64,000 bases of DNA, taken from NCBI GenBank assembly GCA_003151815.1, contig PLYN01000045.1, positions 62,001 to 126,000 on the forward strand, in the 5' to 3' direction. Made by a program: the position numbers and the translations under genes. The notes beneath the pieces were generated by a model that was given only the letters and a program-made list of their open reading frames with translations, was not told the DNA's origin and made no database searches. Below are positions 1-64,000 of this stretch, in pieces (positions within the stretch are counted from its first letter, which is position 1; each line of letters opens with the position of its first letter). This DNA is from Bacteroidota bacterium. Lineage in GTDB: Bacteria; Bacteroidota; Bacteroidia; 2-12-FULL-35-15.

Positions 1-1384
1 AAACAATCCCTGAAAAATAATAAACGGACTCTTTTCTTTTGATCAATACAATTGCAACCACCAATACAAAGGGCCAAAAAACCAAAATCAAATCGAGCGT
101 TCCCAGCAAGTGCCAAATTATTGTATGAACCAATGCGGAAGCTATAAAAACAAGGGCATATTGTTGATTGGATAATTTAAATTGCTTTAATACAGAAACC
201 ATTTTATCCGCAAATAAAAAACAAACAAACAAAAGCAAACCAATAACAATCAGTGCAACGAAGCTATATTGATTTAAACTAAATAAATTATTGATGCTAA
301 AAGGAATATTGGAATTTTTAATCAACCCTACAAAAAGAGAAGTAATAATCCATGAGAACCAGAAGAAACCAAGAAAGCAGAATAAAGAAAGAATGAGCTT
401 ATTGATACGTTTCAATTTTAACAAAATTCCATCTACATTATATTCTTTGATAATGACATAGCTGATAAAAAATAGTAGTAAAGTATTTATCAACAGATCG
501 CCCAAAGACATGAGCCAAACAGAACTTGCGTCCGCATATATTTTAGGGCTGAATAAATTAAATTCATAAAAAATTCCGGGAAATGAAAACTTGATGGTGA
601 GGTAACGTAAAAAAATAACAGACAGTGCAAACAAAAACAAGGAAACATTATGCCTCACCCCCTGCCCCTCTCCTTCAGAGAGGGGAGTATGAGAGCTGAA
701 TAATTTTTTAAGAAAAAGAACGACCAGCAAAAATCCGAGTAAATTAAATATCAGTGAAAAATAGGATGACAAGGCAATTGAATTGATGGCAGAATTAAAC
801 TCTAATGAAAACAAATAATCGTTGTTGAAATTTTTCACCTCATGTGAGGAATTAGATGGGTTGGCTATGAGTTTTGTTTCCGGAGGAACGGCAAAGTCCT
901 CTTGAAATTCATTTACCAGATATTTATTTTGGTATGGATATTCGCTTTTTATTAAAATTAAACCTATTACAGTTTTTGCAGTGGAAGCATTGGTTTCCGG
1001 CCTCATTACTTCAAACCAGCCGTTATGAAGTTTTACCATTTTTGTGTCCAGGCAAACTTCTTTTTGCCAATTTTCTACGGCAATAGAATTATCGCTCCAA
1101 AATTTTAAGGTATCATTTTCATAGATCAACAATGCAATACCTTCGTCTTCCAATAAAGTAGTAAAATAAGCCGGATTTTGTGCAAAAAGTTGATTGTAGT
1201 TTTGTGTTGCGGTACGCTTTGCCAATGCTAACATTTCCTCATTTAATCGCAATTCCTTTTTGTGTAATTTTTTCTCGAAATCAGCAACAGTAGAGGAAGC
1301 ACTATCCACAAATGGATGATACAAAAAATACGCTGTAATAAAAAGGAGTACAGCAAAAAAAAGGAGGAAAAGTTTGTTTTTCAA
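1..1384 (-). CDS. Membrane sensor protein, probably the N-terminal part of a histidine kinase (partial, runs off left edge)
   Basis: An open minus-strand frame runs from about 1384 to the window edge without a stop. It begins with a hydrophobic segment (KLFLLFFAVLLFITAYFLY), then an extracytoplasmic part of about 200 residues containing YPYQNKYLVNEFQEDF, then at least six further membrane segments. A short periplasmic sensor followed by a multi-span membrane region fits the front half of Bacteroidota two-component sensor kinases, but the kinase core lies outside the window, so the function is inferred. No in-frame ATG is seen near the front; a TTG at 1384 is the best start. It is divergent from the gene at 1509. 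A C-rich palindromic repeat is read in frame as TPLSEGEGQGVR at 653-690, within or beside a membrane linker. Confidence 0.5.
   Translation of the reverse strand, partial: MKNKLFLLFFAVLLFITAYFLYHPFVDSASSTVADFEKKLHKKELRLNEEMLALAKRTATQNYNQLFAQNPAYFTTLLEDEGIALLIYENDTLKFWSDNSIAVENWQKEVCLDTKMVKLHNGWFEVMRPETNASTAKTVIGLILIKSEYPYQNKYLVNEFQEDFAVPPETKLIANPSNSSHEVKNFNNDYLFSLEFNSAINSIALSSYFSLIFNLLGFLLVVLFLKKLFSSHTPLSEGEGQGVRHNVSLFLFALSVIFLRYLTIKFSFPGIFYEFNLFSPKIYADASSVWLMSLGDLLINTLLLFFISYVIIKEYNVDGILLKLKRINKLILSLFCFLGFFWFSWIITSLFVGLIKNSNIPFSINNLFSLNQYSFVALIVIGLLLFVCFLFADKMVSVLKQFKLSNQQYALVFIASALVHTIIWHLLGTLDLILVFWPFVLVVAIVLIKRKESVYYFSGIV
653..690. repeat. C-rich REP-like hairpin element, family A, inside the left-edge gene
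   Basis: The plus strand reads CCTCACCCCCTGCCCCTC, then a near-palindrome with CTCTC/GAGAG arms. The same element (CCTCACCCC followed by a CCCTCTCC/GGAGAGGG hairpin) recurs at 14983, 16433, 20103, 20207, 22986, 62931, 63020 and 63077. Here it is coding and stays in frame. Confidence 0.75.
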
Positions 1385-1508
1385 TTTTTTTTCAGAAAAA
1401 GATTTTATTCGTGTATTTTTACAACCACGGAAAATTAATTAACACAAAACTACTATTTTATAAATCAATTACCGGTGACATTAAGTCGCACAAATTGTAC
1501 CAAATCAA

Positions 1509-3434
1509 ATGGCAAAAAAAAATAACAATTCTTCACCTAAGCCCAACACGAAAAATTCATTGCCTCCAATTACTGAAAATGCGCCTTTTACTTTTAACAA
1601 TTTTAAAGTACAGGCAATCATATTGGTGATCCTTGGATTTATCCTATACGCCAACTCATTCCAAAATGAATATTGTTTGGATGATGGTATTGTAATTCTG
1701 AAAAACGAATATGTACAAAAAGGAATAGCAGGGATTCCTAAAATATTAAGTACCGATGCCTACGATAGTTTTTACAGGCAAATGGGCGCTAAACAGGAAC
1801 TTGCCGGCGGACGATACCGTCCACTTTCTGTCATCACCTTTGCTATTGAAGAATCGTTATTCGGAAGTAAAGAAAAAGTAAAACCACCTGATGACGTTGC
1901 ATTTGTGAGACATGTTTTAAATGTTGTTTTTTATATTTTTTCAATAATCGTACTGTTATACTTTTTGAGAAATTTTATTTTTAAAGACACTCCGCTTGTC
2001 GCATTCATCACCACTTTAATTTTTTTAATTCATCCCATCCATACAGAGGTTATTTCAAACGTAAAAAGCAGGGATGAAATTTTATCTTTTCTATTTGTCA
2101 TACTCACTTTTATAGCTGCGTTGCGTTATCGCGAAAGCAAAGAAAAAAAGAACTTGTTTTATGGATTGTTATTTTATTTTCTTGCCTTACTTTCAAAAGA
2201 ATACGGAATCACTTTGCTGGTGCTAATACCAATGTTACTTTATATTGTCAGCGGTGATTCATTGAAAGAAAGTTTAATCGCAACCATTCCATTTTTTATT
2301 GTCGCTTTTCTATATTTGTATATTCGCTTCCGCATTGTTGGTGTCGGAAAAACCGGTGAAAACCCGGATGTGCTGAATGCTCCATTCAAATTTGCCACCG
2401 GATCAGAAAGATGGGCAACAAAATTTGATATACTGATTCGTTATTTAAAGTTATTGTTTTATCCTGATCCGCTTTCCAGCGATTATTCATATAGCACAAT
2501 TCCTTACAGCAATTTTGGGAACGGAAAAGTATGGATCTCAATAATTCTGCATCTATCGCTAATTGCAACCACGATCGTATTATTTTTCAAGCGTAATATT
2601 TTATCATTTGCGCTTGCATTCTATCTATTGCATTTGGCTTTGGTAGGTAATTTTTTGATGGAGATCGGTGCAACAATGGGCGAACGATTGGTTTATAACT
2701 CTTCCCTTGGATTCGCAATAATTTTAGCCGTTGGAATAAATTGGCTTTTCGAAAAAATTAAGCAGCCCAAAGCAAAAATTATTGTTGAAATTACGTTAGC
2801 AGTTGTTATTACTTTTTGGTGTGCAGACAAAGTCATTAAACGAAATGCACAATGGAAAACAGACTCCATTCTTTTCATTGCCGATGCCGAAACAGTTCCA
2901 AACAGTGTATTGGTGAACGGAAATGCAGGTAAAGCCTACATGGATCTGTCAGAGAAGCCTGAAAACAAAGGTAAAGAGAAAGAATTTGTAGAAAAAGCTA
3001 TTATCCATCTTAACAGAGCTGTTTCGGTACACCCGCGGTATGTAAATGGTTATTTGAATTTAGGAGTGGCGTATTATAAATTAAACGATTTTGACAAAGC
3101 AAAAGAGGAATGGGATATTGCAAAAAGTATCTATCCTAATAATCCGTTTTTAATAACGAATTATAAAGCACTTGGAACAATTTTTTATAATAAGGCGGTA
3201 ACATTGGGTTCAGAAAAACCATTGGAAGTCTCTAAACTAATGGAAGCCATTAAATTATTAGAAAAAGCAGTGGATGTGGATCCCAACAATTCGGGCTATT
3301 GGTATGATTATGGCGGAGTCTGTTATATGGTCCGGGATTTCAATAAAGCCAGATCTGCCTGGGAAAAAACACTTCTTCTTGATCCAAATAACGAGAAAGC
3401 AAAAGTTGGACTTGCTGCTTTGCCGCCGAAATAG
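1509..3434 (+). CDS. Membrane glycosyltransferase-like protein with C-terminal TPR repeats (TMTC-like)
   Basis: This 641-residue protein has about ten hydrophobic membrane segments in residues 30-440 and TPR-like repeats in the last 170 residues (for example VNGYLNLGVAYYKLNDFDKA and SGYWYDYGGVCYMVRDFNKA). Early loops carry the motifs LDDGIVI, GGRYRPLSV and HPIHTEVISNVKSRDEIL, which resemble the GT-C/TMTC group of O-mannosyltransferase-like proteins that also join a multi-span membrane part to TPRs. The likely role is transfer of a lipid-linked sugar to protein at the membrane; the substrate is unknown. The start ATG at 1509 follows an AT-rich spacer shared with the divergent gene at 1384. A repeat-rich spacer follows the stop. 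Confidence 0.7.
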   Translation: MAKKNNNSSPKPNTKNSLPPITENAPFTFNNFKVQAIILVILGFILYANSFQNEYCLDDGIVILKNEYVQKGIAGIPKILSTDAYDSFYRQMGAKQELAGGRYRPLSVITFAIEESLFGSKEKVKPPDDVAFVRHVLNVVFYIFSIIVLLYFLRNFIFKDTPLVAFITTLIFLIHPIHTEVISNVKSRDEILSFLFVILTFIAALRYRESKEKKNLFYGLLFYFLALLSKEYGITLLVLIPMLLYIVSGDSLKESLIATIPFFIVAFLYLYIRFRIVGVGKTGENPDVLNAPFKFATGSERWATKFDILIRYLKLLFYPDPLSSDYSYSTIPYSNFGNGKVWISIILHLSLIATTIVLFFKRNILSFALAFYLLHLALVGNFLMEIGATMGERLVYNSSLGFAIILAVGINWLFEKIKQPKAKIIVEITLAVVITFWCADKVIKRNAQWKTDSILFIADAETVPNSVLVNGNAGKAYMDLSEKPENKGKEKEFVEKAIIHLNRAVSVHPRYVNGYLNLGVAYYKLNDFDKAKEEWDIAKSIYPNNPFLITNYKALGTIFYNKAVTLGSEKPLEVSKLMEAIKLLEKAVDVDPNNSGYWYDYGGVCYMVRDFNKARSAWEKTLLLDPNNEKAKVGLAALPPK

Positions 3435-3473
3435 TTTAGTTTAAAGTTGGAAAGTTTAAAGTTTGAAAGTTTT
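3433..3473. repeat. Interspersed AAAGTTTGAAAGTT-type repeat
   Basis: Directly after the stop of the TMTC-like gene the plus strand has a run of AGTTTAAAGTT, GGAAAGTTTAAAG and TTTGAAAGTT units. The same unit is found twice, in opposite orientation, inside tilS at 33091-33163 and 33221-33253. Confidence 0.6.
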
Positions 3474-3548
3474 TCTGCTAAAACCCTAAATCTAATTTAA
3501 GGGAACTGATCAGTGATATATCTATAATTTTTTCAGGACTTTATTGTT

Positions 3549-3556
3549 TAAATTTG
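3549..3556 (+). promoter_or_regulatory. Bacteroidota-type -7 promoter box (TAAATTTG)
   Basis: TAAATTTG matches the TAnnTTTG consensus and ends four bases before the ATG at 3561, so any transcript would be leaderless or nearly so. No clear -33 TTG lies 18-20 bases upstream. Confidence 0.45.
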
Positions 3557-3560
3557 TTTT

Positions 3561-4046
3561 ATGGAATATTTTCAACTGTTTAAAAAATTATCGCAACAAC
3601 AAGTCCGTTATTTAATATGTGGTGGATTGGCTGTAAATATTTATGGTATTCCCAGAATGACTGCCGATATTGATTTGTTGCTTGATTTTACAGATGAAAA
3701 TATTGACAAATTTGAGAACGCTGTTAAATTACTTATGTACCAATCAACAATTCACGTTTCTATAAAAACATTCGTTAATAAAGAAGAGCGGCAAAAAGTT
3801 ATAAAAGATAAAAACCTGATTGCATATTCCTATTTCAATAGTCAATCAAATTATATGAATTTGGATGTACTAATGGATGTTCCGATTGCATTTGATGAAT
3901 TATGGGATAAAAAAGAAGAGCGAATTGTTGATGGAACTTCTGTCAATCTTGTGTCAATTGAACATCTTATCTTAATGAAAAAATATGCTAATCGTAAACA
4001 GGATATTGATGATGTAATTTTATTATCAAAACTTTTAAAAAAATGA
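3561..4046 (+). CDS. Nucleotidyltransferase-fold protein (MNT/AbiEii-like)
   Basis: The 161-residue product has the nucleotidyltransferase signature GGLAVNIYGIPRMTADIDLL (GG followed by a DxD pair) near residues 21-40, and a second acidic strand, LDVLMD, near residue 104. These are the elements of the minimal nucleotidyltransferase fold seen in MNT antitoxins and AbiEii-type toxins. The stop overlaps the next gene's ATG by four bases (ATGA), so the two are probably translated together. That layout and the accessory surroundings suggest a toxin-antitoxin-like pair; which partner would be toxic cannot be told. A stand-alone nucleotidyltransferase without toxin function is possible. Confidence 0.7.
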   Translation: MEYFQLFKKLSQQQVRYLICGGLAVNIYGIPRMTADIDLLLDFTDENIDKFENAVKLLMYQSTIHVSIKTFVNKEERQKVIKDKNLIAYSYFNSQSNYMNLDVLMDVPIAFDELWDKKEERIVDGTSVNLVSIEHLILMKKYANRKQDIDDVILLSKLLKK

Positions 4047-4240
4047 GTATCCCTATTATCCCAAAAGCTGAGAATGCCGACAAAGGTTTTCATTACACCG
4101 TTACCGATGAACAAATAAAAGAACATCAAAAACGCAGTGTAAAAGAGATATTCGAATGGTTGGAAGAAACCAATAAATTTATTTATGCGATGCAAACTCC
4201 TGAAGAACGTGCAAGAATGAGAAGAGCTAAGAACTTTTGA
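4043..4240 (+). CDS. Small charged protein paired with the upstream nucleotidyltransferase
   Basis: This is a 65-residue hydrophilic protein, mostly predicted helix, with the segment RSVKEIFEWLEETNKFIY followed by a basic tail (EERARMRRAKNF). It has no signal peptide or membrane segment. Its ATG overlaps the stop of the nucleotidyltransferase gene. It resembles small conserved hypothetical proteins carrying an EWLEExNxF motif that are encoded beside nucleotidyltransferases; function unknown. Translational coupling supports a complex or a toxin-antitoxin relation, which is inference. Confidence 0.6.
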   Translation: MSIPIIPKAENADKGFHYTVTDEQIKEHQKRSVKEIFEWLEETNKFIYAMQTPEERARMRRAKNF

Positions 4241-4296
4241 GTTCGTTTTTGTGTAAAAATACTGCATATATTAATTAACCAGCAGCCTAAATTAAA

Positions 4297-4510
4297 ATGA
4301 AAAAAACAGTATTATTTATTGCAGTTCTATGTGTGCATTTGTACTTCTACCAATTCAGGAGGAGGCGTTTATTGGATCCCTACAACAGATAGCATAACTT
4401 ATCTTAAATCTACAAAAGCTCAAGCCAGAGTGCATTGTTTAAGTTCTACCGCAGTAATTTCCGGAACAGGATTCCAACACTTTAATACCACCACCTGCAC
4501 ATTAAAATAA
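4297..4510 (+). pseudogene. Small secreted or lipoprotein gene broken by a frameshift
   Basis: An ATG at 4297 opens a typical signal sequence (MKKTVLFIAVLC), but that frame stops after about 31 residues. The neighbouring frame, open from 4319 to 4510, continues as CICTSTNSGGGVYWIP and ends in TTTCTLK, which looks like a small secreted product. One inserted base (or two lost) near 4325-4335 would join them. It could be a decayed gene, a sequencing error, or chance. Confidence 0.4.
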
Positions 4511-4536
4511 GCTCGCCAGATTAGTTGCCTACGGAG

Positions 4537-5097
4537 TTACTTTTTAATTTTAAATCCGATTTTTGTTCTTGGTTTTGCTTTGGGAACAGGTTTTGGATTC
4601 TCTTTCTTTTCAAGCAACTCATCTAAATATTGAAAAACGAGTTCAATATTTTTGGTATTATTCTCTGTTTTCTTTTTTATTTCTTCAAAAGCTAATCGTA
4701 GTTCTGTATTATCTAACAGCATTTCTCTAAGCCTTACAAAAGCATCTATAATAATAAAACTTACCTTTTCCGCTCTATCACTTTTTAATACGTTTGACAA
4801 TTGTAAGACTCCATGTTCCGTGAAAACCATTGGTAAATATCGTGCTCCGCCTCTTCCTGTTTTTGAGGTCGCAATTTGCGACCTCAAAGAAGCATCCTCT
4901 TTTTCTGTAAGTTCAAACATGTATTTTTCCGGAAAGCGACTTATATTCCTTTTCACCTGTTCCTTCAGTCGTTTAGTTTCAACCTGATACAATTCTGCTA
5001 AATCACTATCCAACATTACTTTTTGTCCTCTGATAAAATAGATTTTACTCATTACTACTTCTTCGGATATCATTAATGCTATCTCTTTCTTTGCCAT
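4537..5097 (-). CDS. ORF6N-domain DNA-binding protein (KilA-N related)
   Basis: The 186-residue product carries an ORF6N domain over residues 15-110: IYFIRGQKVMLDSDLAELY, TKRLKEQVKRNISRFP, LRSQIATS, then VFTEHGVLQLSNVL and LREML. The C-terminal third is a helical stretch followed by a Lys/Pro-rich basic tail (PKPVPKAKPRTKIGFKIKK). ORF6N is a probable DNA-binding domain common in phage and Bacteroidota accessory regions; the target is unknown. A 27-base perfect palindrome lies within the coding sequence over the LRSQIATS codons, and two more palindromes with the same TCGCAAnTTGCGA core lie just upstream of the start, which suggests self-binding or a shared origin. Confidence 0.8.
   Translation of the reverse strand: MAKKEIALMISEEVVMSKIYFIRGQKVMLDSDLAELYQVETKRLKEQVKRNISRFPEKYMFELTEKEDASLRSQIATSKTGRGGARYLPMVFTEHGVLQLSNVLKSDRAEKVSFIIIDAFVRLREMLLDNTELRLAFEEIKKKTENNTKNIELVFQYLDELLEKKENPKPVPKAKPRTKIGFKIKK
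4862..4888. repeat. 27-base perfect palindrome inside the ORF6N gene
   Basis: Arms of 13 bases (TTTGAGGTCGCAA / TTGCGACCTCAAA) surround a single T. The sequence encodes LRSQIATS on the minus strand. It shares its core with 5110-5152 and 5174-5198. Confidence 0.85.
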
Positions 5098-5109
5098 ATT
5101 TTATTGGGT

Positions 5110-5152
5110 TTCAAAAATAAGGTATCGCAAATTGCGATACCTTATTTTTGAA
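5110..5152. promoter_or_regulatory. 43-base perfect palindrome just upstream of the ORF6N start
   Basis: Arms of 21 bases (outer AAAAATAAGGTA, inner TCGCAA) flank a single A. The near edge is 12 bases before the ATG at 5097, so it would form a long hairpin in the 5' leader or act as an operator overlapping the promoter. Confidence 0.65.
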
Positions 5153-5173
5153 GTGGTAAATTTAATTATTTTT

Positions 5174-5198
5174 TTGAGGTCGCAAATTGCGACATCAA
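5174..5198. promoter_or_regulatory. Second upstream palindrome of the ORF6N gene
   Basis: TTGAGGTCGCAA and TTGCGACATCAA flank a single A, with one mismatched pair. The left arm is identical to the palindrome inside the gene. Its centre is 55 bases from that of the 5110-5152 palindrome. Confidence 0.6.
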
Positions 5199-5222
5199 GA
5201 TTGTATTCGCAATAGTAATAAA

Positions 5223-5253
5223 AAAACACTTTATCTTTTTAGCAAAGTGTTTT
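5223..5253. terminator. Bidirectional stem-loop terminator
   Basis: AAAACACTTT and AAAGTGTTTT form a 10-bp stem with an 11-base loop, and T-rich runs follow on both strands. It would stop minus-strand transcripts coming from the ParB-like gene before they reach the ORF6N region. Confidence 0.55.
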
Positions 5254-5271
5254 AGTTTTTTATTCTGTGTA

Positions 5272-5382
5272 TAAGGCGGGACGCCTTGTTAAAAGCGACA
5301 TAGCAGTTTACCCTGAGCTTGTCGAAGGGCAACGCCGAACTGCTTCGTTAATTTATTTTTGATACGCTACGCTTAACGGAGA
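5272..5382. repeat. Composite multi-hairpin repeat, copy 1
   Basis: It contains AAGGCGGGACGCCTT, a conserved TTAAAAGCGACATAGC block, a family-E motif (CTGAGCTTGTCGAAG) inserted in the middle, and a closing block ACGCCGAACTGCTTCG to GCTTAACGGAG. Copies are at 5506-5558 (right part only) and 6093-6186. The rest of the 467-base gap 5098-5564 holds the ORF6N palindromes, a terminator and a short GC-rich patch near 5448-5505, with no gene seen. Confidence 0.65.
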
Positions 5383-5505
5383 TTTATTCTCTTCCAATAA
5401 TAATTTTACTATGGCAAGATGCCAAAAAATAATCGGCACGAGTTGAAAACTGCGCGCCTGCGCTGATTGACACACTCGCGCGGGCGGGAGCGACGGAGCG
5501 GGACG

Positions 5506-5558
5506 CAACGCCGAACTGCTCCGTTAATTTATTTTTGATACACTACGCTTAACGGAGA
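5506..5558. repeat. Composite multi-hairpin repeat, copy 2 (right part)
   Basis: It runs from AACGCCGAACTGCTCCGTTA to CTACGCTTAACGGAG, with CTCCGTTAA/TTAACGGAG arms forming a stem. It ends six bases downstream of the stop codon of the ParB-like gene. Confidence 0.7.
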
Positions 5559-5564
5559 CTTTTA

Positions 5565-5936
5565 TTAAACGATCTTACAAGGAATTAAAACATCTTCATC
5601 AAAAGTATATACAGCACACATTCTATGATATCCATCAGCAATAATTGTTTTTACAGTTCCATTATCCCGAACTAATAAAATGGGCGATAATGCAATTCCT
5701 TTGTCTATCTTTTCAACATTAGTGATCACATGTGAATTACTAACCCCAAGTAAAGAGAGTTGCGATGCCCTAAAAATATCCTTCGCTTTAAAATAAACCA
5801 TGGGACTTCTTTTTAATTGTTTTATCAATTTTGAAACAACGTTTGGTGGATAAATTAAATTAAGATATGAAACAGCTCCCGGATAATCATGTTTAGCAAG
5901 CTTATTCAGCCATTTTATTTGTTTCTTATTTTTCAT
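5565..5936 (-). CDS. ParB-like fold protein, conserved hypothetical
   Basis: The 123-residue protein carries the motif IADGYHRMCAVY near residue 100, typical of the ParB/sulfiredoxin-like fold, preceded by LSPILLVRDNG and followed by DEDVLIPCKIV. The front half contains KHDYPGAVSYLNLIYP and KAKDIFRAS. Members of this family occur widely as single-domain proteins of unknown role; there is no DNA-binding helix-turn-helix region as in chromosomal ParB, so partitioning is unlikely. It sits between two copies of a composite repeat, in an accessory stretch, with copy 2 starting just after its stop codon. Confidence 0.65.
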   Translation of the reverse strand: MKNKKQIKWLNKLAKHDYPGAVSYLNLIYPPNVVSKLIKQLKRSPMVYFKAKDIFRASQLSLLGVSNSHVITNVEKIDKGIALSPILLVRDNGTVKTIIADGYHRMCAVYTFDEDVLIPCKIV

Positions 5937-6092
5937 TGTTAGATATTATTAAATTATTTTAAGACTTGCTGAATTATAAGCAACGAAATTATGAAATACA
6001 ATTATTATTTTTTGTTTACATATAATGTTAAACTCAGCGTCATGCTATGCTTAATTTAACAGGTCTCCGGTCTATTCTGTTTTTTATTTATG

Positions 6093-6186
6093 TTAAGGCG
6101 GAACGCCTTTTTAAAAGCGACGTAGCGAGACGCTACGCCGAACTGCTCCGTAATTTTATTTATTTTGACAAGCTACGCTTAACTGA
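6093..6186. repeat. Composite multi-hairpin repeat, copy 3
   Basis: Three potential stems follow each other: AAGGCG/CGCCTT, CGTAGC/GCTACG, and a weaker CTCCGTAA/TTAACTGAG pair. It ends four bases from the stop codon of the lipoprotein gene at 6191. The remainder of the 5937-6190 spacer is AT-rich without visible genes. Confidence 0.7.
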
Positions 6187-6190
6187 GTAA

Positions 6191-6895
6191 CTAATAATAG
6201 GTAATCTCTCTTTCTGTAATTGTTTTACATTTATCACCTTTATATTGGGACTGTTTTATCCAATTCAAATTTTTTTCATACTCATACTTGTAAGTGTATT
6301 TATAAGAAAGGCTTCCAGACCAATCCTCTTCCATTTTATTACCCTTTTCATCATACTTGTAAGTGATTTTATTACTATCAATGATTCCGCCATTCAAGTC
6401 GTACCCGTACTCATTCCATTCAATCTTATTCCCTTTGTCGTTAAACTTGTATGTGTGTTTACTATCAAGGATTCCATTTGAGTCGTATACATTCATTTCA
6501 GTCTTATTCCTCTTATCATCATACTTGCAATTGTAAGTGATTTTACTACCATCTGGTTTGTACCAATTCTCTTCAATCATCTTCCCCTTATCATCATACT
6601 TGTAAGTGATTTTCTTATAAAGGCTTCCTTTGTAGTACACATTCTCTTCCATCTTATTCCCCTTGTCGTTAAAAATATAGGTAATAGACGAGTTTATATC
6701 CCCCTTTTGTATTTCGCCAAATTTTTCAACTGCGTCATATGTATTTTCCTGTAGTTGCTTCACCTGACCCTTTAGATTCATATCTTTTAAATCGTTTTTT
6801 TGTTCTTGCGCCTCGTTATTCTGTTTTTGCACTGTGCCACTGCACGAACATAATAGTGAGATAGCTAAACTTAAAATAAATAGTTTTGTTTTCAT
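6191..6895 (-). CDS. Lipoprotein with YD-like repeated beta-strand units
   Basis: The 234-residue product starts with a lipoprotein signal peptide (lipobox LLCSC, lipidated Cys near 17), then a Gln/Asn-rich linker, then at least six units of the form YKYDDKGKMIEENWY or YKFNDKGNKIEWNEY. Such repeats build extended beta-hairpin arrays in Bacteroidota surface lipoproteins; no enzymatic motif is visible. It lies 31 bases downstream of the 153-residue gene on the same strand and may be co-transcribed with it. The repeats may allow copy-number change by recombination. Confidence 0.65.
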   Translation of the reverse strand: MKTKLFILSLAISLLCSCSGTVQKQNNEAQEQKNDLKDMNLKGQVKQLQENTYDAVEKFGEIQKGDINSSITYIFNDKGNKMEENVYYKGSLYKKITYKYDDKGKMIEENWYKPDGSKITYNCKYDDKRNKTEMNVYDSNGILDSKHTYKFNDKGNKIEWNEYGYDLNGGIIDSNKITYKYDEKGNKMEEDWSGSLSYKYTYKYEYEKNLNWIKQSQYKGDKCKTITEREITYY

Positions 6896-6926
6896 TTTTT
6901 TGTTGTTATTGTCATTAGGATGAAGA

Positions 6927-7388
6927 TTATTTAAAATACCAAAGTATTATGCTTACTATTATTGAAAGTATCCCTATTGCTATACCAGCTATCTCTATTT
7001 TTCTATTTGGAGTTGGCATCGGATGTTTTATTTGTGTTATAGTTTCTGTTTTGTTTTGCGAAAAATTCTGGCTCGCTATATTATGACTTCCTTGTTGAAT
7101 TATTCCATGATTAGTCCCTACATTAATTTCACTTTTCGATATTGTCATTTTACGTTTTTCAATTTCTTTATTAGTTCTGAATAAATAAAATTCTGCAAAA
7201 GTATTTTTTGCTTGTGCTTCTCCTAAAGTATTATCCATTCCCTTTTGCGCCCTAAATGTTTGAAGTTTTAATTCTATTTGTTTATTTTTAAAATTACCTT
7301 CTGCCCACGTTCTTATTTCTAAAAGTCTTTCCCCATTAGTATTTTCTATTAATGAAACAAATTCAGAGGCAGTCATTTTTGAGAACAT
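6927..7388 (-). CDS. Tail-anchored membrane protein of unknown function
   Basis: The 153-residue product has a soluble, charged N-terminal helical part of about 85 residues, a polar linker with the motif NVGTNHGIIQQGSHNIASQN, and one C-terminal membrane helix (IAGIAIGILSIIVSIILWYF). No signal peptide is present, so the front part should face the cytoplasm. The polar HG/GSHN linker resembles short glycine-asparagine linkers in accessory membrane proteins, but no family is recognised. The start could be MFSKM or the second Met, four codons later. It sits between gyrB and the lipoprotein gene. Confidence 0.5.
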   Translation of the reverse strand: MFSKMTASEFVSLIENTNGERLLEIRTWAEGNFKNKQIELKLQTFRAQKGMDNTLGEAQAKNTFAEFYLFRTNKEIEKRKMTISKSEINVGTNHGIIQQGSHNIASQNFSQNKTETITQIKHPMPTPNRKIEIAGIAIGILSIIVSIILWYFK

Positions 7389-7493
7389 AATTTATATTTT
7401 AGATTCAGTCCCGTAACTATTATAAATTGTCTGTCGCGAAATTGTCTTTTGCTTGCCTTGCCGCTAACTTATTTATAGAGGAAGTATTTATCA

Positions 7494-7542
7494 AAAAAAC
7501 TTCCCCAACACATCCGAAATGGCAGTATTGGGGAAGTTTTTG
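7494..7542 (-). terminator. Stem-loop terminator of gyrB
   Basis: AAAACTTCCCCAA pairs with TTGGGGAAGTTTT around a 20-base loop, with T/A tracts outside, about 20 bases beyond the gyrB stop. Confidence 0.75.
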
Positions 7543-7562
7543 TTGAATATTGTAATGCTTAT

Positions 7563-9557
<1,995 letters not shown>

Positions 9558-9606
9558 TTATTTCGATGAATTATGTTATAATAATATATGCTTTTTTAAA
9601 AGCTAA

Positions 9607-9614
9607 CAAATATA
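9607..9614 (-). promoter_or_regulatory. Probable gyrB promoter box (TATATTTG)
   Basis: On the minus strand TATATTTG matches TAnnTTTG about 50 bases before the gyrB ATG. The -33 element is not clear. Confidence 0.45.
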
Positions 9615-9759
9615 ACCATTCACCTACAAAATAGCTATAAATAAGGGGAGACAAAAGGGTAATCTTATTAACTAAATGTTAATAAGATTTTACCTTAAAA
9701 TTTGGATATTTGAACTACTTTTTTGAGTTCAGGAGAGGTGGGAAGATGGGCTTCTTAAA

Positions 9760-9780
9760 TGGAACGCAGATGACGCAGAT
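9760..9780. repeat. Single copy of the GGAACGCAGATGACGCAGAT repeat
   Basis: TGGAACGCAGATGACGCAGAT matches the arms of the inverted-repeat element at 10610-10750. The 313-base gap 9558-9870 otherwise holds the gyrB promoter and a family-E repeat; no gene is seen. Confidence 0.55.
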
Positions 9781-9839
9781 TGCTCATGATTTAAAAGGAT
9801 GATTTTTTTAATTTGTTTTATCAATCTTCCACGCAAAGT

Positions 9840-9890
9840 CTTCGACAAGCTCAGACTGACAGTGCGCAAGTCATATTGAGCCTGTCGAAA
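9840..9890. repeat. Family-E inverted repeat (TTCGACAAGCTCA / TGAGCCTGTCGAA)
   Basis: The arms differ by one base and flank about 20 bases. The right arm overlaps the end of the amidotransferase gene and supplies its stop codon. A half copy is at 5311-5329. Confidence 0.7.
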
Positions 9891-10593
9891 TATGTGCGGT
9901 GGTTTCCTTTGTCAACTTCCCTAAAATGTCCAACATCATTTTATTGGAGGATTGTATGTATTGAGTTGTTTCTATAATTTGTTTTTCGGATTGGATAAAT
10001 TCAGCACCGGGAACCAGCTCATGTCCGCAATGTTTAACAAAGGCTTTAATGGCTTCCGGAGTGACCTCCAAATGATATTGAATACCCATCACTTTTTCAT
10101 GAAACGTAAATATTTGATTTTTACAAGCTACAGATGACGAATGAAGGATTGAGCCCTTCGGGAGATCAAAAGTGTCTCCATGCCAATGAAACACATTAAA
10201 TTCTGTGTTTATATTTATGTTGGTATATGTTTGAAAGCTTGGATTAAAATTTACCGGGAACCAACCGATCTCTTTTTGTTTGTTCGGATATACTTTTGCG
10301 CCGAGCACATCCGCAATTAATTGCGCACCCAAACAAACTCCTAAAACATTTTTTTTTGCGCCGATCGCTTTTTTTATAAATTCTTTTTCTGAGGCAAGCC
10401 ATGAGAATTCAGCTTCATCATAAACACCCATTGGTCCACCCATAATAATAAGAAAATCAATATTATTTAGATCCGGCAACGATCCATTTTCGTAAAATTT
10501 AGTATATGTTAAATGGTGATCATTTTTTATGATCCATTCTTCGATGCAACCTAAGCCTTCGAAAGGGACATGTTGAAAACAGTGGATGTTCAT
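9871..10593 (-). CDS. Class I glutamine amidotransferase
   Basis: The 240-residue protein is a stand-alone glutaminase domain of the GMP-synthase-like group. IIMGGPMGVYDE lies near residue 50, the nucleophile Cys87 is in VLGVCLGAQLIADVLGAKVY, and the His/Glu pair is in MGIQYHLEVTPEAI near 170-180. No synthetase domain or partner gene adjoins, so the acceptor for the released ammonia is unknown. The last residues (ISTGSI and stop) are encoded by a repeat element at 9840-9890, so the original C-terminus was probably altered. An inverted-repeat element lies directly upstream of the start. Confidence 0.85.
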   Translation of the reverse strand: MNIHCFQHVPFEGLGCIEEWIIKNDHHLTYTKFYENGSLPDLNNIDFLIIMGGPMGVYDEAEFSWLASEKEFIKKAIGAKKNVLGVCLGAQLIADVLGAKVYPNKQKEIGWFPVNFNPSFQTYTNININTEFNVFHWHGDTFDLPKGSILHSSSVACKNQIFTFHEKVMGIQYHLEVTPEAIKAFVKHCGHELVPGAEFIQSEKQIIETTQYIQSSNKMMLDILGKLTKETTAHISTGSI

Positions 10594-10609
10594 TTGAAGG
10601 AATTTGAAA

Positions 10610-10750
10610 TGGAACGCAGATCTTTATGATTTTTAAGATCTAAATGGATTTTAGATTTAGTTTATGTTTAAAGAATTTGAAAAAAAATATTCTGACAAAA
10701 TTAAGATTTTATCTGCTTTTATCTTAAAAATCATAAAGATCTGCGTTCCA
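10610..10750. repeat. Inverted-repeat (MITE-like) element with 30-bp perfect arms
   Basis: The left arm at 10610-10639 begins TGGAACGCAGATCTTTATG and the right arm at 10721-10750 is its exact complement. About 80 AT-rich bases separate them. It lies between ftsZ and the amidotransferase gene; no gene is present. Confidence 0.8.
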
Positions 10751-10781
10751 TTATCTGCGTACTATTTATTTGCCACAAAAA

Positions 10782-10806
10782 AAGGGCTCTGAAATTCAGA
10801 ACCCTT
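10782..10806 (-). terminator. Terminator after ftsZ
   Basis: AAGGGCTCTGAA and TTCAGAACCCTT pair with one mismatch, and on the minus strand seven T follow. It closes the dcw transcript. Confidence 0.75.
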
Positions 10807-10832
10807 CTCCCTTATAATTATATTCAACGAAA

Positions 10833-12422
10833 TTAATCCACATTATCGTGTAAAAAAGAATTGTTTGGTTTGATCTCCGCTTTTTTATCATCGCCTTCCG
10901 ACAACGTAAAACGCGATACTTGTGATTCAGATGAATGAGGTGTTGTATCCAAATTTATACCTTTTCTTTTGTAAGCCGGCTCATTTTCAAGTTCGGATAA
11001 ACCATTTTGAGATTTCACTTTAAAACTCAAATCTCTCAATCTTGCAACACGATCTTGTGCTTTTTTCAATTGCTCTTCGTTTTGAACTTTAGCTACTATC
11101 GTATTTTCTTTGTTTTCTATTTCAGGTACCGACTTCATTTCCATCTCATTTACATAAGACATATATGGTTCTTCCGGTGAGGTTGTATTATTTGTAATTT
11201 CAAATTCGAAAGAAACATTTTCATTATTAAGTGTGGTCTCTTCTTCCCTCACAAACACGAAAGGCTGTGAATCTTGCTCTGATTCTGTTTCTTCGTTTGT
11301 TTCGGAAGTAACTTCTTCCTGTACAATAAATGAGCTGATTTCTGACACCGCCGGAGTAACGTTAACTACTGGCATTGCAACAGTTTCCTTTTTATCAGAA
11401 TCATCCATCAATGAAAACACTTTTCTTTCAGGAACTTTTTCAAATCTAATACCTACATCGGCTTTCGAATTAAATCCGGTTGCAATAATGGTAACACTTA
11501 CATTACTACCCAACGCTAAGTCCACGCCATAACCCTTAATTATTTCAGCACTCATGCCTGCTGCATCCTGAATGTAATCAGTAATTTCACCTAATTCATC
11601 CATGGTGATCTCATCTTCACCACACATGATATTTACCAATACATAACGAGCACCTTTAATGTTGCTATCGTTTAATAATGGTGATGCCATTGCCTGTTCA
11701 ACAGCGTGTAATGCGCGGTTTTCGCCGGAAGCCTGAGCAGAACCCATAATGGCTACACCGCTATCTTTCATTACGGTTTTCACATCATTGATATCTGTAT
11801 TGATTTGTAAAGTAGTAGTGATAATATCAGCAATGCCTTTAGCCGCAGTTGTTAAAATATCATCGGCATGACCAAAAGCTTCAGTCACTTTTAAGTTACC
11901 ATATATCTCACGTAATTTATCATTGCTAATTACTAACAATGTATCTACATTTTGTTTCAATGCATCTAAACCTTCATCAGCCTGAGCTTTACGTTTTTTT
12001 CCTTCGAAACCAAACGGGATAGTAACAATACCAACAGTTAATATCCCCATTTCTTTGGCAGCTTTTGCAATTATCGGAGCTGCTCCTGTTCCGGTACCAC
12101 CACCCAAACCTGCAGTAATAAATACCATTTCGGTATTGTTCGATAAAAGTTCTTTTATTTCTTCGATACTTTCGATAGCGGCATTTTTACCAACTTCCGG
12201 CAAAGATCCCGCGCCACGCCCTCTTGTTAACGTTTGACCCAACTGCACTTTCAAAGGAACCGGACTTACATCCAACGATTGCTGATCGGTATTACAAACA
12301 ATAAAATCAACACCTTTTATACCTTGCTTATACATGTGATTAACAGCATTGCTGCCACCACCACCAACTCCAATTACTTTAATAATGGAGGAGTTTTCCT
12401 GAGATAGATCAAATTTTATCAT
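10833..12422 (-). CDS. ftsZ: Cell division GTPase FtsZ
   Basis: The 529-residue protein has the nucleotide-binding glycines VIGVGGGGSNAVNHM (residues 16-30) and the tubulin signature GGGTGTGAAP (107-116). After the polymerising core, about residue 315, there is a long acidic linker, then a C-terminal conserved peptide ending NSFLHDNVD, which resembles the Bacteroidota FtsZ tail that binds FtsA. It forms the Z-ring at midcell. It is the last gene of the dcw cluster and is separated from ftsA by a 384-base spacer filled with a MITE-like repeat, so it may have its own promoter or depend on read-through across the element. Confidence 0.98.
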   Translation of the reverse strand: MIKFDLSQENSSIIKVIGVGGGGSNAVNHMYKQGIKGVDFIVCNTDQQSLDVSPVPLKVQLGQTLTRGRGAGSLPEVGKNAAIESIEEIKELLSNNTEMVFITAGLGGGTGTGAAPIIAKAAKEMGILTVGIVTIPFGFEGKKRKAQADEGLDALKQNVDTLLVISNDKLREIYGNLKVTEAFGHADDILTTAAKGIADIITTTLQINTDINDVKTVMKDSGVAIMGSAQASGENRALHAVEQAMASPLLNDSNIKGARYVLVNIMCGEDEITMDELGEITDYIQDAAGMSAEIIKGYGVDLALGSNVSVTIIATGFNSKADVGIRFEKVPERKVFSLMDDSDKKETVAMPVVNVTPAVSEISSFIVQEEVTSETNEETESEQDSQPFVFVREEETTLNNENVSFEFEITNNTTSPEEPYMSYVNEMEMKSVPEIENKENTIVAKVQNEEQLKKAQDRVARLRDLSFKVKSQNGLSELENEPAYKRKGINLDTTPHSSESQVSRFTLSEGDDKKAEIKPNNSFLHDNVD

Positions 12423-12592
12423 ATGGTTTTTGTGTTAATAACGTTTGATATTATTGCCTTTAGCCGATGTTCATTTCTTTCGATGCATAAAATTGCCGCT
12501 TTTTTTAATGTAGATTTAACGCCCATCTGATTAGTTACTAACTATGGAGTGTTAATTTCCTGCCAATTCTATTTGATTTATGACAGGTAATT

Positions 12593-12804
12593 TAACCACA
12601 TAGAAACATAGAATTTTTAAAATTAATTTACAGAGAATATATAAATCTACTTAGGCTTTTCCTAGTTCACATAGCTCTGAATAGCCACTTCATAGGGCTT
12701 AAATTAATTTGCTCTTATTACTTATCTATGTTAAAAATTTATTTTCCATTTTTATTTATGCTTTATTTTTATCAAAACAAAAACTATGTTTCTATGTGGT
12801 TAAT
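12593..12804. repeat. MITE-like inverted-repeat element between ftsA and ftsZ
   Basis: TTAACCACATAGAAACATAG at 12593-12612 is exactly complementary to 12785-12804. The 212-base element abuts the 3' end of ftsA and fills most of the 12423-12806 gap. It has no coding frame of its own. The rest of the gap (12423-12592) is AT-rich and would contain the ftsZ leader. Confidence 0.8.
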
Positions 12805-12806
12805 TT

Positions 12807-14084
12807 TTATTGCTGCATACCATCTTCATCAAAAAACTTTTTGATCTTATCAAAAAAGCCGGAAGATTTTGGCTCGGAATGTCCTGTAATGGTTTCAGGA
12901 ATTGCTGTTGCTACCACCTTTTTTCCTTGCTTGTCGAGTGTTTGTAATCCTTTCATAATAAGTCCTACAGAGGTTGCAAACATTGGGCTTGTAACTTCTT
13001 CACTGCCTTTTGCCAAATGCTCATTCGGATAACCAACACGTGAATCCATACCGGTAATATATTCTACTAATTGAGTAACGTGTTTCAATTGAGCACCACC
13101 ACCGGTAATGACAATTCCCGCAATTAATTTTTTCTCGTAGCCGGAATTTTTAATTTCATAAAATACGTGTTCAATTATTTCTTCCATACGTGCCTGAATG
13201 ATGGAAGATAAATTTCTTACTGAAATTTCCTTGTGTTGGCGGCCTCTTAAACCGGGTATCGAAACAATTTCATTTTCCTGATTTTCGCTCGCCAATGCGG
13301 AACCAAATTTAATTTTTAATAATTCCGCCTGACTTTTTATGATGGTACAGCCTTCTTTAATATCCTCCGTAATTACATTACCACCAAAAGGAATTACAGC
13401 CGTGTGGCGAATAATTCCATCCTGAAAAATTGCCACATCTGTTGTTCCACCACCAATATCAACCAACACAACTCCTGCTTCTTTTTCTTCATCACTCAAC
13501 ACTGCATCAGCAGAAGCAAGTGGCTCCAACATTAATTCAGAAACTTCGAGTCCCGCTTTTTGAACGCATTTAAAAATATTTTTAGCAGCAGCAGTTTGAC
13601 CTGTGATGATATGGAAATTAGCTTCCAAACGTATCCCCGACATACCAATTGGATTTTTAATGCCTTGTTCACTATCAATAATATATTCCTGCGGCAATAC
13701 ATGAATGATCTCTTCACCGGGCTGCATTACCAGTCTGAACATATCATCGATCAAGGAATCAATGTCTTTTTGCGCTATTTCTTCTTCCACACTCGAGCGG
13801 GTTTTAATACCACGATGTTGTACGCTTTTTATATGCTGACCTGCAATACCAACATTCACTACTTTAATGTTAACACCCGATTTAGCTTCTGCTTCAGCAA
13901 CAGCCGTTCGAATTGCTTCTACTGTTTTATCTATATTTTGAACTACGCCGCGTGCAACTCCGTAGGATTCGGATTTACCCATACCAAGTATCTCAATTTT
14001 TCCGAACTCATTTCTTCGTCCAACAATTGCTACAATTTTTGTTGTTCCGATGTCTAAGCCTACTACAATTTCTGATGGTTCCAT
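12807..14084 (-). CDS. ftsA: Cell division actin-like protein FtsA
   Basis: The 425-residue product has the actin-fold phosphate-1 motif VVGLDIGTTKIVAIVG (7-22), phosphate-2 motif VLVDIGGGTTDVAIF near 207, and the adenosine motif IVITGGGAQLKHV near 328. The C-terminus ends in an amphipathic helix (SGFFDKIKKFFDEDG) of the kind that binds the membrane. It tethers FtsZ polymers to the inner membrane. It follows ftsQ after a 45-base spacer containing a 13-base tandem repeat. Confidence 0.97.
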   Translation of the reverse strand: MEPSEIVVGLDIGTTKIVAIVGRRNEFGKIEILGMGKSESYGVARGVVQNIDKTVEAIRTAVAEAEAKSGVNIKVVNVGIAGQHIKSVQHRGIKTRSSVEEEIAQKDIDSLIDDMFRLVMQPGEEIIHVLPQEYIIDSEQGIKNPIGMSGIRLEANFHIITGQTAAAKNIFKCVQKAGLEVSELMLEPLASADAVLSDEEKEAGVVLVDIGGGTTDVAIFQDGIIRHTAVIPFGGNVITEDIKEGCTIIKSQAELLKIKFGSALASENQENEIVSIPGLRGRQHKEISVRNLSSIIQARMEEIIEHVFYEIKNSGYEKKLIAGIVITGGGAQLKHVTQLVEYITGMDSRVGYPNEHLAKGSEEVTSPMFATSVGLIMKGLQTLDKQGKKVVATAIPETITGHSEPKSSGFFDKIKKFFDEDGMQQ

Positions 14085-14093
14085 TTGTGTTGA

Positions 14094-14137
14094 AATTTTC
14101 TGTTAAATTTTTCTGTTAAATTTTTCTGTTAAATTTT
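14094..14137. repeat. 13-base tandem repeat at the ftsQ/ftsA junction
   Basis: Three copies of TTTTCTGTTAAAT stand head to tail. The array contains the ftsQ stop codon (14129-14131) and lies just upstream of the ftsA ATG at 14084, so changes in copy number would alter the spacing. Confidence 0.75.
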
Positions 14138-14977
14138 TTCGATAGGTTTTTTAATAATATTTTTTGCAATACTTTTTTTTGTACACACTATTTGATTCTT
14201 AAATTTCAGGTTAATAATTGAATATTTATCCCACCAACCGGTAGTATTTAGGCCTTGCTGATAAAAAGTGATCAATTTTTTAAATTTCTCATCCATTGCT
14301 GTTGTGTCACCAAAAATTATTTTTTGATCGCCAACCATTGGCACTATTTCCATATCATTTAAACTATCAATATAAATTTGCTGTACTTGCGCTTTCCAAA
14401 ATTCATCTGCATTGATATAGGTTGCCATGGCATATAATTCGCCTAACATATTGTTTTCTTTTGCTTTGTTTTCTTTTGAAATATGTGCTACAGAATGTTT
14501 GCAGTTCTTTACAAATGGTTCTAAAATATTACCATTCGCAATTAAAATTTTGGCTGTATATTTTGTAGATAATGGCATTAATTTTCCTTCATCATCTATG
14601 TAATAACTTTCTCCGGTTGCATTGATAACACGAATGATCGGCTTGCGTTGTTTCACTTCTACTTTAACTTTTCCATCAATGGTCATATACACTTCTGCGT
14701 TTGCAATATCTTCATGACTATTCAGCTTATGCTCTATTTCAGGGATATTCACCCATGCTTTAGGCCTACCAACAATTGAATCGCCTCTGTCGAGAATTAA
14801 TTGAGCAATATCTTTTTTATTTAAAAAATACAGGTCGCCATCCTGGTTGACATGTATATCAAGACTTTTACAGAGTAATGAATCTTGTTTTTCATTCACA
14901 AAACCCATGCTGATGATCAAGCCGATAATTAAACCCGACCATAGTGTAATGAATAATATTTTTTTAAACTTTTTCAA
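14129..14977 (-). CDS. ftsQ: Cell division protein FtsQ
   Basis: The 282-residue bitopic protein has one membrane helix near the N-terminus (ILFITLWSGLIIGLIISMGFV), a POTRA-like region (residues 35-105, with VNIPEIEHKLNSHEDIANAEVYM) and the FtsQ domain beyond. The order in the cluster (murC-ftsQ-ftsA-ftsZ) fixes the identity. It links the cytoplasmic Z-ring to the periplasmic synthases with FtsL. The best start is TTG at 14977; no ATG is placed suitably. A C-rich repeat lies immediately upstream. Confidence 0.92.
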   Translation of the reverse strand: MKKFKKILFITLWSGLIIGLIISMGFVNEKQDSLLCKSLDIHVNQDGDLYFLNKKDIAQLILDRGDSIVGRPKAWVNIPEIEHKLNSHEDIANAEVYMTIDGKVKVEVKQRKPIIRVINATGESYYIDDEGKLMPLSTKYTAKILIANGNILEPFVKNCKHSVAHISKENKAKENNMLGELYAMATYINADEFWKAQVQQIYIDSLNDMEIVPMVGDQKIIFGDTTAMDEKFKKLITFYQQGLNTTGWWDKYSIINLKFKNQIVCTKKSIAKNIIKKPIEKI

Positions 14978-14982
14978 TTTTT

Positions 14983-15023
14983 ACCTCACCCCCTGCCCCT
15001 CTCCATTTGGAGAGGGGGGAGTG
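14983..15023. repeat. REP-like element, family A, between murC and ftsQ
   Basis: CCTCACCCCCTGCCC leads into a CCCTCTCC/GGAGAGGG hairpin. It occupies nearly all of the spacer from the ftsQ start to the murC stop. Confidence 0.85.
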
Positions 15024-15031
15024 CTCCGTAA

Positions 15032-16429
15032 TTAATTTAATTTCATTAATTTATTTTTCAATGGTTCCACAATGGTGTCAATATCACCGGCACCTAACGT
15101 CAACAATACATCCAGTTGAAGATGACTAACTTTTTCCAACAGATCATTTTTCTGACAAATACTTTTGTTTTTCAACTTCATTTTATCCAACAACATTTTT
15201 GAATTTACTCCTTCAATTGGTAGTTCGCGCGCCGGATAGATCTCCATCAATATACATTCATCCAACAGATCCAAACTTTTTGCAAAATCGTCAGCAAAAT
15301 CACGTGTACGCGTAAATAAATGCGGTTGAAATATTCCTGTAATTTTTTTAGTCGGGTACATTTCTTTTGCAGAATTGATACATGCTTTTAACTCTTCCGG
15401 ATGGTGGGCGTAATCATCAATAAAAACAAGTTTGTCGGTTTTTAATTGATAATCAAAACGCCTTTTAACACCTTGAAATGTTTTTAATGCTTTGCGTACA
15501 TTGTCTTCCGAAACATTCATTAAACAAGCTACAACAATTGATGCAATTGAATTTTCGACATTATGTAAACCCGGCAAACCTAAGGTCATGTTTTTAAATA
15601 CGCCCTTCGGAGTATGAACCTCGAAATGATATTCTGCATTTTTAATTTCAATATTTTGCGCGTAATAATCTGCTGTCTTATCATCCACAGAATAAGTGAT
15701 GCAACCATTAATCGGATTAATATTATCTACAATACTTTTCTTCAAGATCAGTTTTGATCGTACCTGACTCGCAAACAAAGAATAGGATTCTTCCATATAT
15801 TTTCTATCTCCGTAAATATCCAAATGGTCGGCATCAACGGAAGTGATAACGGCTATTTCGGGATGCAAGGTTAAAAATGAACGATCGTATTCATCGGCTT
15901 CAACAACCACAAGATTGCGGATTGCGGATTTTGAATTTCGGATTTTTAAATTTTCACTCAACAATAAATTGGTATTGTAATTTTGCGTGATACCTCCTAA
16001 AAACGCTGAAGGATCTAAATCGGCAACTTTTAAAATATGTGCAATTAAAGATGAAGTAGTTGTCTTTCCGTGTGTGCCCGCAACTGCAATAGTATATGTT
16101 GATTCAGTAATCATCCCTAAAACTTCAGAACGCTTTTTAATAGTATAATTATTTTCCTGAAAATAATTAAATTCACTGTGATCACTTGGTATTGCAGGAG
16201 TATAAACTATTAGAATTTCGGATTTCGGATTTTTGATTTCGGATTTAATATGACTAATATCATCCACAAAATGTATATCAATACCTTCAGCAATTAATTC
16301 ATCGGTAAGTTTAGTTGGAGTTTTATCATAACCGCTTACACTCTTACCCATCGCACTAAAATAGCGTGCTAAAGCGCTCATTCCGATGCCGCCTATTCCT
16401 AGAAAATATATGTATTTATAATTATTCAA
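15032..16429 (-). CDS. murC: UDP-N-acetylmuramate--L-alanine ligase
   Basis: The 465-residue Mur ligase has the Rossmann start YFLGIGGIGMSALARYFSAM, the P-loop VAGTHGKTTTSSLIAHIL, and the later motifs VVVEADEYDRSF, HNVENS and DDYAHHPEELKA. It adds L-alanine to UDP-MurNAc in the cytoplasm. Two copies of a low-complexity repeat are read in frame, as KSEIKNPKSEIL near residue 65 and LKIRNSKSAIRNL near 160-172. The second lies directly before the conserved VVVEADEYD strand, in a surface loop by inference. The catalytic motifs are intact, so the gene should be functional. Confidence 0.97.
   Translation of the reverse strand: MNNYKYIYFLGIGGIGMSALARYFSAMGKSVSGYDKTPTKLTDELIAEGIDIHFVDDISHIKSEIKNPKSEILIVYTPAIPSDHSEFNYFQENNYTIKKRSEVLGMITESTYTIAVAGTHGKTTTSSLIAHILKVADLDPSAFLGGITQNYNTNLLLSENLKIRNSKSAIRNLVVVEADEYDRSFLTLHPEIAVITSVDADHLDIYGDRKYMEESYSLFASQVRSKLILKKSIVDNINPINGCITYSVDDKTADYYAQNIEIKNAEYHFEVHTPKGVFKNMTLGLPGLHNVENSIASIVVACLMNVSEDNVRKALKTFQGVKRRFDYQLKTDKLVFIDDYAHHPEELKACINSAKEMYPTKKITGIFQPHLFTRTRDFADDFAKSLDLLDECILMEIYPARELPIEGVNSKMLLDKMKLKNKSICQKNDLLEKVSHLQLDVLLTLGAGDIDTIVEPLKNKLMKLN
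15911..15950. repeat. CGGATT-type low-complexity repeat in murC, copy 1
   Basis: The plus strand reads ATTGCGGATTGCGGATTTTG followed by AATTTCGGATTTTTAAA. It is coding, in frame, and resembles the copy at 16213-16250. Confidence 0.7.
16213..16250. repeat. CGGATT-type low-complexity repeat in murC, copy 2
   Basis: The plus strand reads GAATTTCGGATTTCGGATTT, then TTGATTTCGGATTTAA. It is in frame in murC and encodes KSEIKNPKSEI. Confidence 0.7.
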
Positions 16430-16432
16430 AAG

Positions 16433-16474
16433 ACCTCACCCCTTATTCCCCTCTCCACAGGAGAGGGGGCGAAA
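16433..16474. repeat. REP-like element, family A, between murG and murC
   Basis: CCTCACCCCTTATTCCC is followed by CCTCTCC/GGAGAGG hairpin arms. It fills the 67-base spacer. Confidence 0.85.
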
Positions 16475-16496
16475 CTTAATCGCTAGTTAAATATTT

Positions 16497-17636
16497 TTAT
16501 TTTTTTCCTTTATTAATTAAACTCAGTACTTCAGTTGCAATTACTTTAGCTGAATCCTGAAATGCAAGTCCGGCAATATTTTCAGATAGCTTATGACATT
16601 GTTCTTCGTTATTTAATAATGTGATAATTGCATCACAAAGTTTTTCACGTGCTTCCGAATCTTTAATTAGAATAGCGGCATTATAAGTTACCAAAGCCAT
16701 TGCATTTTTTGTTTGATGATCTTCCGCTACATTGGGCGAAGGAATTAATATACAAGGCTTTTTTACCACACATAATTCGCTTATCGAACTTGCACCTGCC
16801 CGTGACACCACAACATCTGCAACAGCATATAGATAATCCATTTTTTGAATAAAATCAAAAGCTTTTATTCCTTTCCCTTCATATTTAGCAAGGGCAGTTT
16901 GTGCTGTTTCATTAAATCCTTTACCCGTTTGCCAAACCAATTGAATATTACTTTTTTCGAAAATATCCAAACATTTCATGATGCTTTCATTGATGGTTCG
17001 GGCACCTAAACTTCCACCAATTACTATGATTGTTTTTTTATTTGAATCCAATCCAAAAAATTCCAATCCTCTTGCACGCTTTCCTTCCAGACTTAATATA
17101 TCCTGACGAATAGGATTTCCTGTCATCAATATTTTTTCTTTGGGAAAATATTTTTCCATACCTGAATAAGCCACACATATTCGATCTACATTTTTAGAAA
17201 GAATTTTATTTGTTATTCCCGGATATGAATTCTGTTCTTGTATAACCGTTACAACACCATTTTTAGAAGCCACCTGCAACATTGGTCCGCTTGCAAATCC
17301 GCCGGTACCAATAACTGCATCGGGTTTAAATTCCTTTAAAATTTTTTTTGCTTTCAGTAAACTACTGATCACTTTAAAAGGAAAAGCTAAATTAGAAAGG
17401 GTCAGTTTCCGCTGAAAACCACTGATCCAAAGCCCTGCAATTTTATAACCTGCGGCAGGAACTTTTTCCATCTCCATCTTGCCTTCTGCACCAACAAACA
17501 AAAATTCAGTATCCGGACGAATTATTTTTATCGCATTAGCAATCGCGATCGCAGGAAAAATATGTCCTCCTGTTCCTCCTCCACTTACAATAATTTTAAG
17601 TGGTGGCATTTGCGCCTCCTTCCTCTTTAACTTCAC
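16497..17636 (-). CDS. murG: UDP-GlcNAc:lipid I glycosyltransferase
   Basis: The product has the GT28 N-terminal glycine loop IIVSGGGTGGHIFPAIAIA, the second glycine motif VIGGSLGARTIN, and the donor-binding segment VVSRAGASSISELCVVKKPCILIP. It converts lipid I to lipid II on the inner face of the membrane. The reading frame begins MKLKRKEAQMPPLK; the second Met (17609) gives the standard N-terminus and shortens the overlap with ftsW to 14 bases, so 17609 is the likely start. Confidence 0.97.
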   Translation of the reverse strand: MKLKRKEAQMPPLKIIVSGGGTGGHIFPAIAIANAIKIIRPDTEFLFVGAEGKMEMEKVPAAGYKIAGLWISGFQRKLTLSNLAFPFKVISSLLKAKKILKEFKPDAVIGTGGFASGPMLQVASKNGVVTVIQEQNSYPGITNKILSKNVDRICVAYSGMEKYFPKEKILMTGNPIRQDILSLEGKRARGLEFFGLDSNKKTIIVIGGSLGARTINESIMKCLDIFEKSNIQLVWQTGKGFNETAQTALAKYEGKGIKAFDFIQKMDYLYAVADVVVSRAGASSISELCVVKKPCILIPSPNVAEDHQTKNAMALVTYNAAILIKDSEAREKLCDAIITLLNNEEQCHKLSENIAGLAFQDSAKVIATEVLSLINKGKK

Positions 17637-18747
17637 CTTCCCTGCTTACACTCAATATTATCCCAATAGCAATACTAGTAAACCATATAGATGTTCCTCC
17701 CATGCTTATTAATGGTAATGGCTGACCCGTTACCGGAAGGAGATTTACGGCAACAGCCATATTTATCATCGCCTGAAATACTAAGTTGAATGTTAATCCT
17801 ATCGCTAATAAACTTCCAAATGTCCGTTCACTTTTATTTGCAATTCGTACTCCCCGAAATAATAAAATCAGGTATAAAAAAACAATGATGATGGCGGTAA
17901 CAAGCCCCCACTCTTCAATTACAATCGCAAAAATAAAATCAGAGGATGCTTGCGGCAAAAAATTTCGTTGCATACTGTTACCCGGACCTTTTCCGATTAC
18001 ACCTCCGGAGGCAATTGCAATTTTAGCTTGCTCCGCCTGAAAATTACTTTCACTATCTCCGCTGCTAAAGCCTTCAATACGAGCTTTCCAGGTAGCGCCA
18101 CGTGGAATTGCATTGGGGAAATTAAAGATCAATACAATTAATAATAATCCTACAACAATCCCTGAACCTACCAGTAAGAGCAAGTGTTTGGCATTTATTC
18201 TACCGATGAACATCAGCACGAAACAGGTTAAAAATAATAAAGCAGCAGTGGAAAAATTTGCCGGTAAGATCAAGGCACAAATAATTCCAACGGGAATTAC
18301 TATCGGTAAAAATGCAGCTTTAAAATCTTTAATTTGATCTTGCTTTATTGATAACATTCGCGCTACATAGGCTATTAATGCAAGCTTTGCAAAATCTGAA
18401 GTTTGAAATGTTAATGATGTTCCCGGAATAGCTAACCAACGACTTGCATCACCGGCGCTTATTCCGTTCATAAGTGTGTATAATAATAATGGTGCTGCCA
18501 GAAAAACAGCAACCTGCGAAATCCTGGAAAAATAGGTGTACTTCACTTTATGAACAAAATACATCAGCAATATTCCTGAGCTTACAATAAAAACGTGCTT
18601 AATTAAATACGAAGCCGTATCGCCTCCTTTATAACGATACGCCAATGCAACAACAGAGCTATATACAACCAAAATAGATAAAAGGGAGAGCAGCAACACT
18701 GCAGTCCAAATTACTTTATCACCTTTTATGTATTTGAATAGATTCAT
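17596..18747 (-). CDS. ftsW: Peptidoglycan polymerase FtsW (SEDS family)
   Basis: The 383-residue integral membrane protein has about ten hydrophobic segments and the SEDS motifs NGISAGDASRWLAIPG, GGVIGKGPGNSMQ and a late loop VTGQPLPLISMGGTSI. It polymerises glycan chains with the FtsI transpeptidase at the septum. It overlaps murG and starts one base after murD ends, consistent with one operon. Confidence 0.96.
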   Translation of the reverse strand: MNLFKYIKGDKVIWTAVLLLSLLSILVVYSSVVALAYRYKGGDTASYLIKHVFIVSSGILLMYFVHKVKYTYFSRISQVAVFLAAPLLLYTLMNGISAGDASRWLAIPGTSLTFQTSDFAKLALIAYVARMLSIKQDQIKDFKAAFLPIVIPVGIICALILPANFSTAALLFLTCFVLMFIGRINAKHLLLLVGSGIVVGLLLIVLIFNFPNAIPRGATWKARIEGFSSGDSESNFQAEQAKIAIASGGVIGKGPGNSMQRNFLPQASSDFIFAIVIEEWGLVTAIIIVFLYLILLFRGVRIANKSERTFGSLLAIGLTFNLVFQAMINMAVAVNLLPVTGQPLPLISMGGTSIWFTSIAIGIILSVSREGEVKEEGGANATT

Positions 18748-18748
18748 T

Positions 18749-20170
18749 TTACAATCCTCTCACAGCTTGTTTAAATTGTGTTCCACGATCCTCATAATCT
18801 TCAAACAAATCGAAACTCGCGCAAGCAGGAGACAATAAAACGGTGTCCCCTTTTTTCCCTAATTTATACGATTGCGCAACTGCCTCTTGAGCAGAACCTG
18901 CTTCTAAAATTGTTTCAACTAACCCACCAAAAGCCTTGATAATTTTTTTATTATCAGAACCCAGACAAATGATCGCTTTTACTTTTTCCTTTATCAACTC
19001 GTTCAACATTGAATAATCATTACCCTTGTCAACTCCTCCAAGAATAAGGATCACCGGATTGGTCATACTTTCCAAAGCGTACCATGTTGAATTAACATTG
19101 GTCGCTTTCGAGTCGTTAATAAACTCTATCCCATGGATGTTGCCAACCAACTCCAACCGGTGTCCGATGTTGTGAAAATCAGAAAGGCTTTCACGAATTG
19201 TTTCCTTTCTTATTTCAACCAATTTTCCGGTAATACCGGCAGCCATTGAATTGTAAATGTTGTGTTTACCTTGTAGCGCTAGTTCTTGAATTGTCATAAA
19301 TAAAGGATTAGAGTTGTTTGTATTTATTACGAGTTGATTGTTTTCATCTAAGTATGCGCCTTGCTCTACTTTTTGTTTAATGGAAAAAGGAAACTTTTTT
19401 GCTTTAATAATTTTATTTGTTAATTCTTTTGCGATTATTTCATCGTCGATACAAAAAATAAAAGCATCATTTTCTGTTTGATTTTGTATTACTCTAAATT
19501 TTGAATCCACATAATTTTGCATCTCGTAATTATATCTGTCCAAGTGATCTGGCGTGATGTTCAGCAATATGGATATGTCAGCTTTGAACTCAAACATCCC
19601 GTCCAACTGAAAACTGCTCAACTCCAACACGTAATAATCAAAATCTTTTTTACCCGCTTCGTCAGTACTTTCAGCAACCTGCATGGCGAAACTTTTCCCG
19701 ACATTTCCTGCAAGTCCAACATTCAAACCTGCCTTTTGAAGCATGTGATAGATCAATAATGTTGTTGTTGTTTTTCCGTTGCTTCCTGTTATGCAGATCT
19801 TTTTTGCTTTTGTATATCGTCCGGCAAATTCTATTTCTGAAATTACAGGAATGCCTTTATTCTGCAATGCTTTTATCAGTTCTGCTTTATCAGGAATACC
19901 AGGACTTTTAACCACTTCATCCGCATTTAAAATGAATGCTTCCGTGTGTTTTTCTTCTTCCCATTTAATTCCGTAATTTGAAAGAACGTCTTTGTATTTA
20001 TCTTTTATTTTTCCTTTGTCAGAAAGAAAAACATCAAAACCTTTTTTTAATCCAAGCACTGCCGCACCAACGCCGCTTTCGCCCCCACCAAGTATTACCA
20101 ACCTCACCCCAACCCTCTCCACAGGAGAGGGAGTGCGTAACTTATTCTTTGTTTGTAAAATATTTTCCAA
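18749..20170 (-). CDS. murD: UDP-MurNAc-L-alanine--D-glutamate ligase
   Basis: The Mur ligase has VILGGGESGVGAAVLGLKKG, the P-loop ICITGSNGKTTTTLLIYHML, the motif LDRYNYEMQNY and FINDSKATNVNSTWYALES. It adds D-glutamate to UDP-MurNAc-L-Ala. The frame opens with an unusual peptide (MENILQTKNK then LRTPSPVERVGVR) before the expected Rossmann strand. That peptide is encoded by a family-A repeat at 20103-20138. Either the ATG at 20170 is used and the repeat is translated, or a GTG inside the repeat (20108) gives a standard N-terminus beginning with VRLVILGGG. Confidence 0.96.
   Translation of the reverse strand: MENILQTKNKLRTPSPVERVGVRLVILGGGESGVGAAVLGLKKGFDVFLSDKGKIKDKYKDVLSNYGIKWEEEKHTEAFILNADEVVKSPGIPDKAELIKALQNKGIPVISEIEFAGRYTKAKKICITGSNGKTTTTLLIYHMLQKAGLNVGLAGNVGKSFAMQVAESTDEAGKKDFDYYVLELSSFQLDGMFEFKADISILLNITPDHLDRYNYEMQNYVDSKFRVIQNQTENDAFIFCIDDEIIAKELTNKIIKAKKFPFSIKQKVEQGAYLDENNQLVINTNNSNPLFMTIQELALQGKHNIYNSMAAGITGKLVEIRKETIRESLSDFHNIGHRLELVGNIHGIEFINDSKATNVNSTWYALESMTNPVILILGGVDKGNDYSMLNELIKEKVKAIICLGSDNKKIIKAFGGLVETILEAGSAQEAVAQSYKLGKKGDTVLLSPACASFDLFEDYEDRGTQFKQAVRGL
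20103..20138. repeat. REP-like element, family A, overlapping the 5' end of murD
   Basis: CCTCACCCCAACCCTCTCC pairs through ACA with GGAGAGGG. It is read as TPSPVERVGVR in murD and provides a possible GTG start. Confidence 0.85.
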
Positions 20171-20206
20171 TCACGTTTACAATTATTTTTTACAACTATC
20201 TATAAC

Positions 20207-20249
20207 TCCCACCCCCTCTCTTGTGGAGAGGGGATGAAGGGGTGAGGTC
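20207..20249. repeat. REP-like element, family A, between mraY and murD (opposite orientation)
   Basis: CCCCCTCTC/GAGAGGGG hairpin followed by ATGAAGGGGTGAGG. It is the mirror orientation of the copy 70 bases away, so the pair may fold together. Confidence 0.85.
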
Positions 20250-20251
20250 TT

Positions 20252-21520
20252 TTACCTTAATTTCAATGTTACTATCGTTAATACTGCCAGCATAATTCCG
20301 ATGATCCAAAAACGCGATACAATTTTTGATTCATGCATTCCTAATTTTTGATAATGATGATGCAGCGGAGCCATCTTGAAAAGCCGATGTTCACGGGCAT
20401 ATTCAATTCCAAATTTTTTCTTCATCAATTTGAAATATCCGACCTGCATCATTACAGAAAGATTTTCAACCAGAAAAATCCCGCAGAGAATAGGTATAAG
20501 AAGTTCTTTACGGATGGCGATGGCGAAAACAGCAATGATACCGCCCAATGCTAAACTCCCTGTATCACCCATGAACACTTGCGCAGGGAAAGAGTTGTAC
20601 CATAGAAATCCAACACATCCTCCAACAAATGCAGAAATAAAAATTACAAGTTCACCTGCATTTGGTATGTACATAATATTCAGGTAATCCGCGAAGATCC
20701 TGTTACCGGAAACATATGCGAATACAGCTAAAGTAACTCCGATGATTGCCGAAGTGCCGGTTGCCAACCCATCAATTCCATCCGTTATATTCGCGCCATT
20801 TGACACTGCAGTAACTATTATAATAACGATGGGTATAAAAATTAACCATGACCATTTTTGATATCCGTCACCTAAAAAAGAAAGCAGAGATGAATAATCG
20901 AATTCATTGTTTTTCACAAACGGAATAGTAGTTTTCATTGATTTAGTATCCTCCGTTGAATACTCCGGCATAGAAGGTAATTGGGTACTTTGATTCTCCA
21001 CTTCAATGGTATATGCACTTTGTCCGCTGCTGTGAACACGATTACGAACCACAACATCATTATGAAAATATAAAGTAACCCCCACAATTAAACCTATTCC
21101 AACCTGACCCAATACTTTAAATTTACCGGTCAATCCTTCTTTGTCTTTCTTGAAAACTTTGATGTAATCATCTAAAAATCCAATAGCACCAAGCCATACA
21201 GTAGACAGCAACAATAACATGATATAGATATTATGTAATTTCGCGAAAAGCAATGTTGGGATAACAATGGCTGAAAGTATAATTAAACCGCCCATTGTAG
21301 GGGTTCCTTTCTTTTGCAATTGACCTTCTAATCCCAGATCGCGAACTGTTTCCCCCACTTGTTTTCTATGTAACAAATTGATGATGTGTTTACCAAACAC
21401 TAAAGAGATCAACAATGATAAGATCAATGCCATGGCAGCACGGAAAGAGATATATTGAAACACTCCCGCTCCCGGAAAATTAAATTGCTTGTCTAAAAAA
21501 TCGAATAGATAGTAGAACAT
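20252..21520 (-). CDS. mraY: Phospho-MurNAc-pentapeptide transferase
   Basis: The 422-residue membrane protein carries [49 protein letters not shown] and [19 protein letters not shown], all MraY hallmarks including the catalytic Asp residues. About ten membrane segments are visible. A hydrophilic insert of about 65 residues in the middle ([18 protein letters not shown]) is usual for Bacteroidota MraY. It makes lipid I. Its ATG abuts the murE stop. Confidence 0.97.
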
Positions 21521-22983
21521 TATTTTAGAAATAATTTTAAGTTTTCCTGTAGCACCAGCATATCATCAAACGAATGCTTTACCCCTTTTATCTCTTGATA
21601 TTTTTCATGTCCTTTTCCGGAAACAAGAATTATATCGCCGGGTTTAGCAATGGAGCATGCTGTTTTAATTGCTTCGCTTCTATCTGTGATCGACAATGTT
21701 TTTTTATGATTAACACCATCAACACCTTTTTGCATTTGCTTAATAATTGTATCCGGATCTTCACTTCGCGGATTATCGGAAGTAAGAATTACCCTGTTGC
21801 TCAGATCACATGCGATCTTTGCCATCATTGGGCGTTTAGCGGCATCGCGGTCGCCTCCGCAACCTACAACAGTAATTACCTGCTCATTGCCTGTGCGTAT
21901 ATCATTGATTGTTTTCAATACATTCGTCAGTGCGTCAGGGGTGTGGGCGTAATCAACAATTCCAATTATTCCGTTATCGGTTCGTATGTATTGAAAACGG
22001 CCTTCAACAGAGCTTAACGTGCTTAATGTGGTGAGTACATTGGTTTTATCTTCCTTAAGTAAAATTGCGGTGGCGTATACTGCTAAAAGATTATAGGCAT
22101 TAAAATTGCCAATGAGTTTACTCCAGACTTCGTTGTTATCAATGTTCAAATGCAAACCACTAAATTGATTTTCCACCACCTTGCATTTATAATCGGCCAT
22201 GGAACGAAGGGAGTATGTTTTCTTCAATGCCTTGGTATTTTGCAGCATCACTTCAGCATTTGCATCATCCTTATTCGTCAATGCAAATGCATCTGAACCC
22301 AACATATCAAAAAATCCTTTTTTTGCTTTGATGTATTCGTCAAATGTTTTGTGATAATCCAAATGATCATGTGTAATGTTGGTAAACACCCCGCCGGCAA
22401 AGTGAATTCCGGCGATACGATTTTGTACTACGGCGTGAGAGCTCACTTCCATAAAGCAGTGTGTACAGCCTTTATCCACCATTTGGCGAAGCAACGCATT
22501 TAACTCAATAGCATCCGGTGTGGTGTGAGTTGAAGGAAATAATTCATTGTTGATCTGATTTTTTACAGTAGAGATCAAACCCACTTTATATCCTAATTTT
22601 TTAAATAAATTAAAAAGCAATGTTACCGTTGTTGTTTTCCCATTTGTTCCGGTAACACCCACTAACAATAAACTTTCAGAAGGGTTATCATAAAAATTAC
22701 TTGCAAGAATTCCTAATGAGGAAGTTGTATCACTTACTTTTATATATGTAATTTTTTCATTGATCTTTTTTGGTAATTCTTCGCATAAAATAGTGATGGC
22801 ACCTTTTGAAATGGTTTCTTCAATGTACTTATGACCGTCGCTTTGTGTACCTTTTGTTGCAACAAACAAACTATCTTTTTCGATTTTTCGTGAATCGAAA
22901 CTAATAGCAGTAATAGCAACATTGGTGGAGCCGATCACTTCAACAATTCTTACTTTGTATAATATGTCTTTTAACAGTTTCAT
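21520..22983 (-). CDS. murE: UDP-MurNAc-tripeptide synthetase (probably meso-DAP adding)
   Basis: The 487-residue ligase has the P-loop [20 protein letters not shown] near residue 110, [15 protein letters not shown], a carboxylated-Lys region, and [14 protein letters not shown]. The substrate-selecting motif DNPRSED near residue 403 is the DNPR type associated with meso-diaminopimelate rather than lysine. It adds the third residue of the stem peptide. One base is shared with mraY. A C-rich repeat separates it from ftsI. Confidence 0.96.
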
Positions 22984-22985
22984 AA

Positions 22986-23018
22986 ACCCCTCTTAATCTC
23001 CCCACAAGGGAGAATTAT
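22986..23018. repeat. Short REP-like element between ftsI and murE
   Basis: ACCCCTCTTAATCTCCCC and AAGGGAGAATTATT form a degenerate family-A element that overlaps the ftsI stop region. Confidence 0.55.
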
Positions 23019-25132
23019 TAAATTAGTTGCAATGTGATTTGAGTTCCTTTAGTAAACGTTGTCCCTTCCAATAATGATTGCGTGGCAACTGCTCCGCTTC
23101 CGATTATTGTTACACGAATACCATTATTTTCCAATAGATACAATGCATCCTGTGCGGTCATCCCAACTAAATTTGGAATGATTTTATGTTTCAAATCATT
23201 CTCTATTTTTTGTGAAGAAAGATTTATAGAAATAGAATCTGTTGTTGAAGATGAAACCCACTCCGCATTCTTATCATTTGATTTTACAGGGACTTTCAGC
23301 CTTTTTAAAATGATGTCGATTTCTTCTTGTGAACCGGATTTTGTGGAAGGTGCTCTCAACGCGAATTTCGGTTGCACCGAATTAATTTCCTTATGAATTT
23401 CTAAACTGGTAGAATATACTTTATCTGCTACATCTTTAAATACCGGACCCGCTACAACGCCACCATAATAAGCATCTCCACTCGGCGCACTAACAACTAC
23501 AATACAAGCATATTTAGGATTGTCAGCCGGAAAATAACCAACAAATGAAGCTTGATAGGTCATTTTACCTTTCACCAAGCCCATTTGCGCTGTACCTGTT
23601 TTTCCTGCGATCTGATAATCGGCAGCTTTTAAACTTTTTGCCGTACCATTTAAAACAACACCTTCCATCATTTTTTTTGCTTTGTCAACCGTAGACTGTG
23701 AGCAAATAGTAGGATTGATAACTTCCGGATCAAAATTTTTAATTGTTTTACCACGCTTTTTAATTTCCTTTACAAATATTGGCCGCATCATTTTACCATT
23801 GTTTGCGATCGCACTGTAGAATGTTAATATTTGTAATGGAGTAATTCTTGATTCGTATCCATAGCTTATCCAGGGCAATGAAATTTTCGACCAGCTTTTA
23901 TCTTGTGTCGTTTTAATGTATGGCAATGCTTCACCCGGAAGGCTTATATTTAAAGGTGAATTCAAATTCATTTGATACAAACGATCAATGTATTTTTGAG
24001 GATCCTTACCGTAATAGCTTGTTATGATCTTAGTAACTCCTACGTTTGATGATTGCTCAAATACTTCCTGAACGGTAAGTCGGCTTTTTTCCGGATGATG
24101 TGAATCGGCCACCTTGGCATCACTGTAATAGCAAACACCATTTCCAATATCGATCACCTCGCTCAACTTTACATTGTAATCTTCCATCACAGCCACAAGC
24201 GAAGCCAGTTTAAATGTTGAACCCGGCACTGTTGCAACTCCTACAGCATAGTTTAAGTTCTCTACATATGTTGATGAATCTTTTCTGGTAAGGTTAGCAA
24301 TTGCCTTTACTTCGCCAGTTTTCACCTCCATTAAAACCAAACATCCGTGATCGGCACCATGTTTTTTTAAGGAGTTCATTAATGAATTAGAAGCAACGTC
24401 CTGAATATTTATGTCAACGGTAGAAATAACATCTTCTCCATCTTCCAACTGAACTTCATCCTCTTCGTCCAATGGTTTCCAAACACCTCCGGCAATTTTT
24501 TGCATTAAGCGCTGACCGCTTTCTCCTTGTAGATAACTATTATAAGCCATTTCCAAACCGTACGATTTACCGGTGCCTTCCTTGTTAAAATTCCCAATGG
24601 TACGACCTGCTAAATTTTGGAACGGACGTTCACGTTTGTTTGTTTGATCGTAGTTAAAGCCGCCTCTGTTACGCCCTTTGCAGATAATTGGAAATTTTTT
24701 GATCTTTTGCAATTCAGCATAAGAAACCCCGCGTCGCAGCACCACCCACCTATCGCCTTTTTTACGAGCGTTTGTCAATAATTTTTTATATTCTTTTTCA
24801 GATTTATCAGGAAATAAATTGGAGAAACAAGAAGCCAACGAATCAACATTATCTTCAAATACTTCTTTCGTTGTAGCCTCAACATTTATATCTATTCCAA
24901 CTTCATAATAAGGCAATGAGGTAGCCAACAGAATCCCGTTGGCATCATATATATTGCCACGTACGGCCTCTACATCAAATAACTTGGTAGAAAAATTTTT
25001 TGATTTTGCTCTCCACTCATCACCTTCGGAAAACTGAATCACAAAAATTTTGTAAATAATAGCGACACCAAAAAGGCATATAAAAAAATATATGAGATAT
25101 ACACGCCATAAAATGTCCTTTTTTACTTCCAT
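23018..25132 (-). CDS. ftsI: Septal penicillin-binding protein (transpeptidase) with PASTA domain
   Basis: The 704-residue class B PBP has one N-terminal membrane helix (YLIYFFICLFGVAIIYKIFV), a PBP dimerisation domain, and a transpeptidase domain with STFK near residue 306 (the acylated Ser), SSN near 361 and KTGT near 509. A single C-terminal PASTA domain follows (HKIIPNLVGMTAQDALYLL). It cross-links septal peptidoglycan with FtsW. The position between ftsL and murE identifies it as FtsI. Confidence 0.96.
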   Translation of the reverse strand: MEVKKDILWRVYLIYFFICLFGVAIIYKIFVIQFSEGDEWRAKSKNFSTKLFDVEAVRGNIYDANGILLATSLPYYEVGIDINVEATTKEVFEDNVDSLASCFSNLFPDKSEKEYKKLLTNARKKGDRWVVLRRGVSYAELQKIKKFPIICKGRNRGGFNYDQTNKRERPFQNLAGRTIGNFNKEGTGKSYGLEMAYNSYLQGESGQRLMQKIAGGVWKPLDEEDEVQLEDGEDVISTVDINIQDVASNSLMNSLKKHGADHGCLVLMEVKTGEVKAIANLTRKDSSTYVENLNYAVGVATVPGSTFKLASLVAVMEDYNVKLSEVIDIGNGVCYYSDAKVADSHHPEKSRLTVQEVFEQSSNVGVTKIITSYYGKDPQKYIDRLYQMNLNSPLNISLPGEALPYIKTTQDKSWSKISLPWISYGYESRITPLQILTFYSAIANNGKMMRPIFVKEIKKRGKTIKNFDPEVINPTICSQSTVDKAKKMMEGVVLNGTAKSLKAADYQIAGKTGTAQMGLVKGKMTYQASFVGYFPADNPKYACIVVVSAPSGDAYYGGVVAGPVFKDVADKVYSTSLEIHKEINSVQPKFALRAPSTKSGSQEEIDIILKRLKVPVKSNDKNAEWVSSSTTDSISINLSSQKIENDLKHKIIPNLVGMTAQDALYLLENNGIRVTIIGSGAVATQSLLEGTTFTKGTQITLQLI

Positions 25133-25137
25133 AAAAA

Positions 25138-25503
25138 TTATTCCCTTGCAACTAATATTTTTTTAGGAGGCACCACGCTTTCCTTGATTCCTGTTTGCAT
25201 TACTGCCAAAGCTTTAGCGACTTCGGTTTGTTTACTTTTTATTACTAATGAATCTTTTACAACTATGTATTGTGTTCTCAATTCTTTAATTTCCCCTGTC
25301 AAGCGATTTACTTTTCTCACCTGATCATCGGAGTAATAACCGTTTGCGATGTAGCAAATGGCTAAAAAAGACAAGAAAAAAATGAACGGAAAATTTTTTA
25401 TTGTTGTTTCTTTTGAAAGAAAATTACCACTAACAACACTCGCCACAGAACGGATCACCTTATTTTCTTTCTCAGGTGTTACAGACTTTTTCGGCTCTTC
25501 CAA
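25138..25503 (-). CDS. ftsL: FtsL-like small division protein
   Basis: The 121-residue bitopic protein has a cytoplasmic N-terminus of about 40 residues, one membrane helix (FPFIFFLSFLAICYIANGYY) and a periplasmic segment with heptad-like spacing (VNRLTGEIKELRTQY). That is the layout of FtsL, whose sequence is poorly conserved; the assignment rests mainly on its place between rsmH and ftsI. It should form a coiled coil with the FtsB/DivIC partner and bind FtsQ. Confidence 0.85.
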   Translation of the reverse strand: MEEPKKSVTPEKENKVIRSVASVVSGNFLSKETTIKNFPFIFFLSFLAICYIANGYYSDDQVRKVNRLTGEIKELRTQYIVVKDSLVIKSKQTEVAKALAVMQTGIKESVVPPKKILVARE

Positions 25504-25558
25504 TTTTGTTATTCTTTATTATTTATTTTTGTCGACTTTTTTATTTGTCGACTGTCGA

Positions 25559-26455
25559 CTAATTTTTTTCTGCTATTCTCAATTTTGCGCTACGTGCTCT
25601 GCTATTTGCTAAAACCTCTTCTTCTGTTGGTATTATTGCTTTTCGTGTTATCGCTTTAAAAGGTGCTAGTTGATTTCCAAAAAAATCTTTCTCCACTTCA
25701 CCTTCAAATTTTCCGCTGCGTATAATGTTTTTTACCAATTTATCTTCTAATGATTGATAAGAGATCACTACCAATCGTCCACCCGGTTTCAATACCTCCA
25801 AACTTTGCATCAACAGCTCTTTTAAGGCATCCAGTTCTTTATTTACTTCTATTCGTAATGCTTGAAAAACCTGCGCATAATATTTATTTTCACGACCACG
25901 CTTCACACATTTCTCAATTGCCACTTTCAGATCATTTACTGTTTCTATTTTTTTTTCATTCCTACCATGAACAATTAAATAGGCTAATCTTCCTGCATTG
26001 TCCACTTCACCATACATTTTAAAAATGCGTTTCAAGTCTTCTTCACTATATGTATTCAACACATCCGCGGCGGTTAGCTTTGAACTTTGATCCATTCGCA
26101 TATCTAACTTCGCATCAAAGCGAGTTGAAAATCCTCTGTCCGCTTCATCAAACTGATGAGATGAAACTCCCAGGTCAGCAAGTAAACCATCGATTGGCAA
26201 AGCGTTGTACATCTTTAAAAAGTTTTTCAGATACCTGAAATTTTGTCTGATGAGAACAAATCGTTCATCATCAATTTTATTTTTCACAGCATCTTCATCC
26301 TGATCAAAAGCATATAATTTGCCGGTGGTCAGGTGTTTTAAAATTTCCCGGGAATGACCGCCACCACCAAATGTCACATCAACATAAATGCCTTTGGGAT
26401 TAATGTTCAAGCCATCAATACAATCTTTTAAAAGAACAGGATTATGATATTCCAT
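25559..26455 (-). CDS. rsmH: 16S rRNA m4C1402 methyltransferase
   Basis: The 298-residue protein starts MEYHNPVLLKDCIDGL and has the SAM-binding motif YVDVTFGGGGHSREIL, DGLLADLGVSSHQFDEADRGFS, and FQALRIEVNKELDALKELL, all RsmH signatures. It methylates N4 of C1402 in 16S rRNA. Its ATG overlaps the mraZ stop. The 55-base spacer to ftsL has three GTCGAC hexamers of unknown meaning. Confidence 0.96.
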   Translation of the reverse strand: MEYHNPVLLKDCIDGLNINPKGIYVDVTFGGGGHSREILKHLTTGKLYAFDQDEDAVKNKIDDERFVLIRQNFRYLKNFLKMYNALPIDGLLADLGVSSHQFDEADRGFSTRFDAKLDMRMDQSSKLTAADVLNTYSEEDLKRIFKMYGEVDNAGRLAYLIVHGRNEKKIETVNDLKVAIEKCVKRGRENKYYAQVFQALRIEVNKELDALKELLMQSLEVLKPGGRLVVISYQSLEDKLVKNIIRSGKFEGEVEKDFFGNQLAPFKAITRKAIIPTEEEVLANSRARSAKLRIAEKN

Positions 26456-26922
26456 TATTCGCCTAATGCCGGATTAATACCACCCATCACATCTTCCGCT
26501 AACTTTTCAAAATTCTGAGTACCGTCTTTAATAAATTTCTCGTATGCCTTGGTATCCCAGATTTCAATCCTATCTCCGGCAGCAGCCATCACAATATTTT
26601 TGTTGATCCCCGAAAATGTTACCATGTCCTTTGAGATTAACAATCTTCCGGAAGCATCTAATTCTACAGGTACTACACCGTAATTAAACATTCTGATGAA
26701 CTCCACATTCTTTTTTATGAACTTGTTGAGTTTGTTCACTTCTTTCACCATTTCGTTCCATGTGGCCATAGGATACAACTCGAGCGACTTGCTGAAAATG
26801 CTGCGTTTCATCACAAATCCAGCTTTCAGCTCTTTGGTAAGCTGCTTTTTAAAAGCAACAGGAAGCATGACACGACCCTTCGCATCAGCACTACACTCAT
26901 ATACTCCAAATAGGCTATTCAT
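26455..26922 (-). CDS. mraZ: Transcriptional regulator MraZ
   Basis: The 155-residue protein contains two SpoVT-AbrB-like halves: YECSADAKGRVMLPVAFKKQ near the N-terminus and VELDASGRLLISKDMVTFSG near residue 78. MraZ forms ring-shaped oligomers and binds repeated GTGG-type boxes in front of the dcw operon. It is the first gene of the cluster, and three such boxes at exact 10-base spacing lie 40-70 bases upstream, consistent with autoregulation. Confidence 0.95.
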   Translation of the reverse strand: MNSLFGVYECSADAKGRVMLPVAFKKQLTKELKAGFVMKRSIFSKSLELYPMATWNEMVKEVNKLNKFIKKNVEFIRMFNYGVVPVELDASGRLLISKDMVTFSGINKNIVMAAAGDRIEIWDTKAYEKFIKDGTQNFEKLAEDVMGGINPALGE

Positions 26923-26961
26923 TGTGGTTGATTTCTTTCAGCCGTAAAAATAAAAACAATT

Positions 26962-26991
26962 TTCCCACTTTTTACCACAATTTACCACTTT
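26962..26991 (-). promoter_or_regulatory. Probable MraZ operator: three 10-base direct repeats
   Basis: On the minus strand the units AAAGTGGTAA, ATTGTGGTAA and AAAGTGGGAA follow each other without gaps. MraZ boxes described in other bacteria are GTG/TGGG-type repeats with 10-base periodicity, so this is a strong candidate for control of the dcw cluster. Confidence 0.75.
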
Positions 26992-27191
26992 GTTGAAAAC
27001 TTTCTGGTTTTCGACATTAAAACAGACCGAAAATGAATCCAAATTGTTCGAAATAAAAAAACTGAATTCGTCGTGTATTCACTTTAAATAAAGAAGTGTA
27101 TAAAATTAAAAGTGCCGACAAAAGAGATTTTTTGCCTTGGTGGGAGAAAAAGTTCTATGCTGATAACCTTCTAAAAAACAAAATGAAAAAC

Positions 27192-27199
27192 TATCTTTG
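27192..27199 (+). promoter_or_regulatory. Promoter-like box (TATCTTTG) at the pabB start
   Basis: TATCTTTG matches TAnnTTTG and ends three bases before a GTG codon at 27203 that is in frame with pabB, so the GTG could be the first codon of a leaderless transcript. The TTG at 27197 would then be part of the promoter, not a start. Confidence 0.45.
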
Positions 27200-28546
27200 C
27201 ATGTGCTCACAACTTTAACATATACAATTCCAACAAACGGCCTGAACATTAACATTCAAGCCTTGAACGAACGTTTTAAACATATCTGTATTTTCGATTC
27301 TAACCTACAGGCAAATAAAAATCAACACCTGCAAGCCTCTAAGATCATCGCTATTGGGTCAACACAGGAACTTATTGTTACTCATTCAAAAAATGCTTTA
27401 ACAGAATTACAACAGTTTTATGATGAAAGGAAAGGTTGGTTATTTGGTTATCTGACCTACGATATTAAAAATGAAATAGAAAATTTAACCTCTGAAAATA
27501 GCGATGGCTTGGGATTTCCGGTATTGCAATTTTTTGTTCCGAAAGTGGTAATGCAAATTAACGCTACCAATATTTCTGTAACTTACGATGATAATTTTGT
27601 TACAAAAACAGAAGCGGAAGAAATTTATTATTTAAGTGTTAATCACCCTAATCTTGATTTAACTAATCCCCCTAACCCCCTTTACAAGGGGGAATTAATC
27701 CCACTTCGGAAGGTTGTTATTCAGTCGAAAATTAAAAAGTCTGAATACATTGATTCGGTGAGTCAACTTAAACAACGCATCCGTAAAGGAGATATTTATG
27801 AAGTTAATTTTTGTCAGGAATTTTTTGCTGAAAATGCTGAAATAAATACGGTAGCTATTTTTGAAAAATTAAATGAACTTTCTCAAGCACCATTCACTGC
27901 GTATTGTAAATTCGATAAACACTATGCACTTTGTGCAAGTCCTGAGAGGTTTTTACAAAAGCGCGGCAACAGGTTAATTTCACAACCCATTAAAGGAACC
28001 ATTAAACGTTCCGAAAACAAAATAGAAGATGAGCAACTAAAGCTTAAATTGCAAAATAGTAATAAAGAACGTAGTGAAAATGTGATGATCGTAGATCTGG
28101 TTCGGAACGATTTTTCCCGAATTGCAAAAGCTGGAAGTGTGCACGTTGATGAACTATTTGGCATATACAGTTTCAAACAATTGCACCAGATGGTTTCTAC
28201 AGTTAGCTGTGAATTAAATAAAAATGTTTCATTTACCGATATTATCAAAAGCACATTCCCGATGGGTTCTATGACGGGCGCGCCAAAAGTAAGCGCGATG
28301 AAAATCATTGAACAATATGAAAGCACCAAAAGAGGTTTATATTCAGGTGCAATCGGTTATATTACTCCTGATGGCGATTTTGATTTTAACGTAGTTATCC
28401 GAAGTATTTTATATAATTCCGAAAACAAATATTTATCATTTATGGTTGGCAGTGCTATAACCGACAAAGCCATTGCTGAAGAGGAATATGAAGAATGTTT
28501 ATTAAAAGCAAAAGCGATGTTTGAAGTGTTGCAAAACAATAATTAG
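27197..28546 (+). CDS. pabB: Aminodeoxychorismate synthase component I
   Basis: The product is a chorismate-binding enzyme of about 449 residues. The conserved core has IRKGDIYEVNFCQEF, PERFLQKRGNRLISQPIKG, IVDLVRNDFSRIA, the SMTGAPKVSAMKIIEQYE motif and GLYSGAIGYI. It makes 4-amino-4-deoxychorismate for folate; anthranilate synthase component I is the close alternative. The frame starts with TTG (27197) or GTG (27203); no ATG is suitable. A C-rich repeat is read in frame near residue 157 as LTNPPNPLYKGELIP, between the N-terminal and chorismate-binding parts. Confidence 0.88.
   Translation: MHVLTTLTYTIPTNGLNINIQALNERFKHICIFDSNLQANKNQHLQASKIIAIGSTQELIVTHSKNALTELQQFYDERKGWLFGYLTYDIKNEIENLTSENSDGLGFPVLQFFVPKVVMQINATNISVTYDDNFVTKTEAEEIYYLSVNHPNLDLTNPPNPLYKGELIPLRKVVIQSKIKKSEYIDSVSQLKQRIRKGDIYEVNFCQEFFAENAEINTVAIFEKLNELSQAPFTAYCKFDKHYALCASPERFLQKRGNRLISQPIKGTIKRSENKIEDEQLKLKLQNSNKERSENVMIVDLVRNDFSRIAKAGSVHVDELFGIYSFKQLHQMVSTVSCELNKNVSFTDIIKSTFPMGSMTGAPKVSAMKIIEQYESTKRGLYSGAIGYITPDGDFDFNVVIRSILYNSENKYLSFMVGSAITDKAIAEEEYEECLLKAKAMFEVLQNNN
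27664..27700. repeat. C-rich hairpin repeat inside pabB
   Basis: AATCCCCCTAACCCCC and AAGGGGGAATTAA flank TTTAC and form a hairpin. It is in frame with the gene. Confidence 0.75.
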
Positions 28547-28613
28547 AGAATGTTTTGTACATTAGTTATGGAAAACTACTGTTTATTGGCAGGACAATAA
28601 AATAGAAAAACGA

Positions 28614-29222
28614 ATGGACAGAAACGAAATAAAATACAAACAGAAAGCAATTAGCAGTTTCAAAACAAAGTTTGAAATTTATCTTTTTATGAAAACAATT
28701 AATAGAAATCTAACCATAATATCTCCGGCAGATTTTGAATCCTTTAAAATTACTGATGAAATAGTGAATATTTACACAACAATATATTGGCAAGAATGTA
28801 AAGACCAAAAAATAAATGGAATACTTATCCAAGATATAGAAAAAAATATTTTAGAATGGAAACAACAAAACAGAAAACTAATAATGCAATTAAGAAATAA
28901 CTATATTGCAAATTGTTTCCCGAAATTGTTTCCCAAAAAAGACTTTTTGACACTTCTTGAGAATACAACTTGTACCTATTGTAGAATTGCAGTCAAAGAA
29001 ATTGAAAAACTTTCAGAAGAAAGAAAATTATTCAAGAAAAATTTTAGAGGATGGAATATGGAAATTGACCGTCTAAATTCAAACTATGAGTATTCTAAAA
29101 ATAATTGTGTAATGGCTTGCTATTGGTGTAATAATGCAAAGAGCGATGAGTTTACTGAAGATGAGTTTGCTTTGATTGGTATTACTATTTCAAAAATATG
29201 GAAAACCCGAATTAATAAATAA
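28614..29222 (+). CDS. HNH endonuclease-like protein
   Basis: The 202-residue protein has a zinc-knuckle pair CTYC (C120, C123) and CYWC (C169, C172), with the core EIDRLNSNYEYSKNNCVMAC and NNAKSDEF between and after. This fits the HNH (beta-beta-alpha metal) nuclease fold in which the first His is replaced by an IDR motif. The first 100 residues are helical and match no family I know. It is the first gene of an accessory insert between pabB and tilS. Substrate unknown; homing, restriction or defence roles are possible. Confidence 0.7.
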   Translation: MDRNEIKYKQKAISSFKTKFEIYLFMKTINRNLTIISPADFESFKITDEIVNIYTTIYWQECKDQKINGILIQDIEKNILEWKQQNRKLIMQLRNNYIANCFPKLFPKKDFLTLLENTTCTYCRIAVKEIEKLSEERKLFKKNFRGWNMEIDRLNSNYEYSKNNCVMACYWCNNAKSDEFTEDEFALIGITISKIWKTRINK

Positions 29223-29228
29223 CAAGAT

Positions 29229-29642
29229 ATGAAAAAAATTCTAAAAATAATTTTGCTAACAAATTTTATTTCTAATTTAAGTTTCGGACAGTCTTTAAAA
29301 AGTCCAATAAAATTAAATAACAAAGCTTATTATTATGTTTCAAAAAAAACATATACTAGTAAAGCAGAACCCGAAGAAGGAAAGACTTTTACAGTTCCTA
29401 AAAATACTGTTTGGCTTGTAAGTGTAGATTGTGGACTTTGCTATTTACGTTCCATTAGACCGTGTAGCTATATTACCAATGAACAATTTAATTACCAACA
29501 GATGAATACAGATGGAAATATTAGCTGGTCTTTTCTTCCAGTTGTTCTTTTTAGTGAAACTTCATTTGTCTTGCATAGCAATTCACTAAATAGTTTGGAC
29601 AATATTATCATAGAAGAATATAAAATACGTGTGAAAAAATAA
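29229..29642 (+). CDS. Secreted protein of unknown function
   Basis: The 137-residue product starts with a signal peptide (MKKILKIILLTNFISNLSFG, cleavage before Gln). The mature part is beta-rich with four Cys (DCGLCYLR, RPCSY), which may form disulfides or bind metal. Six bases separate it from the HNH gene. No family is recognised. Confidence 0.5.
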   Translation: MKKILKIILLTNFISNLSFGQSLKSPIKLNNKAYYYVSKKTYTSKAEPEEGKTFTVPKNTVWLVSVDCGLCYLRSIRPCSYITNEQFNYQQMNTDGNISWSFLPVVLFSETSFVLHSNSLNSLDNIIIEEYKIRVKK

Positions 29643-29764
29643 ATGAAGAATTCAGATAAAATAAACAATTTGAAGATAGGCTGAAAATATTCTATCAATA
29701 GGACAAAATAACAATATGCCACAACTCTTTGAAATTTCATATAAAATGTAAAACTCTTGATTAA

Positions 29765-30850
29765 ATGAAATTTCTTAAAAATAAAAATTGTTACGTATTT
29801 TTAATAATATTTTCTATGTTATTAGTTGAACTATTGCAGGCACAAAATAATATAAAAATAATTCCTGATTGGACAATGCCAAAAGGAGTTGCAATTGTTT
29901 ATCCTGAAAACTTACCCGAAAACCAAAAAGAAAAAAGAAAAAAGAAAAACCTGATTAATTTCTATGATAGCTTCATTCAAAAAATTATAGATAGCTCGGA
30001 AATATCAGAACTTACAATAGTTCACAGAGTTGGAATAAAGGAAAAACTTTGTAACAAATTCCCTTCCCCTAAAATCAAACTTGTTGAAATAAAAAATGTG
30101 CAAGATATTTGGATAAGAGATTTTGCTCCAATTGCAACTACAACAAATCACAATGTTATTAAAGCAAGCTATTATCCTCAATACTTTCCAATGCAAGAAA
30201 AAAAATATGCCAAATTAGACGACACTATAGGTCAAGTTTTAGCAGAAAAATATTTAAAGATAAATGTTTCAAACCTTGTGTGTAATAATAAGCGAGTTAT
30301 TCTTGACGGAGGTAATTTTATACACAACGGTAACGGTATTGGAATTACAACTAACAGAATAATCGCAGACAATGAATGGCTTTCGATTGACGAAATCCGA
30401 AATACTTTTGAAGAGCAATTAGGAATTTCAAAACTAATAATTGTTCCTGTTGAATCTGGGGACGAAACAGGACATATTGATGGAATGGTACGTTTCATAA
30501 ATGAAACAACAGTTGTTGTCGCTGTATATCCTGATAATTACAGAGAAGGAAAAGAATTTATGGACGGCATCGCAAAACAATTAGCAATTGAATTTAAAGT
30601 AATTCGAATTACAAATGAAAGTCCGGAAGACCCTAATGACAATGAATTCCCGAGTGCATACGGCAACTACATAAATTTTTTGAGAGTTGGAAATAAAATA
30701 TTTCTTCCTCAATACGGGATTCCCGACAAAGATAAATCTGCAAAAGAAGAATATGAAAAATATTTTCAAGTAATTACAGTTGACAAAGACATTGAAAAAC
30801 TATCCAAATTAGGAGGTGTTTTAAATTGTATCACGTGGACGTACTATTAA
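29765..30850 (+). CDS. Secreted agmatine/peptidyl-arginine deiminase family enzyme
   Basis: The 361-residue protein has a signal peptide (YVFLIIFSMLLVELLQAQ) and then the deiminase fold. Catalytic-site motifs are in place: IWIRDFAP (116-122), ILDGGNFIHNG (179-189), DETGHIDGMVRF with H237 and D239, and GGVLNCITW with nucleophile C355. This family converts guanidino groups to ureido groups, as in agmatine to N-carbamoylputrescine or the secreted peptidylarginine deiminase of Porphyromonas. Secretion points to an outside or periplasmic substrate. It lies within the accessory insert between pabB and tilS. Confidence 0.8.
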   Translation: MKFLKNKNCYVFLIIFSMLLVELLQAQNNIKIIPDWTMPKGVAIVYPENLPENQKEKRKKKNLINFYDSFIQKIIDSSEISELTIVHRVGIKEKLCNKFPSPKIKLVEIKNVQDIWIRDFAPIATTTNHNVIKASYYPQYFPMQEKKYAKLDDTIGQVLAEKYLKINVSNLVCNNKRVILDGGNFIHNGNGIGITTNRIIADNEWLSIDEIRNTFEEQLGISKLIIVPVESGDETGHIDGMVRFINETTVVVAVYPDNYREGKEFMDGIAKQLAIEFKVIRITNESPEDPNDNEFPSAYGNYINFLRVGNKIFLPQYGIPDKDKSAKEEYEKYFQVITVDKDIEKLSKLGGVLNCITWTYY

Positions 30851-30863
30851 CAATGATTGGAGA

Positions 30864-31439
30864 ATGTTCTATCCAATGAAAAAAATGTTATTTTTAATTT
30901 TGTTTACATTATTTTATGCAAGCCAAACCATTACTGCCCAAAATTGCGGTGTAAACAGGTGGAGCATAAAAACACTTTCAGATATTGACACAATTAAAAT
31001 AGATTTTCAACAGATAATTCCTTCAACAGTTCATGAACAAATATCATTAGAAATTCCAACAGATAAAAAATCTCGACTTGAGTCCGAAACAAAAGTGTAC
31101 TCCATTGACTGTTTTATTGTTGGCTTCAAAAAAGAAAGTGATGATAAAGACATTCATATAATAATTAAAGATACTGAAACAGGCGAAACAATGGTAGCAG
31201 AAATTCCAAGCTACGAATGCTTTGAAATTGCAAAGACTAGCAGATATGAGTTATTTAAACAATTACAAGTATGGTTTATTGATAACATTGGACAACCAAA
31301 ATCAAAATTTGTATATCCTGAAAAACCAATACCTATTATAATTACCGGTGTTGGATTTTTCGATTTTAATCACGGACAAAAAGGAATGGCTAACAATGGA
31401 CGTGAAATTCATCCGGTATTATCAATCAAATTAAAATAG
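30864..31439 (+). CDS. Secreted conserved protein of unknown function
   Basis: The 191-residue product starts MFYPMKKMLFLILFTL; the second Met (30876) gives a standard signal peptide cleaved near AQNCG. The mature part contains NCGVNRWSIKTLSDIDT, YSIDCFIVGFKKESDDKDIH and ITGVGFFDFNHGQKG with a C-terminal NGREIHPVLSIK. I recognise this pattern as a widespread small secreted family of unknown role, also fused to other extracellular domains. It follows the deiminase gene by 13 bases and may be co-transcribed. Confidence 0.6.
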   Translation: MFYPMKKMLFLILFTLFYASQTITAQNCGVNRWSIKTLSDIDTIKIDFQQIIPSTVHEQISLEIPTDKKSRLESETKVYSIDCFIVGFKKESDDKDIHIIIKDTETGETMVAEIPSYECFEIAKTSRYELFKQLQVWFIDNIGQPKSKFVYPEKPIPIIITGVGFFDFNHGQKGMANNGREIHPVLSIKLK

Positions 31440-31461
31440 TCATTCAAAATAAAATTACTTA

Positions 31462-32115
31462 ATGTCGCAATACAACCCTAAAATTCACCATCGTAGAACA
31501 ATCCGATTACAAGGATATGATTATTCGCGGGCGGGTTTGTATTTTATTACCATCTGTTGTGAAAATAGAGAACACAGGTTTGGAAAAATTGAAAACAATG
31601 AAATGATTTTGAATGATGCAGGGAAAATTGCAGAAGAATGTTGGTTGGAAATTCCAAATCATTTTCCAAATGCAATATTGCACGAACATATTATAATGCC
31701 AAATCACATTCACGGCATAATACAATTGAAAACGGATAATATTGGTGGGGTTCAAAATGCAGGGGTTCAAAATTTTGAACCCCTACAACAAAACATACCA
31801 CCAATACCCGTAGGGGTTGAAAATTTTCAACCCCTACCGCGCAACGGGGAATGGATCGAAAATATAGGGATTCAACATTTTGAACCCCAACGAAACAAAT
31901 TTCAAAAAATAATTCCTCGTTCGATTGGTTCAATTGTTCGTGGATATAAAATCGGTGTTACAAAATGGTATCGTAATAATGGCGATATTGAAAAAATTTG
32001 GCAACGTAATTTTCACGAACACATTATCCGGGATGAAAAATCCTATCGACATATTTCAAATTACATAATCAACAACCCTGCAAAATGGCGGGATGACAAA
32101 TTTTATAATCAGTAG
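31462..32115 (+). CDS. REP-associated tyrosine transposase (Y1/RAYT family)
   Basis: The 217-residue protein has the Y1 transposase fold: YDYSRAGLYFITICCENREH, the HUH motif in MPNHIHGIIQL (H82, H84), and a C-terminal helix with Tyr195 and Tyr201 (SYRHISNYIINNP), one of which should be catalytic. Such enzymes cleave single-stranded palindromes (REPs). Residues 94-142 do not belong to the fold; they are encoded by palindromic DNA and read as GVQNFEPL, VGVENFQPL and GIQHFEPQ. A further palindrome covers the stop codon. Both transposase motifs are intact, so it may be active and may have spread palindromes of this type. Confidence 0.88.
   Translation: MSQYNPKIHHRRTIRLQGYDYSRAGLYFITICCENREHRFGKIENNEMILNDAGKIAEECWLEIPNHFPNAILHEHIIMPNHIHGIIQLKTDNIGGVQNAGVQNFEPLQQNIPPIPVGVENFQPLPRNGEWIENIGIQHFEPQRNKFQKIIPRSIGSIVRGYKIGVTKWYRNNGDIEKIWQRNFHEHIIRDEKSYRHISNYIINNPAKWRDDKFYNQ
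31761..31784. repeat. Perfect palindrome in the RAYT gene, copy 1
   Basis: AGGGGTTCAAAA and its complement TTTTGAACCCCT, 24 bases. A half copy (GGGGTTCAAAATG) precedes it at 31746-31758. Confidence 0.9.
31810..31837. repeat. Perfect palindrome in the RAYT gene, copy 2
   Basis: GTAGGGGTTGAAAA and TTTTCAACCCCTAC make a 28-base perfect palindrome. The sixth base from the centre differs from copy 1 on both arms (compensated change). Confidence 0.9.
31864..31889. repeat. Degenerate palindrome in the RAYT gene, copy 3
   Basis: ATAGGGATTCAACA and TTTTGAACCCCA form an imperfect copy. Confidence 0.7.
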
Positions 32116-32139
32116 GGGTTCAAAATTTTGAAACCCTAC
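32112..32139. repeat. Palindrome across the RAYT stop codon, copy 4
   Basis: GTAGGGGTTCAAAA and TTTTGAAACCCTAC pair with one mismatch. The TAG stop (32113-32115) lies inside the left arm, and the right arm feeds the upstream extension of the tilS frame. Confidence 0.85.
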
Positions 32140-32154
32140 GAAAATTATTTATCA

Positions 32155-33522
32155 ATGCTGAATTTATTCAAATCATACATCCAACAAGAAAAACTTTTCT
32201 CCTCAAAAGAAAAAATACTGCTTACTGTTAGTGGTGGTATTGATTCTGTTTTGATGTGCGAATTATTTCATTTAGCAGAATTAAAATTTGGTATTGCACA
32301 TTGCAATTTTCAATTACGTGGTGACGAAAGTGACCAGGATGAAGTATTCGTTAAAACCCTTGCAAAAAAATATAAAGTTGAATTTCATTCTATTAAATTC
32401 GACACTTCATCTTTCGCTAAAAAAAATAAACTTTCTACCCAAATTGCTGCTAGACAATTAAGGTACAAATGGTTTGAGGAAATTAAAGAAGAATTCAAAT
32501 ACAAGTATATCGCTACTGCCCATCATCAGGACGATTCCATCGAAACCTTTTTTATCAATATTATTCGTGGAACGGGTATCTCAGGATTGCACGGCATCTT
32601 ACCAAAACAAGGAAATATTATTCGTCCGATGCTTTTTACAACTAAGGAAGAAATAAAAGCCTATGCTAAAAAAAATAAAATAAAATATCGTGAAGACAGC
32701 AGCAATGCCTCAGATAAATATGTACGAAATAAAATTCGTCATCTGATAATTCCTGTTTTAAAAGAATTAAACCCAAGTCTTGAAAAAACAATTACCAATA
32801 ATATTCAACATCTACGTGATGTTGAATTGATTTATAAAAATGATATTGAAAACAAACGATCAAAAATTGTAAAAGCCTCAACAAAAAATATAAACGAAAC
32901 TATTATTTCTATTAAATTATTAAAAAAGCTAAAGCCAATTACTACTTATTTATTTGAATTTTTAAAGCCTTTTAACTTTAATGCCGCTACCGTTGAAGAG
33001 ATCATTGTAGCACTTGATGCAGAGTCAGGAAAGCAATTTTTTTCGGATACGCATCGCTTAATTAAGGATAGGGAGTATTTGATAATAGAAAAGTTAAAAG
33101 TTCAAAGTTCAAAAACTCCAGTTCAAAGTTTGAAAGTTCAAAGTGCAAAGTTCGTAGTGCGTAGAAATCAAAAAGAAATTGCCATTGATGAACTTAAATT
33201 AAGTTTTAACAAATCTGCAAAAACTTTAAACTTTAAACTTTTAACTTTAAACTCCCTTGCTCAGCTCGATTTTGGCAAACTTGAATTTCCTCTTGAAATT
33301 CGCAAATGGCAGAAGGGCGATACTTTTTACCCTTTAGGGATGAAAGGGGAAAAAAAATTAAGCGATTTTTTTATTGATAAAAAACTATCCATCAATCAAA
33401 AAGAAAACACCTGGCTATTAACCTCCAAAGGCAAAATTGTATGGGTGATCGGTCAACGTATGGATGACCGTTTTAAAATTACGGATACTACTCAAAATAT
33501 TTATTTGGTAAAATTGATTTAG
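32155..33522 (+). CDS. tilS: tRNA(Ile)-lysidine synthase
   Basis: The N-terminal PP-loop ATPase has ILLTVSGGIDSVLMCELFH, the motif FQLRGDESDQDEVF and TAHHQDDSIETFFINIIRG; the C-terminal TilS domain has IRKWQKGDTFYPLGMKGEKK and WVIGQRMDDRFK. It converts C34 of tRNA-Ile(CAU) to lysidine. The frame opens at 32128 (TTG) inside a palindrome, but the ATG at 32155 gives a normal N-terminus. Between the two domains are two blocks of an interspersed repeat, read as KLKVQSSKTPVQSLKVQSAK and KTLNFKLLTLNS. Catalytic motifs are intact. Confidence 0.94.
   Translation: MLNLFKSYIQQEKLFSSKEKILLTVSGGIDSVLMCELFHLAELKFGIAHCNFQLRGDESDQDEVFVKTLAKKYKVEFHSIKFDTSSFAKKNKLSTQIAARQLRYKWFEEIKEEFKYKYIATAHHQDDSIETFFINIIRGTGISGLHGILPKQGNIIRPMLFTTKEEIKAYAKKNKIKYREDSSNASDKYVRNKIRHLIIPVLKELNPSLEKTITNNIQHLRDVELIYKNDIENKRSKIVKASTKNINETIISIKLLKKLKPITTYLFEFLKPFNFNAATVEEIIVALDAESGKQFFSDTHRLIKDREYLIIEKLKVQSSKTPVQSLKVQSAKFVVRRNQKEIAIDELKLSFNKSAKTLNFKLLTLNSLAQLDFGKLEFPLEIRKWQKGDTFYPLGMKGEKKLSDFFIDKKLSINQKENTWLLTSKGKIVWVIGQRMDDRFKITDTTQNIYLVKLI
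33091..33253. repeat. Inverted pair of AAAGTTCAAAGTT repeats inside tilS
   Basis: Plus-strand AAAAGTTCAAAGTTC units (33091-33163) and the complementary ACTTTAAACTTTAAAC units (33221-33253) face each other across about 57 bases, so a hairpin can form. All of it is in frame. Confidence 0.7.
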
Positions 33523-33535
33523 TGCCTTACCTTTG
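33505..33535 (+). promoter_or_regulatory. Bacteroidota promoter for the 33541 gene
   Basis: TTG at 33505-33507 and TACCTTTG at 33528-33535, spaced by 20 bases, match the TTG / TAnnTTTG pattern. The ATG at 33541 is five bases after the box, which predicts a leaderless mRNA. Confidence 0.5.
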
Positions 33536-33540
33536 AAAAT

Positions 33541-34080
33541 ATGCAAGACAAAATCCTTTTCGAAGAAAAGCAATACATTGGTTACAATAAATGGGCAATA
33601 CTTTGGCGCACTGTTTTGGCCTTGTTTTGCTTCTTGCTTTACTTCTGGAGTGAAAATCCAAAACCGGTGGATGTTTCAGGTATTGAGATTCCCTCTTCGC
33701 CTGTTGGTGAGGATTCCGGCCACTTATTCTTTTTAATGGGATTAGTTATTATGCTCCTTTCATTAATTTTAATATTTATTTTACACATACATACTATAGT
33801 AATAAATAACAATCTTATCCTTAACGGCCTCTGGACTTCCCGCAAAGTGAAAATAGATCTGAGCAGTATTGTTGATGTTAAAAAAGTACAATCCAGTACA
33901 TTTATATTAAATCCTCCAATTTATAATTTGCACTTCAAGAATAAAATTCATTTTTTTACCCAAGGCAATGATGCCGTGGAACTTACCGACAAAGATGGTC
34001 TCAAATATAGCATCGGTAGCCAAAAATCAGATGAGTTAGCCAACTTACTGACATTACTTACCTCTTCCAACAAAGCGTAG
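33541..34080 (+). CDS. Small membrane protein with a PH-like cytoplasmic domain
   Basis: The 179-residue protein has two membrane helices (AILWRTVLALFCFLLYFW and LFFLMGLVIMLLSLILIFIL) and a C-terminal soluble part beginning IVINNNLILNGLWTSRKVKI. The latter has the strand pattern of bacterial PH (YdbT-like) domains, with a closing helix (SDELANLLTLLTSS). Function unknown. Confidence 0.55.
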   Translation: MQDKILFEEKQYIGYNKWAILWRTVLALFCFLLYFWSENPKPVDVSGIEIPSSPVGEDSGHLFFLMGLVIMLLSLILIFILHIHTIVINNNLILNGLWTSRKVKIDLSSIVDVKKVQSSTFILNPPIYNLHFKNKIHFFTQGNDAVELTDKDGLKYSIGSQKSDELANLLTLLTSSNKA

Positions 34081-34164
34081 GAATATTTAAAAAAATTGTA
34101 ACGCTTTCCTTTTTTGTCCGTACACAGTTGTATTCCTGTAATTTTTAATAACCTTTAACCTTTA

Positions 34165-34467
34165 ATGCTTATGACAAATGATACTCATATAAAAATTCCG
34201 GTTTCTATTGAAAAAGAAAATATCAGTGGTCTGAAATTTCCTGATAATGAAGTTTTAAAATCAAAAGATGAAATCAAAATGCGGAACGCAGACCTTGAAA
34301 GAGCCATGAAACTAGGAAATCTGGAGCATAATAAAATTAAAATTATTTTTGAAGATTCAGAAGGAATGAAACAAGTAGAAACAACTGTTTGGGGAGTAAC
34401 CGATAAGCGAGTGATATTAAAACAAGCAATACTTATACCTATTCACCGAATACATGAGATAAAATAA
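34165..34467 (+). CDS. Conserved small cytoplasmic protein of unknown function
   Basis: The 100-residue product (likely starting at the second Met, 34171) has no signal or membrane part. It contains KMRNADLERAMKLGNLEHNK and a strand-rich end, TTVWGVTDKRVILKQAILIP. Similar small proteins appear to be common in Bacteroidota. A terminator follows, so it is a single-gene unit. Confidence 0.55.
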   Translation: MLMTNDTHIKIPVSIEKENISGLKFPDNEVLKSKDEIKMRNADLERAMKLGNLEHNKIKIIFEDSEGMKQVETTVWGVTDKRVILKQAILIPIHRIHEIK

Positions 34468-34498
34468 ATCAATGATCATACATACAAATAATATTTTA

Positions 34499-34530
34499 AA
34501 ATAGCTCCGAGTTTTTGGGGCTATTTTTTT
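34499..34530 (+). terminator. Rho-independent terminator
   Basis: AATAGCTCC and GGGGCTATT pair with one mismatch around an eight-base loop, and eight T follow. Confidence 0.75.
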
Positions 34531-34602
34531 TATCTTTACTCTATATAATAAAAAGAATGATTTATTATTACAATAAAAAATTATAACAAGTACATAAATT
34601 AT

Positions 34603-36705
34603 ATGAAATACATTTTCAGAATAAGTTTACTACTACTGCTAAATACCCTTATTTTAAATAATGGGAAAGCGCAGATGGAGGAACCGGTAAAATGGAAATT
34701 ATCGAGTACAAAAATTAACGACTGCGAATATGAATTGCAATTTACAGGAACCATTGAAAAACATTGGCATGTGTATTCACTCACGTTACCCGGTGATGAC
34801 GGTCCAATGCCTTCAAAAATAAATTTTTCAAGAAATAATAATTATGAATTAATTGGTAAAACAACTGAAGGAATTCCGATCAGATCTTTCGATACCGTTT
34901 TTAAAATGAAAGTTGCTTATTTTGAAAAAACAGTAACCTTCAAACAAAAAATAAAATTAAAAGCTGACAAAGAAATTGTTATTAAAGGAACTTATGAATA
35001 CCAAGCATGTGTTGAAGATAAATGCATTTTTCCTCCGGCAACACCTTTTGAATTTAAATTAAAGGGGACAGAAGAATGTGTAAACATTGCTATCTCAGGT
35101 AAAGAAACAAATAATGATACAAATAGAATTACTGCCAATACCATTAACGACGGACAGCAAGAAGATTCTACAAAAGCAAAAACATCACCATCAACAACCA
35201 TAAGTTCAGATTCAGAAAACGATGACTCATCTATTGAAGGAAAAGTCTGGTGGATCATATTTTTAACCGGCTTTCTCTGGGGCTTTGCCGCCCTTTTTAC
35301 ACCTTGCGTTTTCCCATTGATACCCATGAATGTAAGTTTCTTTTTAAAAAGAAGTAAAACAAAAGGAAAAGGTCAGATCAATGCACTCCTATATGTTATC
35401 TCGATTATGGTAATTTTTGTTTCATTGGGATTAGGAATTTCAGCAATTTGGGGAGGTGGTGCTCTCAACACCTTTGCAACAAGCGCAGGTTTTAACAGCG
35501 TTATTTTTATTTTACTAATCATTTTTGCAGCTTCATTTTTGGGGGCATTTGAAATTATACTTCCATCAAGTTTAGTGAATACAATTGATAAACAAAGTGA
35601 TAGAGGTGGATTTGCGGGCATCTTTTTTATGGCTTTAACATTGGTTGTCGTTTCATTTTCGTGTACAGGACCAATGGTCGGAAATGCTTTAGTAGCGGCG
35701 TCAACATCCGGGAATACATCCGGTGCCTTCTGGGCGATGTTCGGCTTTTCTGCAGGTTTGGCTTTGCCTTTTGGCTTTTTTGCTTTCTTTCCTTCCTTAC
35801 TTAATTCAATCCCTAAAAGCGGAGGCTGGTTAAATACAGTAAAAGTTGTGCTCGGATTTTTAGAATTGGCTCTGGCATTAAAATTTGCATCCAACGTTGA
35901 TTTGGTTTACCAGTTAGGAATAATCACCCGCGAAGTTTTTATAACATTGTGGATCGTTATATTCGGATTAATGTCAATCTACCTTATAGGTGGCTTTAAA
36001 ACAGCTCATGACAGCGACACCACGCATCTTTCAGTAACGCGAATATTTTTTGCGATCATTTCATTTTCCTTAACCATTTATATAATACCCGGATTATGGG
36101 GTGCACCACTGAAATTACTAAGCGGAATTCTTCCTCCACTTGAATATTCTGAATCTCCGCATGGTTTCGGAGCAGGAAACACCAACACAAACACATCATC
36201 GGTTTCTGAATCAACAGACCCTGAATTTGCGCAATACATTGACATAAATAAAAATGGCATCATCCATTTTACAAACGACTATGAGCATGCTTTGGCGTAT
36301 GCAATAAAAACAGGAAAACCGCTTTTGATTGATTTCACTGGTCATGCCTGTGCTAATTGTCGCAAAACGGAAGATTATATCTGGCCCGACCCGGAAGTGA
36401 GTAGAAGGTTAAATAATAATTTGGTTTTAGTTTCCCTTTATGTTGACGACAAACGTTCTTTGGATACAAAAGATTTTAAGAAAGTATTTTGGTTTGGAAA
36501 AGAAAGAGAGATCACTACTATAGGTGATAAATTCAAATACATGGAAGAAACAATTTACAAGCAAAGTACGCAGCCTTTGTATGTTTTACTCGATGGTAAC
36601 GAAAAATTACTCAATCATCCAAGAGGTTATAAATCCGGGATTCAAGAATATATTAATTGGATGGAGGGAGGAATTAATGAATTTAAAAAACGGAGCAAGG
36701 AATAA
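34603..36705 (+). CDS. dsbD: Thiol:disulfide interchange protein DsbD
   Basis: The 700-residue protein has all three DsbD parts. A signal peptide and N-terminal periplasmic domain carry the Cys pair ACVEDKC (about 135 and 140). The membrane domain has eight hydrophobic segments with the paired Cys in FTPCVFPLIPMNVSFF (about 234) and SFSCTGPMVGNAL (about 353). The C-terminal thioredoxin-like domain has HACANCRKTED (about 580). It carries electrons from cytoplasmic thioredoxin to periplasmic oxidised proteins, which would suit the MsrB lipoprotein encoded at 45.5 kb. It converges on the next gene with a two-base gap. Confidence 0.93.
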   Translation: MKYIFRISLLLLLNTLILNNGKAQMEEPVKWKLSSTKINDCEYELQFTGTIEKHWHVYSLTLPGDDGPMPSKINFSRNNNYELIGKTTEGIPIRSFDTVFKMKVAYFEKTVTFKQKIKLKADKEIVIKGTYEYQACVEDKCIFPPATPFEFKLKGTEECVNIAISGKETNNDTNRITANTINDGQQEDSTKAKTSPSTTISSDSENDDSSIEGKVWWIIFLTGFLWGFAALFTPCVFPLIPMNVSFFLKRSKTKGKGQINALLYVISIMVIFVSLGLGISAIWGGGALNTFATSAGFNSVIFILLIIFAASFLGAFEIILPSSLVNTIDKQSDRGGFAGIFFMALTLVVVSFSCTGPMVGNALVAASTSGNTSGAFWAMFGFSAGLALPFGFFAFFPSLLNSIPKSGGWLNTVKVVLGFLELALALKFASNVDLVYQLGIITREVFITLWIVIFGLMSIYLIGGFKTAHDSDTTHLSVTRIFFAIISFSLTIYIIPGLWGAPLKLLSGILPPLEYSESPHGFGAGNTNTNTSSVSESTDPEFAQYIDINKNGIIHFTNDYEHALAYAIKTGKPLLIDFTGHACANCRKTEDYIWPDPEVSRRLNNNLVLVSLYVDDKRSLDTKDFKKVFWFGKEREITTIGDKFKYMEETIYKQSTQPLYVLLDGNEKLLNHPRGYKSGIQEYINWMEGGINEFKKRSKE

Positions 36706-36707
36706 GT

Positions 36708-37151
36708 TTAATCATCAGTTGGTTCAGCCGCTTTTTCAAAACCTGCTTTTTTAGGTTTGATCTTTTTAATGAATAAAACATTTATAATTTCATCGTCCAT
36801 AGTTATAAAAGATAAGGACATACCGTTATTAATCGTTATAGGAATATCAAAACGGGCTTTCTTTTTCATTAGTTCAAACTTACCGTCTTCCAATTTTACA
36901 TACATCGCAGAAACTTTACCTTCTTTCACATCACACTTACCGGAAAAACAATCGGCTTCGCTACCATTCCGTACGGAAATAATTACATCAGGGTAACTGC
37001 CATCTGCAACATCTTCAGCACCACGGGTTTCAAATTTATGAGCCCATTTCAAATAACAGTTGCTTTCGTCCTCAATCTTTTTGGTCGTTTGCGAACTAAC
37101 AGCAAGGGTTACACTAATAAATAATGTAAAAGCAAGTATTGTTTTTTTCAT
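36708..37151 (-). CDS. Secreted protein of unknown function
   Basis: The 147-residue product has a clear signal peptide (MKKTILAFTLFISVTLAVSS) and a beta-rich mature part with three Cys (SNCYLKW, DCFSGKC). The C-terminus is basic then acidic (KKIKPKKAGFEKAAEPTDD). It converges with dsbD. No family is assigned. Confidence 0.6.
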   Translation of the reverse strand: MKKTILAFTLFISVTLAVSSQTTKKIEDESNCYLKWAHKFETRGAEDVADGSYPDVIISVRNGSEADCFSGKCDVKEGKVSAMYVKLEDGKFELMKKKARFDIPITINNGMSLSFITMDDEIINVLFIKKIKPKKAGFEKAAEPTDD

Positions 37152-37330
37152 ATCTATAAAATTATATAGTGCAAATTAATTAAAATAAGTTGGATAAATG
37201 TATAAATTAATTACAATAATTTCAAATTTTATGCCAAAAGAAATTAATTTTATCGGAGATAAAGATTTGCGATATTCTATAAATCGTAATTCGTATATTC
37301 GCAGCCAAACATTCGTAATTCATAGCATTC

Positions 37331-37903
37331 ATGAGCAAATTTCTTATTGAAAATAATTTTAAAGAAGCGCAGAAAATCCTTGAACAATTTATTGCTGAAC
37401 CTAAAAACATTGATGCCATTGAAAAATCAGGTATCGCAATTGTTGATGCATTAAAAAAAGGAAATAAAATAATATCATGCGGCAACGGCGGATCCATGTG
37501 CGATGCTATGCACTTTGCAGAAGAATTAAGTGGAAGATTTCGTGATGATAGAAAAGCAATACCGGCTATTTCCATTTCAGACCCATCACATATTTCATGT
37601 GTAGGAAACGACTATGGCTATGATAAAGTTTTTTCACGATATATCGAAGCAATAGGCAATCAAGGCGATGTATTGCTTGCTATCAGCACCAGCGGCAACT
37701 CCATGAATGTTATCAATGCCATCAATGCAGCAAAACAAAAAGGGATGATTGTTATAGGTTTAACCGGAAAAGATGGCGGGAAAATGGCAGAAATTTGTGA
37801 TATCGAAATTCGGGCACCACACAGCCAATATGCAGATAGAGCGCAGGAAATACACATTAAAGTAATCCATTCATTAATACATTTTATTGAAGTATCTCTT
37901 TAA
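37331..37903 (+). CDS. gmhA: Sedoheptulose 7-phosphate isomerase
   Basis: The 190-residue SIS-domain protein has [70 protein letters not shown] and the C-terminal [20 protein letters not shown]. It matches GmhA/LpcA, which makes heptose 7-phosphate for the lipopolysaccharide core. It appears to be a single gene; no other heptose genes adjoin. Confidence 0.93.
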
Positions 37904-37983
37904 AATCCCACCATTATCAATAATCAATATTCGAAATTGCAATTTTACTTTTATAAAGAAACAACTTTTTTAATCAATCAAAC

Positions 37984-39522
37984 ATGCTAGTAAAAACATA
38001 CGGTAGCGCCGTTTATGGAATTAACGCCACTACGGTAACTGTTGAAACCAATATAAATCCGGGTGTAAATTTTTTTTTAGTCGGATTGCCCGACAATGCG
38101 GTAAAAGAAAGTCAGCAGCGGATTGATGCCGCACTGAAAAATAACGGATATAAAATTCCCGGCAAAAGCATTGTTGTGAATATGGCTCCCGCTGATATCC
38201 GAAAAGAAGGCTCTGCTTATGATCTAACAATTGCTGTTGGAATATTAGCCGCATCCGAACAAATATTATCCGATAAAGTAAGCGATTATATAATAATGGG
38301 GGAGCTTTCGCTGGACGGCGGATTGCAACCGATCAAAGGAGTATTGCCAATTGCTATACAAGCAAAAGAAGAAAAATTTAAAGGCATCATCCTGCCGAAA
38401 CAAAATGCGAAAGAAGCCGCAATTGTCAGTGAATTGGAAGTATACGGAGTGGAAAATATTAAAGAAGTGATTGATTTCTTCAATGAAAAAATTAAATTGG
38501 AACGTACAATTGTAAATACACATGATGAATTTTTTCTGAAATTGAACGATAGTGAATTTGATTTTGCAGATGTAAAAGGACAAGAAAATATTAAACGTGC
38601 TTTGGAAATTGCAGCCGCCGGCGGACATAATGTAATTTTGATCGGTCCTCCGGGTGGTGGAAAAACGATGCTTGCTAAACGTTTGCCAACTATTTTACCA
38701 CCCATGAATATACAGGAAGCTCTTGAAGCTACCAAAATTCATAGTGTTGCAGGAAAAATGACGAAAAATTTAGGATTAATTGCTACCCGGCCTTTTCGTT
38801 CACCACATCATACCATCTCTGATATTGCACTCGTAGGAGGAGGCAGCGTTCCGCAGCCCGGCGAAATTTCATTGGCACACAATGGTGTTTTATTTTTGGA
38901 TGAGTTGCCGGAATTTAAACGCACCGTTTTAGAAGTAATGCGTCAACCACTGGAAGACCGTGTTGTAACCATCTCACGTGCGAAATTTTCTGTAGAATAT
39001 CCCGCAAGTTTTATGTTAGTAGCTGCTATGAATCCATGCCCTTGCGGATATTATAATCATCCGGACAAAGATTGCGTTTGTCCTCCGGGCACGGTACAAA
39101 GGTATCTGAACAAAATATCAGGCCCATTGCTGGATAGAATTGACATACATGTTGAAGTAACGCCGGTATCTTATAATGAACTTGCCGGAGAACGTTTGTC
39201 AGAAAAAAGTGAGAGTGTACGCACCAGAGTTATTAAAGCCCGAGAGGTACAGGAAAAACGTTATGTAAATAACGATGGTGTGCATTGTAATGCCCAAATG
39301 AGTTCAAAACAATTGCGCACTATTTGTAAGATCGATGAAACAGGAAATCAATTATTAAAAACAGCAATGGAAAAATTAGGATTATCAGCCCGTGCTTATG
39401 ATAGAATATTAAAGGTAGCACGCACCATTGCGGATTTAGAGGGAACAGAAAAAATTGAAACAAATCACCTGGCAGAAGCCATTCAATATCGAAGTTTAGA
39501 TAGAGAAGGTTGGGCAGGATAA
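37984..39522 (+). CDS. YifB/ComM family Mg-chelatase-like AAA ATPase
   Basis: The 512-residue protein has the LonC-like N-terminal domain ([20 protein letters not shown]), a Walker A site [15 protein letters not shown] near residue 220, Walker B FLDELPEF near 302, the Cys-rich [15 protein letters not shown] segment and a C-terminal Mg-chelatase domain ([16 protein letters not shown]). ComM relatives are hexameric helicases that extend branch migration during natural transformation; a role in DNA uptake is inferred only from the family. Confidence 0.93.
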
Positions 39523-39626
39523 AATTATTGAACTATTTTTAATAATTTTTATTTATCTTGTATGCATCTAATAAAGAAGCATAGCGCAATAAAATTTATT
39601 GTATAATCTTAAACATTTATTATTAA

Positions 39627-41264
39627 ATGCCTGCAACAAAATCGCCTAAAATCTATTTAGCATTAGCAGTGTTTATATTTACTCTGATTTGCAATTACTC
39701 AAACGCTCAAACCAACGATGGATTCGGCGCTAAAGATTATCTGGAGTATGAAGATTACAACAGAGCACTTATCGAATATCTTAAACTTTATAAAGCTAAC
39801 AAAGGGGACTTAAATTTAAATACAAAAATTGGTTTGTGCTATCTCCATGTAAATGAAGATAAAACAAAAGCTATTCCTTACCTTGAATTTGCTTATAAAA
39901 AAGGAGGATATGATGATGAACTGCTTTTGTATTTAGGAATGGCTTATATGTATGCTTATAAATTTGATGAGGCAATTAAATATTTTAATGATTACAAAGG
40001 AAAGGTAAAAGCTAAAAATCAAGAAATCGTAAATCACTATATAAAGAATTGTGAAAGCGCTAAACTGATAATTAAAAATCCGGTGAACGTAACTTTTGAA
40101 AATTTAGGAAAAGATATTAATTCGAAATATCCCGATTATCAACCTTTTGTTACCAAAGACCAAGGAACACTTTATTTTACATCCGGCAGAGAAACGAATT
40201 CAAAAAAAATACAAAGTAGTCAGGGTTATTTTACTTCGGATATTTATTTTTCTAAAGTAAAAGAAGGGGAATGGATGAAAGCCAAAGGCATTGGAAACAT
40301 GATTAACACTGCCGAAGATGAGCAATGTGTTTACGTTACTCCGGATGGAAAAAACATGATCATATCGATTGATAATGAAATAGTTTTTGGAGACCTTTTT
40401 ATTTCCAGTACCTTAGATAATAAACAATTTTCAAAGCCCGTACCATTTAACAGACCTGTTAACTCTGAAGGTCTTGAATTGGAAGGTTGCATATCTGAAG
40501 ATGCAAACATGATGATTATTTCAAGTAAACGTGATGAAGGCTTGGGTGAAACCGATTTATACATGGTAAAAAAACTTCCAAACGGAAATTGGGGGCTTCC
40601 TATTAACTTGGGTCCAAACATTAATACCCCATACAAAGAAGCGTTTCCAAGATTTGATGAAAAAAATAATATTCTTTACTTCTCTTCCGAAGGACACGAC
40701 AATATGGGAGGCTTCGATATTTTTAAATCCCAATTCAATTCAGAAACTCAAACATTTGAAAAAGCTGTAAATATGGGTTATCCTATAAATACACCCGAAG
40801 ACAACATGCAATTTTCCGTGGCAGGTAATAAACGTGATGGATACATTTCTGCTTGGAGAAAGGAAGGCATCGGTGATCTCGACATCTACAAATTAATTTT
40901 TAATGATATTGAAATTCGGATTTCCGTAATTAAGGGTATCGTTACTGTGAAAGACAGCCTGAATCAAGAAATCGATGCAATGGTTTCAATCTTTAATAAA
41001 AAAACAAATAAAAAAGTGGAAGCGAAAAATGCAAATAAAAAAAGTGGAAAATATGTTTTTGCTGTTGAACCCGGAAAATATTTGTTAACCGTTTCAAGCC
41101 CCAACTTTCAGGATTATAGTCAGGAAATAATTATTTATGATAAATCGGACTCGGATTATATTTTTGAAATTGAAAGAAACATTGTGCTTAAAAAATACGA
41201 AGCTGTGCCCACACCTTTAAAATCCGCCCCTTTAAAACCCGACAAAACAGTAATACTGAAATAA
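39627..41264 (+). CDS. PorE-like TPR/PD40 propeller protein without OmpA domain, paralog 1
   Basis: The 545-residue exported protein has a signal peptide (to about residue 28, NYSNAQ), TPR-like helices (YEDYNRALIEYLKLYKA, LLLYLGMAYMYAYKFDEAI), PD40 propeller blades (DEQCVYVTPDGKNMIIS, NNILYFSSEGHDNMGGFDIF) and a carboxypeptidase-regulatory-like domain (KSGKYVFAVEPGKYLLTVSS). PorE of the type IX secretion system has the same order plus a peptidoglycan-binding OmpA domain. Here the chain ends in a Lys/Pro-rich tail instead. It is the first of three tandem paralogs. Confidence 0.8.
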   Translation: MPATKSPKIYLALAVFIFTLICNYSNAQTNDGFGAKDYLEYEDYNRALIEYLKLYKANKGDLNLNTKIGLCYLHVNEDKTKAIPYLEFAYKKGGYDDELLLYLGMAYMYAYKFDEAIKYFNDYKGKVKAKNQEIVNHYIKNCESAKLIIKNPVNVTFENLGKDINSKYPDYQPFVTKDQGTLYFTSGRETNSKKIQSSQGYFTSDIYFSKVKEGEWMKAKGIGNMINTAEDEQCVYVTPDGKNMIISIDNEIVFGDLFISSTLDNKQFSKPVPFNRPVNSEGLELEGCISEDANMMIISSKRDEGLGETDLYMVKKLPNGNWGLPINLGPNINTPYKEAFPRFDEKNNILYFSSEGHDNMGGFDIFKSQFNSETQTFEKAVNMGYPINTPEDNMQFSVAGNKRDGYISAWRKEGIGDLDIYKLIFNDIEIRISVIKGIVTVKDSLNQEIDAMVSIFNKKTNKKVEAKNANKKSGKYVFAVEPGKYLLTVSSPNFQDYSQEIIIYDKSDSDYIFEIERNIVLKKYEAVPTPLKSAPLKPDKTVILK

Positions 41265-41373
41265 ATTCCATCCTTGAAGGGTTCGCTCAATCCTGAAAAA
41301 ATGTTGATAAATAATTGAAATTAACAGACGGGAATTAAAATAGATGTAAGATATTTGCCAAAACCGTATAAAA

Positions 41374-43320
41374 ATGTTTAAGCAATATTTTGCAATAATA
41401 CTATTCGTAATCACGGGGATTTGCAATTACTCAAACGCCCAATCTACTGATAAAATAAGTGCCAAAGATTATTTGGGCTATGAAGATTATAATAGAGCAC
41501 TTATTGAATATCTTAAACTTTATAAAGCTAACAAAGAAGATATCGATTTAAATATAAAAATCGGCTTTTGCTACCTCCATATCAACGACGATAAAACAAA
41601 AGCTATTCCATATCTCGAATACGCTTATAACAAAGGTGGGTACAAAGATGAACTACTCTTGTATTTAGGGGTGGCTTACATGCACGCCTACAGATTTAAT
41701 GAGGCCATCAAATTCTTTAATAATTATAAAGGAAAGATCAAAATTAAAGATCAGGATTTAATAAATCATTATATTGAAAATTGCGAAAGTGCCAAACTAT
41801 TTATTGAAAATCCGGTGAACGTAACATTCGAAAATTTAGGAAAAAATATTAATTCGAAATATCCTGATTATAACCCTTTTGTTACCAAAGATCAAGGAAC
41901 ACTTTATTTTACATCCGACAGAGAAACAAGTAAAAAAAGCATACAAAGTTCCCAAGGTTATTTTACTTCAGATATTTATTTTTCAAAAGTGGTAGAAGGA
42001 GAATGGACGAAAGCAAAAAGCATTGGGAACAGCATTAATACTCCCGAAGATGAACAATGTGTTTACGTTACACCGGATGGAAAAAATATGATTATTGCTG
42101 TAGATAATGAATTTGCTGTTGAAGATCTTTTTACCACTACCTCCGTAAAAGACGGTCAGTTTCCAGCCCCGGTTCCTTTTGATTTACCTGTTAACACTAA
42201 ACGCATTGAATTAGAGGGTTCCATAACTGAAGATGGAAACACATTGATTATTTCAAGCAATCGAAAAGGAGGATTTGGGGAAATGGATTTATATATGTTT
42301 AAAAAACTTCCTAATGGTCAATGGGGACTTCCCATTAACTTAGGTCCAAACATAAACACCAAATACCAAGAGGCATTCCCCAGGTATGATGAAAAAAATA
42401 ATATACTTTACTTTTCTTCCGAAGGACATATGAATATGGGAGGCTATGATATTTTTAAATCTAAATTTGATTCTATTACTCAAACATTCGGACAAGCTGT
42501 AAACATGGGATATCCCATCAATACACCTGAAGATAATATGCAATTTACAGTAGCCGGTAATAAACGTGATGGTTATATTTCCGCTTACCGGAAAGAAGGT
42601 TTAGGGGATCTCGATATTTACAAATTAATTTTTAATGATATTGAAATTCGTATCTCAGTAATTAAAGGTATTGTAACGGTGAAGGACACCCTGAATAAAA
42701 ATATTGATGCCACTGTTTCCTTATTTAATAATAAAACAAACAAAAATGTAGAAGCAAAAAAAGCGAATCAAAAGAGTGGTAAATATGTTTTTGCTGTTGA
42801 ACCCGGAAAATATTTGTTAAATGTTTCCAGCCCGGGCTTTCAAAAATATAATCAGGAAATAATCATTTATGATAAATCGGACTCGGATTTTGTTTTTGAA
42901 ATAGAGCGTAATGTCATTCTTCAAAAACAAGAACCGGCTCCCAACGAGGATAACAAATCTCCTTTAATAACTGCCGATACAATCATCAATAAAAAGATAG
43001 TTACTAATAATATTATTAAAATTAAAGATTCCACCACTCAAGATCAAAAATTGGTCAATGAACTAGTTTATAGAATACAAATAGGTGTTTTTCAAAATCC
43101 AATTTCAAAAAATGCATTCAAAGGATTGAGCGCAGTTTACACGGAAACGTATTCAGGTGGAACAAAATATTTTAAAGGCGCATTTTTTGATTATGCGAAT
43201 GCTCAACATGAGAAAGAATATATAAAAAGCATCGGACTGACAGATGCTTTTATAGTTGCCTATTACAACAAAAAGCGCATAACTATTGAAGAAGCGAGGA
43301 GTTTCGAAAATAAAAAATAG
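41374..43320 (+). CDS. PorE-like TPR/PD40 protein with C-terminal SPOR-like domain, paralog 2
   Basis: The 648-residue protein is closely related along its length to paralog 1 (shared TPR, PD40 and regulatory-like domains) and also starts with a signal peptide. From about residue 565 it has an extra domain: LVYRIQIGVFQNPISKNAF, then TKYFKGAFFDYANAQ and TDAFIVAYYNKKRITIEEA. This is the pattern of Bacteroidota SPOR-like domains, which bind peptidoglycan glycan strands. It could replace the OmpA anchor of PorE. That is inference from architecture. Confidence 0.8.
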   Translation: MFKQYFAIILFVITGICNYSNAQSTDKISAKDYLGYEDYNRALIEYLKLYKANKEDIDLNIKIGFCYLHINDDKTKAIPYLEYAYNKGGYKDELLLYLGVAYMHAYRFNEAIKFFNNYKGKIKIKDQDLINHYIENCESAKLFIENPVNVTFENLGKNINSKYPDYNPFVTKDQGTLYFTSDRETSKKSIQSSQGYFTSDIYFSKVVEGEWTKAKSIGNSINTPEDEQCVYVTPDGKNMIIAVDNEFAVEDLFTTTSVKDGQFPAPVPFDLPVNTKRIELEGSITEDGNTLIISSNRKGGFGEMDLYMFKKLPNGQWGLPINLGPNINTKYQEAFPRYDEKNNILYFSSEGHMNMGGYDIFKSKFDSITQTFGQAVNMGYPINTPEDNMQFTVAGNKRDGYISAYRKEGLGDLDIYKLIFNDIEIRISVIKGIVTVKDTLNKNIDATVSLFNNKTNKNVEAKKANQKSGKYVFAVEPGKYLLNVSSPGFQKYNQEIIIYDKSDSDFVFEIERNVILQKQEPAPNEDNKSPLITADTIINKKIVTNNIIKIKDSTTQDQKLVNELVYRIQIGVFQNPISKNAFKGLSAVYTETYSGGTKYFKGAFFDYANAQHEKEYIKSIGLTDAFIVAYYNKKRITIEEARSFENKK

Positions 43321-43483
43321 TCGTGCTAAAATAAAAAATTAATCCATCCGTTACCTTGCCATTCGGCATAATACTTGCAAGTTTTTTTATCAATGTGCAG
43401 TCTGATAAAATTTCCAATCTACCATCCGGTTGCTCTTAATTTTTTTTTACCTTTATTTGTATTCATTGTAGAATCGAAAAAAA

Positions 43484-45115
43484 ATGTTTAAACAATATTT
43501 GGCAATATTTGTATGTGTAATCGTGTGGGGACATAAATCCTCAAACGCGCAGTCCGCTGATAAATTAAGCGCCAAAGATTATTTTGAATATGAAGATTAT
43601 AATAGAGCTCTTATCGAATATCTAAAACTATATAAAGAAGACAAAAACGACTTAAGTACGAATATTAAAATCGGATTTTGTTATCTTAAAGTTAATGATG
43701 ATAAAACAAAAGCAATCCCATTCCTGGAATTTGTTTACAAAAAAGGAGAATACAATGATGAACTGCTATTATACTTGGGAATGGCATATATGTATGCTTA
43801 TAAACTCGATGAAGCTATCAAATTTTTTAATGCTTACAGGGCGAAAATAAAATCTAAAAATTATGAATTGATAGATCGTTATATCGAGAATTGTGAAAGC
43901 GCAAAAGTGTTAATGAAAAAACCTGTGAACGTAACATTCGAAAATTTAGGAAAACCAATTAATACTAAATACCCTGAGTATTATCCTTTTGTTACTCAGG
44001 ATCAGGGAACATTCTATTTTACCTCCAGCAGAGAAACCAATGCAAAAAAGATACAAAGTTCCGAAGGATATTATACCACCGATATTTATTTTTCAAAAGT
44101 AAAACAAGGAGAATGGACGAAGGCAAAAAGCGTTGGTAATGCTATTAATACTGAAGAAGACGAACAATGTGTTTATGTAACACCTGACGGACAAAACATG
44201 ATTGTTTATATTGATAATGAAAAAGTTCATGGAGATATTTATATTACTTCACTCGGTCCAAAAATAAAATCATTCCCTGCACCAATACCTTTCAAAGATC
44301 CTGTAAATACAAACAGCTTAGAGTTAGATGGTTGTATTTCCGAAGATTTAAATACGCTGATAATTTCCAGCAATCGGGAGGGAGGATTGGGTGAAACCGA
44401 TTTATATAAATTTAAAAAACTTCCCAATGGTGAATGGGGACAGCCAATTAATTTGGGACCCAACGTGAATAGTCCATATAAAGAAGGGTTTCCTGTGTAT
44501 GATGAAAAAAATAAAATTTTATATTTTGCTTCCAAAGGGCACACCAATATGGGTGGCTTTGATACCTTTAAATCAAAATTTGATGAGGAAACCCAAACAT
44601 TCGGACAAGCAGTAAATATGGGTTATCCAATAAATACTCCGGAAGATAATATCGGATTTACACTCACAGAAAATAAACGTGATGGTTATTTAGCTGCGGT
44701 GAGGAAGGAAGGTTTAGGGGATCTCGATATTTATAGAATAATATTTAATGATGTTGAAAATCGTCCATCTATAATTAAAGGAACAATTTCAACGGGAGAT
44801 ACTCTCAAAACAGAAATTGATGCATTTATTACGCTGCTTGATGCCCAAACAAAAGAAGAGCTCGATTCGAAAAATGCAAATCCAACAAGCGGGAAATTTA
44901 TATTTGCTGTGGGTCCTGGTAAATACATATTAACAGTTGTAAGTCCCGGATTTGTTGATGTTAAGGAAGAAATTACAGTTTACGATAAAATTGATTACGT
45001 TTTTGAAATTGAAAAAAATATTCCTCTTCAAAAACCCGGAGCTGCTATTCCATCACCGATTAAAGGGAAAACCATAAAACCCGGTAATTCGCCTGTACCA
45101 CTAAAGAATAAATAA
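43484..45115 (+). CDS. PorE-like TPR/PD40 propeller protein, paralog 3
   Basis: The 543-residue protein repeats the same plan: signal peptide (to about residue 23, SNAQ), TPR (YEDYNRALIEYLKLYKEDKN), PD40 blades (CVYVTPDGQNMIVYIDNEKV, FASKGHTNMGGFDTF) and a regulatory-like domain (SGKFIFAVGPGKYILTVVSP). It ends in a basic Pro/Lys tail (PSPIKGKTIKPGNSP). It is more diverged than paralogs 1 and 2 are from each other. No OmpA or SPOR domain is present. Confidence 0.8.
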   Translation: MFKQYLAIFVCVIVWGHKSSNAQSADKLSAKDYFEYEDYNRALIEYLKLYKEDKNDLSTNIKIGFCYLKVNDDKTKAIPFLEFVYKKGEYNDELLLYLGMAYMYAYKLDEAIKFFNAYRAKIKSKNYELIDRYIENCESAKVLMKKPVNVTFENLGKPINTKYPEYYPFVTQDQGTFYFTSSRETNAKKIQSSEGYYTTDIYFSKVKQGEWTKAKSVGNAINTEEDEQCVYVTPDGQNMIVYIDNEKVHGDIYITSLGPKIKSFPAPIPFKDPVNTNSLELDGCISEDLNTLIISSNREGGLGETDLYKFKKLPNGEWGQPINLGPNVNSPYKEGFPVYDEKNKILYFASKGHTNMGGFDTFKSKFDEETQTFGQAVNMGYPINTPEDNIGFTLTENKRDGYLAAVRKEGLGDLDIYRIIFNDVENRPSIIKGTISTGDTLKTEIDAFITLLDAQTKEELDSKNANPTSGKFIFAVGPGKYILTVVSPGFVDVKEEITVYDKIDYVFEIEKNIPLQKPGAAIPSPIKGKTIKPGNSPVPLKNK

Positions 45116-45234
45116 GGATCTACAACTGAATTAAATATCGAATTGGTATAAAAAATGATAAATTAATTGAGCAATTATACCAAATTCTAATTTCTAAAAA
45201 CTAAGTAACTGTTTAAATTTCAATCAAAATTATT

Positions 45235-45400
45235 TATATGTCGCCACCTACGGGGCTTAAAATATGTTAATAATTAAAACTCTACCGAGATTTCGTCCCT
45301 CTGGGACTTTTTAAGCTCCCTTAGGAGCGAAATATTGGTAGAAAGAGTAATAAAATAATTATCAAACCCCTTTAGGGGTGATATAAACTTTACACGAATG
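45235..45400. repeat. Multi-hairpin repeat element with TCTACC/GGTAGA ends
   Basis: TCTACCGAGATTTCG (45281-45295) faces CGAAATATTGGTAGA (45328-45342). Between them are the small hairpins GTCCCTCTGGGAC and GCTCCCTTAGGAGC, and outside is ACCCCTTTAGGGGT. It lies in the 431-base gap 45116-45546, which otherwise contains only AT-rich sequence and short TTTAGAATT repeats near 45510-45540; no gene is seen. Confidence 0.7.
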
Positions 45401-45546
45401 GAAATTTAAACAGGCTCTAAATTCTAAAAGAAAAAAATTAATAATCCGGCGAGTGAATTGAAAATATACTTGAGGTATTATAAAAACAGTTTAAATAATA
45501 ATCAAACAATTAGAATTTAGATATTAGAATTTAGAATTTTTAAAAT

Positions 45547-46035
45547 ATGAAAAATATCATTTATCTTTCGATTGTCTTTAGTATCATAGCATGCAATGGC
45601 AACGGTCAAATAAAACAAACAAACATAAAATCTACAAGTACCATGAGCAATAAAATAGAAAAAACGGATGAAGACTGGAAAAAAGTATTGAATCCTGAGC
45701 AATTTAATGTGTTACGCGAAAAAGGCACAGAAATACCTTACTCCGGAAAATATTATTTACATAAAGAAAAAGGTGTTTATGTATGTGCAGCATGCGGAAA
45801 CGAATTGTTTAAATCAGATACTAAATTTGATGCCGGATGTGGCTGGCCAAGCTTTTCGGATGTTATTGATCCGAGTAAAGTTGTTTACACAAAAGATAAA
45901 TCGTTAGGAATGACCCGTACAGAAATTACATGTGCAAAATGTGGCGGACATCTCGGTCATGTGTTTGATGACGGTCCCGCTCCTACCGGTTTACGTTATT
46001 GTATCAACTCTGTTTCTATTGAGTTTAAGAAATAG
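45547..46035 (+). CDS. msrB: Peptide-methionine (R)-S-oxide reductase, lipoprotein form
   Basis: The 162-residue protein has a lipoprotein signal (FSIIAC, lipidated Cys16) followed by the MsrB domain. Zinc ligands are C80/C83 (VCAACG) and C129/C132 (CAKCGG), GWPSF binds the substrate, and the catalytic Cys152 is in [12 protein letters not shown]. It reduces methionine-R-sulfoxide in envelope proteins and would draw electrons from a DsbD-type system such as the one at 34.6 kb. Confidence 0.94.
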
Positions 46036-46164
46036 AAAATGGGATTAATTCGCGCTTTCCCACCATTTTAATTTTTGAACTTTATATAAATCACTAAATA
46101 TCAGTCATTTATTTATTAATAAAAAAATAATTAATAAATTATATGTATATACATATAATGTTCG

Positions 46165-46172
46165 TACATTTG
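46165..46172 (+). promoter_or_regulatory. Promoter box of the YceI gene (TACATTTG)
   Basis: TACATTTG fits TAnnTTTG and lies about 30 bases before the ATG at 46204. It is inside the longer open frame that begins at 46143, which supports the later start. Confidence 0.45.
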
Positions 46173-46203
46173 TATTGTAAAACTTTTAAAACCCTACAAA
46201 AAA

Positions 46204-46817
46204 TGAAAAACAAAATCAACATGAGCTTTATTGCAGCAGCTGCAATTACAGCATTTGCATTTACAACACCACATGCGAAACAAGAAAAAACATATGTAAT
46301 TGATACAAAAAAAACAACAGCAACCTGGTTGGGTACTAAAGTAACAGGCAAACATAATGGAAACATTAACATTGCAAATGGAAAAATAACTTCTGATGGG
46401 ACAAACATTACCGGTGGAACTGTTGAGTTTGATATGACATCAATTACCAATGCTGATTTAACCAACAAAGAATATAACGATAAATTGGTGGGGCACTTGA
46501 AGTCCGATGATTTTTTTGGTGTTGCAAAATATCCAACAGCAAAATTCGAAATCAGCAAAGTAACATTAAAATCAGGGAACGATTATGATGTGACCGGCAA
46601 GCTCACCATCAAAGGAATTACCAATGAGATCAGCTTTCCTGCAATTATTAAATTTGATGAAAAAACGATTGTAACGATCGCAAAAATAATTGTAAACCGT
46701 ACTAAATTTGATATTAAATATGGTTCAGCAAGTTTCATTGAAAAAATCGGCGATAAAGCCATCAGCGATGACTTTGAATTGAATGTAAATGTGGTGGCGG
46801 AAGTAACTGCACATTAA
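46204..46817 (+). CDS. YceI-family secreted lipocalin-like protein
   Basis: The protein starting at 46204 has about 204 residues, with a signal peptide (MKNKINMSFIAAAAITAFAF) and a YceI domain: TKKTTATWLGTKVTGKHNG, VEFDMTSITNADL, GHLKSDDFFGVAKYPTAKFE and TGKLTIKGITNEISFP. YceI proteins form a beta-barrel that binds polyisoprenoid lipids. An upstream extension of the frame to 46143 covers the promoter and is unlikely to be translated. A strong terminator follows. Confidence 0.9.
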
Positions 46818-46835
46818 CATTTCATTTTTATAAAG

Positions 46836-46873
46836 AAAAACTCCCAAAGAAAATGTTCTTTGGGAGTTTTTTT
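46836..46873 (+). terminator. Strong Rho-independent terminator
   Basis: AAAAACTCCCAAAGAA and TTCTTTGGGAGTTTTT form a 16-bp stem with an AATG loop and T tract. Confidence 0.9.
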
Positions 46874-46974
46874 ATTAAAGGAAATATTAATCTTTTTTTG
46901 ATATTTTTACAGGAAATAATTCTAAATCGATTCATTGAGATAAATAAAATATAAAAAAATATAATCCACAGGCC

Positions 46975-48135
46975 ATGTTAAAATTTGAATTTAAAAACCC
47001 AACAAAAATAAGATTCGGAAAAGGTCAGATTGAGAATCTGGCGAAAGAAATTCCGGCGAAATCCAAAATCATGATGCTTTATGGTGGAGGAAGTATCAAG
47101 AAAAATGGCATTTATGAACAAATAAAAAATGCACTGAAAGATTTTGAAGTAATTGAATTTGGAGGCATCCCCGCAAATCCGGAATATGAAATATTGATGC
47201 AGGCTTTAGAAATAATTAAAAAAGAGAACATTAATTATTTGTTAGCTGTTGGAGGAGGTTCGGTGATAGACGGTACAAAATTTTTATCAGCAGCAGCATT
47301 ATACAGTGGTGATAATCCTTGGGACATTTTAAAAAAGAATATCCGCATAGACAAGGGAATGCCATTTGGAACTGTTTTAACACTGCCGGCTACAGGCTCA
47401 GAGATGAATTCCGGAGCAGTAATTACACGAGCAGAAACACAAGAAAAATTTGGGATGGGCGGTCCGGGACTTTTTCCTGAATTCTCAATTTTGGATCCGC
47501 AAGTGGTTCGATCTATTCCGCAAAGGCAATTGGCAAACGGTATCACAGATGCATATACACATGTGCTCGAACAATACATGACCTTCCCTACTCAGGCTTT
47601 TTTACAAGATCGTTTTGCAGAAAGCATTCTGCAAACATTAGTAGAAATTGCACCGAGAATTCTAAAAGATCCTTCCGATTATGAGGCAGCCTCTAATTTT
47701 ATGTGGTGTTGTACCATGGCTTTAAATGGATTGATCCAAAAAGGCGTTCCCAACGATTGGGCAACACACATGATTGGGCATGAATTAACTGCTTTGTTTG
47801 GAATTGATCATGCCAGAACATTATCTATCATTGGTCCTAATCTTTATAACTATAAGTTTGAAGACAAAAAAGAAAAATTAGCCCAATATGCTGAACGTGT
47901 TTGGAATATTAAAGATGGCTCTATTGATGAGAAAGCGCATGAAGCGATTAAAAAAACAGAAGATTTTTTCCATTCTCTTGGCATAAAAACGAAGCTTTCG
48001 GAATACACAAATGATTATGAAGGAACTGCTGAAATAATTTCCAACCGTTTTACAGAAAGAGGTTGGCTGGGACTTGGTGAACGCAGGAATATTAAACCAT
48101 CAGATGTAGAAGAAATTGTTAAAATGAGTTATTAA
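46975..48135 (+). CDS. Iron-containing alcohol dehydrogenase (YqhD/BdhA type)
   Basis: The 386-residue group III dehydrogenase has the nucleotide-binding GGGSVIDGTKFLSAAA, TLPATGSEMNSGAVITR, and the metal ligands in NGITDAYTHVLEQY (Asp and His), MIGHELTALF and IDHARTLSI. It is expected to be NAD(P)H-dependent and reduce aldehydes such as butanal. No pathway neighbours are visible. Confidence 0.92.
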   Translation: MLKFEFKNPTKIRFGKGQIENLAKEIPAKSKIMMLYGGGSIKKNGIYEQIKNALKDFEVIEFGGIPANPEYEILMQALEIIKKENINYLLAVGGGSVIDGTKFLSAAALYSGDNPWDILKKNIRIDKGMPFGTVLTLPATGSEMNSGAVITRAETQEKFGMGGPGLFPEFSILDPQVVRSIPQRQLANGITDAYTHVLEQYMTFPTQAFLQDRFAESILQTLVEIAPRILKDPSDYEAASNFMWCCTMALNGLIQKGVPNDWATHMIGHELTALFGIDHARTLSIIGPNLYNYKFEDKKEKLAQYAERVWNIKDGSIDEKAHEAIKKTEDFFHSLGIKTKLSEYTNDYEGTAEIISNRFTERGWLGLGERRNIKPSDVEEIVKMSY

Positions 48136-48194
48136 TTAGTGCTAAATTTAATTCGGAAATTCCTTCTAAAATATAGCTAAACTAATTGACATCT

Positions 48195-49106
48195 TTACTT
48201 TGTCTTCTTTTCAATATATCTTCCAATATCCTTAATAGCCTTTGCAGCTTCCGGAAGAAAACCGAAAGCTTGCCAAACGTGTAGCATATTTTTCCATATA
48301 TGTACTTCTATTTCCACACCACTTTCTTTAGCCTTTTTTTCAAATCTTACGGTGTCATCTAATAAAACTTCCGAACCGCTTACCTGAATATACATTGGCG
48401 AAAGACCTTTAAGATCAGCATAAAGCGGGGAAATATAAGGGTGAGTTAATTGTTCTTCCTGCGCATAACTATATGCCGCTATTTGTAAGCCAATAGAATT
48501 AACCAATAAATCTTTATTTGCATGGGTTACTATTGTTTCCCCTGAAACTTGAAGATCCAACCATGGCGATAAACAGGCGCATGCTGCGGGCTGCGACTCA
48601 TTATTATCTTTCAACTTTAACAAGGTGGCAACAGCTAATCCACCACCTGATGAGTCGCCTGCAATTACAATTTTTTTAGGATCGTATCCTTGTGCTATGA
48701 GCCAGTGATAGGCTTTTAATGAATCTTCCAGCGCGCATGGGTAAGGACGTTCAGGGGCAAGTCCATATTCGATCGCTAGTACTTTGGTTTTTGAAGCTAA
48801 TGCAATTCTTGCCATTAATGGACTATGGGTGCTGATAGACCCCAACATATAACCTCCTCCATGCAGATAAAGAACAACTCCAGTATTTTTTAAATTCTTT
48901 GGAGTGATCCATTCAGCAGGGAGACCATCGATTTGTATTTTTTGAAATTTAACACCTTTCGGAATCTTGCTAACGCTGAATAGTTTTTCTAAGCCTTTTC
49001 TGGTTTCTTCAACAGAAACATTCTCTCTTCCTTTAATTTTATTTTGAGCTATTTTAATTCCTAAATGTAGAAATCTTTGAAAGACATAATTTTGAATACT
49101 TGCCAT
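48195..49106 (-). CDS. HSL-family alpha/beta hydrolase (esterase), paralog 1
   Basis: The 303-residue esterase has the oxyanion-hole motif LHGGGYMLGS (82-86 HGGGY) and nucleophile Ser152 in GDSSGGGLAVA. The Asp lies in LLDDTVRF and the His in NMLHVWQAF. The first 20 residues form an amphipathic helix (ASIQNYVFQRFLHLGIKIAQ) shared with the two neighbouring paralogs. It belongs to the hormone-sensitive-lipase (acetyl-hydrolase) group; substrate unknown. It differs from its paralogs by SSGG in place of SAGG. Confidence 0.88.
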   Translation of the reverse strand: MASIQNYVFQRFLHLGIKIAQNKIKGRENVSVEETRKGLEKLFSVSKIPKGVKFQKIQIDGLPAEWITPKNLKNTGVVLYLHGGGYMLGSISTHSPLMARIALASKTKVLAIEYGLAPERPYPCALEDSLKAYHWLIAQGYDPKKIVIAGDSSGGGLAVATLLKLKDNNESQPAACACLSPWLDLQVSGETIVTHANKDLLVNSIGLQIAAYSYAQEEQLTHPYISPLYADLKGLSPMYIQVSGSEVLLDDTVRFEKKAKESGVEIEVHIWKNMLHVWQAFGFLPEAAKAIKDIGRYIEKKTK

Positions 49107-49264
49107 GAGGTTGTTGTGTGATAGAATTATGTTTTAAATTAATTGTGTTTTAAAAAAATAAAATTAGGAAAAATAGTTGAGAAGAAAATGAAGAAAATCG
49201 AAAGAGGTAGGATGATTCTAATCATTATTTTAAATTTTTCTTATCAAAAATTCAAAATAAATCA

Positions 49265-49332
49265 AGGCTCCCCTCTCCATACACTTGTGGCATAGCTTTA
49301 TCACAGGAACACATGAAGAGGGATGGGGCTAA
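49265..49332. repeat. Degenerate C-rich repeat between esterase paralogs
   Basis: GGCTCCCCTCTCC and GAGGGATGGGGCTAAGG sit at the ends of a region of about 68 bases with an unrelated middle; arms are imperfect. Confidence 0.45.
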
Positions 49333-49335
49333 GGT

Positions 49336-50235
49336 TTATTTCGTTTTATTTTCAATATATAAGCCCAATTTTTCAATGGCTTTCATAGCTTCAGGAAGTA
49401 TGGGGGCATACGCTTGCCAAACATGAACCATTTTTTTCCAGATTTCTACATCAACCTGAACACCCGCTTCCTTTAATTTTTTCTCAAACCGGGTGGTATC
49501 ATCATACAAAACTTCTGAACTACTCGCTTGTATAAACATCGGTGGGAGACCTTTTAAATCAGCATACAATGGCGAAACAAGCGAGTCGCGCAATTTATCT
49601 TTCGAAGTATAAAATAGTCCCATCTCTCTCAATGCTTCCGGAACCACCATCGGATCAGCATTTGCAAGTGTTAAGGCAGATTCTCCTGTACACTCAAGGT
49701 CGAGCCAGGGCGACATTAAAACACCTGCTGCAGGTTGTGGTGCATTTTCATTTCTCAGTCTAAGCATCGTTGCAACAGCAAGTCCGCCACCTGCAGAATC
49801 TCCGGAGATAACAATTTTTTTATTGTCGAATCCTTGTTTCAATAACCAGTGGTATGCTTTGATAGCATCGTCAAGACCCGCAGGAAAAGGCTTTTCAGGA
49901 GCAAGGCTGTATTCAACGGATAAACATTTTGTTTTGGAAGCGTGTGCAAGTCTTCCTGTTGTACCACGATGAGTTCTGATAGATCCGGCAACATAACCTC
50001 CTCCATGCAGGTAAAGAATTACTCCCGGATTTTTCAAATTATCCGGAATAGACCATTCGGCGGCTATTCCGTCAAATTCAACTTTTTCGTACTTTACACC
50101 TTTTGGTAATTTAGCCATCCCTGAAAGTTTTTCCAAGCTCTTTCGTGTTACCACAACGGGCATACCTACTTGTCTTTTTTTATCTACCACAACTTTCAAA
50201 AAAAGTTTGATGAAAAAATTCTGAATACTTGCCAT
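49336..50235 (-). CDS. HSL-family alpha/beta hydrolase (esterase), paralog 2
   Basis: The 299-residue esterase has LHGGGYVAGS near residue 80 and GDSAGGGLAVA with the nucleophile Ser near 150. The acid is in VLYDDTTRF and the His in KMVHVWQAY. It is more like paralog 3 than paralog 1. Repeats lie on both sides, so it may be transcribed separately. Confidence 0.88.
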   Translation of the reverse strand: MASIQNFFIKLFLKVVVDKKRQVGMPVVVTRKSLEKLSGMAKLPKGVKYEKVEFDGIAAEWSIPDNLKNPGVILYLHGGGYVAGSIRTHRGTTGRLAHASKTKCLSVEYSLAPEKPFPAGLDDAIKAYHWLLKQGFDNKKIVISGDSAGGGLAVATMLRLRNENAPQPAAGVLMSPWLDLECTGESALTLANADPMVVPEALREMGLFYTSKDKLRDSLVSPLYADLKGLPPMFIQASSSEVLYDDTTRFEKKLKEAGVQVDVEIWKKMVHVWQAYAPILPEAMKAIEKLGLYIENKTK

Positions 50236-50241
50236 GTTATC

Positions 50242-50323
50242 TAGTTGTTAGTGATCAGTTATTAGTTATTAGTGGTTAATGATCTTTGCGCAATTACAAC
50301 TAACCACTAATAACTAACAACTA
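50242..50323. repeat. Inverted repeat of TAGTTGTTAGT type between esterase paralogs
   Basis: TTATTAGTTATTAGTGGTTA on the left faces TAACCACTAATAACTAACAA on the right, separated by about 22 bases. Confidence 0.7.
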
Positions 50324-50328
50324 TTAAA

Positions 50329-51228
50329 CTATTTGGTTTTCTTTTCAATATACGCTCCCATTTTTTCGATAGCCTTCATTGCTTCCGGAAGGTACGGTCC
50401 GTAAGCCTGCCAAACGTGAACCATTTTTTTCCAGGACTCTACTTGAATATCAACACCGGCAGCTTTTGCTTTTGCTTCAAAACGCAAGGTATCGTCTAAT
50501 AAAATTTCAGAACTGCTTACTTGAATATATATCGGCGGAAGTCCTTTAGGGTCGGTATAAAGGGGGGAAATGTGTGGGTGCTTCAGGTCGTTTTCCGTGC
50601 CATATAATTTAGCATAAATGTGGCCGGAAACTACACTAAGCATTGGATCTTCCTTTGCCAATCTTTTTCCTGAATCACCAGAATTCAAAAGATCCAACCA
50701 TGGCGACATCACCACGCCTGCGGCAGGCTGAGGTGCTTTTTCGTCTCGAAGTTTCACCAATGTAGCTATAGCAAGCCCTCCGCCTGCTGAATCTCCTGAG
50801 ATAACAATTTTTTTATGGTCGAATCCTTTTTTCATCAGCCAGTTATATGCTTTTATGGCATCGTCTATGCCTTGTGGAAAAGGTCTTTCAGGAGCAAGAC
50901 CATATTCAATGGATAAACATTTTGTTTTGGAAGCTTTCGCGATTCGTCCTACCAGCGCACGGTGTGTAGCAATCGAACCGGCAACGTATGCGCCTCCATG
51001 TAAAAAAAGTACAACTCCCTGATTATGTAAATTGTCGGGAATAGCCCATTCGGCAGGTACTCCGTCGCATTCTGTTTTTTCGAATTTAACACCTTTCGGC
51101 ATGGCGGCCATTTTGGTAAGTTTTACAAGGCCTTCACGAGTTCTCTCTATGGAATCGGTTACCATACGTTCCTTGTTTATCGTAAGCTTTAAAAAACTTC
51201 TGATAAAAAAATTTTGAATACTTGCCAT
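50329..51228 (-). CDS. HSL-family alpha/beta hydrolase (esterase), paralog 3
   Basis: The 299-residue esterase has LHGGAYVAGS (Ala in place of the third Gly), GDSAGGGLAIA with the nucleophile Ser, an acid in LLDDTLRF, and the His in KMVHVWQAYGPYLPE. All three copies share the MASIQNFF start, so they came from tandem duplication. Different substrate ranges are plausible but not shown. Confidence 0.88.
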   Translation of the reverse strand: MASIQNFFIRSFLKLTINKERMVTDSIERTREGLVKLTKMAAMPKGVKFEKTECDGVPAEWAIPDNLHNQGVVLFLHGGAYVAGSIATHRALVGRIAKASKTKCLSIEYGLAPERPFPQGIDDAIKAYNWLMKKGFDHKKIVISGDSAGGGLAIATLVKLRDEKAPQPAAGVVMSPWLDLLNSGDSGKRLAKEDPMLSVVSGHIYAKLYGTENDLKHPHISPLYTDPKGLPPIYIQVSSSEILLDDTLRFEAKAKAAGVDIQVESWKKMVHVWQAYGPYLPEAMKAIEKMGAYIEKKTK

Positions 51229-51354
51229 GTTTTTTTTTATGTTAAATGAATTATTTCCTGGTTTGAATTATTGATATTTTTTTTATCTATTTCAATATTA
51301 AGAAAAATATTCAATAGTTAAACTTTAAATTTATGAACAGAAAATTTCAATTAA

Positions 51355-51394
51355 AAAAGGGTAGAAATTTTCTGTTGAAAATTTCTACCCTTTT
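51355..51394. terminator. Bidirectional stem-loop terminator
   Basis: AAAAGGGTAGAAATTTTC and its perfect 18-base complement flank a TGTT loop. It lies downstream of the 2TM gene and upstream of esterase 3. Confidence 0.85.
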
Positions 51395-51422
51395 AAGGTG
51401 CTAATAAATTATATACGAAACA

Positions 51423-51743
51423 TTACTCTTCTTTTTCCATCATCTCTTTTACCATTCTTGATTCCCAGTCTTTCAATGAGAACACACTCATGAAATGCAT
51501 TAAAATGGCTATTCCCCAACCAAGTGTCAGCCAGTAAAACCAAAGTGTTTCCGGCGTTGTTTTAAAATTAATAGCGGCAACAACAATGTTCACAGCAATA
51601 AAGAAAACAAGATGTATGTAAAAACGTTTCATCTTACGTACTCTTCTTTTTGCAACACTTTTTTTGATGCGATTTAATTTCTCGGTTTGATTATTTTCCA
51701 TTTGTTTATTTATTAATTTTTGTAAAATAGTTTGTTCTAACAA
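51423..51743 (-). CDS. 2TM-domain membrane protein
   Basis: The frame gives up to 106 residues; the Met at 51701 (MENNQTEKLNRIKKS) is a likely start. A basic segment (AKRRVRKMKRFYIHL) leads into two membrane helices (VFFIAVNIVVAAINF and TLGWGIAILMHFMSVF) and an acidic-basic tail. This is the 2TM domain of Bacteroidota, often found alone or with LytTR regulators. Function unknown. Confidence 0.75.
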   Translation of the reverse strand: MLEQTILQKLINKQMENNQTEKLNRIKKSVAKRRVRKMKRFYIHLVFFIAVNIVVAAINFKTTPETLWFYWLTLGWGIAILMHFMSVFSLKDWESRMVKEMMEKEE

Positions 51744-51821
51744 TAATAGTCATATTTATCGGATTAAACTATTGATAAAGTTTAAACTTGCTTCACAATA
51801 ATTTCAATAAGCCTTCACACA

Positions 51822-51903
51822 TTCTCGACTCCGCTCGAACTGACAACGCACATGCATATCATTAGAACAAACCGCGCGCTGTCAATTCGAGCGGAGTCGA
51901 GAA
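51822..51903. repeat. Inverted repeat (TCGACTCCGCTCGA type)
   Basis: TTCTCGACTCCGCTCGAA and TTCGAGCGGAGTCGAGAA face each other with about 45 bases between. It lies between the 2TM gene and the thiL promoter. Confidence 0.8.
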
Positions 51904-51933
51904 GAGAGCGTTGGAGGTTAATAAATATTATTT

Positions 51934-51962
51934 TTGTGCTTAAATTTAAACACTTACTTTTG
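51934..51962 (+). promoter_or_regulatory. thiL promoter
   Basis: TTG at 51934-51936 and TACTTTTG at 51955-51962, spaced by 18 bases, fit the Bacteroidota consensus. The ATG is 17 bases downstream. Confidence 0.6.
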
Positions 51963-51979
51963 TAAAAATTATTTTAAAA

Positions 51980-53023
51980 ATGTTAGAAAATACTGGACGT
52001 ACCGAATTGAGTAGTTTAGGGGAATTTGGTTTAATAAAACATCTCACGCAATTCATTCAAATAAAAAATGAAAGCACCATCAAAGGCATTGGTGATGATG
52101 CTGCTGTTATTGATTATAAAGACAAACAAACAGTTATTTCAACCGACATGTTGGTGGAAGGTGTTCATTTTGATCTGGCGTATGTGCCCTTAAAACATTT
52201 AGGTTATAAATCTGTTTCGGTGAATCTTTCCGACATCTATGCTATGAATGCAACGCCTAAACAAATTACAGTTTCATTGGCAATGTCAAATCGTTTTTCG
52301 GTGGAAGCCTTAGAGGAATTGTATCAGGGAATAATGATGGCATGTGATAAACATAAAGTTGATATTGTTGGTGGAGACACTACTACTGCAAAATCGGGCT
52401 TGGTGATTAGTATTACAGCCATTGGCGAGGCTAATGCGGATGAACTTGTTTACAGAGACGGTGCCAAAGATGGCGACCTGCTTTGTGTTACCGGTGATCT
52501 GGGTGGAGCTTATGTTGGCTTGCAATTATTGGAACGCGAAAAAAAAATATTCATGGAAAGTCCCGGCGTACAGCCCGATCTGGGTGGTAACGATTATATT
52601 CTGGAGCGACAGTTAAAACCAGAAGCAAGAAAAGATATTCCACCATTGTTAAAATTACTGGAAGTGAAACCTACTGCAATGATTGACATTTCCGATGGTT
52701 TAGCGTCAGAGATATTGCACATTTGCACACAATCAGAAGTAGGTTGTAATTTATACGAAGATAAAATTCCGATCGATCCATCCACATACAATACGGCGCG
52801 TGAATTTAATTTGGATCCTACAGTATGCGCGTTGAGTGGTGGTGAAGATTATGAACTTTTATTTACTATTGATCAATCCGATTTTCCAAAAATAAAAGCC
52901 AATCCGAATATTACTGTAATTGGCCATATGACGAGTAGAAAAGACGGTGTTAATCTTATCGCTAAAGGTGGAACAACTCATCCGCTTACCGCTCAAGGTT
53001 GGGACTCTATATTGAAAGGATAA
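51980..53023 (+). CDS. thiL: Thiamine-monophosphate kinase
   Basis: The 347-residue protein has the ThiL order: LGEFGLIKHL, IKGIGDDAAVI, VISTDMLVEGVHFDL, SVSVNLSDIYAMNATP, VDIVGGDTTTAKSG, VTGDLGGAYVGL, MIDISDGLASEI and ALSGGEDYELLFT. It phosphorylates thiamine monophosphate to the active pyrophosphate with ATP. It has its own promoter and converges with the hydrolase at 53026 with two bases between stops. Confidence 0.95.
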   Translation: MLENTGRTELSSLGEFGLIKHLTQFIQIKNESTIKGIGDDAAVIDYKDKQTVISTDMLVEGVHFDLAYVPLKHLGYKSVSVNLSDIYAMNATPKQITVSLAMSNRFSVEALEELYQGIMMACDKHKVDIVGGDTTTAKSGLVISITAIGEANADELVYRDGAKDGDLLCVTGDLGGAYVGLQLLEREKKIFMESPGVQPDLGGNDYILERQLKPEARKDIPPLLKLLEVKPTAMIDISDGLASEILHICTQSEVGCNLYEDKIPIDPSTYNTAREFNLDPTVCALSGGEDYELLFTIDQSDFPKIKANPNITVIGHMTSRKDGVNLIAKGGTTHPLTAQGWDSILKG

Positions 53024-53025
53024 TC

Positions 53026-53835
53026 CTATTCAAACTGCTTGCGGAAACAGCGTGTGGCAAACAATTCTAATTCAATTATTGTGTCTTTTGGTGATTCGTA
53101 AAAGCCCATGTGGCCATAATTTTCCATCATCACTACGGAAGGATATTTGCACAAGCCCATTTGTGGATATATTGTTTCGTAATGAATGATCGTATCTTTT
53201 TTCCCGACAATAAATAATACCGGATATTCTGCAAATTTTAAAATTAATTCTCGGCTTTTCCGCTCTTTCATTCCCTCTAAGCTGCTGATGATGGATTGTT
53301 TGGAAATACTGGCAGCAATTCGTTTTACTTTTTCCACTTCTTCAGGAATTTTAGAAAAGCTTTCAGGAGAAAACAATGAATTTATCATTTCGGCTACAAA
53401 CTGCTCGTGTTGCTTTTTAACTAATTTAATTACACGTTCTCTTTCTTTTTTCTTTTCCTCCGAATCAGCATAAGCTGTAGAATGAATCAAACATATCCCA
53501 CTAATATTTTCGGGGTATAATTCTGCAAACGCCAATGCTGTATAGCCACCCATGGAGTGTCCGACAATAACATATCGCCTTACTCCAATATTATCAAGCA
53601 CTGCTTTTACACTTTGCGCCAGCATTTCCATGCTGTGATAATAGCCTATAGATGGTGTTTCGCCATGTCCCGGCAAATCAATTGCTATAACACGAAATTT
53701 TTTCGAAAGTTTTTTTATGTATTCATTCCAGATTTTATGTGAGCCCAAAAACCCATGCAAAAGAACTATTACGCGACCTTTACCGGTATCGCTGTAATGC
53801 ACTTTTATTTTTTTGAATTCTGCGGAATGTACCAT
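53026..53835 (-). CDS. Alpha/beta hydrolase
   Basis: The 269-residue protein has the fold's main motifs: LLHGFLGSHKIWNEY (oxyanion), IDLPGHGETP, the nucleophile elbow VGHSMGGYTALAFAELYP, an acid in VGKKDTIIHY and the His in NYGHMGFYESP. It resembles the MenH/BioH-like branch of small ester or C-C hydrolases; substrate unknown. No signal peptide is present. Confidence 0.88.
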   Translation of the reverse strand: MVHSAEFKKIKVHYSDTGKGRVIVLLHGFLGSHKIWNEYIKKLSKKFRVIAIDLPGHGETPSIGYYHSMEMLAQSVKAVLDNIGVRRYVIVGHSMGGYTALAFAELYPENISGICLIHSTAYADSEEKKKERERVIKLVKKQHEQFVAEMINSLFSPESFSKIPEEVEKVKRIAASISKQSIISSLEGMKERKSRELILKFAEYPVLFIVGKKDTIIHYETIYPQMGLCKYPSVVMMENYGHMGFYESPKDTIIELELFATRCFRKQFE

Positions 53836-53847
53836 GGATTAAAAATT

Positions 53848-53923
53848 AAAGATTGGAAAATTGAAAAATTAAATGTGTATGCGATAATGGGAAATAAACA
53901 AATCTTTCAATTTTCCAATCTTT
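53848..53923. repeat. 19-bp perfect inverted repeat
   Basis: AAAGATTGGAAAATTGAAA (53848-53866) and its complement (53905-53923) flank 38 bases. It fills the gap between the M24 peptidase stop and the hydrolase start. Confidence 0.8.
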
Positions 53924-53934
53924 CAATTTGCAAT

Positions 53935-55224
53935 TTAACTTCTCATCAACCCCTCAATCTCATCCACTTCTATCGGGATGTTCGCCATCAGATCAATAGG
54001 TCCATTTGCTGTTACCAGAATATTATTTTCCAACCGGATGCCTAAATTTTCCTCCGGAATATAAATTCCAGGTTCACAGGTAAACACCATTCCAGCTTCT
54101 AATTTACGATTATAATCTCCAACATCATGCACATCTAATCCTAAAAAATGTGAAGTGCCATGCATAAAATATTTTTTGTAAGCCGGTAATTCCAGATGTT
54201 GATTTTTAATATCATCCATTGTTACAAGCCCTAAATCAAGCAATTCTTTTTCCATTAAGAGCCCAACTGCTTTGTGGTATTCCGGAATCGTGTTACCAAC
54301 AGTTAGCATTTTTGTTGCCCCTTTCATTACGCGCAATACAGCGTTATAAACATCTTTTTGACGTTTTGTAAACTTTCCGTTGACGGGCAGGCTACGGGTT
54401 AAATCGCTTGCATAATTTCCATACTCTGCTGCTACATCCAATAAAATTACATCACCGGATTTACACTCTTTATTATTTTCGGTATAGTGCAATACACATG
54501 CGTTTGCACCTGATGCGATGATCGGTCCGTATGCAAATCCGCGGGAACGGTTGCGTATAAATTCATGAATTAATTCTGCTTCAATTTCGTATTCCATCAC
54601 TCCGGGTTTTACAAAACTTAATAATCTGCGAAATCCTTTTTCAGTGATATTACAAGCTTGCTGAATCAAATTTATTTCCTCTTGCGATTTTATTGCTCGT
54701 AACGTATGCATGATGGGTGCGGAACGTTCTATTTTATATAAAGGATATTTTGCAATAATTTTTTTATTGAAACGCATTTCGGCTGTTTCAATATCTATGT
54801 ATTTACGACTATGCTCATTGCTATTCAAATAAAGACATTGAGCTTGAAATACAATGGTTTGAAATACTTGTTCAAACTGATTGATCCAATGAATATTTTT
54901 TATTCCGGAAGTACTTGTTGCTTGTTTTTTTGTGAGTTTTTCCCCTTCCCAAATTGCAATTGTCTCATTTGTTTCTTTCACAAATAAAATTTCTTTATGG
55001 AGTCCGCTTACTGCATCCGGATAGATCAATAAAATAGTTTCTTCCTGATCAATGCCTGATAAATAAAAGAGATCCGAATTTTGAACAAAGCCCATAGCGC
55101 CATCTGCATTGGTCGGCATAATATCATTGCTTACAAAGATTGCAATAGAATTTGGTTTTAAGTTTTCAGAAAACCGTTTACGATTTTCTATAAACAGTTT
55201 TGAATCAATTGCAGAATATTTCAT
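53935..55224 (-). CDS. M24 family aminopeptidase P (Xaa-Pro aminopeptidase)
   Basis: The 429-residue protein has an N-terminal creatinase-like domain (to about 160) and the M24 pita-bread domain. The metal ligands are visible: two Asp in VILLDVAAEYGNYASDLTRS, His in MHGTSHFLGLDVHDVG, and Glu residues in MVFTCEPGIYIPEENLG and IRLENNILVT. It removes N-terminal residues before proline in the cytoplasm, using manganese or a similar metal. Confidence 0.93.
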   Translation of the reverse strand: MKYSAIDSKLFIENRKRFSENLKPNSIAIFVSNDIMPTNADGAMGFVQNSDLFYLSGIDQEETILLIYPDAVSGLHKEILFVKETNETIAIWEGEKLTKKQATSTSGIKNIHWINQFEQVFQTIVFQAQCLYLNSNEHSRKYIDIETAEMRFNKKIIAKYPLYKIERSAPIMHTLRAIKSQEEINLIQQACNITEKGFRRLLSFVKPGVMEYEIEAELIHEFIRNRSRGFAYGPIIASGANACVLHYTENNKECKSGDVILLDVAAEYGNYASDLTRSLPVNGKFTKRQKDVYNAVLRVMKGATKMLTVGNTIPEYHKAVGLLMEKELLDLGLVTMDDIKNQHLELPAYKKYFMHGTSHFLGLDVHDVGDYNRKLEAGMVFTCEPGIYIPEENLGIRLENNILVTANGPIDLMANIPIEVDEIEGLMRS

Positions 55225-55288
55225 AATAAGATGGATAGGATTTAGATTTCAAAGTTTAGAAATATAATCGATATAAAAAATAGCTCAA

Positions 55289-55317
55289 TTGATTTTGCCA
55301 AAAATTTCTTAAATTTG
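55289..55317 (+). promoter_or_regulatory. Promoter of the first large T9SS cargo gene
   Basis: TTG at 55289-55291 and TAAATTTG at 55310-55317, 18 bases apart, match the Bacteroidota pattern. The ATG is 47 bases downstream. Confidence 0.6.
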
Positions 55318-55364
55318 AACATGTTGCTATATTAATTTTAAGCATCCCGTTTTACGATAGAACA

Positions 55365-58300
55365 ATGAAGTATATTTTAAATAAATATTTTTATTTTTTT
55401 CTTCTAATTTCCTTTATTTCAAAAGGTGGAATTGCCCAGATAAAAACACCGGATCCACAAAACTCTGTTCGTTTTACTGAAAATAAAAATCAGTGGGACA
55501 AAAAAATATTGTATCGTGCGCAACTGGATGGAGGTGTTTTGTTTCTCGAAAAAAATTGTTTTACCTATTCTTTTTACGATAAAGAAACCCTAAGGGAAAA
55601 TCATATTCCGAAAGCAGAAGAGATTTCGCAAGAAAAATCTAATTCGGAACAACAAAATAATCCCCTTCAAAAAATCAAGCCTATTCGCTCACACGCTTTC
55701 AGGATGATCTTTTTAAATTCAGAAAAAAGTGTTCAGACATCAGCAAAACAAGTTACTCCCGACTATTGTAATTTTTTTATTGGCAAGGATAAAAACAAAT
55801 GGGCAGGCAATGTCAAAAATTATAAAGAAGTAAATTATAAGGACCTTTACATAGGCATAAACATGCAAGTGCTGGGACTTCAAAACAGTTTGAAGTATAC
55901 TTTTTTTGTTGCTCCAACATCAGATGTTAAGAAAATAAAATTATTTTATGAAGGTCTGAATAAAATTTCAATTCAAAAAGGAGCATTAAACTTAACAACA
56001 AGTATTAACGAAATGGTGGAGCAAAAACCTTATGCTTACCAATGGATAGGAAATAAACGCATAGATATACCTTGTGAATTTGTTTTAGAAAACACTACGG
56101 TAAGTTTTAATTTTCCTTATGGATATGATAAAAGTTATGAATTGGTAATTGATCCTGTTTTAGTTTTTGCGTGTTCATCCGGCTCTTTAGCCGATAATTT
56201 TGGAATGACGGGAACATATGATTCGCAAGGAAATTTGTATTCAGGCGGAACAGCTTTCGGGCAAGGATACCCTACAACACCGGGTGCTTTTGATACCACC
56301 TATAATGGTATTGTTCAAGATGGCAGAACTGACGTGGTAATTACTAAATACGATTCTTCCGGAAAATTTTTACAATATTCAACTTATTTAGGTGGAGCAG
56401 TAGGTACTGAAATTGTTACCAGTTTAATTGTAAATGAACAAAATGAATTATTACTGTATGGTGCAACAGGTTCTTCCGATTTTCCGGTAACAACAAATGC
56501 TTACGACACAACTTTTAATGGAGGGGATTCATTAAATTTTGTATTTAATGGAACTATGTTCAATAAAGGAACTGACATTTTTGTAGCAAAATTAAATGCC
56601 ACAGGATCTTCTCTATTAGCTTCCACATTTATTGGGGGAAGTCTTAATGATGGAGTTAATCGTAACAACGCCCAAACTGTATGGTGTTGTATCGGCGGTA
56701 GTTCTTTTTTAGAATACCCTTTAGATTCATTACAATACAATTATGGAGACCAATACCGGGGTGAAATTAATATAGATAAATTTGGTAATATATTTATCGC
56801 AAGTTCTACCCGATCTTCCGATTTCCCTATTGTTAAAGGTTTTGACAATACTCTTGGAGGACAACAAGATGCTGTTGTTTTTAAATTTAACAATAGCTTG
56901 ACGCAATTACTTTGGAGTACTTACCTTGGTGGAGGTGATAATGATGCAGGCTATGCTTTGGCCTTAGATGATTCTGCGAATGTTTACATAACAGGAGGAA
57001 CACGAAGTCATGATTTCCCTTCCACTGCAGGAGCCTTAAGAACAAACTATAATGGAGGGAAAGCGGATGGTTATATTACTAAAATTAAAAATGATGGAAG
57101 TGCGATTTTATTCTCCACCTTTTGGGGCACTAACGCGTATGATCAAACTTATTTTGTTCAGCTGGATAAAGAAAAAGATGTATATGTTGTAGGGCAAACA
57201 GAAGGTGTAATGCCTGTAACCGGCGGCGTTTATTCAAATCCAAATAGCGGGCAATTTATTACTAAAATGAACGACTCGTTAAATACATTGATCTTTTCAA
57301 CCATTTTTGGAAATGGAAATGGGAAACCGAATATATCACCCGCTGCGTTTTTAGTTGATTATTGTGAAAATATTTACGTTTCAGGTTGGGGTGGAAATAT
57401 AATTACCGGTCCAAAAACGTTCAATATGCCCCTAACTGCTGATGCTTATCAGTCTTCCAATCCTGACGGATTTAATTTTTATTTATTTGTGCTTTCAACT
57501 GATGCTATATCATTACAGTATGCAACTTACTTTGGAGGGGCTCTAAGTAGGGAGCATGTTGATGGTGGTACCAGCCGTTTTGATAAAAAAGGAATTGTGT
57601 ATCAGTCGGTATGTGCGGGTTGCGGCGGAAATGACGATTTCCCTGTTACACCAGGCTCATGGCCCAATACCGGTGCAAACGTAAATCACAATACACAAGA
57701 TAACAATTGCAACAACGGGGTTTTTAAATTTGATTTTGAAATACCATTGGTACAATCCAATTTTACAGTTAATTACTCTAGAGGATGTGCTCCCCTTACA
57801 ATCACCTTTAAAAACCAAAGTTCGGCAGGCTCCTCATTTTTATGGGATTTCGGCTCAGGAGATACCACCTCATTAGTTGTTAACCCAAGGCGAACCTTTT
57901 CCACACCCGGAACATATAAAATTCAATTGTATGTGAAAAATGCAGCAAGTTGCAACCATGCGGATACTGCGTATCAATACGTAACCGTTTATCCTGCCAT
58001 TAAACCGGATTTTGATTTTGTAACACATTCTTGTTCTAACCAAGTTTTGTTCCATGATTCATCTGCTTTTACACCTGTTGCATGGCTTTGGCATTTTGGG
58101 GATGGCGATTCAGCAACTATTCAAAATCCCACGCATGCATACAATGCGATCGGAATTTATAATGTTCAATTAATTGCATCTACCATTAATGGCTGTAAAG
58201 ATAGTGTAAACATAGATGTTGATCTGAAATCCCTTCCTATCAATATTAGTAAGGATATAACTATCTGTAAAAATAATAATACACAACTCAATGCATCCGG

Positions 58301-59006
58301 AGGCGTTGCGTATAACTGGTCGCCGGCGGCAAGTTTAAGCAACCCTGCTGTTTCAAATCCAATTGCAAATCCGAAAACAACAACAACATATACTGTTGCC
58401 ATTACTTCTGTAGATGCTGTTGGCGATACATGTTTTAGAAATCTAACCACAACAATCAAAGTGATAGACCCATCGTTGTATTTTATATCTGCAACTTCTG
58501 ATGAGGATACATTATTACAAGGGCAATCCACAAAAATTCATGCAATTACCGATTCAACATTAGTTGTATCATGGTTAACATCAACAGGAATTAATCTTCC
58601 ACAAAGTTTTAACCCAACCGTTACTCCTGAAAGTACCACAACATATACTGTTTCCATATTGGATGCAGAGGGTTGCGCTAAAAATGCAGTAGTATCTATT
58701 TTTGTGATTTCAAAAGAATGTGATCCAACAATTATTTTTGTTCCGAATACATTTACACCCAATGGCGACGGAAAAAATGATGTGTTGTTTGTAAGAGCAA
58801 ATCAAATAACCCAAGGTTCCCTTTACTTTGCTGTGTATAACAGATGGGGGCAATTGGTTTTTGAAACTACCGATATAAATAAAGGTTGGAATGGCATTTA
58901 TAAAGATATGAAAGCTGACCCTGATGTATTTGCATGGTATCTTCGTGCTAAATGTTTAAATGGTGATGAAATAAAAAAACAGGGGAATGTAACATTAATA
59001 AGATAA
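55365..59006 (+). CDS. Large T9SS cargo protein with SBBP-like, PKD and type B C-terminal domains, paralog 1
   Basis: The 1213-residue protein has a signal peptide (FYFFLLISFISKGGIAQ) and an N-terminal domain opening with VRFTENKNQWDKKILYRAQL. About 450 residues of SBBP-like propeller repeats follow (FLQYSTYLGG, LLASTFIGGS, VYITGGTRSHDFPSTAG). Two PKD domains start near 800 (WDFGSGDTTSLVVNP) and 890 (WHFGDGDSATIQNP), then Ig-like segments. The last 90 residues (NTFTPNGDGKNDVLFV, YNRWGQLVFET, GNVTLIR) are the gliding-motility type C-terminal signal. It should be exported by the type IX system and attached at or released from the surface. Confidence 0.93.
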   Translation: MKYILNKYFYFFLLISFISKGGIAQIKTPDPQNSVRFTENKNQWDKKILYRAQLDGGVLFLEKNCFTYSFYDKETLRENHIPKAEEISQEKSNSEQQNNPLQKIKPIRSHAFRMIFLNSEKSVQTSAKQVTPDYCNFFIGKDKNKWAGNVKNYKEVNYKDLYIGINMQVLGLQNSLKYTFFVAPTSDVKKIKLFYEGLNKISIQKGALNLTTSINEMVEQKPYAYQWIGNKRIDIPCEFVLENTTVSFNFPYGYDKSYELVIDPVLVFACSSGSLADNFGMTGTYDSQGNLYSGGTAFGQGYPTTPGAFDTTYNGIVQDGRTDVVITKYDSSGKFLQYSTYLGGAVGTEIVTSLIVNEQNELLLYGATGSSDFPVTTNAYDTTFNGGDSLNFVFNGTMFNKGTDIFVAKLNATGSSLLASTFIGGSLNDGVNRNNAQTVWCCIGGSSFLEYPLDSLQYNYGDQYRGEINIDKFGNIFIASSTRSSDFPIVKGFDNTLGGQQDAVVFKFNNSLTQLLWSTYLGGGDNDAGYALALDDSANVYITGGTRSHDFPSTAGALRTNYNGGKADGYITKIKNDGSAILFSTFWGTNAYDQTYFVQLDKEKDVYVVGQTEGVMPVTGGVYSNPNSGQFITKMNDSLNTLIFSTIFGNGNGKPNISPAAFLVDYCENIYVSGWGGNIITGPKTFNMPLTADAYQSSNPDGFNFYLFVLSTDAISLQYATYFGGALSREHVDGGTSRFDKKGIVYQSVCAGCGGNDDFPVTPGSWPNTGANVNHNTQDNNCNNGVFKFDFEIPLVQSNFTVNYSRGCAPLTITFKNQSSAGSSFLWDFGSGDTTSLVVNPRRTFSTPGTYKIQLYVKNAASCNHADTAYQYVTVYPAIKPDFDFVTHSCSNQVLFHDSSAFTPVAWLWHFGDGDSATIQNPTHAYNAIGIYNVQLIASTINGCKDSVNIDVDLKSLPINISKDITICKNNNTQLNASGGVAYNWSPAASLSNPAVSNPIANPKTTTTYTVAITSVDAVGDTCFRNLTTTIKVIDPSLYFISATSDEDTLLQGQSTKIHAITDSTLVVSWLTSTGINLPQSFNPTVTPESTTTYTVSILDAEGCAKNAVVSIFVISKECDPTIIFVPNTFTPNGDGKNDVLFVRANQITQGSLYFAVYNRWGQLVFETTDINKGWNGIYKDMKADPDVFAWYLRAKCLNGDEIKKQGNVTLIR

Positions 59007-59069
59007 TCCCGTATTTTTAACACTTTGGAATATTTCATAATTTCTATTTAAAGAACTATACACTTTTTG

Positions 59070-59217
59070 TTTGCCACAGATTACACAGATTCTCGCAAAT
59101 TAGACAACACAGATTCTTTTGTTGAGATTTTAAAATAATAATCCCCGCCCGAACGACTGATGTCTTTCAGTCGGGCAGGTGCGAAAAAAATCTGTGTAAA
59201 TTTGTGTAATCTGTGGC
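59070..59217. repeat. MITE-like inverted repeat between the two T9SS cargo genes
   Basis: GCCACAGATTACACAGATT (from 59072) faces AATCTGTGTAAATTTG then TGTAATCTGTGGC (to 59217). A hairpin with GCCCG/CGGGC arms lies in the middle. The 293-base spacer 59007-59299 holds no gene. Confidence 0.75.
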
Positions 59218-59299
59218 ATTTTAGTATAAATGTATCGGAGATTAAATTTCTATTTTAAATGATAAATCTTAAAATATTTTAAGATTGTAATTTGCATCT

Positions 59300-62200
59300 A
59301 TGAAACATTTAAAATTACTTTTTCTTTTTTTTGTTTCAACTTGTTTCATTCCTGATGGATTTTCCGGTGAAGTGAAAACTCCTGAACCACAAAATACGAT
59401 TCGATTTACCGAAAATAAAAATCAGTGGGATAAAAAAATAGTGTATCGTGCCCAACTTGATGGTGGTATGATGTTCCTTGAAAAAAATTGTTTTACCTAT
59501 AATTTTTATGATGAAGAAATGATGCATGAAAATCATATTCCGAAAGGAAGAAGTGTTTCCGAAGAAAAATCTTCTTCGAATCAAGAAAATATTTCCCAAA
59601 ATAAAATAGCACCAATTCGTTCTCATGCTTTTCGGATGACATTTTTAGATGCAGAAAAAAATGTTAAAATATCAGATAAACAAGTAACTCCCGACTATTG
59701 TAATTTTTTTATTGGTAATGATAAAAGTAAATGGGCGGGAAACGTTAAAAATTATAAAGAAGTAAATTATGAAAATCTTTATAAGGGTATTAACTTACAA
59801 GTGCTGGGCTTTCAAAATAGTATAAAATATAATTTCATTATTGCACCACAAGAAAACACAAACAATTTAAAACTTTTTTATGAAGGTCTTGATAAAATAA
59901 CACTTGTAAAAGGTGCATTAAAACTGACAACAAGTATCAACGCAATGGTTGAGCAAAAACCATATGCATATCAATGGATAGGAAATAAACGCATAGATGT
60001 TCCTTGTGAATTTGTTTTAGAAAATACAACGATACATTTTAATTTCCCCAATGGATATGATAAAAGCTACGAATTAGTAATTGATCCTGTTTTGATCTTT
60101 GCTGCTTCTTCAGGTTCGCTTGCTAATAATTTTGGACATACCGCTACGTATGATGAACAGGGGAATTTATATTCGGGAGGAATAGCTTTCGATAATGGCT
60201 ACCCTGTTACACTTGGAGCTTATGATACTACTTTTAATGGTATACCTAATCCTAAAAACGGCATAACCGATGTAGTGATCACAAAATATGATGCTTCCGG
60301 AAAATTCCTGCAATATTCAACTTATTTAGGCGGGGCAAATACTGAAATTGTTACGAGCTTAATCGTGGATGCTCAAAATAATTTATACCTGTATGGCGTA
60401 ACAGGTTCTTCTGATTTTCCTGTTACATCAAACGGTTGGGATCAAACATTTAACGGTGGAGTTAATTATACTCCAAGCTATTTTAATGGTAATACTTTTT
60501 CTAATGGTACCGACATTTATGTTAGTAAATTTAATGCCACAGGCAGTGCTTTGCTCGCATCAACGTATATCGGAGGCAGTATGAATGACGGGGTGAATTG
60601 CAATAACAACATTGCTACTATTTTTATAAAGGGGATAGGTTTTGTTAATGATTATGTTCTAGATACCCTTCAATACAACTATGGAGATTATTACCGTGGT
60701 GAAATTGACTTAGACCAGGCTGGCAACGTAGTTGTTGTTACCTCATCCCGTTCAAACGATTTTCCAATTGTAAATGGCTTTGATAACACACTGGGTGGGA
60801 AACAAGATGCTGTCGTATTTGAATTCAACAACACTTTATCGCAATTAATTTGGAGTACTTATTTAGGTGGCAATAACAATGATTGCGCTAACTCTTTAGC
60901 TATTGATGATTCATCCAATATTTATGTAACCGGCGGTACCCGAAGCTTAGATTTCCCAACAACTATAGGAGCCAAACAAACAGTATATAATGGTGGAATT
61001 ACCGATGGATATATTACTAAAATAAAGCATGATGGATCTGCAATTTTATTTTCAACATATTGGGGAACGAATGCCTACGACCAAAGTTATTTTGTTCAAC
61101 TGGATAAAAAAAACAATGTGTATCTATTTGGACAAACAAAAGGAGCTATGCCTGTAACACCTGGCGTTTATAGCAATCCTAATAGTGGGCAGTTTATCAC
61201 AAAAATGAATGATTCACTAAACAAAATAATTTTTTCTACCATATTTGGTAACGGAAACGGAATTCCAAATATTTCACCTACCGCTTTTTTAGTGGACCAT
61301 TGTGAAAATATTTATGTAGCCGGTTGGGCATGTGGTTATGATAATAATCGAGGACCAACAAATAATATGCCTGTCACCTTAAATGCGAATGATCCCACTA
61401 CTGTTGGCTATGATTTTTATTTAATGGGGCTTACAACTGATGCTTCTTCATTATATTATGCTACTTATTTTGGAGGTGACATAAGTAGTGAACACGTACA
61501 TGGAGGAACCAGCCGCTATGATAAAAAAGGAATCGTTTACCAATCCCTTTGTACCGGATGCGGCTACAATCAGGACTTCCCCGGAACTCCAGGTTCCTGG
61601 CCCAATAACGGAAATAATTGGAACGGAGCAAATTGTAACAACGGAGTTTTTAAATTGGATTTTCAAGTACCTGTGGCAAATGCCGCTTTTACAGTTAATA
61701 AATTAAGTGGATGTGCGCCGCTTACTGTAACTTTTGATAACCAAAGTTCATCCGGTACTACTTTCCAATGGGATTTTGGAGACAGCACTTCATTGCTTGT
61801 AAATCCAACTAAAACCTATACTGTAAGCGGAACATATTTAGTGAAATTATACATAAAAAATCCTGCAAGTTGTAATCCGAATCACGCGGATACCGCATAT
61901 CACTTTGTAACAGTATCACCATCGTTTTCAACAAATTTCGATTTTGTAACGCAGCCCTGTTCCAATCAGGTTGCATTTAAAGATTCATCAGCTGTTGCTC
62001 CTGTTTCCTGGCTTTGGTATTTCGATGATGGAGATTCGGCAACGGTTCAAAATCCTCAGCATGCTTATAATACAATTGGTAAATATGATGTAAAACTTAT
62101 TTCTTCAACAATAAATGGTTGCAAAGATACCGCTATTGTGCAAGTTGATATTAGTTCCGCACCCGTCAGTATTAGCAATGGTACCACTATCTGCAAAAAT

Positions 62201-62926
62201 AATGGCACACAACTTATCGCTTCAGGTGGCGCTGCTTATAGCTGGTCGCCAACAATAAGTTTAAGCAATCCGAATATTTCAAACCCAATTGCTAATCCGG
62301 TATTAACAACAACTTATTCGGTTGCAATTTCTTCCGTAAATGCTATAGGAGATACCTGCGTTAAAACGCTGTCAACAACAATCAAAGTAATAGATCCATC
62401 ACTTTATTCAATATCTGCAACGAAAGATAAGGATACTTTGTTCAAAGGTCAATCAACAATAATTCATGCAATTACCGATTCAACATTAGTTGTAAATTGG
62501 TCGTCTTCAACAGGAGAGAGTCTCCCGAATAATTTTAATTTAACAGTAAGCCCGGAAGTAACAACAACTTATACGGTGTCTATATTTAACTCGGAAAGCT
62601 GTGTTAAGAGCGCAACGATTACGGTTTATGTGGTTGCCAGCGAATGCAATCCCGCTAATGTTTTTGTACCCAACACCTTTACGCCAAACGACGATGGAAA
62701 AAATGATATTTTGTTTGTAAGAGGAAATGAAATTACCGAACTTTACTTTGCTGTTTATAATCGTTGGGGGCAATTGGTTTTTGAAACCAATGATTTAAAT
62801 AAAGGATGGAATGGTATTTATAAAAACATGAAAGCCGATCCTGCAGTATTTGCATGGTATCTTCGTTCCAAATGTTTTAATGGTGGTGAAATAAAAAAGC
62901 AAGGGAATGTTACGTTGATAAGGTAA
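59300..62926 (+). CDS. Large T9SS cargo protein, paralog 2
   Basis: The 1208-residue protein is collinear with paralog 1: signal peptide (LLFLFFVSTCFIPDGFSG), IRFTENKNQWDKKIVYRAQL, SBBP-like propeller repeats (IYVTGGTRSLDFPTTIG), two PKD domains (WDFGDSTSLLVNPTKTY; WYFDDGDSATVQNPQ) and the type B signal (NTFTPNDDGKNDILFVR, YNRWGQLVFETND, GNVTLIR). It arose by tandem duplication. The PorP/SprF gene that follows is the usual partner of type B cargo, so these three probably form one surface system. Confidence 0.93.
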   Translation: MKHLKLLFLFFVSTCFIPDGFSGEVKTPEPQNTIRFTENKNQWDKKIVYRAQLDGGMMFLEKNCFTYNFYDEEMMHENHIPKGRSVSEEKSSSNQENISQNKIAPIRSHAFRMTFLDAEKNVKISDKQVTPDYCNFFIGNDKSKWAGNVKNYKEVNYENLYKGINLQVLGFQNSIKYNFIIAPQENTNNLKLFYEGLDKITLVKGALKLTTSINAMVEQKPYAYQWIGNKRIDVPCEFVLENTTIHFNFPNGYDKSYELVIDPVLIFAASSGSLANNFGHTATYDEQGNLYSGGIAFDNGYPVTLGAYDTTFNGIPNPKNGITDVVITKYDASGKFLQYSTYLGGANTEIVTSLIVDAQNNLYLYGVTGSSDFPVTSNGWDQTFNGGVNYTPSYFNGNTFSNGTDIYVSKFNATGSALLASTYIGGSMNDGVNCNNNIATIFIKGIGFVNDYVLDTLQYNYGDYYRGEIDLDQAGNVVVVTSSRSNDFPIVNGFDNTLGGKQDAVVFEFNNTLSQLIWSTYLGGNNNDCANSLAIDDSSNIYVTGGTRSLDFPTTIGAKQTVYNGGITDGYITKIKHDGSAILFSTYWGTNAYDQSYFVQLDKKNNVYLFGQTKGAMPVTPGVYSNPNSGQFITKMNDSLNKIIFSTIFGNGNGIPNISPTAFLVDHCENIYVAGWACGYDNNRGPTNNMPVTLNANDPTTVGYDFYLMGLTTDASSLYYATYFGGDISSEHVHGGTSRYDKKGIVYQSLCTGCGYNQDFPGTPGSWPNNGNNWNGANCNNGVFKLDFQVPVANAAFTVNKLSGCAPLTVTFDNQSSSGTTFQWDFGDSTSLLVNPTKTYTVSGTYLVKLYIKNPASCNPNHADTAYHFVTVSPSFSTNFDFVTQPCSNQVAFKDSSAVAPVSWLWYFDDGDSATVQNPQHAYNTIGKYDVKLISSTINGCKDTAIVQVDISSAPVSISNGTTICKNNGTQLIASGGAAYSWSPTISLSNPNISNPIANPVLTTTYSVAISSVNAIGDTCVKTLSTTIKVIDPSLYSISATKDKDTLFKGQSTIIHAITDSTLVVNWSSSTGESLPNNFNLTVSPEVTTTYTVSIFNSESCVKSATITVYVVASECNPANVFVPNTFTPNDDGKNDILFVRGNEITELYFAVYNRWGQLVFETNDLNKGWNGIYKNMKADPAVFAWYLRSKCFNGGEIKKQGNVTLIR

Positions 62927-62930
62927 AACA

Positions 62931-62966
62931 CCTCTCCACTTAATCTCCTCTCCACAAGAGAGAAGA
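62931..62966. repeat. C-rich repeat after the second T9SS cargo gene
   Basis: CACCTCTCCACTTAATCTCC then TCTCC/GGAG-like arms (CTCTCC, GAGAGAAG): a degenerate family-A element in the 60-base spacer. Confidence 0.55.
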
Positions 62967-62984
62967 CGATGTAAAAAAAGAAAA

Positions 62985-64000
62985 ATGATAAAGAGAAATG
63001 ATATGGTTAACAACTGTCGTTTCCCTCTCATGTGGAGAGGGTTAGGGAGAGCTGTTATTTTGTTTCTTCTTTTTTTCTCTCCTCTCCTTTGGAGAGGGGC
63101 AGGGGGTGAAGCTCTCGCACAGGACATTCATTTATCACAATTCAATGCCTCCCCTCAAAATTTGAATCCTGCTCAAACAGGCATTTTTGATGGGGATTGG
63201 CGCTTTGTTGGAAATTACAGAAGTCAATGGTCGGTCATTCCGGTTCCCTACCAAACATTTTCTCTTTCAACAGATACACGATTAAAAACAAGTTTGAAAA
63301 ATGATGTTCCTGCCCTTGGTTTGATAATCAATTCAGACAAATCAGGAGATTCAAAGTTTAGTACCACCCAGGTTTTAATGTCGGCAGCTTATATCAAAAA
63401 ACTAAACAAAGACTCTACACACATTATTTCTGTTGGCATTCAACCTGGTGTTACAACAAAAAACTTTAATGTTAACGCACTTACTTATGATAATCAATAT
63501 GATGGTGACAAGTACAATTCCAACTTAAGTAGTGGAGAAAACTATAATAATACTAAAATTACTTATTTTGATATTGGCGGAGGTCTGGTATACTTATGGA
63601 AAAAAAATCAGAGAACTCAAGTAAATATAGGCGTTTCACAATTTCATATAAACACACCTAAGCAGTCATTTTTTAACGATAATAGTATAAAGTTGGATAG
63701 AAAAACTACAATTAGCGGCATGGTGCAATTTCCTGTAGCCGCTAAATTAGATTTGATGCCTACTTTTTTATATCAGAAACAAGGACTATTTAATGAAACT
63801 GTTGTAGGTATGTTTGGAAAATATTACTTACAACCGATCGATGGAATGACCACAGCAGTTTCACTTGGCGGATTTTGCCGTGTGAAAGATGCCTTTATTC
63901 TGGTTGCGAATATGGATTACCGTAATTTCAATGTTGGTGTAAGCTATGATGTTAATACATCTAAACTTATTGCAGCAACTAATAATCGTGGAGGTTTTGA
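62985..64000 (+). CDS. PorP/SprF-family type IX secretion membrane protein (partial, runs off right edge)
   Basis: The frame opens at ATG 62985 (alternatives 63003 and 63030) and stays open to the window end. After a signal-like segment (RAVILFLLFFSPLLW) and AQDIHLSQF it reads NLNPAQTGIFDGDWRFVGNY and RSQWSVIPVPYQTFSLSTD, the hallmark of the PorP/SprF family, followed by alternating beta strands of an outer-membrane barrel. These proteins anchor or help export type B cargo. Two family-A repeats are translated in the signal region (FPLMWRGLG and PLLWRGAGGEA), including the stretch next to the expected cleavage site. About 339 residues are visible. Confidence 0.88.
   Translation, partial: MIKRNDMVNNCRFPLMWRGLGRAVILFLLFFSPLLWRGAGGEALAQDIHLSQFNASPQNLNPAQTGIFDGDWRFVGNYRSQWSVIPVPYQTFSLSTDTRLKTSLKNDVPALGLIINSDKSGDSKFSTTQVLMSAAYIKKLNKDSTHIISVGIQPGVTTKNFNVNALTYDNQYDGDKYNSNLSSGENYNNTKITYFDIGGGLVYLWKKNQRTQVNIGVSQFHINTPKQSFFNDNSIKLDRKTTISGMVQFPVAAKLDLMPTFLYQKQGLFNETVVGMFGKYYLQPIDGMTTAVSLGGFCRVKDAFILVANMDYRNFNVGVSYDVNTSKLIAATNNRGGF
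63020..63053. repeat. REP-like element, family A, in the PorP/SprF leader, copy 1
   Basis: TTTCCCTCTC and GGAGAGGGTTAGGG flank ATGT. It is in frame and offers an alternative ATG at 63030. Confidence 0.75.
63077..63110. repeat. REP-like element, family A, in the PorP/SprF leader, copy 2
   Basis: CTCTCCTCTCC and GGAGAGGGGCAGGGGGTGAA flank TTT. It is read in frame as PLLWRGAGGE directly before the likely signal peptidase site. Confidence 0.8.

Follow-up and report, generated by a model that had tools for sequence, protein, structure and literature searches.

Results

A RAYT gene with a predicted disordered insert

The window, by which we mean the whole 64,000-nucleotide stretch that was analyzed, carries an open reading frame encoding 217 amino acids at 31462..32115 (+). 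In a motif alignment, its PNHIH, IWQ (W180-Q181), and YIINNP motifs agreed with those tabulated for subclass 2.4 of the RAYT/TnpA-REP transposases (PMC6006769), which is group 4 in the RAYT classification of Bertels et al. 2017. H82-I-H84 and the tyrosine Y201 in YIINNP were invariant across the alignment of relatives, and Y201 is most likely the catalytic tyrosine. A Pfam scan of the protein gave no family match, even at a lenient threshold, and the NCBIfam model NF047646 (REP_Tyr_transpos) matched two stretches flanking the insert described below with 60.7 bits, which is below its cut-off of 80; this cut-off is the model's naming threshold, has no defining biology, and is outweighed by fold and motifs. 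A profile built from ten homologs retrieved the Escherichia coli TnpA-REP (4er8; E 3.3e-7), which was also the top PDB match of the AlphaFold model (mean pLDDT 67.6; E 2.9e-7), with the ISDra2 and IS608 transposases ranking next. As judged from its motifs and predicted fold, the gene is a RAYT/TnpA-REP with the Y1 HUH fold (HuH, then a single catalytic tyrosine), as a previous reading made from the letters alone (hereafter, the sequence-only reading) had proposed.

In the AlphaFold model, pLDDT was below 50 over residues 93-147, and the core on either side was mostly confident, consistent with the earlier claim that this segment does not belong to the Y1 fold. These predicted disordered residues separate the HuH strand (82-89) from helix alphaC (155-173). 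The sequence-only reading had correctly placed the insert after HuH but had put its far end next to the catalytic tyrosine helix; the model places it between the HuH strand and helix alphaC, because Y201 comes after alphaC and strand beta4. At the DNA level, this linker (approximately residues 94-147; 31741..31902, +) consists mostly of REP-derived repeats, and its length and sequence vary in relatives.

Palindromes within and at the end of the gene

The window palindromes are "double-foot" REPs (GTAG...CTAC), and the peptides of all three internal copies fall inside residues 93-147, in the linker between the HuH strand and alphaC. Ahead of REP 1 in the linker is an extra half unit, GGGGTTCAAAAT (31747..31758, +), which belongs to a direct repeat family and is a tandem duplication of the left arm of REP 1. 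REP 1 itself, GCAGGGGTTCAAAATTTTGAACCCCTAC (31759..31786), has a perfect 12+12 core (31761-31784) surrounded by outer bases reading GCAG...CTAC, so that one foot, CTAC, is intact. REP 2, GTAGGGGTTGAAAATTTTCAACCCCTAC (31810..31837), is a perfect 14+14, 28-bp, double-foot palindrome that encodes VGVENFQPL. REP 3 (31864..31891; core 31866-31889) has decayed, with three mismatches to the pattern and no feet. REP 4, GTAGGGGTTCAAAATTTTGAAACCCTAC (32112..32139), sits between the RAYT gene and tilS; its GTAG foot provides the TAG stop codon of the RAYT gene, and only its first four bases are coding. The sequence-only reading had called the palindromes perfect, both inside the coding sequence and across the stop codon. 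This description holds for REP 2 and for the core of REP 1, whereas REP 3 is decayed and the copy across the stop codon is not perfect, because it forms 13 of 14 pairs with one mispair. The compensated change that had been noticed in one palindrome is indeed present, REP 1 reading TTC...GAA where REP 2 reads TTG...CAA.

As single-stranded DNA, REP 2 was predicted to form a hairpin of -12 kcal/mol (z -4.9) and REP 4 one of -10 kcal/mol, both approximately 5 standard deviations beyond shuffles; the predicted hairpin of REP 3 was weak (-4.7 kcal/mol). REPs with a 5' GTAG at the hairpin foot are present both within the RAYT gene and at its stop codon. None of 100 dinucleotide-shuffled versions of the window contained the pattern. 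When synonymous codons were shuffled with the protein kept constant (n = 3000), an arm of 14 appeared in 6 shuffles and two arms of at least 12 in none, and the gene has both. An arm of 10 was reached in 380 of the 3000, indicating that the peptide itself favors weak palindromes; VGVENFQPL can be encoded in 24576 ways, and the gene uses the palindromic one. These results indicate that the palindromes are real, far beyond chance, and not expected from the protein sequence alone. An intrinsic terminator was ruled out, there being no T run and three of the four palindromes lying inside the ORF.

Copies elsewhere in the genome and the gene neighborhood

Genome-wide copies were counted by pattern searches. 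Allowing up to three mismatches, the window pattern had no other occurrence in the window's assembly (2.53 Mb, 76.6% complete), and there is therefore no sign of current mobility in this genome. A strict pattern, GTAGRGRYN12RYCYCTAC, was found in 87 of 395 genomes at 1 to 64 copies each. It occurred in 47 of the 86 genomes with this RAYT and in 40 of the 309 genomes lacking it (Fisher p 1.3e-14, without correction for kinship). In 20 genomes, at least one strict copy fell within a RAYT ORF, and 12 of these genomes, the window's included, had all their strict copies within RAYT ORFs. Other genomes, by contrast, carry dozens of dispersed copies: G052, G332, and G338 had 45 to 64 each, and the dispersed copies were seen in relatives such as G332. 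The sequence-only reading had named absence elsewhere in the genome as grounds for refuting its own proposal. Taken literally, such an absence is what we found here, in an assembly 76.6% complete. This does not count as a refutation of the REP interpretation, because in 12 of the 20 genomes with a strict intragenic copy, this one among them, strict copies occur only inside RAYTs; cognate REPs are usually, though not always, scattered through the genome of a RAYT host.

The RAYT gene upstream of tilS was absent from all 29 congeneric tilS loci examined, and it is a patchy accessory gene. The preceding gene, which encodes a 191-amino-acid hypothetical protein and together with the RAYT gene spans 30864-32115 of the window, was also absent upstream of tilS in 29 of 29 congeners; tilS and the next gene stayed together in 27 of 29. 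The RAYT gene and the hypothetical gene may have arrived together. No empty allele of the window RAYT gene was found.

Palindromes in the linkers of related RAYT genes

Relatives, mostly from Bacteroidota, were present in 8 of 36 genomes in a family sample and in 86 of 395 in a class sample, with thresholds that differ between the two samples; 106 RAYT ORFs were collected. Counting perfect palindromes with an arm of at least 10 and a loop of at most 4, we found 64 in the linkers of 52 genes (4.07/kb), 10 elsewhere in the gene (0.20/kb), and 38 in the 500-bp flanks (0.37/kb), which makes the linker 20 times denser than the remainder of the gene. The number of copies per gene ranged from 0 to 6, and one gene with no palindrome (L044) had a short linker and an intact core. 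The homologs thus differ in palindrome number and sequence, as expected for REPs inserted into a gene and as the sequence-only reading had anticipated.

Most palindromes in the relatives were 28 or 29 bp long, with the feet GTAGRGRY...RYCYCTAC in common and a center that differs by lineage. Because length and feet are shared and the center is not, the same linker position translates as VGVQNFEPL, VGTCHGMSL, VETGHALSL, VETLHATSL, or VGAIHELPL. With codon boundaries marked by slashes, 56 of the 64 linker copies were in the frame GTA/GRG, 8 in xGT/AGR, and 0 in G/TAG. Where both of the first two readings were open, they stood at 40 to 8, the copies not being independent, and the bias partly reflects shared ancestry of insertions.

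The half unit was expanded in L025, L088, and L091, the last of which amplifies the window's GGGGTTCAAAAT in tandem. In L026 (G252; 71% identity), the copy orthologous to REP 1 has the other compensated version, TTG...CAA instead of TTC...GAA. This gene has a premature stop after the linker, and its second palindrome lacks one arm: a hint, from one case, that palindromes in inactivated genes decay.

A second in-frame REP site, rarer than that in the linker, was seen between alphaC and beta4, where GGGCGAATTGCAATTCGCCC and its variants encode GEL[QK]FA in four genes (L094, L116, L119, and L140); L009 and L122 have another palindrome or frame at this site. Long tandem peptide repeats occupied the linkers of L033, L049, L133, L139, L148, and L159, some of them unrelated to REPs (DDGDV, QPDIQNG, LSGDSL, and others). 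The linker therefore tolerates expansion of almost any peptide.

Inverted flank extensions of REPs in relatives

Many REPs in the relatives were extended beyond their feet by 5-18 bp of perfectly paired, locus-specific inverted flank. At least 5 flank pairs were found in 25 of 95 distinct REP copies (approximately 0.1 expected). Counts of flank pairs, here and in G332 below, are raised by at most two or three pairs because TT tends to precede GTAG and AA tends to follow CTAC. Eight linker copies among the 106 RAYT genes had extensions of 5-13 bp. Extensions of 6-18 bp were found in G332 (loci L168-L200) and at related loci, for example at L191:1077, L168:1501, and L158:964. At least 6 perfectly paired flank bases, mostly 10-12, flanked 18 of 30 copies in G332, compared with approximately 0.07% of control positions, and pairing fell to background (24%) right after the first mismatch. 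The window's own REP copies had no flank extension.

G332 also contains a MITE-like repeat family (L192, L212-L218, L220, L234, and L237) whose copies differ by the presence of a REP. The form without a REP, AAATTTG-GAGGCTTTGCGAA-CAAATTT, makes a hairpin with a 13-nt loop; in the form with a REP, AAATTTG-ATT-REP-AAT-CAAATTT, this loop of the existing hairpin is replaced. The replacement favors entry of the REP into the tip of a hairpin that was already there; it may have happened only once and then have been multiplied along with the repeat. For the other extended copies, fold-back copying of one flank is possible. A search for empty sites (joined flanks, within the genus of G332) matched one other genome, in which the junctions were strongly diverged.

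Discussion

In-frame REPs in the window gene are of a kind already described. In subclass 2.4, REPs may bear feet at both ends, the "double foot" (Quentin et al. 2018, PMC6006769), and occur in frame inside tnpA-REP genes, generally between HuH and Y; such intragenic REPs are unique to and predominant in this subclass (PMC6006769). REPs in a RAYT gene are therefore not new, and the suggestion of the sequence-only reading that this gene departs from a RAYT norm does not stand. The gene appears to fit subclass 2.4 (Bertels group 4) by its motifs (NH[IFV]H, WQ, and YIxNNP in the subclass), its insert position (a variable beta3-alphaC insert), its REP type (double-foot, in frame between HuH and Y), and its host group, Bacteroidetes being among the hosts. 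Unlike in the published description, no copies were found in the assembly besides those of the window gene, and a fourth copy gives the stop codon. The useful additions here are the quantification in relatives and the RAYT gene as sole REP carrier in many genomes.

We consider it likely that the gene is a subclass 2.4 RAYT and that its palindromes are its own kind of double-foot REP, inserted repeatedly in the permissive linker and once at the 3' end. In this simplest account, REPs would have entered several times at the exposed linker, the one stretch tolerating almost any peptide, and once at the 3' end of the gene. In-frame copies would survive because the 28-bp unit reads through in two frames, the third reading the TAG of GTAG; half-unit slippage and point decay would then remodel the inserted copies. 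The protein itself presumably made the insertions, and it would bind and cleave the copies. GTAG plus a hairpin is what characterized RAYTs cut, with GTAG guiding the choice of cut site, in studies of groups 2 and 3, not group 4 (PMC8266576); our literature search found no biochemistry of subclass 2.4. Since both strands present a 5' GTAG beside a hairpin, intact copies are plausible substrates of the enzyme on either strand, and with every transfer the gene would thus bring along a REP stock of its own. In the window's genome, the stock in the RAYT gene was all that was found, and carrying it may matter.

Known systems share parts of this arrangement. The E. coli TnpA-REP with its REP/BIME (PDB 4ER8) has the same fold and catalytic motifs and a DNA of GTAG plus hairpin; its REPs, however, have a single foot plus a bulge and are found outside the gene, scattered in many copies. 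The IS200/IS605 elements IS608 and ISDra2 likewise combine the Y1 HUH fold with hairpin substrates and a 5' guide tetranucleotide, but there the hairpins are located near the ends of the element, not in the gene, and the whole element moves. Palindromic repeats kept in frame within protein genes are also known from the Rickettsia palindromic elements and from other REPs inside genes (Di Nocera et al. 2013, PMC3733652); their host genes are unrelated, whereas the host gene in the window encodes the presumed mobilizing enzyme. The same paper describes REPs that sit inside target palindromes.

An alternative is that the palindromes are kept for cis regulation, the RAYT curbing its own expression by binding them in its gene or mRNA. 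We think this unlikely, even though the palindromes are perfect in many genes, are the sole strict copies in 12 of the 20 genomes in which a RAYT harbors one, and, in L026, show both the alternative compensated pair in the orthologous first copy and a decayed second copy in a gene with a premature stop. Strict linker palindromes are missing from about half of the RAYT ORFs, and such a role is thus not a general requirement; compensated differences, moreover, need not mean selection, as they can arise by replacement with another REP subfamily or by template switching during replication, which can alter both palindrome arms at once (PMC8794818).

Published template switching of this kind also underlies a purely replicational origin, in which hairpin-primed switching and slippage made and kept the palindromes without any transposition. 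Half units repeated in tandem, seen at L025, L088, L091, and in the window itself, and the perfect inverted extensions into locus-specific flank at related loci are in line with this origin, yet it leaves unexplained both a GTAG-footed unit of one length at many sites (G052, G332, and G338) and the association of the palindrome with the RAYT gene, and as the sole explanation we find it improbable. Replication-based processes may well act together with transposition. That a V-[GE]-x5-[PS]-L peptide is the selected feature and the DNA symmetry secondary is very hard to believe, since, despite one predominant reading frame and a peptide that favors weak palindromes, the lineages differ in the peptide (NFEPL, HGMSL, HALSL, HATSL, and HELPL), the segment is predicted to be disordered and is missing in intact relatives, and the palindromic encoding is used out of 24576; a conserved protein motif was rejected on the same grounds of lineage-specific peptides, predicted disorder, and absence in intact relatives.

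Beyond insertion of REPs into the gene, we tentatively raise a further idea, in our view doubtful though worth stating, that group 4 RAYTs carry a heritable intragenic REP stock from which REPs spread via hairpin tips or fold-back copying, leaving an inverted extension of approximately 10-12 bp on both sides. The basis for hairpin-tip entry and fold-back copying is the relatives. The inverted flank extension of REPs may be a new observation and, if confirmed, would be a footprint of the REP insertion mechanism, a lead worth following.

RAYT genes that carry their own REPs offer a natural system for studying how REPs move, in which the enzyme is physically coupled to its presumed substrate and the orthologs record the gain, loss, and repair of palindromes. 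For annotation, linker peptides such as VGVQNFEPL, VETLHATSL, and VETGHALSL are translated REPs and should not be taken as protein motifs.
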